The notes beneath the pieces are model-generated. The model saw only the letters and a list, made by a program, of their open reading frames with translations. It was not told the DNA's origin and made no database searches. Both the position numbers and the translations under genes were made by a program. DNA of 41,599 bases from a virus: positions 1-41,599 of IMG/VR virus record IMGVR_UViG_3300042397_002046. One strand, written 5' to 3'. Shown one piece after another: positions 1 to 41,599 of the stretch (position 1 is the first letter of the stretch; each line of letters opens with the position of its first letter).

Positions 1-126
1 GATATGAATACGACGGCTTATTGCCGCAGGACTGGGCGGAAGTGCTTTTCAGAGATAGCGATTTGTTTGCTGACACGCCCCCTGAATTACAGCTCGAAAT
101 GATTCGGTATTTAGCGAAAGACGAGC
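1..126. repeat. Left end, identical to 39664-39789
   Basis: Bases 1-126 match 39664-39789 base for base, and the first difference is at 127 (A against G at 39790). Together with the right-end match (41521-41599 = 1373-1451) this shows that the window overlaps itself. If the sequence is circular, the unit is 39,663 bp. The copies diverge beyond the anchor, so this is not a simple exact terminal redundancy. Confidence 0.95.
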
Positions 127-170
127 AATTCAAAGAACTGATCTTGACTCAACTCAACAGCTTTTTATAG
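1..170 (+). CDS. Small conserved phage protein, C-terminal part (5' cut by window start)
   Basis: The reading frame is open from base 3 to the TAG at 168-170 and encodes the last 55 residues of the same protein that is complete at 39609-39833. The two agree until the last ~14 residues, where this copy reads QFKELILTQLNSFL against RFKELILNQLNSFL. The protein is acidic and looks helical, with no recognised domain. It sits directly before the ssDNA-binding-like gene in the early plus-strand operon. On the circular map this is the same gene as the one at 39609, seen in a second sequence version. Confidence 0.8.
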   Translation, partial: YEYDGLLPQDWAEVLFRDSDLFADTPPELQLEMIRYLAKDEQFKELILTQLNSFL

Positions 171-175
171 GTAAA

Positions 176-194
176 CCGACACCTATCAAGTCGG
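176..194 (+). promoter_or_regulatory. Stem-loop in the leader of the ssDNA-binding-like gene
   Basis: CCGAC (176-180) pairs with GTCGG (190-194) around a 9-nt loop, just before an AT-rich stretch and the AGGAG ribosome binding site of the gene at 213. The other copy of the locus has TCGAC/GTCGA at 39842-39859 in the same place. The outer pair changed C-G to T-A, so pairing is preserved despite substitutions. That covariation suggests a selected RNA structure, for example a translational control site, but the role is inferred. Confidence 0.5.
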
Positions 195-212
195 AATTTT
201 TAGGAGTTTTAA

Positions 213-893
213 ATGGGTTTTATCGCGAAAACGAGCGGCGGCTCTGGTGATTACAAACGCATCCCCGCTGGTGTTTATGTGGCCAGAGCTTACAGTCTGG
301 TTGATCTAGGCACTCAGACCACCAATGGCCAATATGGTGAGAAGCAACAGAAGAAAATCAGACTGTCCTGGGAAGTGTTTGGCGAGGACGAAGGCGGCCA
401 GCCGCTAACCATTGAGATCGACGGCAAACAAATGCCGCTCACAGTCTCCAAAAATTACACGATGAGTCTGCACGAAAAGGCGAGCCTTCGCAAAGAACTG
501 TCAGCCTGGCGCGGCCGTGACTTTACTGAAGAGGAAGCCCAAGGCTTTGACATCTCCAAACTGGTCGGTGCGTATTGCATGGCCAACATCCAGCACTCTG
601 AAAAAGACGGCAAAACATACACCAATGTTGTCGGCCTGACTCCCCTTCCCTCGGCGCTGAAAAACTCCAAACCCGCACCCGTCCACGCCAACATCTTGTT
701 TGATCTTGACGCGCCCGATATGGATCTCTTTTGGTCATTCCCCGAGTGGCTCCAGAACGTGATCAACCTGTCGCCAGAGTGGCAAGCACGAAACGGCCAG
801 CAAGCTCCACAGGCGGCATCACAATCTGCACCACAGCCGGCCGCGCAAGCTGCGAACTCAGTCGCAGAAATGACCGACAACATCCCGTTCTGA
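213..893 (+). CDS. Phage ssDNA-binding / replication protein (DUF669 / NGO0469-like), version A
   Basis: The 226-aa product has the N-terminal GGSGDYKRIPAGVY and mid-protein WRGRDFTEEE...FDISKLVGAYCMANIQHS signature that I associate with phage DUF669/NGO0469-type replication proteins. A disordered Ala/Gln/Pro-rich linker (about 195-218) leads to the C-terminus EMTDNIPF, which resembles the acidic tail ending in DIPF by which bacterial SSB recruits partner enzymes. I infer ssDNA binding in phage replication or recombination. An AGGAG ribosome binding site lies 8 nt before ATG 213. The exonuclease gene starts 11 nt downstream. A second, roughly half-identical version lies at 39879-40550. The family assignment is from memory and moderately sure. 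Confidence 0.7.
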   Translation: MGFIAKTSGGSGDYKRIPAGVYVARAYSLVDLGTQTTNGQYGEKQQKKIRLSWEVFGEDEGGQPLTIEIDGKQMPLTVSKNYTMSLHEKASLRKELSAWRGRDFTEEEAQGFDISKLVGAYCMANIQHSEKDGKTYTNVVGLTPLPSALKNSKPAPVHANILFDLDAPDMDLFWSFPEWLQNVINLSPEWQARNGQQAPQAASQSAPQPAAQAANSVAEMTDNIPF

Positions 894-904
894 GGTGACT
901 GGCC

Positions 905-1609
905 ATGAGCATATTTACCATAGACATTGAGACCGCTCCAGCCCAGAACATCGAGATCATCGAGCTTCTGGCGGCCGAGTCCGTCGCAGAAAAGGCTGCA
1001 ATCAAACCCCCATCCAATTACAAGGACGAGGTCAAGATTGCGGAGTACATCGCGGCCAAGAAACTTGAGATCGATGCTGATTTCGAGAATCGCTATCGAA
1101 AGACGGCCCTCGATGGTGCTTATGGCCAGATCGCCGTGATCGGTATTGCTGTCGACGATGCAGAGCCAGTCGTCTTTTACCAGGACGATTGGCGCAACAC
1201 TGAGAAACGCATCCTGGCTGACGCCTTTCAATACTTGCGATCCAGTTTTGATCCGACTCAGGATCGTCGTCCTGTTTTCGTGGGCCACAACATCACTGGA
1301 TTTGATCTGCGTTTTATCTATCAGCGATGCGCTGTCAATTCCATTGTGCCGCCCTCGATGCTGCCGCTTAATGCGAAATCATGGTCCGAGTCGATTGCTG
1401 ACACGATGACCATGTTCGCAGGATTCGGCAATCGGATCAGCTTAGACAAACTCTGCCGAGTGTTGGGCATCGACAGCCCCAAAGACGGCATCGATGGCAG
1501 CAAGGTCTATGACTATTTGCGTGACGGAAAGATTGAGGAAGTGGCTGCGTACTGTAAGCGCGACATTAAGGCCACTCGCGAGGCGTATCACCGCCTTTCA
1601 TTTACTTAA
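905..1609 (+). CDS. Predicted 3'-5' exonuclease, PolB-exonuclease-like (DEDDy)
   Basis: This 234-aa protein carries all three exonuclease motifs. Motif I is DIE (D7, E9), motif II is GHNITGFDL (H128, N129, D134), and motif III is YCKRD (Y216, D220). They match the DEDDy family of predicted phage exonucleases related to the PolB proofreading domain (PF10108-like), so it should degrade DNA 3' to 5' in a metal-dependent way. It directly follows the ssDNA-binding-like gene, which suggests a recombination or replication-repair pair. About 94% identical DNA is found at 41056-41599, where an HNH gene separates the two partners. Confidence 0.88.
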   Translation: MSIFTIDIETAPAQNIEIIELLAAESVAEKAAIKPPSNYKDEVKIAEYIAAKKLEIDADFENRYRKTALDGAYGQIAVIGIAVDDAEPVVFYQDDWRNTEKRILADAFQYLRSSFDPTQDRRPVFVGHNITGFDLRFIYQRCAVNSIVPPSMLPLNAKSWSESIADTMTMFAGFGNRISLDKLCRVLGIDSPKDGIDGSKVYDYLRDGKIEEVAAYCKRDIKATREAYHRLSFT

Positions 1610-1622
1610 TGAGGGAGAAGTT

Positions 1623-1841
1623 ATGCAACAGAGCAATCACGAAGATAATCAGCCGCGCTGGACAGCGCCTGGGCGAGATTACAAACAAAATCAGCCTGAC
1701 TGGTCTGTGACAGGCGAGGACATCACACTCCACTGGCGAGAGAAATACGGCTGGAAACCGGCCAGCGAGTTGCCAGAGATCAAGGCCAAGCATGAGTATT
1801 TCCGTCTGCGTCAGTACGAGAAAAAAGGTGTCAGTCAATGA
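1623..1841 (+). CDS. Hypothetical phage protein, 72 aa
   Basis: I do not recognise a family. The start at ATG 1623 is chosen because GAGGGAGAAG lies just upstream; an in-frame extension to 1494 would run deep into the exonuclease gene. The product is hydrophilic and rich in Trp, Gln and charged residues (motifs DWSVTGEDITLHWREKYGW and ELPEIKAKHEYFRL), with no membrane segment. Its stop overlaps the start of the HNH gene as ATGA (1838-1841), so the two are probably translationally coupled. Confidence 0.72.
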   Translation: MQQSNHEDNQPRWTAPGRDYKQNQPDWSVTGEDITLHWREKYGWKPASELPEIKAKHEYFRLRQYEKKGVSQ

Positions 1842-2488
1842 AGCGATTCATCTGGACTGATGTGAGCTTAAGCCAACTTCGGCAACATTACCCTCACACC
1901 AAATCTGCCCACGTTGCCAAACTGATCGGCACCAGTCTGTCTAGTGTTTATGCAAAAGCCAAGGTGCTTGGCCTGTCCAAGTCGGCCGAGTTCTTGGCAA
2001 GTGCTGAGTCAGGTCGCACAACCGGTGACAGAGGTAAGCAGACGCGCTTTGTATCAGGCCAACAGTCTTGGAATAAGGGTAAGAGTTACCAAGCTGGTGG
2101 CCGAAGCGCCGAGACACGCTTTGCAGCCGGATCCTCACCCCACAACACAAAGCCGGTCGGCAGCTATCGGATCAATGGCGAAGGCTATCTGGACCGCAAA
2201 GTCAGCAACGAAAAAGGCGCCAATCACGTTCGTTGGCATCCAGTGCATCGGCTTGTTTGGGAAGAGATCAACGGCAAAGTACCTCAAGGATCGATGGTTG
2301 TGTTTCGACCAGGCATGAGAACCAACAAGCTCGAAGAAATCACGATCGATAAGGTTGAATGTGTCACCCGAGCAGAACACGCAAGGCGTCACAATCCTAA
2401 TTCTCGCGGCGCAGAGTTTGGCCACTTAGTCAGACTCAAAGGCGCGATCACCAGGCACGTTAATCGCATTCAGAGAGAGGCAGCATGA
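1838..2488 (+). CDS. HNH endonuclease, probable free-standing homing type
   Basis: In this 216-aa protein residues 1-50 form a helix-turn-helix-like DNA-binding segment (DVSLSQLRQHYP...LIGTSLSSVYAKAKVLGL). Residues 70-110 have the FVSGQQSWNKGK and TRFAAGSSPHNTKPVGS motifs common in phage HNH proteins. The HNH_3-like core spans about 130-180 (WHPVHRLVWEEINGKVPQG, then FRPGMRTNKLEE). It probably cleaves a specific DNA site, as homing endonucleases do. It is embedded in the early operon with ATGA overlaps on both sides, so it is expressed with its neighbours. Confidence 0.82.
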   Translation: MKRFIWTDVSLSQLRQHYPHTKSAHVAKLIGTSLSSVYAKAKVLGLSKSAEFLASAESGRTTGDRGKQTRFVSGQQSWNKGKSYQAGGRSAETRFAAGSSPHNTKPVGSYRINGEGYLDRKVSNEKGANHVRWHPVHRLVWEEINGKVPQGSMVVFRPGMRTNKLEEITIDKVECVTRAEHARRHNPNSRGAEFGHLVRLKGAITRHVNRIQREAA

Positions 2489-2730
2489 GCACGATGTCAG
2501 AGTTACGCGCAGCACTAATGGGTACGCTGGACGATTTACGGGACCGAGAAAATCCTCTTGAAGTGGATCGCGCAAAGGCTATCGCACAGGTGGCCGGCGT
2601 TCTGGTTGACACCGCAAAGGTTGAGATTGATTACCTCAAAGTGACCGGAGGACAAAAAAGCGAATTTATCGAGCCGGCTCAAGAATTACCGAAAGGCATC
2701 GTCGGCATTCGTCAACACAGAATAATTTAA
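2485..2730 (+). CDS. Hypothetical early protein, 81 aa
   Basis: The central section RAKAIAQVAGVLVDTAKVEIDYLKVTGG looks like a compact helical domain. I recall similar small proteins of unknown function in early regions of proteobacterial phages, but cannot name a family. The start ATG 2485 overlaps the stop of the HNH gene (ATGA) and is preceded by GAGAGAGG; an internal ATG at 2494 is possible. The C-terminus is short and basic (GIRQHRII). Co-expression with replication genes suggests a DNA-related role, which is inference only. Confidence 0.72.
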   Translation: MSTMSELRAALMGTLDDLRDRENPLEVDRAKAIAQVAGVLVDTAKVEIDYLKVTGGQKSEFIEPAQELPKGIVGIRQHRII

Positions 2731-2749
2731 TAAAGGAGTATCAACACAC

Positions 2750-2962
2750 ATGGTCACCGCAGAAACAAGACTCAACGAATTACGCGCCGTCATCCGCGAG
2801 GAAGTAACGCAAGAATTGATCAGGCAGATCAGCGAGTGCGAGAAACAATTGATCAACGCTCGCGCCACGATCAGTCGACTCAATTATGACCTCGATGCCC
2901 TGAGATTAGATCTGCATTTTTTTGAATCATCAAAAGAGAACAATCGTGTCAAACCCAATTAG
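2750..2962 (+). CDS. Hypothetical coiled-coil protein, 70 aa
   Basis: ATG 2750 follows AAGGAG at 2733-2738. Residues 3-60 are almost all helix-forming and charged (ETRLNELRAVIREEVTQELI, then QISECEKQLINARATISRL), with heptad-like Leu/Ile spacing, so a dimeric coiled coil is likely. No enzyme motif is visible. The 3' end overlaps the start of the next gene by 17 nt in another frame. Function unknown. Confidence 0.65.
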   Translation: MVTAETRLNELRAVIREEVTQELIRQISECEKQLINARATISRLNYDLDALRLDLHFFESSKENNRVKPN

Positions 2963-3254
2963 CTCAATACTCGGCCAATTAAAGCCAGCATCATTTAAGC
3001 CCAGCGAACATGATGACGCCACCGTCGTCACGTTTGTCGCGCAGATCGAGGTCCCTCTCGATGTTGCGGACGCTGTGGTCGCTCAATTTGATGAGCCAGA
3101 GGTCATGGAGGCAACCCGATCGGCTGCTGCCAATCGACTGATCGGACTGGTCTACGGTCCGGCCGCCGCTCAATTGATTGAGCTGCGCGACAAGATGCCG
3201 AAGAAATATCAGCCAAAGATCAACAAGATCCTGGCGACGTTTATCAGCGGATAG
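2946..3254 (+). CDS. Hypothetical protein, 102 aa (GTG start)
   Basis: The product is soluble and mixed alpha/beta, with motifs TFVAQIEVPLDVADAVVAQFDEPEV and a basic C-terminal half (LRDKMPKKYQPKINKILATF). No family is recognised. GTG 2946 is preferred over TTG 2922 because an AAAGAGAA purine run lies 6 nt before it and the upstream extension lies inside the coiled-coil gene. It sits in the dense early operon, 9 nt before the next start. Confidence 0.62.
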   Translation: MSNPISSILGQLKPASFKPSEHDDATVVTFVAQIEVPLDVADAVVAQFDEPEVMEATRSAAANRLIGLVYGPAAAQLIELRDKMPKKYQPKINKILATFISG

Positions 3255-3263
3255 GGGCGCAGA

Positions 3264-3638
3264 ATGGGCGTGGCGAAAGTAGAAAATTCAATTATCCATA
3301 AAGTGTTTTTGACGCTTGAGCAAATCAATCAAGGGACTGTCAAGCAAATTGCGGCCGCTTGCAATATGACTCCTCTGCAAACAACAAACGCCATTGATCG
3401 GCTGCTTGAATTGAATAAAGCTCATGTTGTTGACTGGAATCACACAGAAACAGCTCGTTGTCCAGTTCGTGTGATTAAGCTCGGCCGAGGTGTTAATAAA
3501 ACCCGCGAACGCAAGTCGGACATCGTGGAGCGTGACACCAGCCTCCACGATGCGAAACTCAAGATGGCAGAGCATAAAAGATGGCTGGCAACATTCAAGC
3601 CGCGCCCAGATGTAGCTGCTGCATGGATGGTCAAATGA
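3264..3638 (+). CDS. Winged-helix DNA-binding protein, probable regulator
   Basis: Residues about 10-60 look like a winged helix-turn-helix (FLTLEQINQGTVKQIAAACN, then MTPLQTTNAIDRLLELNKAHVV), similar in layout to MarR-like or replication-initiator winged helices. A long basic segment follows (KLGRGVNKTRERKSDIVERD) and then an amphipathic C-terminus. It could regulate early transcription or act at an origin; the sequence does not decide. The stop overlaps the next ATG by ATGA. Confidence 0.65.
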   Translation: MGVAKVENSIIHKVFLTLEQINQGTVKQIAAACNMTPLQTTNAIDRLLELNKAHVVDWNHTETARCPVRVIKLGRGVNKTRERKSDIVERDTSLHDAKLKMAEHKRWLATFKPRPDVAAAWMVK

Positions 3639-3820
3639 AAACACAGCCGGACCTGTTTACCTTGGTTGAAGCGCAACCATTACATGACGAGATCAAGCGA
3701 TTATCAGACCTGAATAGACGCTTGGTGGCCGCCGCCCGAGAACTGGGTGCAGCAGACGATACGCACGAATGGGACGACGCTTGGAGCAAGATGTTTAAGC
3801 TGTTTAAGGAGTGTTCATAA
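3635..3820 (+). CDS. Hypothetical protein, 61 aa
   Basis: The start at ATG 3635 is chosen because it overlaps the upstream stop as ATGA; an in-frame extension to 3581 would add residues encoded inside the upstream gene. The product MKTQPDLFTLVEAQPLHDEI... is acidic and helical with a possible short coiled coil (EIKRLSDLNRRLVAAARELG). No family is recognised. Its last base is shared with the start codon of the excisionase-like gene. Confidence 0.62.
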   Translation: MKTQPDLFTLVEAQPLHDEIKRLSDLNRRLVAAARELGAADDTHEWDDAWSKMFKLFKECS

Positions 3821-4038
3821 TGAGCGACCAGGTAACAAACCGGATCCGATGGGTCAAATTAAACAAGTATTGCGAACTGACCGGCGACACGCCGGACGCC
3901 GTTTATGCTAAAAACAGACGCAAACTATGGAAAATAGATCAACATTACCGAAAGGCCCCTGATGGGTGCCTGTGGATAAATCTGGACGAGGTAGAACAAT
4001 GGGTCGAGACACAGCGATATCAGTCCCACGCGGCCTGA
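3820..4038 (+). CDS. xis: Excisionase-like small DNA-binding protein
   Basis: The 72-aa product begins MSDQVTNRIRWVKLNKYCELTGDTPDAVYAK. It matches the common phage excisionase-type pattern: a WVKL...YCELTGDT...AV N-terminal helix-turn-helix, then a wing ending in PDGCLWINLDEVEQWVE. Such proteins bend attachment-site DNA and direct the integrase to excise. ATG 3820 follows AAGGAG at 3807-3812. It overlaps the start of the integrase gene by 40 nt, the usual tight xis-int arrangement. Assignment rests on this pattern and on the adjacency. Confidence 0.78.
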   Translation: MSDQVTNRIRWVKLNKYCELTGDTPDAVYAKNRRKLWKIDQHYRKAPDGCLWINLDEVEQWVETQRYQSHAA

Positions 4039-5222
4039 CCCTACGCGACACTTCTGAGGGCGTAAGGATTCAAGTTTCTTTCGTCTGGGAGGGCAAACAA
4101 TGCCGCGAGCTGTTACCACCAGGCAAACTGACAAAATCTTATATAGAGTATGCGACGGGACTCCGGGCCGAGATCAAACGCCGGCTGGCTGATGGCACTT
4201 TCAACTATGCCAGTTATTTCCCCAACTCACCCCGCGCCCAGGAATCCGCCCCCGTTGTCGCTCCGCTGACACTTGGATCGCTCCTGATCAAACAATTACA
4301 GACTTATGAGCGCCAGGCAGCAAACGGCTCGCTCTCGCCGTCCACGCTCCAGGGATATTCAAAGGCCATTAAAAATCGCCTGATCCCTAAGTTCGGCTCG
4401 ATGCCGCTGTCTGAGCTTGCCCCATCAATGTTGCGCGAATGGGTGGCTGATCTGGGTGTGACGGCCAAGACCGTCCGCAATGCGTTGACCCCTCTGCGAT
4501 CCGTCCTGGACGATGCCGTCAATGATGAGCTGCTGGAATTCAATCCACTCGATCGAATCGCACTTGGCAAGTTGCTGCGCCAGACCACCAAAAAATCCGA
4601 GTACCAGGTCGATCCGTTTGACCAGGACGAATGTGTCGCGCTGATCAAAGCGGCCAGGTCAGATGAGCGAGCGATGGTCCAGTTCTGGCTTCAGACGGGT
4701 CTGCGCCCAGGCGAGTTGATTGCTTTATCATGGTCGTCAATCGACTGGATCAAGGGCAAGGTCAGGATCGAGGCCAACCAAGTCACTGGAATGCAGGACG
4801 GCAAGATCCGTCAGATCGACAAGACGCCAAAAACAGAATCCGGCAAACGAGACATTGATTTGTCGGCGGCCGCACTCGATGCGCTGTCGGCACAAAAGTC
4901 CGTCTCGTTTCTGGAAGGTGGTCGGGTCTGGTTTAACCCACGAACTGCCGCCCCTTGGTTGTCCGACGCGCAGATCCGAAAGACACTCTGGGACCCTCTT
5001 TGCAAACGTGCTGGCGTTCGATATCGCAACCCTTACCAGGTGCGCCACACATTCGCCTCAACTCTGCTGACAGCGGGAGCAAACCCGTTCTGGCTCGTCG
5101 GTCAGATGGGCCACGTTGACGTCCAAATGATCTTTCGCACATACGGAAAGTTCATCCCTGCGAACTTCACGAAGGCTGGTGCTAATTTCGATCACGTTGT
5201 CGAAATGTCCGGTACCAAATAG
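3999..5222 (+). CDS. int: Tyrosine-family site-specific integrase
   Basis: This 407-aa recombinase inserts the phage into the host attachment site. An N-terminal arm-binding domain of DUF3596 type spans about 15-75 (GVRIQVSFVWEGKQCRELLP), a SAM-like core-binding domain about 90-185, and the catalytic domain about 205-400. Visible catalytic residues are Arg in TGLRPGE (about 235), Lys in KTPKTESGKRD, Arg in YQVRHTFAS (about 349), His in MGHVD (about 371) and Tyr in RTYGKF (about 382). The usual first His of the HxxR box is Tyr here. ATG 3999 is preferred over GTG 3966, which lies deep in xis. Its stop codon overlaps the first arm-site repeat. Confidence 0.95.
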   Translation: MGRDTAISVPRGLTLRDTSEGVRIQVSFVWEGKQCRELLPPGKLTKSYIEYATGLRAEIKRRLADGTFNYASYFPNSPRAQESAPVVAPLTLGSLLIKQLQTYERQAANGSLSPSTLQGYSKAIKNRLIPKFGSMPLSELAPSMLREWVADLGVTAKTVRNALTPLRSVLDDAVNDELLEFNPLDRIALGKLLRQTTKKSEYQVDPFDQDECVALIKAARSDERAMVQFWLQTGLRPGELIALSWSSIDWIKGKVRIEANQVTGMQDGKIRQIDKTPKTESGKRDIDLSAAALDALSAQKSVSFLEGGRVWFNPRTAAPWLSDAQIRKTLWDPLCKRAGVRYRNPYQVRHTFASTLLTAGANPFWLVGQMGHVDVQMIFRTYGKFIPANFTKAGANFDHVVEMSGTK

Positions 5223-5239
5223 CACCAGAATAGCACCAG
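5218..5239 (+). promoter_or_regulatory. Left integrase arm-site repeats (2 x 11 bp)
   Basis: AATAGCACCAG occurs twice in tandem at 5218-5228 and 5229-5239, overlapping the int stop. The same 11-mer recurs on the other side of the tmRNA-like core at 5422 and 5433. Direct repeats flanking an attachment core, spaced by about one helical turn, are what the arm-binding domain of a tyrosine integrase uses. Binding itself is inferred. Confidence 0.75.
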
Positions 5240-5270
5240 AAACGCAAAACACCCCGGAGAGCCGCATATC

Positions 5271-5312
5271 TATTGAAATTAGACGGGGGTTCAATTCCCC
5301 CCGGCTCCACCA
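5271..5312 (+). other. attP core: 3' end of tmRNA (ssrA) or tRNA gene
   Basis: The segment carries a T-arm (GGGGG-TTCAATT-CCCCC), the 3' strand of an acceptor stem (CGGCTCC) and an encoded CCA at 5310-5312. The GACGGGGGTTC lead-in resembles bacterial tmRNA 3' ends more than ordinary tRNAs, and no anticodon arm lies upstream, so it is a fragment. Phages that integrate into ssrA carry such a 3' end to restore the gene. Only one copy is present, with phage genes on both sides, so this is attP and not attL or attR. Confidence 0.8.
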
Positions 5313-5334
5313 GTATAGACAGAGATAGACAGTC

Positions 5335-5375
5335 AAACCCCCTTAGAACATCACGTTCTCCGGGGGTTTTTCTTT
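5335..5375 (+). terminator. Rho-independent terminator carried with the tmRNA-like end
   Basis: AAACCCCC (5335-5342) pairs with GGGGGTTT (5362-5369), and an inner stem GAAC/GTTC closes a 5-nt loop. A T-rich run follows to 5375. It lies 22 nt after the CCA end, as expected if the phage brings the terminator for the reconstituted host RNA gene. In the free phage it can also end the integrase transcript, and being nearly symmetric it may end the lysis transcript from the other side. Confidence 0.8.
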
Positions 5376-5399
5376 CCCTGACTGTCCAATACTGTCCAA

Positions 5400-5443
5400 A
5401 ATAGCGCAAAAATAGCACCGAAATAGCACCAGAATAGCACCAG
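5400..5443 (+). promoter_or_regulatory. Right integrase arm-site repeats (4 phased 11-bp units)
   Basis: Four units start exactly 11 bp apart at 5400 (AATAGCGCA, degenerate), 5411 (AATAGCACCG), 5422 and 5433 (both AATAGCACCAG). They are in the same orientation as the left-arm pair. A second tandem, ACTGTCCAA at 5381-5389 and 5391-5399, lies just inside and could be a site for Xis or a host factor. Together with the core this gives a complete attP architecture. Protein binding is inferred from position and periodicity. Confidence 0.75.
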
Positions 5444-5447
5444 GATT

Positions 5448-6053
5448 TCAGGCCATAGACGCCAAAACAGCGGCATATTTCGCCTGGCGATCATCCAGAC
5501 CATGCGTTCCGCCATTGATCCTCTTGGTCATCGCGACCACATCCTTGGAGTCGGCTAGGGCGTTCAAGCCGTTTGTGGACCAGAACCATCCAGCCGACAA
5601 TGCAGCCATCTCTGGCTCGGCCAAAAGCTCTGGGTTTTCGACAGCGTCCACGCCGGTCGCGTCTGAGAATCGCTGATAGTTGTCTTTACCTGTGAGCTGA
5701 ATCAGGCCTTTTCCTCGGTATTTCCATCCATCACCTGACGATTCGTCGCCGTTGCCCATGCGGCTTGAATATGCCTTATTTGCGATTTTTTCAGGATTGC
5801 GAGCGTATTCTTGGCAATTCTCAGCATTGAACCGGCTCGGCCAGACCCGGCAAAGCGCCTCGGCTGAATAGTTGAGGTTCTCGCTTGTGGCTGTAAACCC
5901 AGCTGACTCATGAGCGATTTGAGATAAGAACCCAGCAATGCGCTCAGGGGTATTTATGTCGAATTGTTCGGCTGTGGCGTTCAATGCGTCGAGCCATTTG
6001 TCTGCCATTGCGGGCGTTGTGATGGCGAGTAGATTCTCTTTAGTGATAAGCAT
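5448..6053 (-). CDS. Endolysin, glycoside hydrolase family 19 (chitinase-like muramidase)
   Basis: The 201-aa enzyme should cut peptidoglycan glycan strands at lysis. GH19 features include the catalytic-acid region AGFLSQIAHESAGF (Glu49), ENLNYSAEAL, and the YRGKGLIQLTGKDNYQRF substrate-cleft motif, and the length is typical of single-domain phage GH19 lysins. No signal peptide is visible, so it needs a holin. ATG 6053 is chosen because GGAG lies 7 nt upstream; an extension to 6083 would run into the preceding HNH gene. It is the last gene of the minus-strand late operon, facing attP. Confidence 0.92.
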   Translation of the reverse strand: MLITKENLLAITTPAMADKWLDALNATAEQFDINTPERIAGFLSQIAHESAGFTATSENLNYSAEALCRVWPSRFNAENCQEYARNPEKIANKAYSSRMGNGDESSGDGWKYRGKGLIQLTGKDNYQRFSDATGVDAVENPELLAEPEMAALSAGWFWSTNGLNALADSKDVVAMTKRINGGTHGLDDRQAKYAAVLASMA

Positions 6054-6066
6054 GGGTAATCTCCAA

Positions 6067-6546
6067 TCAAATGTGTCTGGCAAATTCGCCGTGGTACTTC
6101 TCTCTGGCTAGTTGAGCCACAAGTTCTGCTGCTTCAAGGTCTTTGAAATATCCAACGCAATGATTTTTGCCTTTAACCATTACACGAACAAGCCAGCATT
6201 TTGAGTGCGGATGCCAGTAAACATTTTTTACTCCGCACTTGTTTGTTTTGGCTATCCTCGAATTGCGAGAGTTTTCGTAGGGGTTCGCTGCGCGTAAATT
6301 TTCAATGCGATTATCTGTACGCACACCGTTAACGTGGTCCACCATTTCCGGCATATACCCGTGGTGCATCATAAAAATAAGTCTGTGTACGACCTGATGA
6401 GTATTGTCTATCTCGGTTTTTATATACCCTTTATCGTCAATGCAGCCCACTTTTGTACCGGCTGTTCTGTTGCCACGACTTGTCTTGCGGTACAGCTCAC
6501 CGTCTCGGTATTCAAAACGCTCTAGCAATTCTTGTTGTGTAATCAT
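6067..6546 (-). CDS. HNH homing endonuclease with AP2-type DNA-binding domain
   Basis: The 159-aa protein has an HNH_3 core at about 50-95 (VVHRLIFMMHHGYMPEMVDH, then VNGVRTDNRIENLRAA) and an AP2-like domain at about 105-155 (GVKNVYWHPHSKCWLVRV, then GYFKDLEAAELVAQLAREKY). This is the classical free-standing phage homing endonuclease layout. It sits between the spanin genes and the endolysin, its ATG overlapping the Rz stop as ATGA. Its base composition is more AT-rich than its neighbours, consistent with mobile insertion. Confidence 0.9.
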   Translation of the reverse strand: MITQQELLERFEYRDGELYRKTSRGNRTAGTKVGCIDDKGYIKTEIDNTHQVVHRLIFMMHHGYMPEMVDHVNGVRTDNRIENLRAANPYENSRNSRIAKTNKCGVKNVYWHPHSKCWLVRVMVKGKNHCVGYFKDLEAAELVAQLAREKYHGEFARHI

Positions 6547-6950
6547 TTACGTGCCTCGCTTTGTTTCTTGACCCAGTTCTGCAACTCAATAAGTTTGGCA
6601 GTCTCTAGCGCACAAAGTTCAACAATGGCAGGGTCGTCGGGTCCGCCATTAACGCGGGGGGTGGACTTGGAAACGGCGGGCATTGGACAGCTACCGGGAC
6701 TTGTGTTGCGCACCCGACGAGCGTACTCAGACTTAATACTAGCAATGCGAGTTTCATAGTTTTCCTTGACTGATTCTGTGATGACTTCAGCAATCTCAAC
6801 AGCACTCTTGTTCGCAGCCTCTTGCGCCTCGCCGACTCGTTTGACTTCAGCGACAAAGAGCAAATGCTTATCGCGCATCGTTGAATATCCCTGCCAGTAA
6901 GCAATGCCCAGCGCAATCACGGCAGCGGCTATCTTGGCGTAGAGCATCAT
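6543..6950 (-). CDS. Inner-membrane spanin (Rz-like)
   Basis: The 135-aa protein has one N-terminal membrane anchor (about 3-20, LYAKIAAAVIALGIAYWQGY) and a long charged helical periplasmic stretch (about 30-90), the i-spanin design. It would link the inner membrane to the outer-membrane lipoprotein Rz1 and fuse the membranes at the end of lysis. The Rz1 gene lies entirely inside it in another frame (6605-6757). Its start overlaps the stop of the upstream membrane protein gene by 4 nt. Confidence 0.85.
   Translation of the reverse strand: MMLYAKIAAAVIALGIAYWQGYSTMRDKHLLFVAEVKRVGEAQEAANKSAVEIAEVITESVKENYETRIASIKSEYARRVRNTSPGSCPMPAVSKSTPRVNGGPDDPAIVELCALETAKLIELQNWVKKQSEARK
6605..6757 (-). CDS. 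Outer-membrane spanin lipoprotein (Rz1-like), nested in Rz
   Basis: The 50-aa ORF MKLALLVLSLSTLVGCATQV... has a signal peptide and a lipobox LVGC with the lipidated Cys at residue 17. A Pro-rich stretch (CPPFPSPPP) follows, typical of Rz1. It begins at ATG 6757 with AAGGA about 7 nt upstream and is fully embedded in the Rz frame. Lipid-anchored in the outer membrane, it should bind the periplasmic end of Rz. Fully nested Rz1 genes are known from lambda-like phages. Confidence 0.88.
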   Translation of the reverse strand: MKLALLVLSLSTLVGCATQVPVAVQCPPFPSPPPALMADPTTLPLLNFVR

Positions 6951-7564
6951 TTGGCTTTCACCAACATATCGGCAACGATGGTCAGGATTGAACGAGCGTG
7001 TTCAAGGTCTGGTTCAGCCATCCACCCGGCTGTAATTTGCCCCACGAACTGTTCCTTCGCAGAGGGTGCGCTCACACGACAGGTGTACTGAACGCCTTGG
7101 CTGATGTAGAACAATCCAGCGACCGACTGTGGCCGTGTGTAAGGGCCGCAAGGGACCTCGCCCGCCATCAGCTTGACCACATCTGCGTTATTGCTTGCGA
7201 TGTTTGAGAAGAGCTTGACATCCACACCCTCGAGCGACTTCTGTCGACCGCCGGTCTTTGTATAAGCCCGCACAAGCACTCGTTTATTCAAGATCGGGTC
7301 AACAGTAAATATCGACACGACCTCTGCGCCCGTCTCTTTGAATAGCATCGCTGCGGCATCATCGAAACGGGAGTCATCGAGCTTTGGCAATTCGCGTGAC
7401 TGCATATACGCGCCAATCATCACGCCTTGATGGGTGTAAATGAAGTAGCCAATGAAGCCAAGCACCCCAAGCAAGAGGACAACAATCAACTTAAATGGCG
7501 AGTCGATGTAGCCAAGAACAGCCATCACGCCGTCGCGAGCTTGCGAGGTTTGCTTTTCGTCCAT
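6947..7564 (-). CDS. Single-span membrane protein, T4-type (class III) holin candidate
   Basis: The 205-aa protein has a short charged N-terminus, one membrane segment at about 25-43 (KLIVVLLLGVLGFIGYFIY) and a ~155-aa soluble C-terminal domain that should face the periplasm. The domain holds two cysteines (C139 and C162). Length, topology and the paired Cys resemble the T4 holin T, though I see no clear sequence match. It lies directly before Rz/Rz1 and the endolysin, where no other holin is visible. Alternatives are an antiholin-like or superinfection-related membrane protein. Confidence 0.55.
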   Translation of the reverse strand: MDEKQTSQARDGVMAVLGYIDSPFKLIVVLLLGVLGFIGYFIYTHQGVMIGAYMQSRELPKLDDSRFDDAAAMLFKETGAEVVSIFTVDPILNKRVLVRAYTKTGGRQKSLEGVDVKLFSNIASNNADVVKLMAGEVPCGPYTRPQSVAGLFYISQGVQYTCRVSAPSAKEQFVGQITAGWMAEPDLEHARSILTIVADMLVKAK

Positions 7565-7566
7565 GA

Positions 7567-7869
7567 TTAAATCAGCGACAAGGCTTCGTCCTCGGTCAGA
7601 CCGAGTGCCACTAGCTTTGCGATTGCTGCGTCTTTAATCGCTTGCTTGGCGGACTGTGCAGACCTTGCTTCTGCGCTTGGCTCTGGAGGTGCTTGAAGTA
7701 CAGGTGTGCCGTTTGCGTCGGCGGCGATTACCATTCCATTGCTTTGACCTTCGAACAGATCTTGCCATTGTTGTTCGGTGATTTCCACAGCATCGGCAGG
7801 AATTTTGTCGCCGTGGATTTCTGTCTTGTAAAAACCGCTTGTCTGTGCTGAGTAAAAATATGTATTCAT
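7567..7869 (-). CDS. Tail fibre assembly chaperone-like protein (Tfa type)
   Basis: The 100-aa product starts MNTYFYSAQTSGFYKTEIHG and continues with IPADAVEITEQQWQDLFEGQ, the usual opening of Tfa/DUF4376-like fibre chaperones. An Ala-rich helical C-terminus follows. These proteins fold or cap the receptor-binding tip of the adjacent fibre. The gene directly follows a fibre gene with the matching C-terminal fold, which supports the call. It is 2 nt from the holin candidate gene. Confidence 0.78.
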   Translation of the reverse strand: MNTYFYSAQTSGFYKTEIHGDKIPADAVEITEQQWQDLFEGQSNGMVIAADANGTPVLQAPPEPSAEARSAQSAKQAIKDAAIAKLVALGLTEDEALSLI

Positions 7870-7880
7870 GTTGGCTATCC

Positions 7881-8549
7881 TTAAAAACCAAGTGCAAACC
7901 AGCTAAAACCAAGTCCGGCATTACCTTGACCTGTTCCAGCTGCGTTATAGGGGTACACAGAAAATCCCGTGTTGGATGTTGTTACGATTGAAATCGTATC
8001 GGACTGCCCGCCCGTCGCCGGTGCGACTTGGAGGCAAAACGCAGGATTAAACGCAATCGGGTAAGTGACAGGCAACACGCCGTTTACCAGTACGCCGTTA
8101 CCCCATTGAAGAATTAAGCCTCCGGGAAGCTTTTGATAACCATTAGCAAGTCTCGCAACATTACGAAAATCCATAAGGTTGAATAGGTTGTCGTTGCCAA
8201 CAAAAGAATCGCTATAAAACCGTGAAATATTTGCAACGAGACTGCTTGCCGAAAGAGTTGTACTAACAACCAGATCACCCGTCATAGTATCGCCGGACTT
8301 GGCAACATACCCGTCGAGCTGTGATGATGCTGCGATTAAGATGTCGGCCGTACCATCAAACATATACAGCTCTGGCGTTGCACCGCCTGTCTTTACCCAC
8401 AAGCCACCAGTCGTGACCATCGGGGGGCGACTGGTGCCTGAATTGCCGCTGTTGAGGACTTGATTTGTTCGGTTGAGAATATCCGCCAATTGAGTTCCTG
8501 ACGTGACGACCGGATCAATGGGGTAGTCTGTAATCGGTTGCTGTGCCAT
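7881..8549 (-). CDS. Tail fibre protein with gp53-like C-terminal domain
   Basis: The 222-aa protein has an N-terminal attachment part (PITDYPIDPVVTSGTQLADI), a middle DGYVAKSGDTMTGDLVV repeat-type motif frequent in fibres, and a C-terminal receptor-binding-like domain from about 135. The latter contains GYQKLPGGLILQWGNG and ends GLGFSWFALGF, the pattern of the putative fibre gp53-like C-terminal family. It probably trimerises and contacts the host surface. It is followed by its likely chaperone. Confidence 0.85.
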   Translation of the reverse strand: MAQQPITDYPIDPVVTSGTQLADILNRTNQVLNSGNSGTSRPPMVTTGGLWVKTGGATPELYMFDGTADILIAASSQLDGYVAKSGDTMTGDLVVSTTLSASSLVANISRFYSDSFVGNDNLFNLMDFRNVARLANGYQKLPGGLILQWGNGVLVNGVLPVTYPIAFNPAFCLQVAPATGGQSDTISIVTTSNTGFSVYPYNAAGTGQGNAGLGFSWFALGF

Positions 8550-8562
8550 TTTTTAAATTCCT

Positions 8563-11500
8563 TTAAATAGAAGTGACGGCTCGCCGTCCATAGCCCTTTG
8601 CTTGCCAGTCGATGCGACCAGCCACTGGGGAATTTGTTACTACGTTTACTAGCTGTACATCAAAACTGTCTCGATCTTTATTCGTCACCACGGCGCTCAC
8701 TGGCTGATCATTGCCATCGATACTGATTGCGACGGATGGTGGCACTCTGAATGCTGGAGCAAAAAATACTGTCAGCCCACCCTCTGCGACCTCGACATCA
8801 GGGCCGTAATCAATCCGGTCTGGCATATCGATTTCAATCGTGCCATCTGTGACAACGGGTCTCACTAAATTGTTGTAGCTGCGAAGCTGGATGCGGAACT
8901 GGAGATATTGACCAGTGAAGTCGCCGACCTCAACGGGACGCCAATCCGACCAGTCCGCCTCGTTGTCTTTCGCAATCGGATCAATCTCTGCCATCGTGTT
9001 CCAGCTGGCGATAAATGTCTGCGAGTCTGAAACCCTGACCTCCACCCATGCGTCCCACTCGGATGATGTTGCTCTTGCCATTGCGGGAACGTCGGCGAGT
9101 GTTGTCCACTTGTAGATGAGGTCGTCTGAGTGTTGACCGTATGCACGAATCTTGGAGCTGATACGAACCTCGTAAGGTTCTCCGAGGTCTACGATTTCCT
9201 TACAGACGTAATAGGAGACTGGCTGCACATCGTTGTCTGCGCCTGATGCGTACATCACGGAACCTCTGGACTCGGTCAGATAATTCAATCCGTCCCAATC
9301 TCTGAGGTGATCTTCGACACGTTCGATATAGTTGATGTTCGGCAGCTGTGCGACTGTGGTGCGCTTCATCGCCTCGATTGACTCGTTGCCCGAAGTGTCA
9401 ACGGCCTTGATCATGTAAGTGCCAGTCCTAGCACCAGCAGAAGTGTGATTTGTCTGCCAGCTGACTTGGCTCAAGAATTGCGAAGCGTTCCAGCGTGGGC
9501 TGATAATATCCGGCGTATAGCGAATGATGTAGTGTGCGATATCTGGCGCTTCTGAAAGTTGCCAGAACAACTCCACAAGCTCGCTCTGCACGTTTACAGC
9601 AAAGCCGTAGGGTGTAGGTGGCCGCTCACGATCAGGCTCGACCAGGACGTCTACATACGCACCCGTTCCCATAAGACCCACTGTGTTGAATGGGACGACG
9701 TAATACCGACGATAGCCGAGCTTTGCATACTCTACGATGGTGTTGATTAACTCCAGATAAGTGAAGTCTTTAGTGTCGCCGATCAACTCATTGTCAAATC
9801 CTGCTCTGACTAGGTAGACTCTGCATTGATAATAGGCAGTGCCTTCAATGCCAAAATTTAACTCGACACGGCTGTACGGAATGCGAAGGTCGTAGACGAG
9901 TTTTGCGGATCCGGTAAGGTTGACAACTTTTAGGTCTGTGACGTTGACAATTGTGTCCGTCAGGCCAGAATCCCAAGGAGGGATATCGCCCTCGTCTGCT
10001 GTGTAAACCCCCTCAACATACCGGACGAGCGTCAAGTCAGCCGAGAGGTCTGCTCCTGGCCGAATCTCTTGGACCAGATAATCTTGTGTGACGCGCTCAG
10101 TATTGCCAATCACAATCAGATCGTCAGACTCGATGCCAGAAGTGTTGTCGAGCGTAAGCAGCCCGTCATCTGATGTGTCGAGAATCTTTCCGGTTCTGAT
10201 TGAGCCATCTCGCAATCGGATTGTGTAATCAGTCAGCGTGACCGTAACCTCTTCGCTCACCTTGACCTGGTTGCCGTATACGTCCACCACTCTTGCGCCT
10301 AGGCCGCCGATCTTGGGGACATCGTGTGCGACACGCACCAGGTCTCCACGCTGCACAGCGAGGTTCTCAACGTCCACGCTGATGCTGAACGTCTCTGACC
10401 TTTGCAAGCCCTGCGCCAACATATACCGGCCGAACCTCCAGGCTCTTGCGCCGTCTGTAATACCGAAGGTCGCCAAGTCCTCAAAAGTGCGAGCGTTGTT
10501 TACATTAAACCCGTCGTCATAGACGAGGATCTCGTTCATCTGCCAGTTGAGTTCTGGCTCAACATACTTCACGCGCAGAGCGTTTGGACGGTCTGAGTAA
10601 GTGCGATTGCCTGAGAAATTCCAAGAGTTGACAGGCGTCAGAAGCTGTCGAGGTACGCTTTGAGCCTGGTCAATCAATACTCCGTATTTGCCCGACTGGG
10701 ACATGATTAGAGTCGAGCGGCATACCGAGAGAATTGATTCGATCAGTTGATAGACCGTTGTTTCATAGTCAACGACCAAGTCGCAAGCGTAGCGAGGTCC
10801 GACTGATGTGGTGCCATCGATGAGAGGTGTTGAAATTTGCTCGTCGCACAGTTGCGCCAAACGATAGAAACTTGCCAGATCAATCTGGTCGTCCCGCAAA
10901 GGCGCTGGGTTTGCTTCGCCTGTTAAAACGTCGTAGACAATCCATGCGGGATTTCTACTTGCCTGATAGACCCATGCAGAGCCGTCCCAGACCCGCAGAA
11001 CGCTTGTGCAAATAGCCGATATGTTATTGACCACGCCGCTGATCTTGTCGTTAGCCAGCAGACGCATTTCCAGCATCGTATGAACGCGAGAAAGGTTAAA
11101 GACTGCGCCAGACTGGAAAGACTTAATCAGCGTAATCGTGATGTCGTTTGCGCTGCGATTGTCCTCGCTGACTGGTGTTCGCCTTACGATCTGAAACTCA
11201 TGCGTTGCAGATTCGTAGAAGTCCACAGCTGCGACTAGGGTGAATGGGCGAGCCGTTGAACCCACGACTGTGGAAGTTGCAAAAGATGTATACGTTGGAA
11301 CAATCAAAGAGTAATACTCTTCCCTGCGCTCTTGTGAAGGCTGGACAGAACCCTTGCTCGTACCCTTGCGATAGTTGTTATAAACACCAGACAGCAGTTG
11401 ATCTCCGTTGTAGATCAGCTGGTTATTGTGCGAGATACGAGTGCCATAGTAGGTCGTGTCGCCTCGTACCTCCACAAAATCCAGCCACATTGTGCCGAGA

Positions 11501-12936
11501 GAGAGTTCGTGCTGCGCTTTGATGACTGAGTAGTATGTGGTCTTGCCTTCCGTCTCTTTCAGCGTCCCTCTGGAGTAACCATCAAGCGCGATTTTTGCGC
11601 CGAGCTTTGCTGTATCCCTTAATCCACCGCCGCCACTATTCCAATCGCTGCCCCCATCCCAGCCACCGTATACGACTTTGCCTTCAAACACGACCGTTGT
11701 CTCAACATAGTCATCCTCGGCTCTTGCGCCGCCTTCGTTGCTACCACCGCCCCAGTTATTATCCCCGCCGCCTTGATTGTTCCCTGTACCGTAGTCGTCA
11801 GGGATTGTCTCTTGCCAATATGATTGTGGGCGAGTGGTGATGTTGTAACGCTCGGCATCTGTTATGACACCCGCTTCATAGACTTCTGAAGTGCTGGCGA
11901 TGGCCGTGTCCTGGCGAACCGTTGCGCCTTTGAATTGATCGTCACGAACCTTTATCCAGTCAGGATTGCCAACCTTGCGCCACCAGACCTCCAGCTGGAC
12001 TTTGTTTTCCAACCTCTTGCCTGTGTCGTCGTAAAAGACTAGGCCCCGAGGAAAGTACAGATCGACCTGGCCGGAAATTGAGTTCGGCTTAGTGCGAATG
12101 ACGAAAGGCTGGTCTTGCTTGGTGACGTATGTGAGGGACTCGTAAGATACCCGTTTAGGGTAGTACACCGTCGAGCGCATAAGCGAACCATAATGGAACG
12201 CTAATTCTGGTGCGTACTCGCTTGCATCGGCATCACCAATGCGTAAGTCCTCAATCCGCAAATTGCCAAGACCAAAGTCATAGACTGTCGTGATGATTGA
12301 GTCTGTGCCAGCATTCTCAATGAGAGGATTCGCAGCGATTGACGGGAACATACGATGCCGACCGTATACTCTGGCCGATGGCTGATACTTGCGCCCTTGA
12401 TTTGACTGGCCACCAAAGACGAACGTATTCGCCTCGGCTGCATCTGCGGGTCCCGCTGTGGGCCGATTGTCTGAGATCGATTTGACTGAGAGTGATGGCG
12501 GCCGAATCAAGGCGTTCATCGCCATGCTGCCAACCATCGTGATGGCCGCCGATGCAGCCATGACCCAGCCAGACGAACCCGCTGCGGCCGCGGCTGCCCA
12601 TCCTGCCGATCCTGCCCCGAATCCTACAATGGCCGGAGCTGCCCACCACGCAAATGCCGCAATCGCAATCATCGCAATTGCGCCGAGGATAGACTTTCCA
12701 CCTCGGCCGCCGCCCTGGGGGACAACACAGATAGCCAGATTGTCTGCGTCCTTGGTGACGTACTCCCAATCGCTGATCACCGAGCCATGATTCAGCACCA
12801 CGATGTTCGGCAGTGCTTGATCGGGTATTTCAGCCAGGTCGATAATCTGCTGAATGCTTGAACCTGGTGGGATCGTCAGGTGGACGGCATCCTCAAATAT
12901 CCGATGCTTAACCTTGACTGAGTTTAAATTTTCCAT
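8563..12936 (-). CDS. Tail tip / host-specificity protein J-like
   Basis: At 1457 aa this is the largest gene of the window. The N-terminus has the gpJ-family beginning (VLNHGSVISDWEYVTKDADN), then a Gly/Ala-rich hydrophobic stretch (about 75-155), then the conserved RPPSLSVKSISDNRPTAGPA region of siphoviral tip proteins. Later parts include baseplate-hub-like domains and a fibronectin-III-like segment (about 1060-1190, RPPTPYGFAVNVQSELVELF). The C-terminal ~200 residues form a beta-rich tip. It closes the tail tube and is the candidate for primary receptor contact. It overlaps the NlpC gene by 13 nt. Confidence 0.92.
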   Translation of the reverse strand: MENLNSVKVKHRIFEDAVHLTIPPGSSIQQIIDLAEIPDQALPNIVVLNHGSVISDWEYVTKDADNLAICVVPQGGGRGGKSILGAIAMIAIAAFAWWAAPAIVGFGAGSAGWAAAAAAGSSGWVMAASAAITMVGSMAMNALIRPPSLSVKSISDNRPTAGPADAAEANTFVFGGQSNQGRKYQPSARVYGRHRMFPSIAANPLIENAGTDSIITTVYDFGLGNLRIEDLRIGDADASEYAPELAFHYGSLMRSTVYYPKRVSYESLTYVTKQDQPFVIRTKPNSISGQVDLYFPRGLVFYDDTGKRLENKVQLEVWWRKVGNPDWIKVRDDQFKGATVRQDTAIASTSEVYEAGVITDAERYNITTRPQSYWQETIPDDYGTGNNQGGGDNNWGGGSNEGGARAEDDYVETTVVFEGKVVYGGWDGGSDWNSGGGGLRDTAKLGAKIALDGYSRGTLKETEGKTTYYSVIKAQHELSLGTMWLDFVEVRGDTTYYGTRISHNNQLIYNGDQLLSGVYNNYRKGTSKGSVQPSQERREEYYSLIVPTYTSFATSTVVGSTARPFTLVAAVDFYESATHEFQIVRRTPVSEDNRSANDITITLIKSFQSGAVFNLSRVHTMLEMRLLANDKISGVVNNISAICTSVLRVWDGSAWVYQASRNPAWIVYDVLTGEANPAPLRDDQIDLASFYRLAQLCDEQISTPLIDGTTSVGPRYACDLVVDYETTVYQLIESILSVCRSTLIMSQSGKYGVLIDQAQSVPRQLLTPVNSWNFSGNRTYSDRPNALRVKYVEPELNWQMNEILVYDDGFNVNNARTFEDLATFGITDGARAWRFGRYMLAQGLQRSETFSISVDVENLAVQRGDLVRVAHDVPKIGGLGARVVDVYGNQVKVSEEVTVTLTDYTIRLRDGSIRTGKILDTSDDGLLTLDNTSGIESDDLIVIGNTERVTQDYLVQEIRPGADLSADLTLVRYVEGVYTADEGDIPPWDSGLTDTIVNVTDLKVVNLTGSAKLVYDLRIPYSRVELNFGIEGTAYYQCRVYLVRAGFDNELIGDTKDFTYLELINTIVEYAKLGYRRYYVVPFNTVGLMGTGAYVDVLVEPDRERPPTPYGFAVNVQSELVELFWQLSEAPDIAHYIIRYTPDIISPRWNASQFLSQVSWQTNHTSAGARTGTYMIKAVDTSGNESIEAMKRTTVAQLPNINYIERVEDHLRDWDGLNYLTESRGSVMYASGADNDVQPVSYYVCKEIVDLGEPYEVRISSKIRAYGQHSDDLIYKWTTLADVPAMARATSSEWDAWVEVRVSDSQTFIASWNTMAEIDPIAKDNEADWSDWRPVEVGDFTGQYLQFRIQLRSYNNLVRPVVTDGTIEIDMPDRIDYGPDVEVAEGGLTVFFAPAFRVPPSVAISIDGNDQPVSAVVTNKDRDSFDVQLVNVVTNSPVAGRIDWQAKGYGRRAVTSI

Positions 12937-13325
12937 CTATAAGCACCGTCGAATCGTTTAGCCCACGACAGAGAGTCCAGCCGTTCAATGCAGGAATCTC
13001 GTTTCGGGAATGAATGTAAGAACTCGCCATCACCTAGGCTGAGTCCACAGTGGATGGGTAGACCCTGAACACGAAAGAGAAGAACGTCACCATATTCGGG
13101 CGAATCAATTCTCTTCCACACAGGCTCCACCCGACTGCCAGCCACGACCTCGGCCACATACTTTGCGCCGTCTGGGGTGCTGGTTGTGTACTCTGGCAAG
13201 TCAATGCCGAACTCGCGCCGGTAAAACAGGCACAGCAAGCCCCAACAGTCGACACAGTTCTCAGACCGCGCCCTGTCTTTATATGGGATGCCGATATATT
13301 CGGCGAGGTTTACTGTGAGTCTCAT
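12924..13325 (-). CDS. NlpC/P60-family tail protein (gpK-like peptidase)
   Basis: The 133-aa protein has the catalytic Cys in NCVDCWGLLC (C27 in the DCWGL motif), His in GLPIHCGLSLG (H92) and a third polar residue in GEFLHSF (H104). It matches the phage tail-tip NlpC/P60 cysteine peptidases, which assist tip assembly or cut peptide cross-links during DNA entry. The place between a DUF1833 gene and J is the standard lambda-like order. Start and stop overlap both neighbours by a few bases. Confidence 0.92.
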   Translation of the reverse strand: MRLTVNLAEYIGIPYKDRARSENCVDCWGLLCLFYRREFGIDLPEYTTSTPDGAKYVAEVVAGSRVEPVWKRIDSPEYGDVLLFRVQGLPIHCGLSLGDGEFLHSFPKRDSCIERLDSLSWAKRFDGAYRWKI

Positions 13326-13795
13326 CAGTAAAAAAGCGCTGGAAATGCAACAGGGTCAACTCTCTCAGACGGAAACTTTCGCGCCCAGATTGAAGCAACC
13401 TCCAAAACACCCGTGATCGTCATTGCGTCATAGTTGACGTTTCGTAAGCGTAAGAAATTCAAATCCTTTTCCACTAAGTCAGGAAAGTCCGAAGTCACCA
13501 GCTGAAGTCTGATGTTTGGCGCTTCCTCTAATTCCCTGATCGCGTTCGTGAGCGATTGATCGACGTTGTCAATAGTCAGCTGGATGCTTGGAATCTTGTC
13601 GCCTGTATCCATTGGAAGCGTCGTGCTAAACGGATAAGGCTGATAAGTGATGCCGTTGCTTGTCACTGGCTGTGTGTTGTTGACCAGGTAGATCGGCGGC
13701 GTACCGCTCGGCGGCTCAATAGTCAGCAGGAAAAAGAATGCTGTATTGGTCGCCGAGGCGTTAATGGCCGGAGTGTTTGATGGGTGCAATGCCAT
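13325..13795 (-). CDS. Minor tail protein, DUF1833 family (gpL position)
   Basis: The 156-aa product shows the DUF1833 pattern: FFFLLTIEPPSGTPPIYLVNNT, NGITYQPYPFSTTLP and SIQLTIDNVDQSLTNAIREL. Proteins of this family lie between tape measure and J in many siphoviruses and act at the tail tip, as gpL does in lambda. The stop shares its last base with the next ATG (TGATG), so expression is coupled. Confidence 0.85.
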   Translation of the reverse strand: MALHPSNTPAINASATNTAFFFLLTIEPPSGTPPIYLVNNTQPVTSNGITYQPYPFSTTLPMDTGDKIPSIQLTIDNVDQSLTNAIRELEEAPNIRLQLVTSDFPDLVEKDLNFLRLRNVNYDAMTITGVLEVASIWARKFPSERVDPVAFPALFY

Positions 13796-14169
13796 TACAA
13801 GTCTGCCCAGGTCGGAAGCTGTTCAAACTTCATCGTTGCCGTGAATGCGTTCTTGTCGATGAAGGAGATCGAGGGCGGCGCAGCAAAGCGAGCGACAATT
13901 TCTTGGCCATCCTCGGGACGCTTGATGCGTGTCGGCACGACCCCAGCTTGCGAGTCGATAAAATACCAATTGACCAGGTCGTCGTAATACTTGGCATCGA
14001 GCGTGACGGTCGCATCGATCATCGTCATCTTGCCTGTTGTTCTGCGACGCACCTTGATATATCCAGAGGCTTCCATGTCGGAGCGGATAGTGTTGGCCGC
14101 ATAAGTTTCTGTCCATTGGGCCATGCAGCCATCAAGTGATGCTGGTCGATCTGCCACATAAATACTCAT
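13795..14169 (-). CDS. Minor tail protein (gpM position)
   Basis: The 124-aa beta-rich protein contains WTETYAANTIRSDMEASGY and MTMIDATVTLDAKYYDDLVN. I assign it by place, directly after the tape measure and before the DUF1833 protein where gpM-like tip proteins occur, rather than by a clear motif. It probably joins the tail tip complex. Its stop overlaps the next start as TAATG, and it begins one base after the tape measure stop. Confidence 0.7.
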   Translation of the reverse strand: MSIYVADRPASLDGCMAQWTETYAANTIRSDMEASGYIKVRRRTTGKMTMIDATVTLDAKYYDDLVNWYFIDSQAGVVPTRIKRPEDGQEIVARFAAPPSISFIDKNAFTATMKFEQLPTWADL

Positions 14170-16539
14170 TTAAGCCCCCATCCTAGATAAGCCGTAAGCG
14201 CCTTTAAAGGCTCGGTCAAATGATCCGTTTGCAATGCCGTCTTTGACCTTGCGTTCGATGTATACGTCGATCTGCTTTGTGCCGTCGCTGCTCGTTGACG
14301 ATTCTGTTTTGACCTCAACACCGGCGTTGTTGTAGACGTTGACGTTGACGGGTGATGCCTGAACGCCCAGGTCGCCTGATGCTGTACGTTTAAGCGGAAC
14401 AATTGCCTCGGGTCCAGCTTCGCCCATCAGGCCTGTGCTGCGACCAAACGTGCCACCTTTGGCGAACTTGAATAAGGTCGGCTGGTTGTATATGCCTTGC
14501 GCCAATCCTGTGCCACCAGAAAACGATCCGCCTGTCGCAAATGCCCTGGTCGAGAATCCACCTTCCCAACCAATTTCACCCCCTCCCCAGCTTCCAAAGT
14601 ATCCTTTGATGCTGTCAATAATTGGCTTCATAATCAGCAGCTGGACCACGATTTTTGCGATGTCCTTGATGACAGAAGTCGCAAAGTCAGTGAATGAAAG
14701 TTCAGCCTGTCCAATGTTGTCGATGAAAGAGTTCACAGCATTGTTTGCATTGTTCGCAATAGCTTGCTCGATACCGTCGCCAAGTTTTTTGAACTGATCA
14801 GCAGTTTCGTCAGTCTTGCCTTTGAGCTTGTCCATGATTCCAAGCAGCGCCTCATACCCCTCAACATCACCAGACGCTAAAGCTGCTGCAATAGCCTCCC
14901 CGAGATATTCCATTTTCTCGGCAGTGAGAGTCGCCTCTTCCTTAATCTTCTGAACTTGCAGCTCGATCTCTGCGCCGACGTTGCCTTTGGCTGTCTGCTC
15001 GTTTAATTTTCTGTACTCTTCAGCCATTGTCTTGAATAGCGCAGATTCACCCTGGCCAGCGGCTTTGAGCTTCTCCATTTCGATTGACAAGATTTGCATC
15101 TTTGGCAAAATCAAATCAATCTCTTCAGCGGATTTCTTTAATCCCTCCGACCAAGTCAGCAGCGCAGATTTGTCTGCACCTTTGGTCAGGCTGTCTGTTA
15201 GCTTTTTTTGCTCTTCAAGCAGAGCTTTGTACATGGAGGATCCGGCTTGACCACTCTCTTTGAGCTTATCTAGCTCGACTCTAATTGCCGCCAGCTTTGG
15301 CTGCACTAGATCCATATTGCCGGCCGACTCTTTTATCTTGTCGAGCATCTCTTTAATAGCGATTTGCTCGGCTGTCAGTAGAGGCTTTAATGTCTCAAAC
15401 TCTTCGTTGAGTTCCTTAATTGGCTTTGAGGCTTGCTCAAGACCCATGATTGTTCTCTGGAACGAGTCGAGTTCTTTACGAGCGGCCGCTTGAGATACGC
15501 GATACTTGTCCCACGTTTCGGGGATCTGGGAAAAGTCGCCAGAGAGAATGTTTCCTGCAACCTCGCCGATTCGTGCCACATCTGACACAAGCATATTGAC
15601 GACGAATGCAATGTCAGAAATTAGGACGGCGACAGTTTGAAATGCGACTTTTAATGTCCCACCAATCAAACCGATTGCTGTGGTGTTCTTTGTGGCATCC
15701 TCTAGGCCTTTGTTGATATAGCCAATGGTGACATTCACCATTTCCATGATGTTGCTGACTTTGCCAACCTCAATCAAAAACCTATCCCATGTGGATTTCA
15801 GCTTATTGACTGATTGCTCAAATGTTTCAGGCAATAAAGCAAAGTCCTCGTTGATTTGCTTAGTTGCTTTTAATAATGAATTGGCAAGGATGTCCGAGGT
15901 GATTTTGCCTTCAGAACCCAGCTTTTTGACTTCGCCGACAGATACGCCCATTTCTTGAGCGATAAGCTGAATAACACCTGGCAACCGTTCCGAGATGGAA
16001 CGCAATTCATCGCCCTGCAATCTGCCGCTTGCGAGTGCCTGGTTAAACTGAAGCAGAGCGCCTTTAATGTCGGCGATCGACGATCCGCCAACTCTGCCCA
16101 GCTTTATAAAGTTTTCTGCGATCAGCTGGATTTGCTGATTTGATGCCCCAACCTCTTTTAATCCAACCGCCAATCGTTGTGCTGAATTGGCCGCTGTTTC
16201 AAAGTCGACGCCTGTGTTTGAAACAATGTCGTAAACACGCTCGAGCATATCTGCTGCACGATCAGCGTCGCCGAGTAAAGCCTGGAAGCTGCCTTGCAAG
16301 TTAATGACTTGCTCGCTTGCCGTAAGCACAGACTTTCCAAAAGCAACAATCCCAGCCCCAGCGGCCAGCGCACCCGCTGCTCGTTGAATGGCGGCGAAAG
16401 CACTACTAATCGAGTTGGCCGCTTTGCTAAACCTCTGGTCGATGGCAGACGCCGAGCCTGAAATCTTTTCAATCTGCTTGATGGCGTTAGCACCTTCGAC
16501 TGAAATCTTATAAATTCTTTCGGTTACATTCGCCGCCAT
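14170..16539 (-). CDS. Tail tape measure protein
   Basis: The 789-aa protein has the tape-measure N-terminal domain (about 75-260, LQGSFQALLGDADRAADMLE, LQGDELRSISERLPGVIQLI), a long helical middle with hydrophobic patches (about 275-330), and repeated Leu/Lys-rich coiled segments. The lambda-like C-terminus has FATGGSFSGGTG and LMGEAGPEAIVPL. At about 0.15 nm per residue it predicts a tail near 118 nm. It sets tail length and helps DNA entry. Its position after the chaperone genes is as expected. Confidence 0.95.
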   Translation of the reverse strand: MAANVTERIYKISVEGANAIKQIEKISGSASAIDQRFSKAANSISSAFAAIQRAAGALAAGAGIVAFGKSVLTASEQVINLQGSFQALLGDADRAADMLERVYDIVSNTGVDFETAANSAQRLAVGLKEVGASNQQIQLIAENFIKLGRVGGSSIADIKGALLQFNQALASGRLQGDELRSISERLPGVIQLIAQEMGVSVGEVKKLGSEGKITSDILANSLLKATKQINEDFALLPETFEQSVNKLKSTWDRFLIEVGKVSNIMEMVNVTIGYINKGLEDATKNTTAIGLIGGTLKVAFQTVAVLISDIAFVVNMLVSDVARIGEVAGNILSGDFSQIPETWDKYRVSQAAARKELDSFQRTIMGLEQASKPIKELNEEFETLKPLLTAEQIAIKEMLDKIKESAGNMDLVQPKLAAIRVELDKLKESGQAGSSMYKALLEEQKKLTDSLTKGADKSALLTWSEGLKKSAEEIDLILPKMQILSIEMEKLKAAGQGESALFKTMAEEYRKLNEQTAKGNVGAEIELQVQKIKEEATLTAEKMEYLGEAIAAALASGDVEGYEALLGIMDKLKGKTDETADQFKKLGDGIEQAIANNANNAVNSFIDNIGQAELSFTDFATSVIKDIAKIVVQLLIMKPIIDSIKGYFGSWGGGEIGWEGGFSTRAFATGGSFSGGTGLAQGIYNQPTLFKFAKGGTFGRSTGLMGEAGPEAIVPLKRTASGDLGVQASPVNVNVYNNAGVEVKTESSTSSDGTKQIDVYIERKVKDGIANGSFDRAFKGAYGLSRMGA

Positions 16540-16541
16540 AA

Positions 16542-17255
16542 TCAGCGTCTCCTCTTAGGCCAGACGATCAAATAAACAATCCCCGGCGATACATTTGGAC
16601 CAACTTTGTATCGTTTTGATACGCCGTTCTTCACATTGAAATCTTTATATAGACCGAGCCTGGCAATCTTTCTGGCCGCGACTTCCATATATCCCATTCG
16701 GGCGTCGACCCTGCCTTTCTTGGTGCTGATCTTCATCGTCACTTTGGACGACTTCCACAGAACCTTCTCGACAACCGTGGCATATGGCACTGAAGTCGGC
16801 ATGAGCATCAAATATTCGCCAGGTCCGAGCAGTGGCGACTCGCTTTCATTAACCGGCGAGAGTTTGCCTTTACGCGCCGAACCCTTACGAAGAAACCAGC
16901 TCCAGCTCCCTGAAGTATCAGAGAGCTTTCCCGTGTTTGCGGTCGTATATTTATTGATTGAGGCAGCCAGCTCAAACTCAGCTGCTCTCATAGCCATCGC
17001 TGTCAGTTGATTGCCAAACAACACCGAAGCTCTATATTTAATATTGTCTATTTTCTTGCCGTCCCGACCGTCAACCGTAAATCTGACAGGGTTGTTGCCG
17101 AGTTTGATTTGCTGGGCAGTTTCCTCAGCGAGGATTGCCTTCATAAAAGCGCGAACGTCGGCGACGCTTGTTGTCTCAATGTCTTGTCGAATAGTCTGCC
17201 GAGAGAGTGTCCCCACTCCCCCAACAGTTACCCGACGGACAGTTGTTTCAGCCAC
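16542..17255 (-). CDS. Hypothetical tail-region protein, 237 aa
   Basis: I do not recognise a family. The C-terminal half is very basic (KSSKVTMKISTKKGRVDARM, KVGPNVSPGIVYLIVWPKRRR), and the middle has an SWSWFLRKGSARKG motif. The GTG start at 17255 overlaps the end of the T-like chaperone gene by 8 nt. Position between the tail chaperones and the tape measure is unusual, since that slot normally holds only the tape measure. It may be a tail assembly or tape-measure accessory factor. Confidence 0.7.
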   Translation of the reverse strand: MAETTVRRVTVGGVGTLSRQTIRQDIETTSVADVRAFMKAILAEETAQQIKLGNNPVRFTVDGRDGKKIDNIKYRASVLFGNQLTAMAMRAAEFELAASINKYTTANTGKLSDTSGSWSWFLRKGSARKGKLSPVNESESPLLGPGEYLMLMPTSVPYATVVEKVLWKSSKVTMKISTKKGRVDARMGYMEVAARKIARLGLYKDFNVKNGVSKRYKVGPNVSPGIVYLIVWPKRRR

Positions 17256-17445
17256 GATGACCCATTACTCCCGCAAGCATCTTTTCAGGAGACGACAAGA
17301 GATTGTTTGAAGAACTCTCATGCTTGTCGTTGAAGAACTCAATCCACTTAAAATATTCCTCGATCGGCATCTTGGCCTTCAACTCATAAACTGGAGTCGA
17401 AAGCCTTTCGGCCAATGCGAAGAGGTTTTTTTCGTGGACGTTCAT
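17248..17445 (-). CDS. Tail assembly chaperone, T-like part (DUF4035-like)
   Basis: The 65-aa frame starts MNVHEKNLFALAERLSTPVYEL and continues AKMPIEEYFKWIEFFNDKHE. This matches the short chaperone domains (DUF4035/gpT type: helical, with an E-x-x-x-W-I-x-F motif) found just before tape measure genes. In lambda this part is made only as a fusion to gpG by -1 frameshifting. The same slip would here give a 145-aa fusion (see 17448-17454). Independent initiation at ATG 17445, which overlaps the G stop, is also possible. Confidence 0.82.
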   Translation of the reverse strand: MNVHEKNLFALAERLSTPVYELKAKMPIEEYFKWIEFFNDKHESSSNNLLSSPEKMLAGVMGHRG

Positions 17446-17684
17446 TCGTTTCCCGAATCGCCCAGACCGTTCTGCTCAACCACAGCAGGGATCAACTTTT
17501 TCATGTAGACCGTGAAAGGGATCTGCTTGACCTCTTCCTCGGTCATTTTCACCCCGTTGCGGGTGACAGAAGCGGCGACCAGCTTCATCTGAAACGTGGC
17601 GCTGTCAGTAGTTGCAAGCCCCAGGATCGGCAGCATATCGCCGACACATACTTGATTAACTTCATACTCATCGATCTTAATCAT
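17442..17684 (-). CDS. Tail assembly chaperone, G-like
   Basis: The 80-aa acidic protein (MIKIDEYEVNQVCVGDMLPI...) sits between the tail tube and the tape measure, where gpG-like chaperones bind the tape measure and hold it for tube polymerisation. It ends GLGDSGNE, and its final codons contain a slippery heptamer. The start ATG 17684 has AAAGGA about 9 nt upstream, and that site can be covered by an RNA pairing from the structured leader. Assignment is by position, size and frameshift signal. Confidence 0.82.
   Translation of the reverse strand: MIKIDEYEVNQVCVGDMLPILGLATTDSATFQMKLVAASVTRNGVKMTEEEVKQIPFTVYMKKLIPAVVEQNGLGDSGNE
17448..17454 (-). promoter_or_regulatory. Programmed -1 frameshift slippery site GGGAAAC
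   Basis: On the minus strand the G-like frame reads TCG GGA AAC GAA TGA. The heptamer G-GGA-AAC fits X-XXY-YYZ in phase. A one-base backward slip moves reading into CGA ATG AAC, the T-like frame, making a fusion of residues 1-79 of G, one Arg and all 65 T residues. Lambda uses GGGAAAG at the same gene junction. Slippage itself is inferred. Confidence 0.82.
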
Positions 17685-17687
17685 GTC

Positions 17688-17779
17688 TCAAGTCCTTTTG
17701 TTGACATAGTCCCGAAATAAGGTGGAGCGGCTCGTCAAGGGGACTAGACTTGACACCAAGGAGTAAGGCTGCCGCTCCA
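17688..17779 (-). promoter_or_regulatory. Structured RNA leader with possible pseudoknot before tail chaperone gene
   Basis: A perfect 9-bp outer stem (17723-17731 with 17771-17779) encloses a 6-bp inner hairpin (17734-17739 with 17749-17754). The inner loop GGGACTA (17740-17746) is complementary to TAGTCCC at 17707-17713, allowing a pseudoknot. An alternative 7-bp pairing joins 17747-17753 with 17688-17694, which covers the ribosome binding site of the G-like gene. The 100-nt gap is exceptional in a region where genes otherwise overlap. I infer translational control of the chaperone relative to the tail tube. Confidence 0.6.
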
Positions 17780-17785
17780 AAGTCG

Positions 17786-18442
17786 TTATGCAAAAACGTG
17801 CTTAGGTGCTGCGCCGAACGTGAACTGGAAGCTGTACTGTTGAGCGCCATCAAGCGGCAAGGTGTAAGACATGCCGCTCAACACAACAGGCATGACCAAG
17901 TATCCGTTGTCGCCAAGCGTGACACGCAAGATGTATTCTTTGCCTGTCTCGATTGCCTCAAGAATCGCCAGGTATCCAGAATCGTTTGTATCAACGTATC
18001 CAACAGCTGCGGCCGTACCGGCCTCGACCTTTGCGCTCGGAATTGAGGAGCTTCCGCAATAAGTCGATGTGTCGATCACAGCTGGTGCTGCTGTGCTGAT
18101 GGTGAACTCAGACAGACAGATGCAATCCATCTCTTCGTCTGCGTAGTGTTCGATCGCGGGTGTGGCAGACAAAGTGCCGTCGCCCAGGATTACGTTGCCG
18201 ATAGAAAACCCAGCGGCCGTGACAGCAGTCACGACAAATGATTTATTGTTAATCGATGCGAAACCGACATCCTTAAACTTGACAACCTCGCCCACTTTTG
18301 GAGAGACTGAGGACTCAACCATCACGCCCTGGGGCTTACCGTCGATGGATGCGATTGAGGTGATTGCTGTTGGGACCAGAGTGTTTGTTGCCACTTCTGG
18401 AGTGAGGCACATACGAACTGCTGCTGTATTCTTAGCCGACAT
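17786..18442 (-). CDS. Major tail tube protein
   Basis: The 218-aa protein is beta-rich with many Ala, Thr, Val and Ser residues. The motifs TAITSIASIDGKPQGVMVESS, PKVGEVVKFKDVGFASINNKS and SGMSYTLPLDGAQQYSFQFTF resemble lambda-type tail tube folds. Position between the tail terminator and the G-like chaperone fixes the role. Hexamer rings of it would form the non-contractile tube. It is the last gene before the structured leader. Confidence 0.85.
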   Translation of the reverse strand: MSAKNTAAVRMCLTPEVATNTLVPTAITSIASIDGKPQGVMVESSVSPKVGEVVKFKDVGFASINNKSFVVTAVTAAGFSIGNVILGDGTLSATPAIEHYADEEMDCICLSEFTISTAAPAVIDTSTYCGSSSIPSAKVEAGTAAAVGYVDTNDSGYLAILEAIETGKEYILRVTLGDNGYLVMPVVLSGMSYTLPLDGAQQYSFQFTFGAAPKHVFA

Positions 18443-18453
18443 GATGTCTGCTC

Positions 18454-18843
18454 CTATAAATTAAATGTGTAAGAAATTAAAAAGCTCACGCCAAACTTAG
18501 GTTCTCCACCAGACGGCGTGAAATCGTCTGGGGCTGCAATCGTGGTGAATGTCATCGCTTCAGATTCAACGGATGACTCAAAGAACTTTCGTGCCGCCGG
18601 CTCTGCTACCTCAAGCAAACCATCGTCGCCCACACCGGCCACACCAAAGAAATCCAGCTGGATTGATCCAACCTCCTGCCAGGTATTGCAATAAGAGAGC
18701 TTGTCCATGCCGTAAGCGGAGAACTCAATCGTGAACCAGATATCCTCAGTCGGATTGGTTTCATAATTGATCGTGTCGACGTAAAGGACATCGAGCTTTG
18801 ATGCCCACTCTCTAGCTAATCTTCGAACGGCTCTGCTCGACAT
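18454..18843 (-). CDS. Tail terminator-like protein
   Basis: The start at ATG 18843 (129 aa) is chosen because AAGGGC lies upstream and it follows the previous stop by one base; a longer frame to 18954 lies inside that gene. The sequence (SRAVRRLAREWASKLDVLYV ... DIWFTIEFSAYG ... FTPSGGEPKFGVSFLISYTF) fits the small alpha/beta terminator fold of gpU/DUF4128 type that caps the tail tube. Assignment is by pattern and location just before the tube gene. Confidence 0.72.
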   Translation of the reverse strand: MSSRAVRRLAREWASKLDVLYVDTINYETNPTEDIWFTIEFSAYGMDKLSYCNTWQEVGSIQLDFFGVAGVGDDGLLEVAEPAARKFFESSVESEAMTFTTIAAPDDFTPSGGEPKFGVSFLISYTFNL

Positions 18844-18844
18844 A

Positions 18845-19168
18845 TCATTTGCCCTTAACGAAACATCGATAACCAATAATCTTGCCTGTGCCTGGCTCAT
18901 GGACGACCGTGACAGCCTCGATGACCATGCGCTCATCGTTGATGAGCATTGCATCGAACTTCTCTGGCGTTGTGGCCAAAGACGTTGCCTTCACAGTGAT
19001 GGTCTTAGATCCCACTCCATACGCATTGACGAGTGCCTCGTTTGTCGAGTTCGTGCGAATGCCGACCTTTTCAATGGCCACCACTACGCCAGACTTAATG
19101 TGCGTATAAGTTGCAGACACGCCAAGCACATCAATGACTGATTCGTATTGGGCTTGGCTCATCAACAT
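18845..19168 (-). CDS. Head-tail joining protein (head completion type)
   Basis: The 107-aa protein contains TYTHIKSGVVVAIEKVGIRT and ERMVIEAVTVVHEPGTGKIIGYRCFVKG, a beta-barrel-like pattern similar to gpFII/stopper proteins. It lies between the gp6-like connector and the tail terminator, where the stopper is expected. ATG 19168 is preferred over 19162 because AGGA lies 7 nt upstream. It overlaps the connector stop. Confidence 0.68.
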   Translation of the reverse strand: MLMSQAQYESVIDVLGVSATYTHIKSGVVVAIEKVGIRTNSTNEALVNAYGVGSKTITVKATSLATTPEKFDAMLINDERMVIEAVTVVHEPGTGKIIGYRCFVKGK

Positions 19169-19743
19169 ACGATCATCCTGAACAAATCGAGGATTGACTT
19201 GGCCACACCAGGGATCGGGCCAGCGTCTGTTGAGCTGCCGGTCTTTGATGTATCGGCGTATGTAATCGAGCCAACATCAGGGACGCTGATCGTCTTAATG
19301 CTGCCAGTGCTGGCAGTGGATCCTGTGACATCAAGTGCAGCCCACATGGCATCAAATATCAACCAGAGAGCGACTTCCAATTCACTTGGAAGCTGAACAT
19401 ATCCGCCCTCGTATTTGATCCGCAAGGTGTGTGAAACAACCCGATAGTCAAATACAATCTTTCCCTCTTGGTTGTGGATGTGGTAATGCGCGGCATCAAT
19501 CAGGCCGCTATCGGCTTGAACACTCAAGACCTGTCGCAATGGATATCGCCCGAGTTGAGCAATATCGGCCGAGAAGTGAATGAACTCTGCCTCTTCCTGT
19601 GTGTAAAAGAATGTGCGATTGCAATACCGTTGTGCTTCGCCCAGGGACGCATTCATCGCGATGGTCAGCATCGCGTCCTTTGTTGTGTCGGACTCGTTTA
19701 AACCGATGCGAACTCTTGCCGCTGCTAAGTCGTATGCCATCAT
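19162..19743 (-). CDS. Head-tail connector protein (gp6-like)
   Basis: The 193-aa protein begins MMAYDLAAARVRIGLNESDTTKDA and continues with MLTIAMNASLGEAQRYCNRTFF, the standard opening of gp6/gp15-like adaptor proteins (DUF-type 'phage gp6-like head-tail connector'). A longer, Ser/Thr/Gly-rich insert follows at about 140-175. It would ring the portal and receive the stopper. Unusually, six fibre-type genes separate it from the portal gene. Confidence 0.82.
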   Translation of the reverse strand: MMAYDLAAARVRIGLNESDTTKDAMLTIAMNASLGEAQRYCNRTFFYTQEEAEFIHFSADIAQLGRYPLRQVLSVQADSGLIDAAHYHIHNQEGKIVFDYRVVSHTLRIKYEGGYVQLPSELEVALWLIFDAMWAALDVTGSTASTGSIKTISVPDVGSITYADTSKTGSSTDAGPIPGVAKSILDLFRMIVC

Positions 19744-19749
19744 CAGTCC

Positions 19750-20595
19750 TTAAAGTTTTGTCCAGGGTAGGAGTTGCGCCATTGCGGCCTCGAGAGCTGC
19801 GACACGGGCTTCGAGTGCGGATGTAGACGACGCTGGTACATAAATAAGATTGTCTGTGCCTAGCGTGGCCGTATTTCCGGCATCGGCTGAAACTGCTGTC
19901 GGAGAAGGAGCGCCGTCAGCTCCCGCTGGACCGGTTGGGCCGGCAGGGCCTTGAATTCCGGGAGCGCCGTCAGCACCAGGAGCGCCATCTTTTCCAGCAG
20001 GGCCAGTTTGACCTGTGGCTCCGTCAGCGCCCGCTGGGCCGGCTGGACCAGTTTGACCGGTGGCTCCGTCAGCACCAGCTGGGCCTTGAATTCCGGGCGC
20101 TCCGTCAGCACCAGGAGCGCCGTCTTTTCCAGCAGGGCCAGTTTGACCGGGCGCTCCAACAAGTGACGCCAGCCACTCCTCTTCTGTTCCAGGATAGCCA
20201 TTCGTGACGGCCACCTCAAAGGCGCTAAGGCCTTCGCTGCCCTGCGCTCCATCAGCGCCCGGAGCTCCATCTTTTCCAGCAGCGCCATCGGCACCTGGAT
20301 TTCCATCCACCCCTGGAGCACCATCTTTTCCATCTAAACCCGGAGCGCCCTCAAGCGATGCCAACCACTCGGCCTCTGTGCCGACGAAACCGTTTGCGAC
20401 AGCAACCTCATAGGCCGAAGCGCCAGCAGGGCCGGGGGTGCCACCACCACCGCCCGCTGTAATTTGAATCGATCCGTCTGGGTACTTAATCCCGCCGCCA
20501 GGTGCGAGCATCACATCATCGGGTGCAGCTTCACCCAATGCAGTTACATCAGCGCCTGTGTAGATTGACTTGACGGGTAAAAACTCAGACATCAT
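19750..20595 (-). CDS. Collagen-like structural protein, 281 aa
   Basis: An N-terminal attachment region (about 1-50) is followed by collagen-type G-x-y triplets (about 52-235) interrupted twice by a module ending NGFVGTEAEWLASL / NGYPGTEEEWLASL. A short DNLIYVPASS motif and a C-terminal helix (ALEARVAALEAAMAQL) that could trimerise follow. The gene lies between the connector and other fibre genes, so it may be a head or neck fibre. The GxY repeats are encoded by near-identical DNA repeats (about 19940-20140), so length variation is likely. Confidence 0.82.
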   Translation of the reverse strand: MMSEFLPVKSIYTGADVTALGEAAPDDVMLAPGGGIKYPDGSIQITAGGGGGTPGPAGASAYEVAVANGFVGTEAEWLASLEGAPGLDGKDGAPGVDGNPGADGAAGKDGAPGADGAQGSEGLSAFEVAVTNGYPGTEEEWLASLVGAPGQTGPAGKDGAPGADGAPGIQGPAGADGATGQTGPAGPAGADGATGQTGPAGKDGAPGADGAPGIQGPAGPTGPAGADGAPSPTAVSADAGNTATLGTDNLIYVPASSTSALEARVAALEAAMAQLLPWTKL

Positions 20596-20615
20596 CGCTC
20601 CTTAAATATTCTGTG

Positions 20616-20637
20616 CCTCGCCCATTTCTGAGCGAGG
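20616..20637 (-). promoter_or_regulatory. Hairpin in the gap before the collagen-like gene
   Basis: CCTCGC (20616-20621) pairs with GCGAGG (20632-20637) around a 10-nt loop. No T-run follows on the minus strand, so it is not a clear terminator. It may be an mRNA processing or stability element between two highly expressed structural genes. Confidence 0.4.
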
Positions 20638-20650
20638 ACTTGTTACCTAA

Positions 20651-21505
20651 TTAGGCCAATGGGATTGGCTTGCTTACGCCGTCTGTGTCAAAGAATGGAA
20701 TTGCCTTCAATGACACTTGCTGGATGGCTGCTTGCACATCAGTAGCAGTGATGCCAGTAATAGGTGCAAAGGTTGTCTGCGCGGCTGTGTAGTCACCAGC
20801 TGCTGGGACGACTGCACCAGTGCGAGTGTTAAAGCTCGACACACCACCTGGAGCGACTTCCAAAGCATCCAGACGACCGTCAACAGCGATCAATTCTGCT
20901 TCGACTTGGTCGAGTGCAGCTTGAACGTCTGTGCCTGTCAGGACTGTGTTGCCAGTCGAGTCGTAAGAGGTTCCTGCTGCTGTTGCTGTGCGAGCTGAGT
21001 AGTCCAAATGGATCCACTTGCTCGATGGTCGATGGTAAACAAGCCAATCACCAATCTTGATCTCTTCGCCTGTTGCATCGCCGACTGTGCGGGTGCCTTC
21101 AGTATTAAAGATAAAGTAATGAGTAGGACCGGGCTGCGCTGGTGCTGCTGGATCTGCATCGTCGAAACCGAGCAATCCCATGAACACTAGATCAGCAGCG
21201 TTGGACATGATCAATGTGCCGAGCTGCTCCATGCCTAACTGGACGTTCGTGGCATCAACACCAGCGATGTTCGTTGGGTCAAGAGTGATTTTAAGTGCGT
21301 CGTAATCGCCAGCAACAGCAACGATGGCACCAGTGCGACTAAATACAGAAGCGACGGCTTGTGCGCCAGCTGCGGTGGATTGGACCGTACCGTCGGCGAA
21401 TTTAAGGTCGCCGGTCAATACTGCGACTTCGTCTGGTGTGAACTCGCCGAGACCGACTGGATCGCCGGTGCCATTTTTAATGACTTTTAGTAATAGACTT
21501 TCCAT
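20651..21505 (-). CDS. Virion structural / fibre-like protein, 284 aa
   Basis: Two related segments repeat a fibre motif: SRTGAIVAVAGDYDALKITL (about 56-75) and NTRTGAVVPAAGDYTAAQTTF (about 225-245), each followed by ...NIAGVDATNVQLGMEQL / GITATDVQAAIQQV. This RTG-V-x-AGDY repeat is common in phage fibres and decoration proteins. The N-terminus (GTGDPVGLGEFTPDEVAVL) resembles that of the neighbouring collagen-like protein. The last residues, SKPIPLA, are nearly shared with the next protein (EKPIPLS). Confidence 0.75.
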   Translation of the reverse strand: MESLLLKVIKNGTGDPVGLGEFTPDEVAVLTGDLKFADGTVQSTAAGAQAVASVFSRTGAIVAVAGDYDALKITLDPTNIAGVDATNVQLGMEQLGTLIMSNAADLVFMGLLGFDDADPAAPAQPGPTHYFIFNTEGTRTVGDATGEEIKIGDWLVYHRPSSKWIHLDYSARTATAAGTSYDSTGNTVLTGTDVQAALDQVEAELIAVDGRLDALEVAPGGVSSFNTRTGAVVPAAGDYTAAQTTFAPITGITATDVQAAIQQVSLKAIPFFDTDGVSKPIPLA

Positions 21506-21514
21506 TTAAAACTC

Positions 21515-21829
21515 CTAGGAGAGAGGTATGGGCTTTTCTTCGCCCGTTGTTAAAACAAAATTCAATGTCGCCGTAGATGAAACAGTGACAGCACCGACTC
21601 CAGTTTCTGGAGATACTGCAATGCCCTTACCAGCCAAGATTCTCTCGACTATCGCGTCAGCAGTCCCGTCGCTTCCATTTGTCTTGACCCACTCAGGAGC
21701 CATGTAGATGTAAAGGTTTCCGTCCTCTGGGTTAAACCAAAGATCACCCTTGAGGCTTGGTGGAGGCGGAGGGGCAATGTCGATATAGACAAGTCCATAC
21801 TGGCCGATCACATCTGGGTTAGACATCAC
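21515..21829 (-). CDS. Small virion-associated protein, 104 aa
   Basis: The product carries one copy of a module, PPPPSLKGDLWFNPEDGNLYIYM...EWVKT, that is also found twice in the 603-aa fibre protein. The C-terminal half (AGKGIAVSPETGVGAVTVSSTA) is beta-rich and ends KPIPLS, nearly the same as the end of the 284-aa neighbour. It is probably a decoration or adaptor subunit of the fibre apparatus. Function is inferred from shared modules and place. Confidence 0.65.
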   Translation of the reverse strand: MMSNPDVIGQYGLVYIDIAPPPPPSLKGDLWFNPEDGNLYIYMAPEWVKTNGSDGTADAIVERILAGKGIAVSPETGVGAVTVSSTATLNFVLTTGEEKPIPLS

Positions 21830-21853
21830 ACACCTTCAATAGAAATTGTTTGC

Positions 21854-22255
21854 TCATGGCCAGGTTGATTTCACGACGATGTCGGCAGACACTTTGACGC
21901 CCTGCTGATTGGCGTTGCCAGCCATATCCATACACGTTGGATACTTGTATCCTGTGTATTTGTATGTGTGGACATGAACCTTCTCGCCGTATGCGTTCGT
22001 CTCAGTCGCCCCACCATCACCATCGAAGTCGTAGAAATATGTTCCGCTGCCACCCCATGCAGTGAACTCAATCTGCGAGGGACCAATCTGTCGCCAGCGC
22101 AATTCAGTCAACACTTCTGGCTCTGCGCCACTTGGCAATTCTTTCCACACTCCACCCACGTTGACCTTCACGGAGGCGACATCTTTCCAGCCGCCTGGCG
22201 TGTTGATCTTTTTCGGCGTTGCGTCAGCCCAGCCAGATGGTGTGTTTACCTTCAT
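21854..22255 (-). CDS. Small virion-associated protein with PKD-like fold, 133 aa
   Basis: The N-terminal 40 residues contain three short repeats (NTPSGWADATPKKI, NTPGGWKDVASVKV, NVGGVWKELPSG). The rest (FTAWGGSGTYFYDFDGDGGA ... VHVHTYKYTGYK) looks like a PKD/Ig-type beta domain. Such domains occur on capsid and fibre surfaces and often bind carbohydrate. The start overlaps the stop of the 735-aa fibre gene, suggesting a common complex. Confidence 0.68.
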   Translation of the reverse strand: MKVNTPSGWADATPKKINTPGGWKDVASVKVNVGGVWKELPSGAEPEVLTELRWRQIGPSQIEFTAWGGSGTYFYDFDGDGGATETNAYGEKVHVHTYKYTGYKYPTCMDMAGNANQQGVKVSADIVVKSTWP

Positions 22256-24459
22256 GCCGAATATTCCACGAGCAGAGTGTTGTTCGGGTAGAGTGCTGCG
22301 TCGGGCGCAGTGCCTCCTGCTGGCATTGAGACGATTGTTGGCTTGTTGTCGACGTATTGTTTCGGTGCTGCCTCAAGAGCATTAACTGGGTCTGCTGGCA
22401 ATTCGATTGGGACTAATGACTTGTGCTTAGTGCTGTCGAATGTCCAGCGTTGCTGCCCACCGGCATATACGCCGATGCCAGTGCCGACCTTGGACATATA
22501 CGCACCGCTAGAACCAAACTCGACTCCGATACCAGTTCCGGGAGTCGTAATCTTTTGCGTGAATGACGCACCGGTAGCCGTGAAGTTGACAATATTGGCG
22601 TTTCCGTAGCGAACTGCGACGCCACCGTTAGCACCAAAAATGTTGTAGGTAGATGTACCCCAAGTCAAAGACTGTACGGTCGTGGGCAGCGTAATGCCGC
22701 CAGTCATCGTGCCGCCAGTTGTCTTTAGATAAGCGGTCGAGCTGCTAACCGCTGAGTCAACATAAGACTTGTTCGTGAGGTCAGAGCCGTCCACAGGCGC
22801 AAAAGTGCATTTCGGCGCAATGCTAAATGTCACCTTGCCCGTAGCAATTTCAATCATGTAGCCAGACTTCGACCCGGGCAATTGAACACGGAAATATGTG
22901 CCGTCGTAGTATGTGTAGACATCTTGACCGTTGAAAGAGCTTACGCCTCCTGAGTTAGCGTAGCGCAGCGGTCCGTTCATTACGTCGCCAGATTTGTTGA
23001 CGTAGTTTGTCGATGCCGTTGTCGAGATGGTGCCGTCAGCTGTGACAGACATCCCTGTGCCAATTTTCACACCGCCGAGAACAGTTGCCGAGGCGGTCGG
23101 TAACGTGTACGCGACACCACCAGCCGCAACCTTGTCGTCAACATACTTCTTATTTGCAGCCATTGCGTCTGTCGTGGGCGCAGCAGCTGGCAAAGTAAAA
23201 GGAACTTTTGAAGTGATACCCGTGTCAGAAATGTCGAGAAAATCAGTCGTCGCACGACCGTACTGAATACGATCGAGAAATGACTTGACCCAGTATGTAG
23301 GCGCAACAGAACCAAACCGCTGCACCATTTCACCAGCGGCGGATGCTGGCATCGTAATCATGCCAGTCATCGTGCCGCCAGCCAGCGGCAGGTAGCCAGT
23401 CAAATTGGTGGCTGGTGTAAAGATTTTGCCGTCTGTGCCGAGTTTGGAAATGTTCCCGGCATCGCTTGATGTCTCCGTCGGGCCAGCAGGACCTATCAAT
23501 GAATCGAGCCACTCTTGCTCTGTGCCTGTGAATCCATTGGCCACTGCGACCTGGTAAGCCGACAGGCCAGTTGCTCCAGGTTGACCGTCGGCTCCAACAA
23601 CCGGACCCGCATCATCAAACTTTGCAGGATCAACCGTTGTGTTCCAAACGTAAGCGACTCCAGTGTCATCGGCCACATATACGTCGCCGTGAATCTGGCC
23701 TGTCAATGCGCTCAAATCTGCGGATGTTGCCACTCGGCCAGCATATCGAAGTCCCAAGCCCTGTGGACCCTGCTCGCCCGCAAGTGATGCCAACCACTCG
23801 GCTTCAGTGCCGATGAAGCCTTCCTGCAAAGCAACCTGATAGGCGGAGGCGCCGTCAGCGCCGGTTTCTCCGGCCGCGCCATCCTGGCCAACCAAGCGAC
23901 CCATAGGTTCCCATGCGGTCACGACGTTCGGGTCATCAATCGCAAGCGCGAAATAACCTTCGCCTGTATCGTTCGTGATGTAGAACTGACCGCCCTTGGC
24001 TCCAGGAGTGAGGGCTTCTAACTCTGTGTAGTTATTGATGCGGCCCATGTAGCGTGTGCTGATGCCATCTTGGCCATCAACACCGTTGACACCGTCGGTG
24101 CCATCTTCTCCGACCAATCGACCGAGAAAAAGCCAGCCCTTTCCGTTTGGGTTCTGGTGGACCGGCACGACTTGATAGCCCATGCCTGTGTCGTTTGTGA
24201 TGTAAAAAGAATACAGGTCTGCAAGGTCAATCACACTAGCAAGGTCTGCCTCTGTCTCAACACGGCCACCGTATTTGAACCCGATAGGACCGACTGGACC
24301 TTCAGGGCCAGGTTCGCCCTGCTCTCCCTGAGGACCAGGAACACCAGCGGCCGCAGAAATTACGTTCCAGCTCATGCCGTCAAATTGATACTGCACACCA
24401 TTAGGTGCGTCGTAGATGTCGCCAGCGGCTGGGGTATCGGGAAACTCTAAGGCTGCCAT
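22252..24459 (-). CDS. Large collagen-like fibre protein, 735 aa
   Basis: The N-terminal DAPNGVQYQFDGMSWNVI region is followed by short collagen triplets and three ~70-residue repeats with the pattern Y-x-GR-[VI]...DL...DTG-x-[GA]Y (KYGGRVETEADL, RYMGRINNYTEL, RYAGRVATSADL). Two GTE-x-EWL-x-SL modules lie between them. The C-terminal half has several GGTMTGxITMP-type fibre motifs and repeated NKKYVD / NKSYVD / PKQYVD segments that occur in trimeric fibres. It is probably a long surface fibre of the head or neck. Confidence 0.85.
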   Translation of the reverse strand: MAALEFPDTPAAGDIYDAPNGVQYQFDGMSWNVISAAAGVPGPQGEQGEPGPEGPVGPIGFKYGGRVETEADLASVIDLADLYSFYITNDTGMGYQVVPVHQNPNGKGWLFLGRLVGEDGTDGVNGVDGQDGISTRYMGRINNYTELEALTPGAKGGQFYITNDTGEGYFALAIDDPNVVTAWEPMGRLVGQDGAAGETGADGASAYQVALQEGFIGTEAEWLASLAGEQGPQGLGLRYAGRVATSADLSALTGQIHGDVYVADDTGVAYVWNTTVDPAKFDDAGPVVGADGQPGATGLSAYQVAVANGFTGTEQEWLDSLIGPAGPTETSSDAGNISKLGTDGKIFTPATNLTGYLPLAGGTMTGMITMPASAAGEMVQRFGSVAPTYWVKSFLDRIQYGRATTDFLDISDTGITSKVPFTLPAAAPTTDAMAANKKYVDDKVAAGGVAYTLPTASATVLGGVKIGTGMSVTADGTISTTASTNYVNKSGDVMNGPLRYANSGGVSSFNGQDVYTYYDGTYFRVQLPGSKSGYMIEIATGKVTFSIAPKCTFAPVDGSDLTNKSYVDSAVSSSTAYLKTTGGTMTGGITLPTTVQSLTWGTSTYNIFGANGGVAVRYGNANIVNFTATGASFTQKITTPGTGIGVEFGSSGAYMSKVGTGIGVYAGGQQRWTFDSTKHKSLVPIELPADPVNALEAAPKQYVDNKPTIVSMPAGGTAPDAALYPNNTLLVEYSA

Positions 24460-24471
24460 GATGATCTGTCC

Positions 24472-26283
24472 TTACTTTTGAATGAGTGCAACGAGATCAG
24501 CGACCTGCTTTTTCAGGTCTGCGATTTCGTTCTGGAGTTTTGTGATTTCGGGGGCCGCGCCGATGCTAACAATCTCGACCCACTGGCCGCCTGTTGAATC
24601 TAGGTAGTACACAAACATGGACGCTGTGCTTGAATTGAACCAGAGCTGGTTCTTTGTCGGATCTGCGGGAGGTGTCTCGCTCGCGAACATTGTGGCCGCA
24701 CCAGGTGCGCTTGTCGTCTGCACCCACTGGATGCTCGAGCCATCGTTGTACAAAACGTAGAGGCCGCCGTTACCAGTATTGAACCAGAGCGAATTCTCTT
24801 CAGCATCAACCGGCGGGACATCCGACACGGTCACGCTCGATGATGTTGACTTTGGGACATAGATCAGCCCATCGTTGGCAGAGATAACCGCAGCGTTATC
24901 AGTATCGCTCGAAACCAACGAAGGACCTGGAGCGCCGTCAGCACCTTGAAGCGAGTCGATCCATTCTTGCTCAGTTCCGACGAAGCCTTGCTCGACTGCG
25001 ATCTTATATGCCGAAGCCCCATCAGCGCCATTTTTCCCAGGAGGCCCCATCGGGCCGCGAGGCCCAGTTGGCCCCGGAGTACCATCACCGCCACCACCAG
25101 ATCCGCCAACACTCCCGGCGATCATCTGCACCCAGGCAGCTGATTTGCCACTGGGGAAATCTGTGGTGCGATCAATGGCCAGCCAGAGCGAATTGTCCAT
25201 GCGAACAATCTCGCCGGCCAAATATGTCTGGGTCCCGTCGTAATAACCTCGGAATGACTTGACGGCTGCGCCATCGAAATCATCGTTAAGATCTGGCAGC
25301 GCAAGCTCAATCGTGTGAACTCGGCCGTCCGTCATCTCAAACAGAATATTGGCGTCTGATGCAAATATGTCCTTGATGCCAACACCAGGAGCGCCCTGGT
25401 CGCCGGCAACACCGGCCTCACCCTGGTCGCCCTTCTCTGTGAAAACGAACATTTGCCACTGCTTGTCGCCTTCGTCAGCGACCTTGATCAGCGTCTTACG
25501 ATCCTTGATCACAATATCGTTGATTGAATACTCGACCTCTTTCTTGAATGTGCCACGAAAGATCGGCGAGTGATTCTCGATTGTGTGATCAATCACCAAG
25601 CCATCGGAAAGCGCGACACGCATCGCAGTTTTGCGAAGCTCTGTCTGCTCAAACGAAATGTCGTCGATGCCATTTACGATGCAGTTGTAACCAGCAGGGT
25701 CGTCAACAGGTGAACCGTTTGCCTTACGGCTGGTCATAAACAAACCGCCGCCATGTGCGACTAGGGTGTTCTTATCCACCTTGTCGCCATCACGAACCAG
25801 CATTGGCTCAATAATTGGACGATCACGGCCAGGCTCACCATCGCGGCCGTCCTGACCGTTTTGGCCATCTAAACCCTTCTGGCCATCTAGACCGTCGCGA
25901 ACGTCTTTGATCTGCGAGAGACGCTCATCAACAATTGACTTTAGCGCGTCGAAGTGCGTCTGGACGTCAGCCTTTACTTGGAGCGAAAGCTCTTCAGTTT
26001 TTCCTTGGCGCAGTTCCAGATCGACAATAGTTTTTGCATAATCATTGATTGCCTCACGGGTAAAGACTAAGTTTTCTTCGCTGCTGCTTTTAACAACTCG
26101 CAGCATCTCAACCGCGAGATCAGATTGAGACTCTGTTGCTTTTGCCTCAACCTCGATGAGCTTGGCCTGAATTGCTGAAAGCTCGCCGGCATTCTTTTCG
26201 ATTGCTTTATTTAATGAGTCCCGAGTCTCAGAGAGAACCTCTGCGACTGCTTCAATTATTGGTAAATTTTTAGACTCAAGCAT
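24472..26283 (-). CDS. Collagen-like fibre protein with N-terminal coiled coil, 603 aa
   Basis: ATG 26283 is used; an upstream TTG at 26298 is weaker. Residues 1-130 form a long coiled coil. A collagen block (GLDGQKGLDGQNGQDGRDGE) follows, then a globular region (about 160-310) and more GxY triplets. Next come one GTEQEWIDSL module, two LWFN...QWV modules, and a second coiled coil at the C-terminus (EITKLQNEIADLKKQVADLV). It overlaps the portal gene by 8 nt, which suggests attachment at the portal vertex or capsid. Role inferred. Confidence 0.82.
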   Translation of the reverse strand: MLESKNLPIIEAVAEVLSETRDSLNKAIEKNAGELSAIQAKLIEVEAKATESQSDLAVEMLRVVKSSSEENLVFTREAINDYAKTIVDLELRQGKTEELSLQVKADVQTHFDALKSIVDERLSQIKDVRDGLDGQKGLDGQNGQDGRDGEPGRDRPIIEPMLVRDGDKVDKNTLVAHGGGLFMTSRKANGSPVDDPAGYNCIVNGIDDISFEQTELRKTAMRVALSDGLVIDHTIENHSPIFRGTFKKEVEYSINDIVIKDRKTLIKVADEGDKQWQMFVFTEKGDQGEAGVAGDQGAPGVGIKDIFASDANILFEMTDGRVHTIELALPDLNDDFDGAAVKSFRGYYDGTQTYLAGEIVRMDNSLWLAIDRTTDFPSGKSAAWVQMIAGSVGGSGGGGDGTPGPTGPRGPMGPPGKNGADGASAYKIAVEQGFVGTEQEWIDSLQGADGAPGPSLVSSDTDNAAVISANDGLIYVPKSTSSSVTVSDVPPVDAEENSLWFNTGNGGLYVLYNDGSSIQWVQTTSAPGAATMFASETPPADPTKNQLWFNSSTASMFVYYLDSTGGQWVEIVSIGAAPEITKLQNEIADLKKQVADLVALIQK

Positions 26284-27598
26284 GGTGCATTTTTCCAATC
26301 AATATGGATTTAATCAGCGCCTTCTCTGCCGCCGGATCTTGATCCTCTTCTGGCTCTGGTGGCTCGACAGCTGGTGCCGGGGGCGCTATTGGTGCAACAG
26401 GCTCGGGCGTCTCGCCGACCTGGATCATCTGCTGCTGCAAATATGGTTTATCGCCGCCCTCGACAGGAGGTAAACCCTCGATGCGTCGTGCCTCATTAGG
26501 TGAGTAAATCCCACGCTGTACGGCCTGGCCGAGTGTGTCGACTCGATCCTTCATGTTCGTGCGAAGGAGAATCTTTTCGTCTAGGTTGATTGACTCGTCA
26601 GCATCTAACTCAAAGAAATTCTCAAGAGAAGTCTCAATCAGTTTGATTGTGTGGCCGAGGTCTGTGGCCAGCCAATGGCTGATCAGCTGCTCTGTGTTGT
26701 TATAGGTCGAATTACCCATTGAGTTGACCAGGGCGAGAGGTACACCGAAAACGCTGGTGATTGCCTCGACCGTCATCTGGTAAGCCTGGATCATCTGCGC
26801 GTCTTGGCTCGACATCGAAATCTGTTGCCACTTCAGGCCACTCGCGAGAATTGGTGTCTGGCCAGATGAGAACCCGGCTGACTGTTGATTCCAGACTTCT
26901 CGCAGTCTTGAGATCTGCTCTTTCGTCAAATCCTTATCAGTGCTAATCACGCCAGATGGCCGGCCTTGATTCGTAAAGAAATTAGCCGACCCAGCTGTGA
27001 TCGCATTGTTTGTCGTAACCGGCGCGAACACCGATTCGATAGGCGATACACCACGCAAAGGATCGTCAGGTGTTGCGAGTTTGATGTGCAACATATCCCG
27101 CGCTGGGACAAAGTATTCTGGATCAAAATTCTCGTATGTGAAACGAGTGTCACTCAGCGAATACACTACGCCGCCATCATCTGGCAGCCGGTAAGCGTGG
27201 ACCATCTCTGGCCGCATCAGCCACATTTCGACCACTTCGGTTCTGTTGTTACGTCTGGCCACAGCGAAAGCGTTGCCGTTATAAAACAGGCTGCGAACTA
27301 GGTTTGATAAGAACTCAACCTGGTTCATCAGCGGATTGGGCTTGCGTAAGGTTCTCAGAGCCGCGCTGTTTTTGACAGGCACTCGCGCACCATCTTCCTT
27401 CGTTCTGAAATGTTCAATCGGCATTGAGCTGATTGATGCAGCATAGCGACGGACACAGGCTTCCACGACAGCATTGTTGCCGCCCTGCAAAGGCTTACGT
27501 CCCGCTTGCCACCACTCTTGCCCCCAGGACTGATTTAAGACGCCGACATCCATCGTGTTGACGAGTGACTTGCGCTTAAATAGGTCGAGGAGTTTCAT
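26276..27598 (-). CDS. Portal protein, HK97 family
   Basis: The 440-aa protein has the HK97-type portal sequence: VEACVRRYAASISSMPIEHF, GNAFAVARRNNRTEVVEMWL, MLHIKLATPDDPLRGVSPIE and VEAITSVFGVPLALVN. The C-terminal tail is Pro/Glu-rich (about 385-420). Twelve subunits form the DNA gate to which terminase and connector bind. The gene follows capsid and an 80-aa gene rather than preceding the protease, a reversed order compared with HK97. Confidence 0.95.
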   Translation of the reverse strand: MKLLDLFKRKSLVNTMDVGVLNQSWGQEWWQAGRKPLQGGNNAVVEACVRRYAASISSMPIEHFRTKEDGARVPVKNSAALRTLRKPNPLMNQVEFLSNLVRSLFYNGNAFAVARRNNRTEVVEMWLMRPEMVHAYRLPDDGGVVYSLSDTRFTYENFDPEYFVPARDMLHIKLATPDDPLRGVSPIESVFAPVTTNNAITAGSANFFTNQGRPSGVISTDKDLTKEQISRLREVWNQQSAGFSSGQTPILASGLKWQQISMSSQDAQMIQAYQMTVEAITSVFGVPLALVNSMGNSTYNNTEQLISHWLATDLGHTIKLIETSLENFFELDADESINLDEKILLRTNMKDRVDTLGQAVQRGIYSPNEARRIEGLPPVEGGDKPYLQQQMIQVGETPEPVAPIAPPAPAVEPPEPEEDQDPAAEKALIKSILIGKMHHA

Positions 27599-27837
27599 TC
27601 TGCGGCGGCCTCGGCAGGGATCGTCTCAGCAGGAGACTCAGGAACAACCTGTGCGGGTACGTTCACGACGGGCTGCTTCGTCGTTTTTGAAATTGGATAA
27701 GGTACGGTCCAGACTTGCTGGCCAGTGATGTCGACGTATCCTTTGCCGAGCATCTTGGTTCTTGCTGCATCAGATTCAGCGGAGTGAAATACACCCTCGT
27801 TCCGATTCTTGTATTGCCACATTAAATATGAAGCCAT
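27595..27837 (-). CDS. Hypothetical head-region protein, 80 aa
   Basis: The start at ATG 27837 has GGAGAG just upstream. The product begins MASYLMWQYKNRNEGVFHSA, has a compact N-terminal half and a Pro/Ala/Val-rich C-terminus (PVVNVPAQVVPESPAETIPA) that is probably disordered. Similar tails occur in small capsid-associated proteins. It follows a strong hairpin after the capsid gene, so it is probably made in smaller amounts. Its stop overlaps the portal start. Confidence 0.65.
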   Translation of the reverse strand: MASYLMWQYKNRNEGVFHSAESDAARTKMLGKGYVDITGQQVWTVPYPISKTTKQPVVNVPAQVVPESPAETIPAEAAAE

Positions 27838-27852
27838 TTGACTCTCCATAAA

Positions 27853-27879
27853 ACAAAGGGAGGACGCGCCTCCCCTTGT
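27853..27879 (-). terminator. Hairpin terminator / attenuator after the capsid gene
   Basis: On the minus strand an 11-bp stem with one G-T pair (27869-27879 with 27853-27863) and a 5-nt loop is followed by a T-rich stretch. It lies 15 nt after the capsid stop and just before the next gene's ribosome binding site. Partial termination here would lower expression of the downstream genes relative to capsid; stabilisation of the capsid mRNA 3' end is the alternative. Confidence 0.65.
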
Positions 27880-27893
27880 TTATTTACTTACGA

Positions 27894-29246
27894 TTACCAG
27901 GCCACACCGTTGATGCCGGTGACGAATCCGTCACGGCGCATCACCCATGACAATGGCATCGTCATGCGAACAGCGATCAATTCCTGCTGGAATAACGAGA
28001 CAACCTTGCCGGTCGTGACCGCACCGAAGTTGTTCTTGTCCAACACGCTTGGATCGGGTGCAACATCATCAGCCTGGACGAGAGAAGCTGTGTCAGACAC
28101 GGCGAACTCAGGAGTGTCAAATGCGGAAGCAAATGACGAGGCGTCCATCGCAATAACAGTCCCTTCAGGAATGTTGTTGCTGACGATGACCTTGTATCCG
28201 TTCAAGCGGCCAGCGGAGAGCTGGTCACGGAATACATAAGTGCCGACTGCTGTCGTTGTGAATGACAAGCCCAACTCTTGGAGCGGGTTCATCAACAAAA
28301 CGATCGAAGCACTGTTGCCATTCTGTTGAATGATAGGAGTGACGAGAGTCTTGATATCGGCCAGGATGTCGGCTGCTGTGCTGCCAGCTGATGTGCCGAG
28401 CGTCACGCCGTTGAGCAAGCCAGCGGGTGACTTGTTTGGCACTGCTGGGTTTGCAGAGATCAAGGCTGCATCGATTGCCCATGCTGTGTCGGCAACGATT
28501 TGGCTTGTGATCAGACCCTGAATCGAGGGAACGCTAACACGGCTCAGTTCTTTTGAAAAATGGCTTATCACACCCATCTTATAGCGATTCAGAATCTTGC
28601 TTGCGTAGCTAGTACGCTTGACAGGAATCAGGTTGCCTTCGCCGACAAATGAACCGGCCAGTTCACCCATCGCGCCAGCCTGGGAAGGCAAGCTAATGGA
28701 GTTGTTTCCACCGAACTGGATCGAAGTGCCGCTTGATGCCAATTGAGCGTAGAAGCTAGTAGGTTTCAATGAATCAAGAAAATCTGCATAGCCCTGACGG
28801 GTCAATTCAGCAGCCCAGCCAGCGGCCTGAGTTGTTGCAGGAGCTGTCTCAGCCTTAACGACTGTTTGCAGTTCACGATCGGACTCAAAGTAAGAACCGA
28901 CCACGGACTCAAGCGACTTGCCCTGAACGTGCGAAACGAAGGCAGCAGTAGCCATCTTGGCGAAAAGCATATCCTCACCCTTGCGGCTCTTAACTGTGCC
29001 GAGGTGTTGAGCTTTGACGATTGCAGGAGCTGCAACAGAGCTGGCCAATGATTGCTCGGCGTCTTTGTATGCCTGGAGCGATTTTTCTTTCTGCTCGATC
29101 AGAGCCTTAGCAGACGAAATTTCGCTTGCTTCGACTTCTGTCAGATCACGACTGTCAGCTTCAGCGGCTTTCACCAGACCTGTGATGACGTCTTTGGCGG
29201 CGACGATTTCGCCTTCAATACTTTTGATTTTTACGGATAAGGTCAT
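27894..29246 (-). CDS. Major capsid protein, HK97 fold
   Basis: The 450-aa protein has an N-terminal helical delta-like domain (about 1-75) that acts as internal scaffold. The HK97-type core follows: LESVVGSYFESDRELQTVVK, ETAPATTQAAGWAAELTRQG, IPVKRTSYASKILNRYKMGV and a C-terminal IAVRMTMPLSWVMRRDGFVT. The upstream protease should remove the N-terminal domain, with a cut near residue 100 as my rough guess. ATG 29246 overlaps the protease stop as ATGA and has GGAG upstream. Confidence 0.95.
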   Translation of the reverse strand: MTLSVKIKSIEGEIVAAKDVITGLVKAAEADSRDLTEVEASEISSAKALIEQKEKSLQAYKDAEQSLASSVAAPAIVKAQHLGTVKSRKGEDMLFAKMATAAFVSHVQGKSLESVVGSYFESDRELQTVVKAETAPATTQAAGWAAELTRQGYADFLDSLKPTSFYAQLASSGTSIQFGGNNSISLPSQAGAMGELAGSFVGEGNLIPVKRTSYASKILNRYKMGVISHFSKELSRVSVPSIQGLITSQIVADTAWAIDAALISANPAVPNKSPAGLLNGVTLGTSAGSTAADILADIKTLVTPIIQQNGNSASIVLLMNPLQELGLSFTTTAVGTYVFRDQLSAGRLNGYKVIVSNNIPEGTVIAMDASSFASAFDTPEFAVSDTASLVQADDVAPDPSVLDKNNFGAVTTGKVVSLFQQELIAVRMTMPLSWVMRRDGFVTGINGVAW

Positions 29247-29815
29247 TTCTGACTCCATTGATTAATAAATGAACGGGCTGCATCGAGCCGAGGTGTTTCG
29301 ACAGCGTCAGTCTTGACCTGGTCGAGCGATTCGCTGAACTCTGACCCGAACTGGGCCGCCAGAAAATCGAATCTTTTGATGGAGGTGATTGACGCCTCTG
29401 CGTTGCAAGGGATCGTCACGGCTGAAAGTTCCAGCCAATTCCACTCCTTGAACCGATAGCCACCTCCCTTGATTGGTTCGGCTTTGGTTGCGCGAAATCC
29501 AATTGATAGGCCGCGAACAAGCCCTGACTTCATCTGCCGCCAGGCTCTCTCTACATAATCAAGACCAGAGTCTTTCGCAATCTCAGCCTCGATTTCGATA
29601 CCAGCGTCCGTGACGCGAGCAGTCTTGACCATGCCGATCGGAGATCCGTGGTCGTGCTGGGACAAGAGAGGAATCGGGAGAGTGAACCTTGCGCCTTTTG
29701 GCTCGACTATGTCGCCGGCGTGGTCTGTGCTTGGTGTGGAGGCGATGCCTCGGATGATCCGTTGCGAATCATCAATTGATTTGATCTCTAGTGTCGACCA
29801 GCTTTTAGTGTGCAT
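29243..29815 (-). CDS. Prohead maturation protease, HK97 family (S78)
   Basis: The 190-aa serine protease shows DHAGDIVEPKGARFTLPIPL, the His-containing motif LLSQHDHGSPIG (H54/H56) and the Ser motif GLVRGLSIGFR (S104). It cuts the capsid delta domain during head maturation. No strong ribosome binding site precedes ATG 29815, but a 42-codon frame ends 8 nt inside the gene and may couple its translation. It is the first large gene of the structural operon. Confidence 0.93.
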   Translation of the reverse strand: MHTKSWSTLEIKSIDDSQRIIRGIASTPSTDHAGDIVEPKGARFTLPIPLLSQHDHGSPIGMVKTARVTDAGIEIEAEIAKDSGLDYVERAWRQMKSGLVRGLSIGFRATKAEPIKGGGYRFKEWNWLELSAVTIPCNAEASITSIKRFDFLAAQFGSEFSESLDQVKTDAVETPRLDAARSFINQWSQK

Positions 29816-29933
29816 ATTCCGGCAGCTCTATTGAGCCAGCCGGATAAACCGTCGCTGATAGTTGATCGTCACGCTCGCCAGGTGGGGCGCTTTTCTGTCG
29901 CTCGGACTTGCCTGGGCGATTTCGGGCCATCAT
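29805..29933 (-). CDS. Possible small protein before the protease, 42 aa
   Basis: ATG 29933 (or the adjacent 29930) opens a frame MMARNRPGKSERQKSAPPGE..., ending ELPEYAH with TAA at 29805-29807, overlapping the protease start by 11 nt. The product is basic, hydrophilic and probably disordered. No strong ribosome binding site is visible. It fills the leader of the structural operon after the promoter at 29964-29992. Position and overlap speak for a real coupled gene, but the family is unknown. Confidence 0.45.
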   Translation of the reverse strand: MMARNRPGKSERQKSAPPGERDDQLSATVYPAGSIELPEYAH

Positions 29934-29963
29934 ATTTGGCTCTGCGTGAGTTTGGATTGCGTA

Positions 29964-29992
29964 ATTATCACAAATACAACAATTTAAGTCAA
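29964..29992 (-). promoter_or_regulatory. Predicted late promoter for the structural operon
   Basis: On the minus strand TTGACT (29987-29992) and GATAAT (29964-29969) are separated by exactly 17 bp, each one mismatch from the sigma-70 consensus. It points at the protease-capsid-portal operon. TGGCTCTGCGTGA at 29937-29949, just downstream, matches one half of the repressor-operator motif. Confidence 0.62.
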
Positions 29993-30062
29993 TAAATTAT
30001 CGTTATTTTTCATATACTTATCAAAAAGTGAGAATAAATGTAGATCTTTTATTGTAAATTGC

Positions 30063-30090
30063 TCACGAAACGTGAATATTTATGTATAAT
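30063..30090 (+). promoter_or_regulatory. Repressor-type operator and promoter of the small-gene cassette
   Basis: TCACGAAACGTGA (30063-30075) is a perfect dyad of the same form as the operators at the immunity region. TATAAT follows at 30085-30090 and could serve as -10 for the plus-strand cassette. The -35 region is weak and lies under the operator, so a bound repressor would block or alter initiation. An 11-bp variant TCAAAAAGTGA lies upstream at about 30019-30029. Confidence 0.62.
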
Positions 30091-30121
30091 TACTACATCG
30101 CAATCACAAAGGGAGAGCGAA

Positions 30122-30217
30122 ATGTCAGTTCTGAAGTGTGGTGTGTTTGAGCGTGAGTTGAGTTTGACGAGAAGAGGTTTAAGCAGGGCTAGTTTGGGCA
30201 GTTTTACAAATCACTAA
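30122..30217 (+). CDS. Possible small basic peptide, 31 aa
   Basis: ATG 30122 follows GGGAGAG at 30111-30117 and TATAAT at 30085. The peptide MSVLKCGVFERELSLTRRGL... is basic with one Cys and has no membrane segment. It is the first frame of the cassette and could be a leader peptide or a true small protein. Only the well-placed ribosome binding site and promoter support it. Confidence 0.42.
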   Translation: MSVLKCGVFERELSLTRRGLSRASLGSFTNH

Positions 30218-30241
30218 TTTAAGGCAAGGCAGGAGAAGAAA

Positions 30242-30565
30242 ATGAGAAACACTTTAAAAGCACTTTTAGTCGTCGGCGGGTTCTTGGCAGTGACAAATGC
30301 GGCCTTTGCAAAAACGCCTGAGCTTTGCCAGTCTGCATACAGAACAGCGGAAGCAGTAATGACTCAAAGACAAAACGGTGTTCCCCTGCCAGAAATGATG
30401 AAACACGTTGACTCCCCCCAATTCAAAAACACCCGTGACCTTCTTTTGAAAATTGTTGTTGCAGCTTACGAGGTCCCAATGGTTTCAGCGCCAGAAAATA
30501 AGAAAAAAGTCGCTGAGACACTTGCCACCAAGACGATGCTTGACTGCATGAAAGTAATTAAATAA
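30242..30565 (+). CDS. Secreted / periplasmic small protein, 107 aa
   Basis: A clear signal peptide (MRNTLKALLVVGGFLAVTNA) has a likely cut after AFA at residue 23. The mature part is helical and charged, with two Cys (C29, C102) that could form a disulphide in the periplasm. No family is recognised. ATG 30242 has AGGAG upstream. A secreted product in a separately controlled phage cassette suggests lysogenic conversion, superinfection exclusion or host-envelope modification; this is inference. Confidence 0.75.
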   Translation: MRNTLKALLVVGGFLAVTNAAFAKTPELCQSAYRTAEAVMTQRQNGVPLPEMMKHVDSPQFKNTRDLLLKIVVAAYEVPMVSAPENKKKVAETLATKTMLDCMKVIK

Positions 30566-30594
30566 TCAACTTTTACAAACTCAAGGAAAACGAA

Positions 30595-30828
30595 ATGAAA
30601 ATCGCCCGACAAATACTTTCAATTGCCCTCTGGTTGTCTTGTCTTATTGCGGTGATTATCACGCTCGCCAGCGGATTTATAACCATCGTAAGCGCATTTG
30701 AGTACTTTGAGACTGGGGCGTGGAATGCCAATTTCACAGTCACGTTCGGAATTCTTGCCACCAGCTCCTCGTTTATTGCCTCATCCATACTCGGCTGGTT
30801 TGCCACAAAAACTTGGACTAAAAAATAA
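30595..30828 (+). CDS. Small membrane protein with two spans, 77 aa
   Basis: Residues about 7-32 (ILSIALWLSCLIAVIITLAS) and about 47-70 (TVTFGILATSSSFIASSILG) are hydrophobic spans; the C-terminus is basic (TKTWTKK). AAGGA precedes ATG 30595. It overlaps the next start by one base (TAATG). No family recognised. With the secreted protein before it and the membrane protein after it, it may form an envelope complex. Confidence 0.7.
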   Translation: MKIARQILSIALWLSCLIAVIITLASGFITIVSAFEYFETGAWNANFTVTFGILATSSSFIASSILGWFATKTWTKK

Positions 30829-31154
30829 TGAAAGAAAATAAATTGCACGTTCTAACGCGAAACCGCACAGACGATGACAGGACTGGATGCACCTGTATTG
30901 ATCACAAGACATTGCAGTACAGCTCTGGCACATGGGTTCTTAGTAAAGAAAAAGCAGAATCCCTGCTTGGTAAAAATATTTACATCCATGACGCACAGTC
31001 TGAACCATCAAAGCATGGCGGCGTTATTACAAAGGTCGTGCGAGAGGAAAGCGGACGATATACGTTTTTTTACACAGCAAGCCGTGATTGCTTTGGCGTA
31101 ACGACAGGAAATTGGGGCCGCGAAAAAAGTTTTGGCGATGACCAGGGAGAATGA
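30828..31154 (+). CDS. Hypothetical soluble protein, 108 aa
   Basis: The N-terminal segment has two close Cys (RTGCTCIDHKTLQY), then VLSKEKAESLLGKNIYIHDA and a beta-rich region (GGVITKVVREESGRYTFFYT). The pattern looks like a small barrel with a conserved IYIHD...PS...GG motif; I recall no name for it. A nucleic-acid- or ligand-binding role is possible. The start shares a base with the previous stop. Confidence 0.65.
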   Translation: MKENKLHVLTRNRTDDDRTGCTCIDHKTLQYSSGTWVLSKEKAESLLGKNIYIHDAQSEPSKHGGVITKVVREESGRYTFFYTASRDCFGVTTGNWGREKSFGDDQGE

Positions 31155-31155
31155 A

Positions 31156-31356
31156 ATGCAAACTCTTAAAAATATTTTGACAATTATTTTAGGAATATTT
31201 GGATTATTGGTCCTTAGCGTTGCTCTGATTTTGCTCGGGATATTTTTGTTTTCCATTGATTTGCCCTCACCGCCAGAAGGTTTCTGGTGGTTCTTAATTG
31301 GGGTATTTGTTGCAGCCTGTTTGCTTGATTCAAAAAAACCAAACAATTTTGAATAG
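31156..31356 (+). CDS. Small membrane protein with two spans, 66 aa
   Basis: ATG 31156, right after the previous stop and with GGGAGA upstream, is preferred to TTG 31132. Two membrane segments are visible (about 6-30, NILTIILGIFGLLVLSVALI; and about 43-58, FWWFLIGVFVAACLL), joined by a short loop with DLPSPPEG. Size and two-span form are holin-like, but the place outside the lysis genes speaks against a lysis role unless it is an antiholin or exclusion protein. Confidence 0.68.
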   Translation: MQTLKNILTIILGIFGLLVLSVALILLGIFLFSIDLPSPPEGFWWFLIGVFVAACLLDSKKPNNFE

Positions 31357-31365
31357 GAGATTGTG

Positions 31366-31557
31366 ATGGCCAAGAAAAACAAAGGAAAGAGAACTAGAGG
31401 ATTTACTGGTCGAGTTGAATCAAATGCCGCTGGTCACGGTGCGACTCACAGAACGCTAATGAGTCAACTTAATAAATTCAGAAGCCCTTTAAGACCGCCA
31501 TTAAAACTAGAGTCAAAAATGCCGCTGGTGATGAAGCGTCTTTCTCAATCAAAATAA
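31366..31557 (+). CDS. Small basic protein, 63 aa
   Basis: The product starts MAKKNKGKRTRGFTGRVESN and is rich in Lys and Arg throughout, like nucleic-acid-binding or ribosome-associated peptides. No family is recognised. ATG 31366 is preferred over GTG 31363 because AGGAG lies 6-10 nt upstream. It is the sixth gene of the cassette. Confidence 0.6.
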   Translation: MAKKNKGKRTRGFTGRVESNAAGHGATHRTLMSQLNKFRSPLRPPLKLESKMPLVMKRLSQSK

Positions 31558-31574
31558 ATTTTTTAGGTGTTTTG

Positions 31575-31745
31575 ATGAAACAGTCTCGCGAGCCATTCAA
31601 TAACAACGATATGCGACAGTCTGAAATTGCAGCCGAGCTTGGTGTCGGATGCGAGCGAGTTCGCCAGATCGAGGTCAAGGCTCTTCAAGATTTGCGACAG
31701 AAACTAAAAGAGCGCGGCATCGTTTCGCTCGATCAGCTCGTCTAA
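31575..31745 (+). CDS. Sigma-70 region 4-like helix-turn-helix protein, 56 aa
   Basis: The frame MKQSREPFNNNDMRQSEIAA... contains EIAAELGVGCERVRQIEVKA and then LQDLRQKL. This closely follows sigma-factor region 4.2 (EIG..LGVSRERVRQIE..AL.KLR), the part that reads the -35 element. No other sigma region is present, so it cannot be a full sigma factor. It may be a transcription activator or appropriator that mimics region 4. AGGTG precedes ATG 31575. It ends one base before the terL stop on the other strand. Confidence 0.72.
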   Translation: MKQSREPFNNNDMRQSEIAAELGVGCERVRQIEVKALQDLRQKLKERGIVSLDQLV

Positions 31746-33419
31746 TCACCCCATCATCGCGGCCGCATCAAACGAATTCTCTTCACCCACCAACTTCACG
31801 CCAATGATCGCGGCCACAATGCCGTCGATCTTGGCGTATCCCTGACCACTCAATCCAGCGTCCTTTTTTCTGAGCTTGCGACCATTGCCGTCGCTTTCAG
31901 TGATGCTCAGGTTTTGCACATTCTCATTCAAGAGCGGACAGTGCTGGTGCTCCAGGCGACCATCGGCCAGCATTGACTCCAGAGCTGTCAGCGCACTGCC
32001 CATGATGTAATCGCGCTGCGGGACCGACTTGAACTCGCAGACCTCTTGCGAGAATCTAGTTGAGAACCCGGCCACACCGCCATGCTCGTCGCCCCCGATC
32101 ACAATGCTATTGGAAAGGCGCCCCATCATTCGCTTGCACTCAGCGAACACGGCCAGCTCGATGCCGCCGACTGTTTCGTGGATCTCAAGCGTCTTTTGCT
32201 CGATCGCCTCGTCATAAACTGGTTGATTCTTGCCTCCAGCTCGATCGTATCCATTGCGTGTCAAATACTGTTTGACTCGGATCTCATGGACCCCATCTGG
32301 CCGGCGTGTGACAAAGCCCAGGGCGAACGGATCATCCACGCCTCCAACGTCCACTCCGATGGCCGTGATCCCATCCCTGGGTACATCTGGCCCACACTTA
32401 GGCGCTCGCCCCCAGTATCCATGCAGGATCGACTCCGCCTCATCCTGGCGCAAATTGCTCTGGATCCCAAGCCTCTGGCTCAGAATCAGTGACAGCTGCA
32501 ACCTGTCCTCGGTGTTGGCGGCCGCCTTGATCTCGTCATCCAATTCCTCGGCATCCATCGTGCCAGGCTGCTTGTCAGTGCGTAATGATGGCGCACCCCT
32601 GAACCACTGCCCTCGATCCAGCGGCGACAAGTCTGGCCGCTCCACCACAGGGAACTCAAATATCGCAGGAAAGAACTGACTGTCAACGAGTGTTCCATCA
32701 CGGACCGCACGACCGAGCGACAGCAACCTCTTAAACTCGCCGACTGGTGCATCGATCGACATTGTTGAAATCGTCAAGATCCTTGCGTCGCGTCCGAAGT
32801 TTCTCGCACCCATTCGCAGCTGAGAGCAAATCTTGTCTGCGTCGCGGATCTTGGCCAACTCATGTCCCTCGTCCCAAATGATCAAACACGGCCGGCGACC
32901 GACCGCCTGGTCAAGTGAGGGACTCAGCACAACAATCTCGATCCCGCTTGGAATGTGTTTCAGCGTTCGGCTTTGCAAGTTCGTCTTGAACTCACTCTTG
33001 ATCTCTGGATCCCCGATCACGGCCTCCAGGATGTGGCCAAAGATGATCCCAGCTGTTGGAACAGAACTCGCCATAATCGCCACCATCGCTCGATGGTTGA
33101 TCCCGCGAATGTGCGAATATTTCGTATAGGCAATTGCGATGGCCGATGCCAGGACGGATTTCCCGCCCCCTTTGGATAACATCAAAAACGATTCTTTGTG
33201 ATTCCAAAACCCTCGCAGGAATTTCGTCTGCCAGGGCAATATCACTTCAGACAACGTGCGACCCGCCTCCTTACCCTGCGAGAGCATCAAATTGCCGGCC
33301 AGCTTAATAAACAGCTCCGAATCCTCGGTCGGCGTGAAGTCAGGCAAGATGTCGGCCGCAGTCTCCGCATTAAACCAGTCCTGGTTTACGTTCGTATTGA
33401 GCTTGACCTCGTAACTCAT
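31746..33419 (-). CDS. terL: Terminase large subunit
   Basis: The 557-aa packaging motor has an N-terminal ATPase with Walker A SKGGGKS (about 82-88) and Walker B LIIWDEGHE (about 185-193). The C-terminal nuclease shows acidic motifs AIGVDVGGVDDPFALGF, VIGGDEHGGVAG and a late KIDGIVAAIIG. It belongs to the HK97-like (Terminase_1-type) family. ATG 33419 overlaps the terS stop as ATGA; GTG 33428 is less likely. Unlike most phages, portal and capsid do not follow; the opposite-strand cassette intervenes. Confidence 0.95.
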   Translation of the reverse strand: MSYEVKLNTNVNQDWFNAETAADILPDFTPTEDSELFIKLAGNLMLSQGKEAGRTLSEVILPWQTKFLRGFWNHKESFLMLSKGGGKSVLASAIAIAYTKYSHIRGINHRAMVAIMASSVPTAGIIFGHILEAVIGDPEIKSEFKTNLQSRTLKHIPSGIEIVVLSPSLDQAVGRRPCLIIWDEGHELAKIRDADKICSQLRMGARNFGRDARILTISTMSIDAPVGEFKRLLSLGRAVRDGTLVDSQFFPAIFEFPVVERPDLSPLDRGQWFRGAPSLRTDKQPGTMDAEELDDEIKAAANTEDRLQLSLILSQRLGIQSNLRQDEAESILHGYWGRAPKCGPDVPRDGITAIGVDVGGVDDPFALGFVTRRPDGVHEIRVKQYLTRNGYDRAGGKNQPVYDEAIEQKTLEIHETVGGIELAVFAECKRMMGRLSNSIVIGGDEHGGVAGFSTRFSQEVCEFKSVPQRDYIMGSALTALESMLADGRLEHQHCPLLNENVQNLSITESDGNGRKLRKKDAGLSGQGYAKIDGIVAAIIGVKLVGEENSFDAAAMMG

Positions 33420-33856
33420 GCCGACCACTTGGATGAAGGTTTTGCCGACTCTGGCACGTTTATCTCAGTTGTTTTTGCCATCGCATCTGAGCTGCCCACG
33501 TTGATCCCCAGCAGTCTGGTCGCTGAGTTCATGGCCGCAACAGCTTTGCTGATGGCCGATGCTGCTGGATGCGCTTTTGGTGTCCCATCTGGCCCAACAT
33601 AATAGTGACCCTCGGCGTTCAGAGCCTTCTGTGCTTCGCGCAACATCGAGACCGACGACAAGTACATCTCAACGGTCGGCATCAGGTTTTCACGCCATGT
33701 GCCGGCCGCAATCAAACTGCCGACAAGCGTCTTGTAATCCTTGGCCATATCCGAACCAATAGAATCCGGCATTTTTGGCACTTTCGCCAATTCTGCGGCC
33801 GGTTTGCTCTTAATTGCAGATAATCCTGAACTCGTTTTCATCAAATTGGCTGGCAT
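33416..33856 (-). CDS. terS: Terminase small subunit, P27 family
   Basis: The 146-aa protein has the P27 features: a Pro/Lys-rich N-terminus, then LVGSLIAAGTWRENLMPTVEMY, SMLREAQKALNAEGHYYVGP and HPAASAISKAVAAMNSATRL. It recognises the packaging site and presents DNA to TerL. ATG 33856 is chosen for its GGAG at 8 nt; GTG 33865 is possible. It lies between the HNH gene and terL, a conserved trio in HK97-like phages. Confidence 0.9.
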   Translation of the reverse strand: MPANLMKTSSGLSAIKSKPAAELAKVPKMPDSIGSDMAKDYKTLVGSLIAAGTWRENLMPTVEMYLSSVSMLREAQKALNAEGHYYVGPDGTPKAHPAASAISKAVAAMNSATRLLGINVGSSDAMAKTTEINVPESAKPSSKWSA

Positions 33857-33857
33857 T

Positions 33858-34262
33858 TTATGCACTCCGATTTTTAAGTTGATCTAATAGGTTTGATGCT
33901 AAGAAATCCCTAGGAGAAGGTTTATCACGCTTCGATATCTCTTTCGGTGGTCGGTGATCAGGTGTGAGGTGATTTGCCGGATTTTCGTGATTCCCCCCCC
34001 ACCCTGGCTGACCGCCCCCTAAATATTTGTTGCGATGCCGCATCGCGTCACACTTTCGACACAGCGTTCGCAGATTGGTAAGAGTGAGGGCAAGGTCTGG
34101 TCGCGCCTTGCGTTCAATGATGTGGTCAACGATCATCGATCCCTTGGTGTGTACCTTGGCGCTGCACTGTACGCACATCCAACGGTCACGCTTGAGCGCC
34201 AGCTGCCGCACTGACCTCCATGCAGCTGACGCATAGAACGGATGGGCAACCTTCTGCTTCAA
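33858..34262 (-). CDS. HNH endonuclease of the packaging module (HK97 gp74-like)
   Basis: The 134-aa enzyme has FYASAAWRSVRQLALKRDRWMC, a zinc knuckle C30-x2-C33 and C68-x2-C71, and the HNH core VDHI (D46, H47) with N63. HNH proteins next to terS are known partners of terminase in cleaving packaging DNA (HK97 gp74), so this is probably a packaging enzyme and not a homing element. The C-terminal third is Pro-rich and basic. A run of eight C at about 33993-34000 lies inside the gene without breaking the frame. Confidence 0.9.
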   Translation of the reverse strand: MKQKVAHPFYASAAWRSVRQLALKRDRWMCVQCSAKVHTKGSMIVDHIIERKARPDLALTLTNLRTLCRKCDAMRHRNKYLGGGQPGWGGNHENPANHLTPDHRPPKEISKRDKPSPRDFLASNLLDQLKNRSA

Positions 34263-34597
34263 TCAAACCTCTTGGCTATCGACTTACCTAGCCCTATCTG
34301 TGTAGGCTGTGACTCGGACCTATCTGCTGCGATCCTCATCATCCGGTCATACTTAAACGGACGACCAGTCTCGACCAATTGCTTGGGCTTAGTCCTGCCC
34401 TGTGCCTGGTGGATGGGATAGAGCTGACAGAGTAGAGATAGGATCCGCTCTGGATCTGCATCAACCTCCACACCCAGGATGTCAATGGCCACCTCAACCA
34501 TCGTGGCCCTGGGGGTTGTTCTGTATATCTCGCCAGGTCGTAGTCTCATCAGAACTGTCTTGGCGTCACTATAAAGTTGATCAATTGAACTCTTCAT
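34259..34597 (-). CDS. Hypothetical early protein, 112 aa
   Basis: The product (MKSSIDQLYSDAKTVLMRLR...) is helical, with VEVAIDILGVEVDADPERIL and a basic C-terminus (GRPFKYDRMMRIAADRSES). It resembles small phage proteins next to RusA, but I cannot name a family. It overlaps rusA by 17 nt upstream and the HNH gene by 4 nt downstream, so it belongs to one transcript. Possible recombination or packaging accessory. Confidence 0.65.
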   Translation of the reverse strand: MKSSIDQLYSDAKTVLMRLRPGEIYRTTPRATMVEVAIDILGVEVDADPERILSLLCQLYPIHQAQGRTKPKQLVETGRPFKYDRMMRIAADRSESQPTQIGLGKSIAKRFD

Positions 34598-34955
34598 TAT
34601 CTCTCTCTATATAACCGGATATATAAACCCTACACTTACCGCCCTTCACAATCGGCCCACGCTCAATGACCAGCCTGTCGATGAGTGAGTCATCCTCGAT
34701 TAGTCCTGCAAACGTCAGCGCATCGAGTAGGCTCTTGGCCCCATAGTTGTCGATGTCGCGCTTTCTCTTATCTGGTGGGTAGAGCATCACCCCGACTGCG
34801 AGGCGACCATCAGGTGCCTTCTCACCATGCAGCCTGGCACTGACCTCGACTGCCTGTCTGAATGCCACACCTTTTGGCGAGACGTAATGGCGGCCGCGAG
34901 CGACCCTCCAGTGGGTATTGGTCGAGTTCGGGAAAGGCAGATCGATGATCAGCAC
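34581..34955 (-). CDS. rusA: RusA-type Holliday junction resolvase
   Basis: The 124-aa enzyme has LPFPNSTNTHWRVARGRHYVS, then the catalytic acidic cluster DKRKRDIDNYGAKSLLDALTFAGLIEDD split by basic residues, as in RusA. It cuts four-way junctions so that branched replication products can be packaged. GTG 34955 is chosen: GAGGTGG lies just upstream, the length fits RusA (about 120 aa), and the codon overlaps the stop of a 59-aa gene. A longer frame to ATG 35084 would overlap that gene. Confidence 0.9.
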   Translation of the reverse strand: MLIIDLPFPNSTNTHWRVARGRHYVSPKGVAFRQAVEVSARLHGEKAPDGRLAVGVMLYPPDKRKRDIDNYGAKSLLDALTFAGLIEDDSLIDRLVIERGPIVKGGKCRVYISGYIERDNEEFN

Positions 34956-35128
34956 TTGGCCACCTCTGCTAAAACTTCTTTCCGATCCCTGTTGAAATAC
35001 CTTTCCAAATAGAAAAGATTCCCTTCCTGGATCTGCCGACTCGGTCTGGCCGAAATAACGAATCTCGCGCAGCATCGCAAGCAAGATCGGAAGTTGTAGA
35101 TCGGTCCGGCGCAGTTGTGATCTAGCAC
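34949..35128 (-). CDS. Small Cys-rich protein before rusA, 59 aa
   Basis: GTG 35128 has AAGGA 7 nt upstream. The frame reads MLDHNCAGPIYNFRSCLRCC and continues ARFVISARPSRQIQEGNLFY, then LERYFNRDRKEVLAEVAKC, with TGA overlapping the rusA start (GTGCTGA). The C-x9-C-x2-CC cluster suggests a zinc-binding knuckle, followed by a helix. I recall similar C-x2-C-C-AR...ARPS small proteins near RusA in proteobacterial phages, with unknown function. It also explains why rusA should start at 34955. Confidence 0.7.
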   Translation of the reverse strand: MLDHNCAGPIYNFRSCLRCCARFVISARPSRQIQEGNLFYLERYFNRDRKEVLAEVAKC

Positions 35129-35154
35129 TATATTTTCCTTAGTAATGTTGTTTT

Positions 35155-35337
35155 GTACCCTTGTACCCTTTAGTACCCTTATTTCCTATTAATACGTTTA
35201 GATATATATCTACCTATTACTACCTATATTTCTATTTATTAATTAATAGATATATAAGGGTACAAAGGGTACAAAGGGTACAAAGCATTGAAAACATTGA
35301 TCTTTTTTGAGTACCCTTATGTACCCTTTGTACGCTT
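35155..35337. repeat. Iteron array, candidate replication origin
   Basis: The octamer GTACCCTT occurs in three groups of three. Group one is forward at 35155, 35163 and 35173. Group two is inverted (AAGGGTAC) at 35256, 35265 and 35274. Group three is forward at 35311 and 35321 with a degenerate GTACGCTT at 35330. Between groups one and two lie 75 bp of almost pure A/T that could serve as an unwinding element. The array lies between the primase-helicase gene and the rusA block. Origin function is inferred; groups one and two can also form a large hairpin. Confidence 0.72.
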
Positions 35338-35340
35338 CAA

Positions 35341-37563
35341 TCACTGAAACGGATTTTCATCCTCAATTTTTTTGTAGGCCTTAGTAAACTTTCCGTTTTT
35401 CTTTACTGTGACCCTTGTGTACCCTAGTCGCTTCAGCGCATCCGAAATCCGATGCTGGGATGCCCTACTCACTTCAATATTTGGAAACAATTTGTCTGTG
35501 ACGTCTTTCAGCTTGAACCCATCAACAGCGACAAACTGACTCATGTTTAAGACCTCCTCGATGCTGTCCATCGCCCAATCGTCGTGCTGGGTGTGTTCTT
35601 CCTGGAACGATTCGGACAACCTGGCGGCCACTTCCCACATGACCGAATTCTTTCGATACATGGCGGCCGCTTGCGCCCAGATCTGCTCGATGTCGTTTTT
35701 GATCTGTGCCGGCTTACATGACGAAATCACCCTCAATGGCAACCAGCGCCGATTTCCCGTCACATCAATCAGGAACTCGTCCTCGTTTGTTGTCCCGAGG
35801 AACACGCATCGCCTGGGCATATTCTTGGAATGTTCCACGAACTTGGGCGTCCATTCCTCATGCGTCCTGGTGATCCAAGCCTTGATCCACTCGCTGTCCT
35901 TGGTTTTCAGGCCACGAAGCTCACCCAGCTCACCGATCAGCTTGCCGCGCAATTGACGAGCCAGATCCGAGTCTTTGCGGCCAGACAGGTCGATTTCAGC
36001 AAATGAGTCGTTTATGGGGGCGAGTGCTTTGACGCCAGACGTCTTGCCGATACCCTGGCCGCCAAGCAGAACCGGGACCATGTCTGCCTGGACACCAGGC
36101 GTCAATACTCGCCCGGCCATTGCGGTCACAAAGTACTCGCTGACCGCTTGCTCGTATGGAGACGGCTCAACACCAAAATAAACAGAAAAGAGGCGTGAGC
36201 ATCGATCTACGCCATCCCAGGTGAGTGAATCCAGCCAGTTGATCGCAGAGTCAAACGACTTCTCGTGCATGATGTGACGGACCACATCTTTGATCATATT
36301 GATCGATGGCGTCTTAAATCCGAGCGCCTCCATATCCAGGGCAAACCGGACATAATCGGTATCGTCAAATCTGCGCCACTGGCCGGCCTCCTGGATCATA
36401 GGAACGTCCAGAAACCGATCATGGCCGACGTCATAGTTGGACAAGACGATATGCAAGTTCGTCCAGCTGTTGGTGATCTTGCCGTTTTTGTCGACGCTCA
36501 GATTCGAGACATCGAACGCGCCAGATCCTGCGACATTGTTTGACGCACCGCCAACAATCTGAGACCCGCTTATTGGTGTGTTGTCATTGAAATAAACATC
36601 ATCTGGAGGCTCTGGCCGCTCGTCTGCTGCAAGCTCATCCATTTCTTTGATTGCATCCTCAACTCGGCCAGAGTGATTCAGGACAACGTGAGCCACCCAG
36701 GCATCAAACGTGCCATGCAGCGGATCCGAGGCGTGGTCAGACCGCCAGAGATCGGTCCTGCCGGGGATTGGTCGAACACCAGGCTCACCCGTCGCCGTAC
36801 TCGGGAAATACCTCTCGGTTTTCTTGTCGTACCCGTAGCCATGAACCTCCAGGATCGATGCGACTGAATGGGTGCGATTAAATGCGCCGCGATAGCCAGC
36901 CGCAGGAAACGCCAAGACGGTCCCGTTGCGCCCGGTGCTGATGGCCAGAGCTGGTGCGACAGGCTTGTTAAGATGTTCGGCGATAGCAAAGAAAAATATC
37001 TCTTGTTGCTTGCGATAGAACTCAATGTCGGTCGAGCATTTTTGCCACCAAGTCAAGAGATCATCGGGCAGCCCAGGCTTGTCGTCGAGCCTTTTGGTTG
37101 ATGCGTATTTCTGAGTGCAAATCTCGCCGTCTCGGGTCGTATAGACAAGCCCTGGGACAACGTCTTGCAAGTTATCACTCGCGGCCCGGAATTCGATCAC
37201 TGTGCCTGTGTTTTTGCTCGAGAATTTAAGCCAGGAAATATCTGGCTCCTCAGAGAATACTGATCGGCCACCTGACCCCGATCTGCTGGAGCTTGTTCTT
37301 ACGCCGAGGTCCATGATTTGCTCAAGGTCAAACCCGAGCGCTCTCATGCCGACGACAGCCAGATCCCGGTTGTCTGGGTCGATGCTGCATGCCTGGTTAG
37401 GCGCAAGAGGAAAGCCATATCCTGTGGCCGTCGGATCAATGCTGGTGGCGCGTCGCTTGTTCCACTCTAAGCCCTCAGGAGCTTTTGAGTTTGGTTTGAG
37501 CTTAACTAACCACACCCCAGCATCTAGCAGCCTTCGTGCTTCTGCGAGATCTGGTCTTAGCAT
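35341..37563 (-). CDS. Primase-helicase (prim-pol N-terminus plus VirE-type ATPase)
   Basis: The 740-aa protein starts with a prim-pol-like domain (about 10-200: WLVKLKPNSKAPEGLEW, CSIDPDNRDLAVVGM, RTSSSRSGSGGRSVFS, GTVIEFRAAS). A linker leads to a VirE/superfamily 3-like helicase with Walker A GGQGIGKTSG and Walker B KLIGELGELRG, then GTTNEDEFLIDVTGNRRWLPL. A C-terminal winged-helix-like region follows (about 670-735). It probably primes and unwinds the phage origin next to it. AGGA precedes ATG 37563, which overlaps the upstream stop. Confidence 0.88.
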   Translation of the reverse strand: MLRPDLAEARRLLDAGVWLVKLKPNSKAPEGLEWNKRRATSIDPTATGYGFPLAPNQACSIDPDNRDLAVVGMRALGFDLEQIMDLGVRTSSSRSGSGGRSVFSEEPDISWLKFSSKNTGTVIEFRAASDNLQDVVPGLVYTTRDGEICTQKYASTKRLDDKPGLPDDLLTWWQKCSTDIEFYRKQQEIFFFAIAEHLNKPVAPALAISTGRNGTVLAFPAAGYRGAFNRTHSVASILEVHGYGYDKKTERYFPSTATGEPGVRPIPGRTDLWRSDHASDPLHGTFDAWVAHVVLNHSGRVEDAIKEMDELAADERPEPPDDVYFNDNTPISGSQIVGGASNNVAGSGAFDVSNLSVDKNGKITNSWTNLHIVLSNYDVGHDRFLDVPMIQEAGQWRRFDDTDYVRFALDMEALGFKTPSINMIKDVVRHIMHEKSFDSAINWLDSLTWDGVDRCSRLFSVYFGVEPSPYEQAVSEYFVTAMAGRVLTPGVQADMVPVLLGGQGIGKTSGVKALAPINDSFAEIDLSGRKDSDLARQLRGKLIGELGELRGLKTKDSEWIKAWITRTHEEWTPKFVEHSKNMPRRCVFLGTTNEDEFLIDVTGNRRWLPLRVISSCKPAQIKNDIEQIWAQAAAMYRKNSVMWEVAARLSESFQEEHTQHDDWAMDSIEEVLNMSQFVAVDGFKLKDVTDKLFPNIEVSRASQHRISDALKRLGYTRVTVKKNGKFTKAYKKIEDENPFQ

Positions 37564-38171
37564 TTTGATCCTTTCGAGGCGTTGCAGGATTTACACAACA
37601 ATTGATAATTCGCCTGATAGGCGTGATATGCGATCCAGTCGGCCTCGACGGCCTGATCCTTAAAGAACCAGCCAGCACCTTTATTCTCTTCACGCTGAAC
37701 TATTTCTGGCTCACCGTTTACGCGCAACCATCTGCTGGCGATGTGATCAAACGATGTGTCCTTATGGTCCAGCTCAAGCGGGAAATCGTAATTGCACTGA
37801 TCTGAATCATTCGCACAGACCGGAGCGACCTCGAGCAAGATTTCTCTGATGTCTTTCGTGTCTGTGTAGACCGACATCCGCATCGCTTTTTTAATGACCT
37901 GAAGGCTTGATCGCGGAGATATTGCTTTGTTCCAGCTGATCGAGTCCCAGACGCTGTCTTTACACGCCCAGAGGTGAGCATCATCATTCGGAAAATCTTT
38001 ATTTACTCTTCTCTCGTATAAATCAAAGCTGCGATCGAGTAACGTGTTCAAGGTCTCGACGTCGTGTTTTTCAAAAAGGACGCCAGTTGGGTATCGGCGA
38101 ATGAGTTGGCCGACAATGGCCTTTCTGTCTTTCTTGGTGATCGCCTTGATGGGTGCGTTATTGTTCAGCAT
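37557..38171 (-). CDS. HNH-like / DUF3223-like nuclease-type protein, 204 aa
   Basis: ATG 38171 overlaps the stop of a 13-codon leader. The middle has FPLELDHKDTSFDHIASRWL, reminiscent of DCL/DUF3223 proteins. The C-terminus WIAYHAYQANYQLLCKSCNA looks like the His-Asn-Cys-x2-Cys end of an HNH nuclease, with Asp-His at the front. I infer a DNA nuclease or DNA-binding protein of the replication operon; the family call is weak. An alternative start is ATG 38189. Confidence 0.55.
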   Translation of the reverse strand: MLNNNAPIKAITKKDRKAIVGQLIRRYPTGVLFEKHDVETLNTLLDRSFDLYERRVNKDFPNDDAHLWACKDSVWDSISWNKAISPRSSLQVIKKAMRMSVYTDTKDIREILLEVAPVCANDSDQCNYDFPLELDHKDTSFDHIASRWLRVNGEPEIVQREENKGAGWFFKDQAVEADWIAYHAYQANYQLLCKSCNASKGSKC

Positions 38172-38206
38172 TCGATCACCGCTTTGCATATAATGGTTTC
38201 CGTCAT
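38165..38206 (-). CDS. Possible 13-aa leader peptide
   Basis: ATG 38206 has a near-perfect AAGGAAG ribosome binding site (38214-38220) and encodes MTETIICKAVIEC before TGA. The stop overlaps the next gene's ATG (ATGCTGA at 38165-38171), whose own ribosome binding site is weak. The arrangement suggests translational coupling, with the leader delivering ribosomes. Confidence 0.45.
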   Translation of the reverse strand: MTETIICKAVIEC

Positions 38207-38250
38207 TTATTTACTTCCTTAGATTTGAGTAATGACCACGATCCAGGCAG

Positions 38251-38502
38251 TTACAGCTGCGCTGGGTCATTTTTTTGTTCTGATGCTCTGATACGAACGA
38301 ACGGAAGCGGCCAAATATCTGGTCTAAGTCTGTGACGCTGAACGCCGACGGCTTGCTCGATGAGAATTGCTTGCTTGAGTGGGACTTGGCCTCTGGTTTC
38401 CCACATAGAGAGTGCGCTTGATGCGACCCCGATCATTCCTGCTAGTGCTGTCTTGGACCCAGCAATTTGCCAGGCCTCTCTGAACGCCTCTTGTCCTATC
38501 AC
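38251..38502 (-). CDS. Cro-like repressor (YdaS-type helix-turn-helix)
   Basis: The 83-aa protein starts MIGQEAFREAWQIAGSKTAL and continues AGMIGVASSALSMWETRGQV, PLKQAILIEQAVGVQRHRL, RPDIWP. This is the Cro/YdaS pattern (helix-turn-helix, then RG-x-VP, IE-x-x-x-GV, LRPDIWP). GTG 38502 follows AAGGAG; a longer frame lacks such a site. It is divergent from the CI-like gene, the standard lysis-lysogeny pair, and should shut off the repressor promoter. TCACGCTTCGC covers its start codon, similar to TCACACTTCGC in the other control region. Confidence 0.85.
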   Translation of the reverse strand: MIGQEAFREAWQIAGSKTALAGMIGVASSALSMWETRGQVPLKQAILIEQAVGVQRHRLRPDIWPLPFVRIRASEQKNDPAQL

Positions 38503-38519
38503 GCTTCGCTCCTTATTTA

Positions 38520-38567
38520 TGACGTAGCGTGAGCATAATACACATAATGCCAATAATTGACAATTAT
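38520..38567 (-). promoter_or_regulatory. PR-type promoter for cro and the replication/packaging operon
   Basis: On the minus strand TTGTCA (38558-38563) and TATTAT (38535-38540) are 17 bp apart. The operator-like TGACGTAGCGTGA (38520-38532) lies at the start site. A perfect 15-bp palindrome ATAATTGACAATTAT (38553-38567) covers the -35 box and may be a second regulator's site. The transcript would run through cro, primase, rusA and terminase to 31746. Confidence 0.72.
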
Positions 38568-38587
38568 CAAATGAAAATGCATTGGGC

Positions 38588-38616
38588 TGGATATTCACAT
38601 TTAGTGAGGGTAGAAT
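38588..38616 (+). promoter_or_regulatory. PRM-type promoter of the CI-like gene with internal operator
   Basis: TGGATA (38588-38593) and TAGAAT (38611-38616) are 17 bp apart. The perfect dyad TCACATTTAGTGA (38595-38607) lies in the spacer, so the repressor could regulate its own synthesis. The weak -35 fits a promoter that needs activation. The transcript would have a ~35-nt leader. Confidence 0.55.
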
Positions 38617-38657
38617 AAAGACTTGTAAATAAGCTATTTGGCTAATAGAGATATGAA

Positions 38658-39296
38658 ATGATTACCATCGGCGAACGGATCAAGATGATCCGCAAACAGC
38701 GAGGCATCAGCCAAATTGAGCTGGCGCGTAGGCTCGGCTGGCAAAACTCGCGTATGACAAATTATGAAAAGGGCCATCGAGCGCCAAGCCTTGAAGTGTT
38801 GAAGCTAATCGCCAAGGAATTCGACTGCACGATCGAAACGCTTGTTGGCCAAGACTCTGTCAACAACCTTCTAAGCATTGCAACGATGCGACGAGTGCCA
38901 TTAATCTCTTTTGACCGCGCCGCCGACTGGGTATCTTCCAATGGTCGGGACATAGACGCGGACAAGGAGAAGCAAGTGGTTACCTATTCAAGCAATCCAA
39001 GTCTGTCAGCATTTGCGCTGACTGTCACCGGCGACTCAATGAGCGCACCAACAGGCACATCTTTTGATGAAGGCTGCACTATTATCGTGGACCCAGAACG
39101 AACACCCGTAGAGGGAGATTTCGTTGTGGCCCGTGATCCAGAAACAAAAAAGGCGACGTTCAAGCGCCTGGTCAATGATGCCGGCCGCTGGTACTTAAAG
39201 CCGCTCAATGGGTCTTATCGCATGACCAGTATTGAGAGCGTGAGCGAGTCGGTCATTGGTGTTGTCATCGAGAGCATTCAGAGCCAAAAGTTCTGA
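38658..39296 (+). CDS. CI-like repressor (XRE helix-turn-helix plus S24 domain)
   Basis: The 212-aa protein has an XRE domain (about 3-62: RIKMIRKQRGISQIELARRL, MTNYEKGHRAPSLEVLKLI) and a LexA/S24-type C-terminal domain with Ser127 in GDSMS and Lys169 in ATFKRL. It should keep the prophage silent by binding the TCAC-N5-GTGA operators. The usual self-cleavage motif VPLIS-x-x-x-AG-x-W reads VPLISFDRAADW (80-91), so the Ala-Gly bond is replaced by Ala-Ala, which may weaken SOS-type cleavage. Confidence 0.92.
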   Translation: MITIGERIKMIRKQRGISQIELARRLGWQNSRMTNYEKGHRAPSLEVLKLIAKEFDCTIETLVGQDSVNNLLSIATMRRVPLISFDRAADWVSSNGRDIDADKEKQVVTYSSNPSLSAFALTVTGDSMSAPTGTSFDEGCTIIVDPERTPVEGDFVVARDPETKKATFKRLVNDAGRWYLKPLNGSYRMTSIESVSESVIGVVIESIQSQKF

Positions 39297-39322
39297 TTTA
39301 GCCGATCGCACCACAGCAAAAG

Positions 39323-39345
39323 ACAGCCTCCGGGCTGTTTTTTTT
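39323..39345 (+). terminator. Rho-independent terminator of the CI-like gene
   Basis: ACAGCC (39323-39328) pairs with GGCTGT (39333-39338) around a 4-nt loop, followed by a run of T to 39345. It lies 26 nt after the repressor stop and isolates it from the early plus-strand operon. Confidence 0.9.
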
Positions 39346-39419
39346 GCGCTCAAAATGTGAGTTTAAGTAAGTAATTTCCCCAACTAGACTCAAAAAACAA
39401 CAAATAAAAATAAAATATT

Positions 39420-39488
39420 TCGCAATTCGTGAGTATTTCGCTTGCACATAGCTCACACTTCGCATATATTCCCTATCACTTATCGTGA
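39420..39488 (+). promoter_or_regulatory. PL-type early promoter with three operator-like sites
   Basis: TTGCAC (39442-39447) and TATATT (39465-39470) are 17 bp apart. Operator-like sites surround it: TCGCAATTCGTGA (39420-39432) upstream, TCACACTTCGCAT (39453-39465, one good half) in the spacer, and TCACTTATCGTGA (39476-39488) downstream. The transcript would run 39507 through the junction to int at 5222. The layout resembles a three-operator lambda-type control region. Confidence 0.75.
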
Positions 39489-39506
39489 GCAAAACGGGAG
39501 ATATCA

Positions 39507-39608
39507 ATGCAAGACGAAAAGATTCCAATGAGTGCATATTTCGGCGCCGCCGCTTTTGTGGCCGCCCTTTACTTAGGCTTTGCTCTATTGGCCAGCCTGG
39601 TCCCCTAA
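39507..39608 (+). CDS. Small membrane peptide, 33 aa
   Basis: ATG 39507 follows GGGAG (39496-39500). The peptide MQDEKIPMSAYFGAAAFVAALYLGFALLASLVP has a short acidic N-terminus and one hydrophobic span (about 9-31). It is the first gene of the early operon and abuts the next ATG. Small early membrane peptides often interfere with host functions or superinfection; the role here is unknown. Confidence 0.6.
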   Translation: MQDEKIPMSAYFGAAAFVAALYLGFALLASLVP

Positions 39609-39833
39609 ATGCGGATCCGCCCTTACAGAGAGGAACAAGACATCCTCCACGCAATTATCAGCGGATATGAATACGACGGCTTATTGCCGCAGGACTGGGC
39701 GGAAGTGCTTTTCAGAGATAGCGATTTGTTTGCTGACACGCCCCCTGAATTACAGCTCGAAATGATTCGGTATTTAGCGAAAGACGAGCGATTTAAAGAA
39801 CTGATCTTGAACCAATTGAATAGCTTTTTATGA
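39609..39833 (+). CDS. Small conserved early protein, 74 aa
   Basis: The full-length version of the frame that is cut at the window start: MRIRPYREEQDILHAIISGY, then EYDGLLPQDWAEVLFRDSDL and FADTPPELQLEMIRYLAKDE. It is acidic and helical, with no recognised domain. The 5' 181 bases include the 126-base anchor shared with 1-126. ATG directly follows the TAA of the membrane peptide gene. Confidence 0.72.
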   Translation: MRIRPYREEQDILHAIISGYEYDGLLPQDWAEVLFRDSDLFADTPPELQLEMIRYLAKDERFKELILNQLNSFL

Positions 39834-39841
39834 AGGGTAAA

Positions 39842-39859
39842 TCGACACCCAAAAGTCGA
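39842..39859 (+). promoter_or_regulatory. Stem-loop before version B of the ssDNA-binding-like gene
   Basis: TCGAC (39842-39846) and GTCGA (39855-39859) pair around an 8-nt loop. The equivalent stem at 176-194 uses C-G instead of T-A in the outer pair, so pairing is conserved between the two versions while loop and flanks differ. Confidence 0.5.
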
Positions 39860-39878
39860 AAATTTATAGGAGTTGTAA

Positions 39879-40550
39879 ATGGGTTTTCTCGCAAAAGACA
39901 CCGGCGGATCCGGTGATTTTAAAAAAGTTCCTAATGGCGTTTACATCGGCAGATGTTTTCAGCTTCTAGACTTCGGAACGCAATTGTCCACCGGCCAATT
40001 CGGGGAAAAGCAAGTCCACAAAATCCGCATCGGATTTGAGTTATTTGGTGAGGACGAGGAAGGCTCTCCCCTCGTCGTGGACATAGACGGAAAGCAGATG
40101 CCGATGACAATTGGCCTGACAATCAATGTCAGTCTGCATAAAAAAGCCGGCCTCAGAAAGATCCTTGAGCAATGGCGCGGCAAACCCTTCGCAGAAGTAG
40201 AGGCCGAAGGTTTTGATGTAGCCAAATTGCTTGGTGCTTACGCGATGGTGAATTGCACCCAGAGCGAGGGCAAAGAAAACAAAGTTTACACAAACATTGC
40301 AGGACTCTCCCCTATTCCTGGTGCGTTGAAAAATTCAAAGCCGGCCGGCGTCCATGAGCTTCAAGTGTTCGATCTCGACAGCCCGACAGATGAGGCATTT
40401 GAAGCGCTGCCCCAGTGGGTACAAAACACGATCAGCCAGTCGCCGGAATATGCGAAATGGCGTGGACTCAAGACTGCTCCCGCTCCTGCTGCCCCCGTTG
40501 TTCATGCTGGCAACTCATTGGTCGATATGGCCGACGATCGGCCTTTTTGA
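39879..40550 (+). CDS. Phage ssDNA-binding / replication protein (DUF669 / NGO0469-like), version B
   Basis: The 223-aa product is a diverged counterpart of the protein at 213-893, with roughly half the residues shared. Matching landmarks are GGSGDFKKVPNGVY, WRGKPFAEVEAEGFDVAKLL and SPIPGALKNSKPA, with a Pro/Ala linker and an SSB-like C-terminal end SLVDMADDRPF. AGGAG precedes ATG 39879. The exonuclease does not follow directly: an HNH gene lies between, starting after the same GAGGTGACTGGCC spacer seen in version A. Confidence 0.7.
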   Translation: MGFLAKDTGGSGDFKKVPNGVYIGRCFQLLDFGTQLSTGQFGEKQVHKIRIGFELFGEDEEGSPLVVDIDGKQMPMTIGLTINVSLHKKAGLRKILEQWRGKPFAEVEAEGFDVAKLLGAYAMVNCTQSEGKENKVYTNIAGLSPIPGALKNSKPAGVHELQVFDLDSPTDEAFEALPQWVQNTISQSPEYAKWRGLKTAPAPAAPVVHAGNSLVDMADDRPF

Positions 40551-40561
40551 GGTGACTGGCC

Positions 40562-41071
40562 ATGATTTGCTCTGTTGAATCTTGCAATAAACCAAAACAA
40601 AAGCGGCAGTGGTGTGACGTTCACTATCGGAGGTTTATGAAATATGGTGATCCTCTGATAACCAAAAAACGCGCTAATGGTGAGGGGTTTAACTCACTCG
40701 GATACATCGGATATCAGATCAACGGAGTAAAAAAATTTGAACACGTTTTAGTGGCCGAGAAAGCATTGGGAAAAGAACTTCCGCCTGGTGCTGTCGTTCA
40801 CCATGTAAACGAAATCAGATCAGACAACAGGCCAGAAAACCTTGTTATTTGCCCGGATCGCGCTTACCACAATCTTATCCATGCACGAATGAGAGCGATG
40901 GATGCTTGCGGAGATCCTAATAAGAGGTTTTGTAAATATTGCAAACAATATGATGATTTAAATAATCTAAAAAAATATGTAAACGGAACATCAGGAATTT
41001 ATTTCCACCCTCAATGTTTAACAAAAAATAGTCAATTAAAAAGGGAAAGATTGAAATGCTTGTGTTCATAG
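40562..41071 (+). CDS. HNH homing endonuclease inserted between the ssDNA-binding and exonuclease genes
   Basis: The 169-aa protein has an N-terminal zinc-binding part (CSVESCNKPKQKRQWCDVHY), an HNH_3 core (GKELPPGAVVHHVNEIRSDN, RPENLVICPDRAYHNLIH) and a second Cys pair (FCKYCKQYDDLNN...FHPQC). The 3' third is very AT-rich compared with its neighbours, a sign of foreign origin. Version A at 893-905 lacks it. It overlaps the exonuclease start by 16 nt. It probably spreads by cutting the empty site in versions like A. Confidence 0.88.
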   Translation: MICSVESCNKPKQKRQWCDVHYRRFMKYGDPLITKKRANGEGFNSLGYIGYQINGVKKFEHVLVAEKALGKELPPGAVVHHVNEIRSDNRPENLVICPDRAYHNLIHARMRAMDACGDPNKRFCKYCKQYDDLNNLKKYVNGTSGIYFHPQCLTKNSQLKRERLKCLCS

Positions 41072-41599
41072 ATATCGAAACTTGCCCCGCACAGAACATC
41101 GAGATCATCGAGCTTCTGGCGGCCGAGTCGGTTGCAGAAAAGGCTGCAATTAAACCCCCGTCCAATTACAAGGACGAGGTCAAAATTGCAGAGTACATCG
41201 CAGCCAAGAAACTCGAGATCGATGCTGACTTTGAGAATCGTTATCGAAAGACTGCGCTCGATGGTGCTTATGGCCAGATCGCCGTGATCGGTATTGCTGT
41301 CGACGATGCAGAGCCAGTCGTCTTTTACCAGGACGACTGGCGCAACACTGAGAAGCAGATCCTCGCTGATGCTTTTGAATACTTACGATCGAACTTCGAT
41401 CCGACTCAGGATCGTCGTCCCGTATTCGTTGGCCACAACATCAGCGGGTTCGATTTGAGGTTCATCTTTCAGCGATGCGCCGTCAATTCGATTGCACCAC
41501 CCTCGATGCTCCCGCTGAACGCGAAATCATGGTCCGAGTCGATTGCTGACACGATGACCATGTTCGCAGGATTCGGCAATCGGATCAGCTTAGACAAAC
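41056..41599 (+). CDS. Predicted 3'-5' exonuclease (DEDDy), version B, 3' end cut by window
   Basis: The frame starts MLVFIDIETCPAQNIEIIEL against MSIFTIDIETAPAQNIEIIE in version A; after this the two are nearly identical (about 94% of bases, with few amino-acid changes such as HNISGF for HNITGF). Motifs I and II are present; motif III lies beyond the window end. The altered first ~12 residues coincide with the HNH insertion, as if the 5' end of the gene had been rebuilt around it. Confidence 0.88.
   Translation, partial: MLVFIDIETCPAQNIEIIELLAAESVAEKAAIKPPSNYKDEVKIAEYIAAKKLEIDADFENRYRKTALDGAYGQIAVIGIAVDDAEPVVFYQDDWRNTEKQILADAFEYLRSNFDPTQDRRPVFVGHNISGFDLRFIFQRCAVNSIAPPSMLPLNAKSWSESIADTMTMFAGFGNRISLDK
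41521..41599. repeat. Right end, identical to 1373-1451
   Basis: The last 79 bases match 1373-1451 without a difference; the base before (41520, C) differs from 1372 (T). This closes the self-overlap seen at the left end. Closing the circle through this copy gives a unit of 40,148 bp, 485 bp longer than through the left copy. Confidence 0.95.

Follow-up and report, generated by a model that had tools for sequence, protein, structure and literature searches.

A 77-nt tract between the tail-tube-like gene and the G-like tail-assembly chaperone gene of a temperate phage (17779 to 17703 on the minus strand of the window, the whole 41,599-nt stretch of viral DNA analysed here) is likely to be a genuine RNA control element, because it has hardly changed in a distant relative despite heavy divergence of the genes on either side. 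The tract can form a pseudoknot enclosed by a long outer helix, and a small hairpin carrying the ribosome-binding site of the chaperone gene could follow directly after it. We tentatively read the whole as a cis-acting structured RNA in the late mRNA, providing the G/GT chaperone cistron with its translation-initiation region, and would put the probability of this reading at roughly 45%.

Gene order and fold of the leader

The window derives from a temperate siphophage-like phage, in which integrase, portal, capsid, TerL, tape-measure and J-like genes were recognised. The tail genes lie on the minus strand, which is thus the coding strand for the leader, and RNA of the plus strand is irrelevant here. 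The tail-tube-like gene (17786..18442, minus strand; 218 aa, stop codon TAA at 17788-17786) has a weak match to the PHROG 584 major tail protein (E=0.0017) and was also called by its position, just upstream of the G/T chaperone pair and the tape-measure gene; the predicted structure of its protein has a mean pLDDT of 32. It is followed by a non-coding gap of 101 nt (17785-17685) and then by the G-like chaperone gene (17442..17684, minus strand; 80 aa), identified by its position and by an in-frame slippery heptamer near its 3′ end. This heptamer, G_GGA_AAC (17454-17448, minus strand), is of the canonical −1 type, and the predicted shift would join the G-like gene to a T-like −1 frame extension (17248..17445, minus strand; 65 aa; weak match to the PHROG 337 tail protein, E=0.0095) in a continuous GT product, which is the layout of a lambda-type chaperone pair. 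The diverged relative has the same local sequence around the heptamer, TCGGGAAACGAATGAACG. In the window, the pair is followed by a gene of 237 aa and, after it, the tape measure. Elsewhere in the window (19750-26298), collagen-like and other fibre-like genes occupy an unusual location between the portal and head-tail connector genes.

Three of the pairings named in an earlier, sequence-only reading of the gap (a 9-bp P1, a 6-bp P2 and a 7-bp helix between the P2 loop and a downstream strand) are all present on the minus strand, and all are perfect Watson-Crick helices. The 5′ strand of P1, TGGAGCGGC (17771..17779), begins 6 nt past the tube stop codon and pairs over its full 9 bp with GCCGCTCCA (17723..17731), at a stacking sum of −22 kcal/mol. 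An unpaired 16-nt segment, AGCCTTACTCCTTGGT (17755..17770), leads from P1 into P2 and is identical in both alleles of the leader described below; the other IMG/VR occurrences of a 15-mer of this segment are all in unrelated contexts. In P2 (S1), GTCAAG (17749..17754) pairs with CTTGAC (17734..17739) around a 9-nt loop, TCTAGTCCC, in which the dinucleotide TC (17747..17748), loop 1 of an H-type pseudoknot, precedes the strand TAGTCCC (17740..17746). The partner of this last strand, GGGACTA (17707..17713), lies downstream of P1 behind a 9-nt linker, CCTTATTTC (17714..17722). The resulting geometry is standard for an H-type pseudoknot and the same in both alleles (S1 6 bp, L1 2, S2 7 bp, L2 0, L3 20 nt), with nine of the 20 nt in L3 paired to the upstream strand as P1. 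At the sequence level this is an H-type leader, having a hairpin loop that pairs with a downstream strand, a short loop 1 and coaxial stems. The pairings are directly established, and we infer from them that the RNA folds in this way.

In 20,000 dinucleotide-shuffled versions of the gap, the observed stacking sum for this set of helices was never reached, and only 15 of them held any such topology; the gap was also the best place for the set on both strands of the window. A search of 815 kb of other phage and viral DNA (both strands summed) returned 72 looser examples and six scoring equally well, mostly in GC-rich phages, which means that the shuffle statistic alone is no proof of function. 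Nested folding of the gap is unexceptional (z = −1.17). Four other phages that share this gene order lack a strong pseudoknot in their tube/chaperone gap, and a covariance model of the element detected no second or distant copy in the 424 kb scanned.

Directly after the pseudoknot, a further hairpin that the sequence-only reading did not contain, P3 (17683..17707, minus strand), is predicted from ATGTC/GACAT and CAA/TTG. Its loop is the Shine-Dalgarno region of the chaperone gene, AAGGAC (17692..17697, minus strand), with an unpaired probability of at least 0.92 in both alleles, and its 3′ strand contains the start codon; A17707 is common to P3 and the last pair of the pseudoknot. P3 is the minimum free energy structure in both alleles, and it is weak (−4.9 kcal/mol in each; shuffle p 0.09 and 0.03). 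The stretch between the pseudoknot and the ATG is the only variable part of the leader, yet P3 is kept there: C-G at the inner closing position of one allele corresponds to U-A in the other, a directly observed compensatory change that is suggestive support for the hairpin, short of proof. A leader ATG in the same stretch opens an 8-codon open reading frame (17707-17681, minus strand) whose stop codon TGA overlaps the chaperone start as ATGA. A 2-nt deletion in the second allele sets this leader ATG in the chaperone frame, where it could give a 7-residue N-terminal extension.

Constraint on the leader in a diverged relative

A single diverged relative, represented by the records G001 and G002 (loci L002 and L003), provides the second allele of the leader, whereas a third record (G003, locus L001) is identical to the window at the leader and adds no allele. 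Searches of viral and genome contigs with the tube, G, T, tape-measure, portal and J proteins and with three DNA patterns of the leader returned only these two alleles; chance 15-mer and 16-mer matches elsewhere were inspected and were without such an element. Within the 77 nt, the second allele differs from the window at 2 positions, one in the outermost P1 pair and the other a linker base at 17717. The conserved tract (17778-17703) coincides almost exactly with the ends of the element, and its flanks diverge at once on both sides. Over the last 61 tube codons and the first 40 chaperone codons, 25 of 43 fourfold-degenerate sites differ (58%), as do 135 of 273 across four local genes; of these 273 sites, no more than 9 in a row are unchanged in the flanking genes. 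Two changes against 58% of neighbouring fourfold sites indicate that the tract is not drifting neutrally. This strong constraint is directly established, and it lends support to the pseudoknot-capable element of the earlier reading, which sits directly before the chaperone ribosome-binding site and is far more constrained than its flanks.

All 7 pseudoknot pairs, all 6 of P2 and 8 of the 9 of P1 are kept in the second allele, the outermost U-A of P1 being the one lost. The pseudoknot is without covariation because its pairs never vary between the two alleles, and a shuffle control on covariation was not significant (194/500, three distinct rows). Conservation is equal at unpaired and paired positions, a pattern that would also fit a sequence-specific or DNA-level constraint. 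Coding was rejected as the cause of conservation: the two forward frames without a stop across the gap in either allele carry 0 synonymous and 4 non-synonymous codon changes, and the antisense open reading frame over the leader has a stop codon in the second allele.

The phage group is mosaic. Comparison of the window with G001 yielded about 40 patches in which at least 73 of 75 positions are identical. Those at 986-1135, 5458-5567 and 7284-7438 are near-identical within diverged regions and are signs of recent mosaic exchange. A second short near-identical tract (18408-18492; 73/75) covers the tail-tube ribosome-binding site and gene start, between flanks that are about 87% identical. On a contig of G003 (locus L068), tube and leader are identical to those of the window and portal and tape measure are each 82% identical, indicating module shuffling in the phage group.

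Competing explanations

Differential mRNA stability is a usual means of setting ratios in operons, and the topology of the leader, in which a helix encloses a hairpin with a downstream-pairing loop, resembles that of exonuclease-resistant RNAs. P1 and the pseudoknot could accordingly be a processing or stability element at the 3′ end of the tube message that blocks or directs ribonucleases, so that the tube mRNA would outlive the chaperone mRNA and any effect on the chaperone would be indirect. The position of the structure, only 6 nt past the tube stop codon, and the stability of P1 suit this explanation. The conserved part, however, reaches the chaperone ribosome-binding hairpin, needless for a stabiliser of the tube mRNA, and we regard the explanation as unlikely. 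Slightly less probable in our view is a cause at the DNA level, either a tract recently exchanged between phages or a conserved recombination sequence at a module boundary, with the complementarities incidental. Conserved boundary sequences have been proposed as sites of junction recombination in phages (PMC3029335), and some of the near-identical patches between the two mosaic genomes do lie within diverged coding sequence, such as that at 986-1135. However, such patches are longer (100-240 nt) than the 77-nt leader tract, which moreover coincides with the element; this favours constraint and leaves exchange as a lesser possibility. A DNA-level cause also leaves the perfect interlocking helices unexplained.

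The on/off switch originally proposed for the gap, in which TCAAGTC alternates between P2 and a helix hiding the Shine-Dalgarno sequence, appears very improbable. Its 7-bp complementarity, TCAAGTC/GACTTGA, does exist in the window, but the fold containing it lies about 8 kcal/mol above the best nested one (−25.4 versus −33.7), and in the second allele it has shrunk to 5 bp (GACTTAC) although the rest of the element is kept. Being both energetically disfavoured and lost in the relative, the hiding helix lends the switch no support. At the lowest probability of all we place a recoding stimulator, in which the structure after the stop codon would promote frameshifting or readthrough and yield a tube protein with a C-terminal extension, in the manner of the Listeria phages A118, A500 and PSA. 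Frameshifting of the +1 type is known in major tail protein genes (PMC5009743), and both the start of the structure 6 nt past the stop and the two frames open across the gap in both alleles would suit it. Nevertheless, a slippery sequence is absent near CAC GTT TTT GCA TAA, frame-0 readthrough would end at a TAG after 13 codons, and the absence of synonymous beside four non-synonymous changes is contrary to coding constraint. A promoter or intrinsic terminator was rejected as the role of the leader, no promoter- or terminator-like site and no GC-rich hairpin with a U run being found in 17200-18500.

Proposed role and related systems

In the reading that we prefer, a structured translation-initiation region of the chaperone cistron, both an action on translation and its direction are inferred. 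Tail assembly requires tube protein in quantity, and G and GT at low, fixed levels. A stable core, consisting of the outer 9-bp P1 around an H-type pseudoknot (P2 and the 7-bp helix), would shield the start of the chaperone gene from ribosomes coming to the end of the heavily translated tail-tube gene. Directly after the core, P3 would expose the Shine-Dalgarno sequence in its loop and, by partially pairing the start codon, limit initiation, so that the chaperone would be made at a low, fixed rate, uncoupled from the abundant synthesis of tube. A phage or ribosomal protein recognising the pseudoknot could add regulation, the ligand being a guess. It is plausible, as the earlier reading had it, that the leader could set the tube:chaperone ratio. 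To our knowledge, RNA-level control at the tube/chaperone junction consists of the frameshift at the end of G, and we know of no other.

The leader is best seen as a putative member of the translational leader pseudoknot type. At the family level the earlier statement that no such element has been described can be upheld: we found no published description of it, and no Rfam 15 family reached the gathering threshold in the window or E<=5 in 17600-17850. In the phage collection, neither the tube protein nor the leader nor the DNA around it had a match, and the G protein gave only insignificant matches (E of at least 3). The statement is too broad at the level of type, since leader pseudoknots governing initiation are known from T4 gene 32 (PMC3014915) and rpsO (PMC10931766), in both of which a protein ligand binds. 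The T4 gene 32 leader shares with ours an H-type pseudoknot with coaxial stems, located in a phage mRNA upstream of the ribosome-binding site (PMC3014915). There, the DNA-binding protein binds its own leader via an AU-rich run-in and the pseudoknot lies 67 nt upstream, whereas the present leader has an additional outer 9-bp helix and a ribosome-binding hairpin immediately adjoining the pseudoknot, and precedes a tail-chaperone gene. An autogenous operator of the gene 32 type was rejected, given the G-like chaperone as downstream gene, a short linker without UUAA(A) repeats and no AU-rich run-in. The mycobacterial type of rpsO (uS15) leader likewise has a pseudoknot upstream of the initiation site, which in rpsO controls initiation (PMC10931766); this type, which is defined by a U-G/C-G motif, differs in its gene and ribosomal-protein ligand and has no sequence relation to the present leader. 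The SAM/SAH riboswitch is also a small H-type pseudoknot with a stem coaxial with the pseudoknot helix (PMC7367207), but its Shine-Dalgarno sequence is inside the pseudoknot helix, while here it lies downstream in P3, and there is no Rfam match.

An undescribed class of leader RNA, in which a three-helix pseudoknot core and a start-codon hairpin would fix chaperone dosage, possibly through tail-protein binding as an assembly-sensing translational feedback, is a speculative and rather unlikely extension of the preferred reading. Translational-control pseudoknots have rarely been documented in phage mRNA, and a 2010 review considered gene 32 as possibly the sole viral autoregulatory pseudoknot (PMC3014915). 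In lambda, where the same genes have the same need for a fixed ratio, −1 frameshifting close to the end of G determines that ratio (PMC5009743). Lambda control sits at the 3′ end of G, whereas the present leader precedes G and its effect would be on initiation. If the preferred reading is true, the conserved, structured leader ahead of G would add a second point of control to the frameshift.
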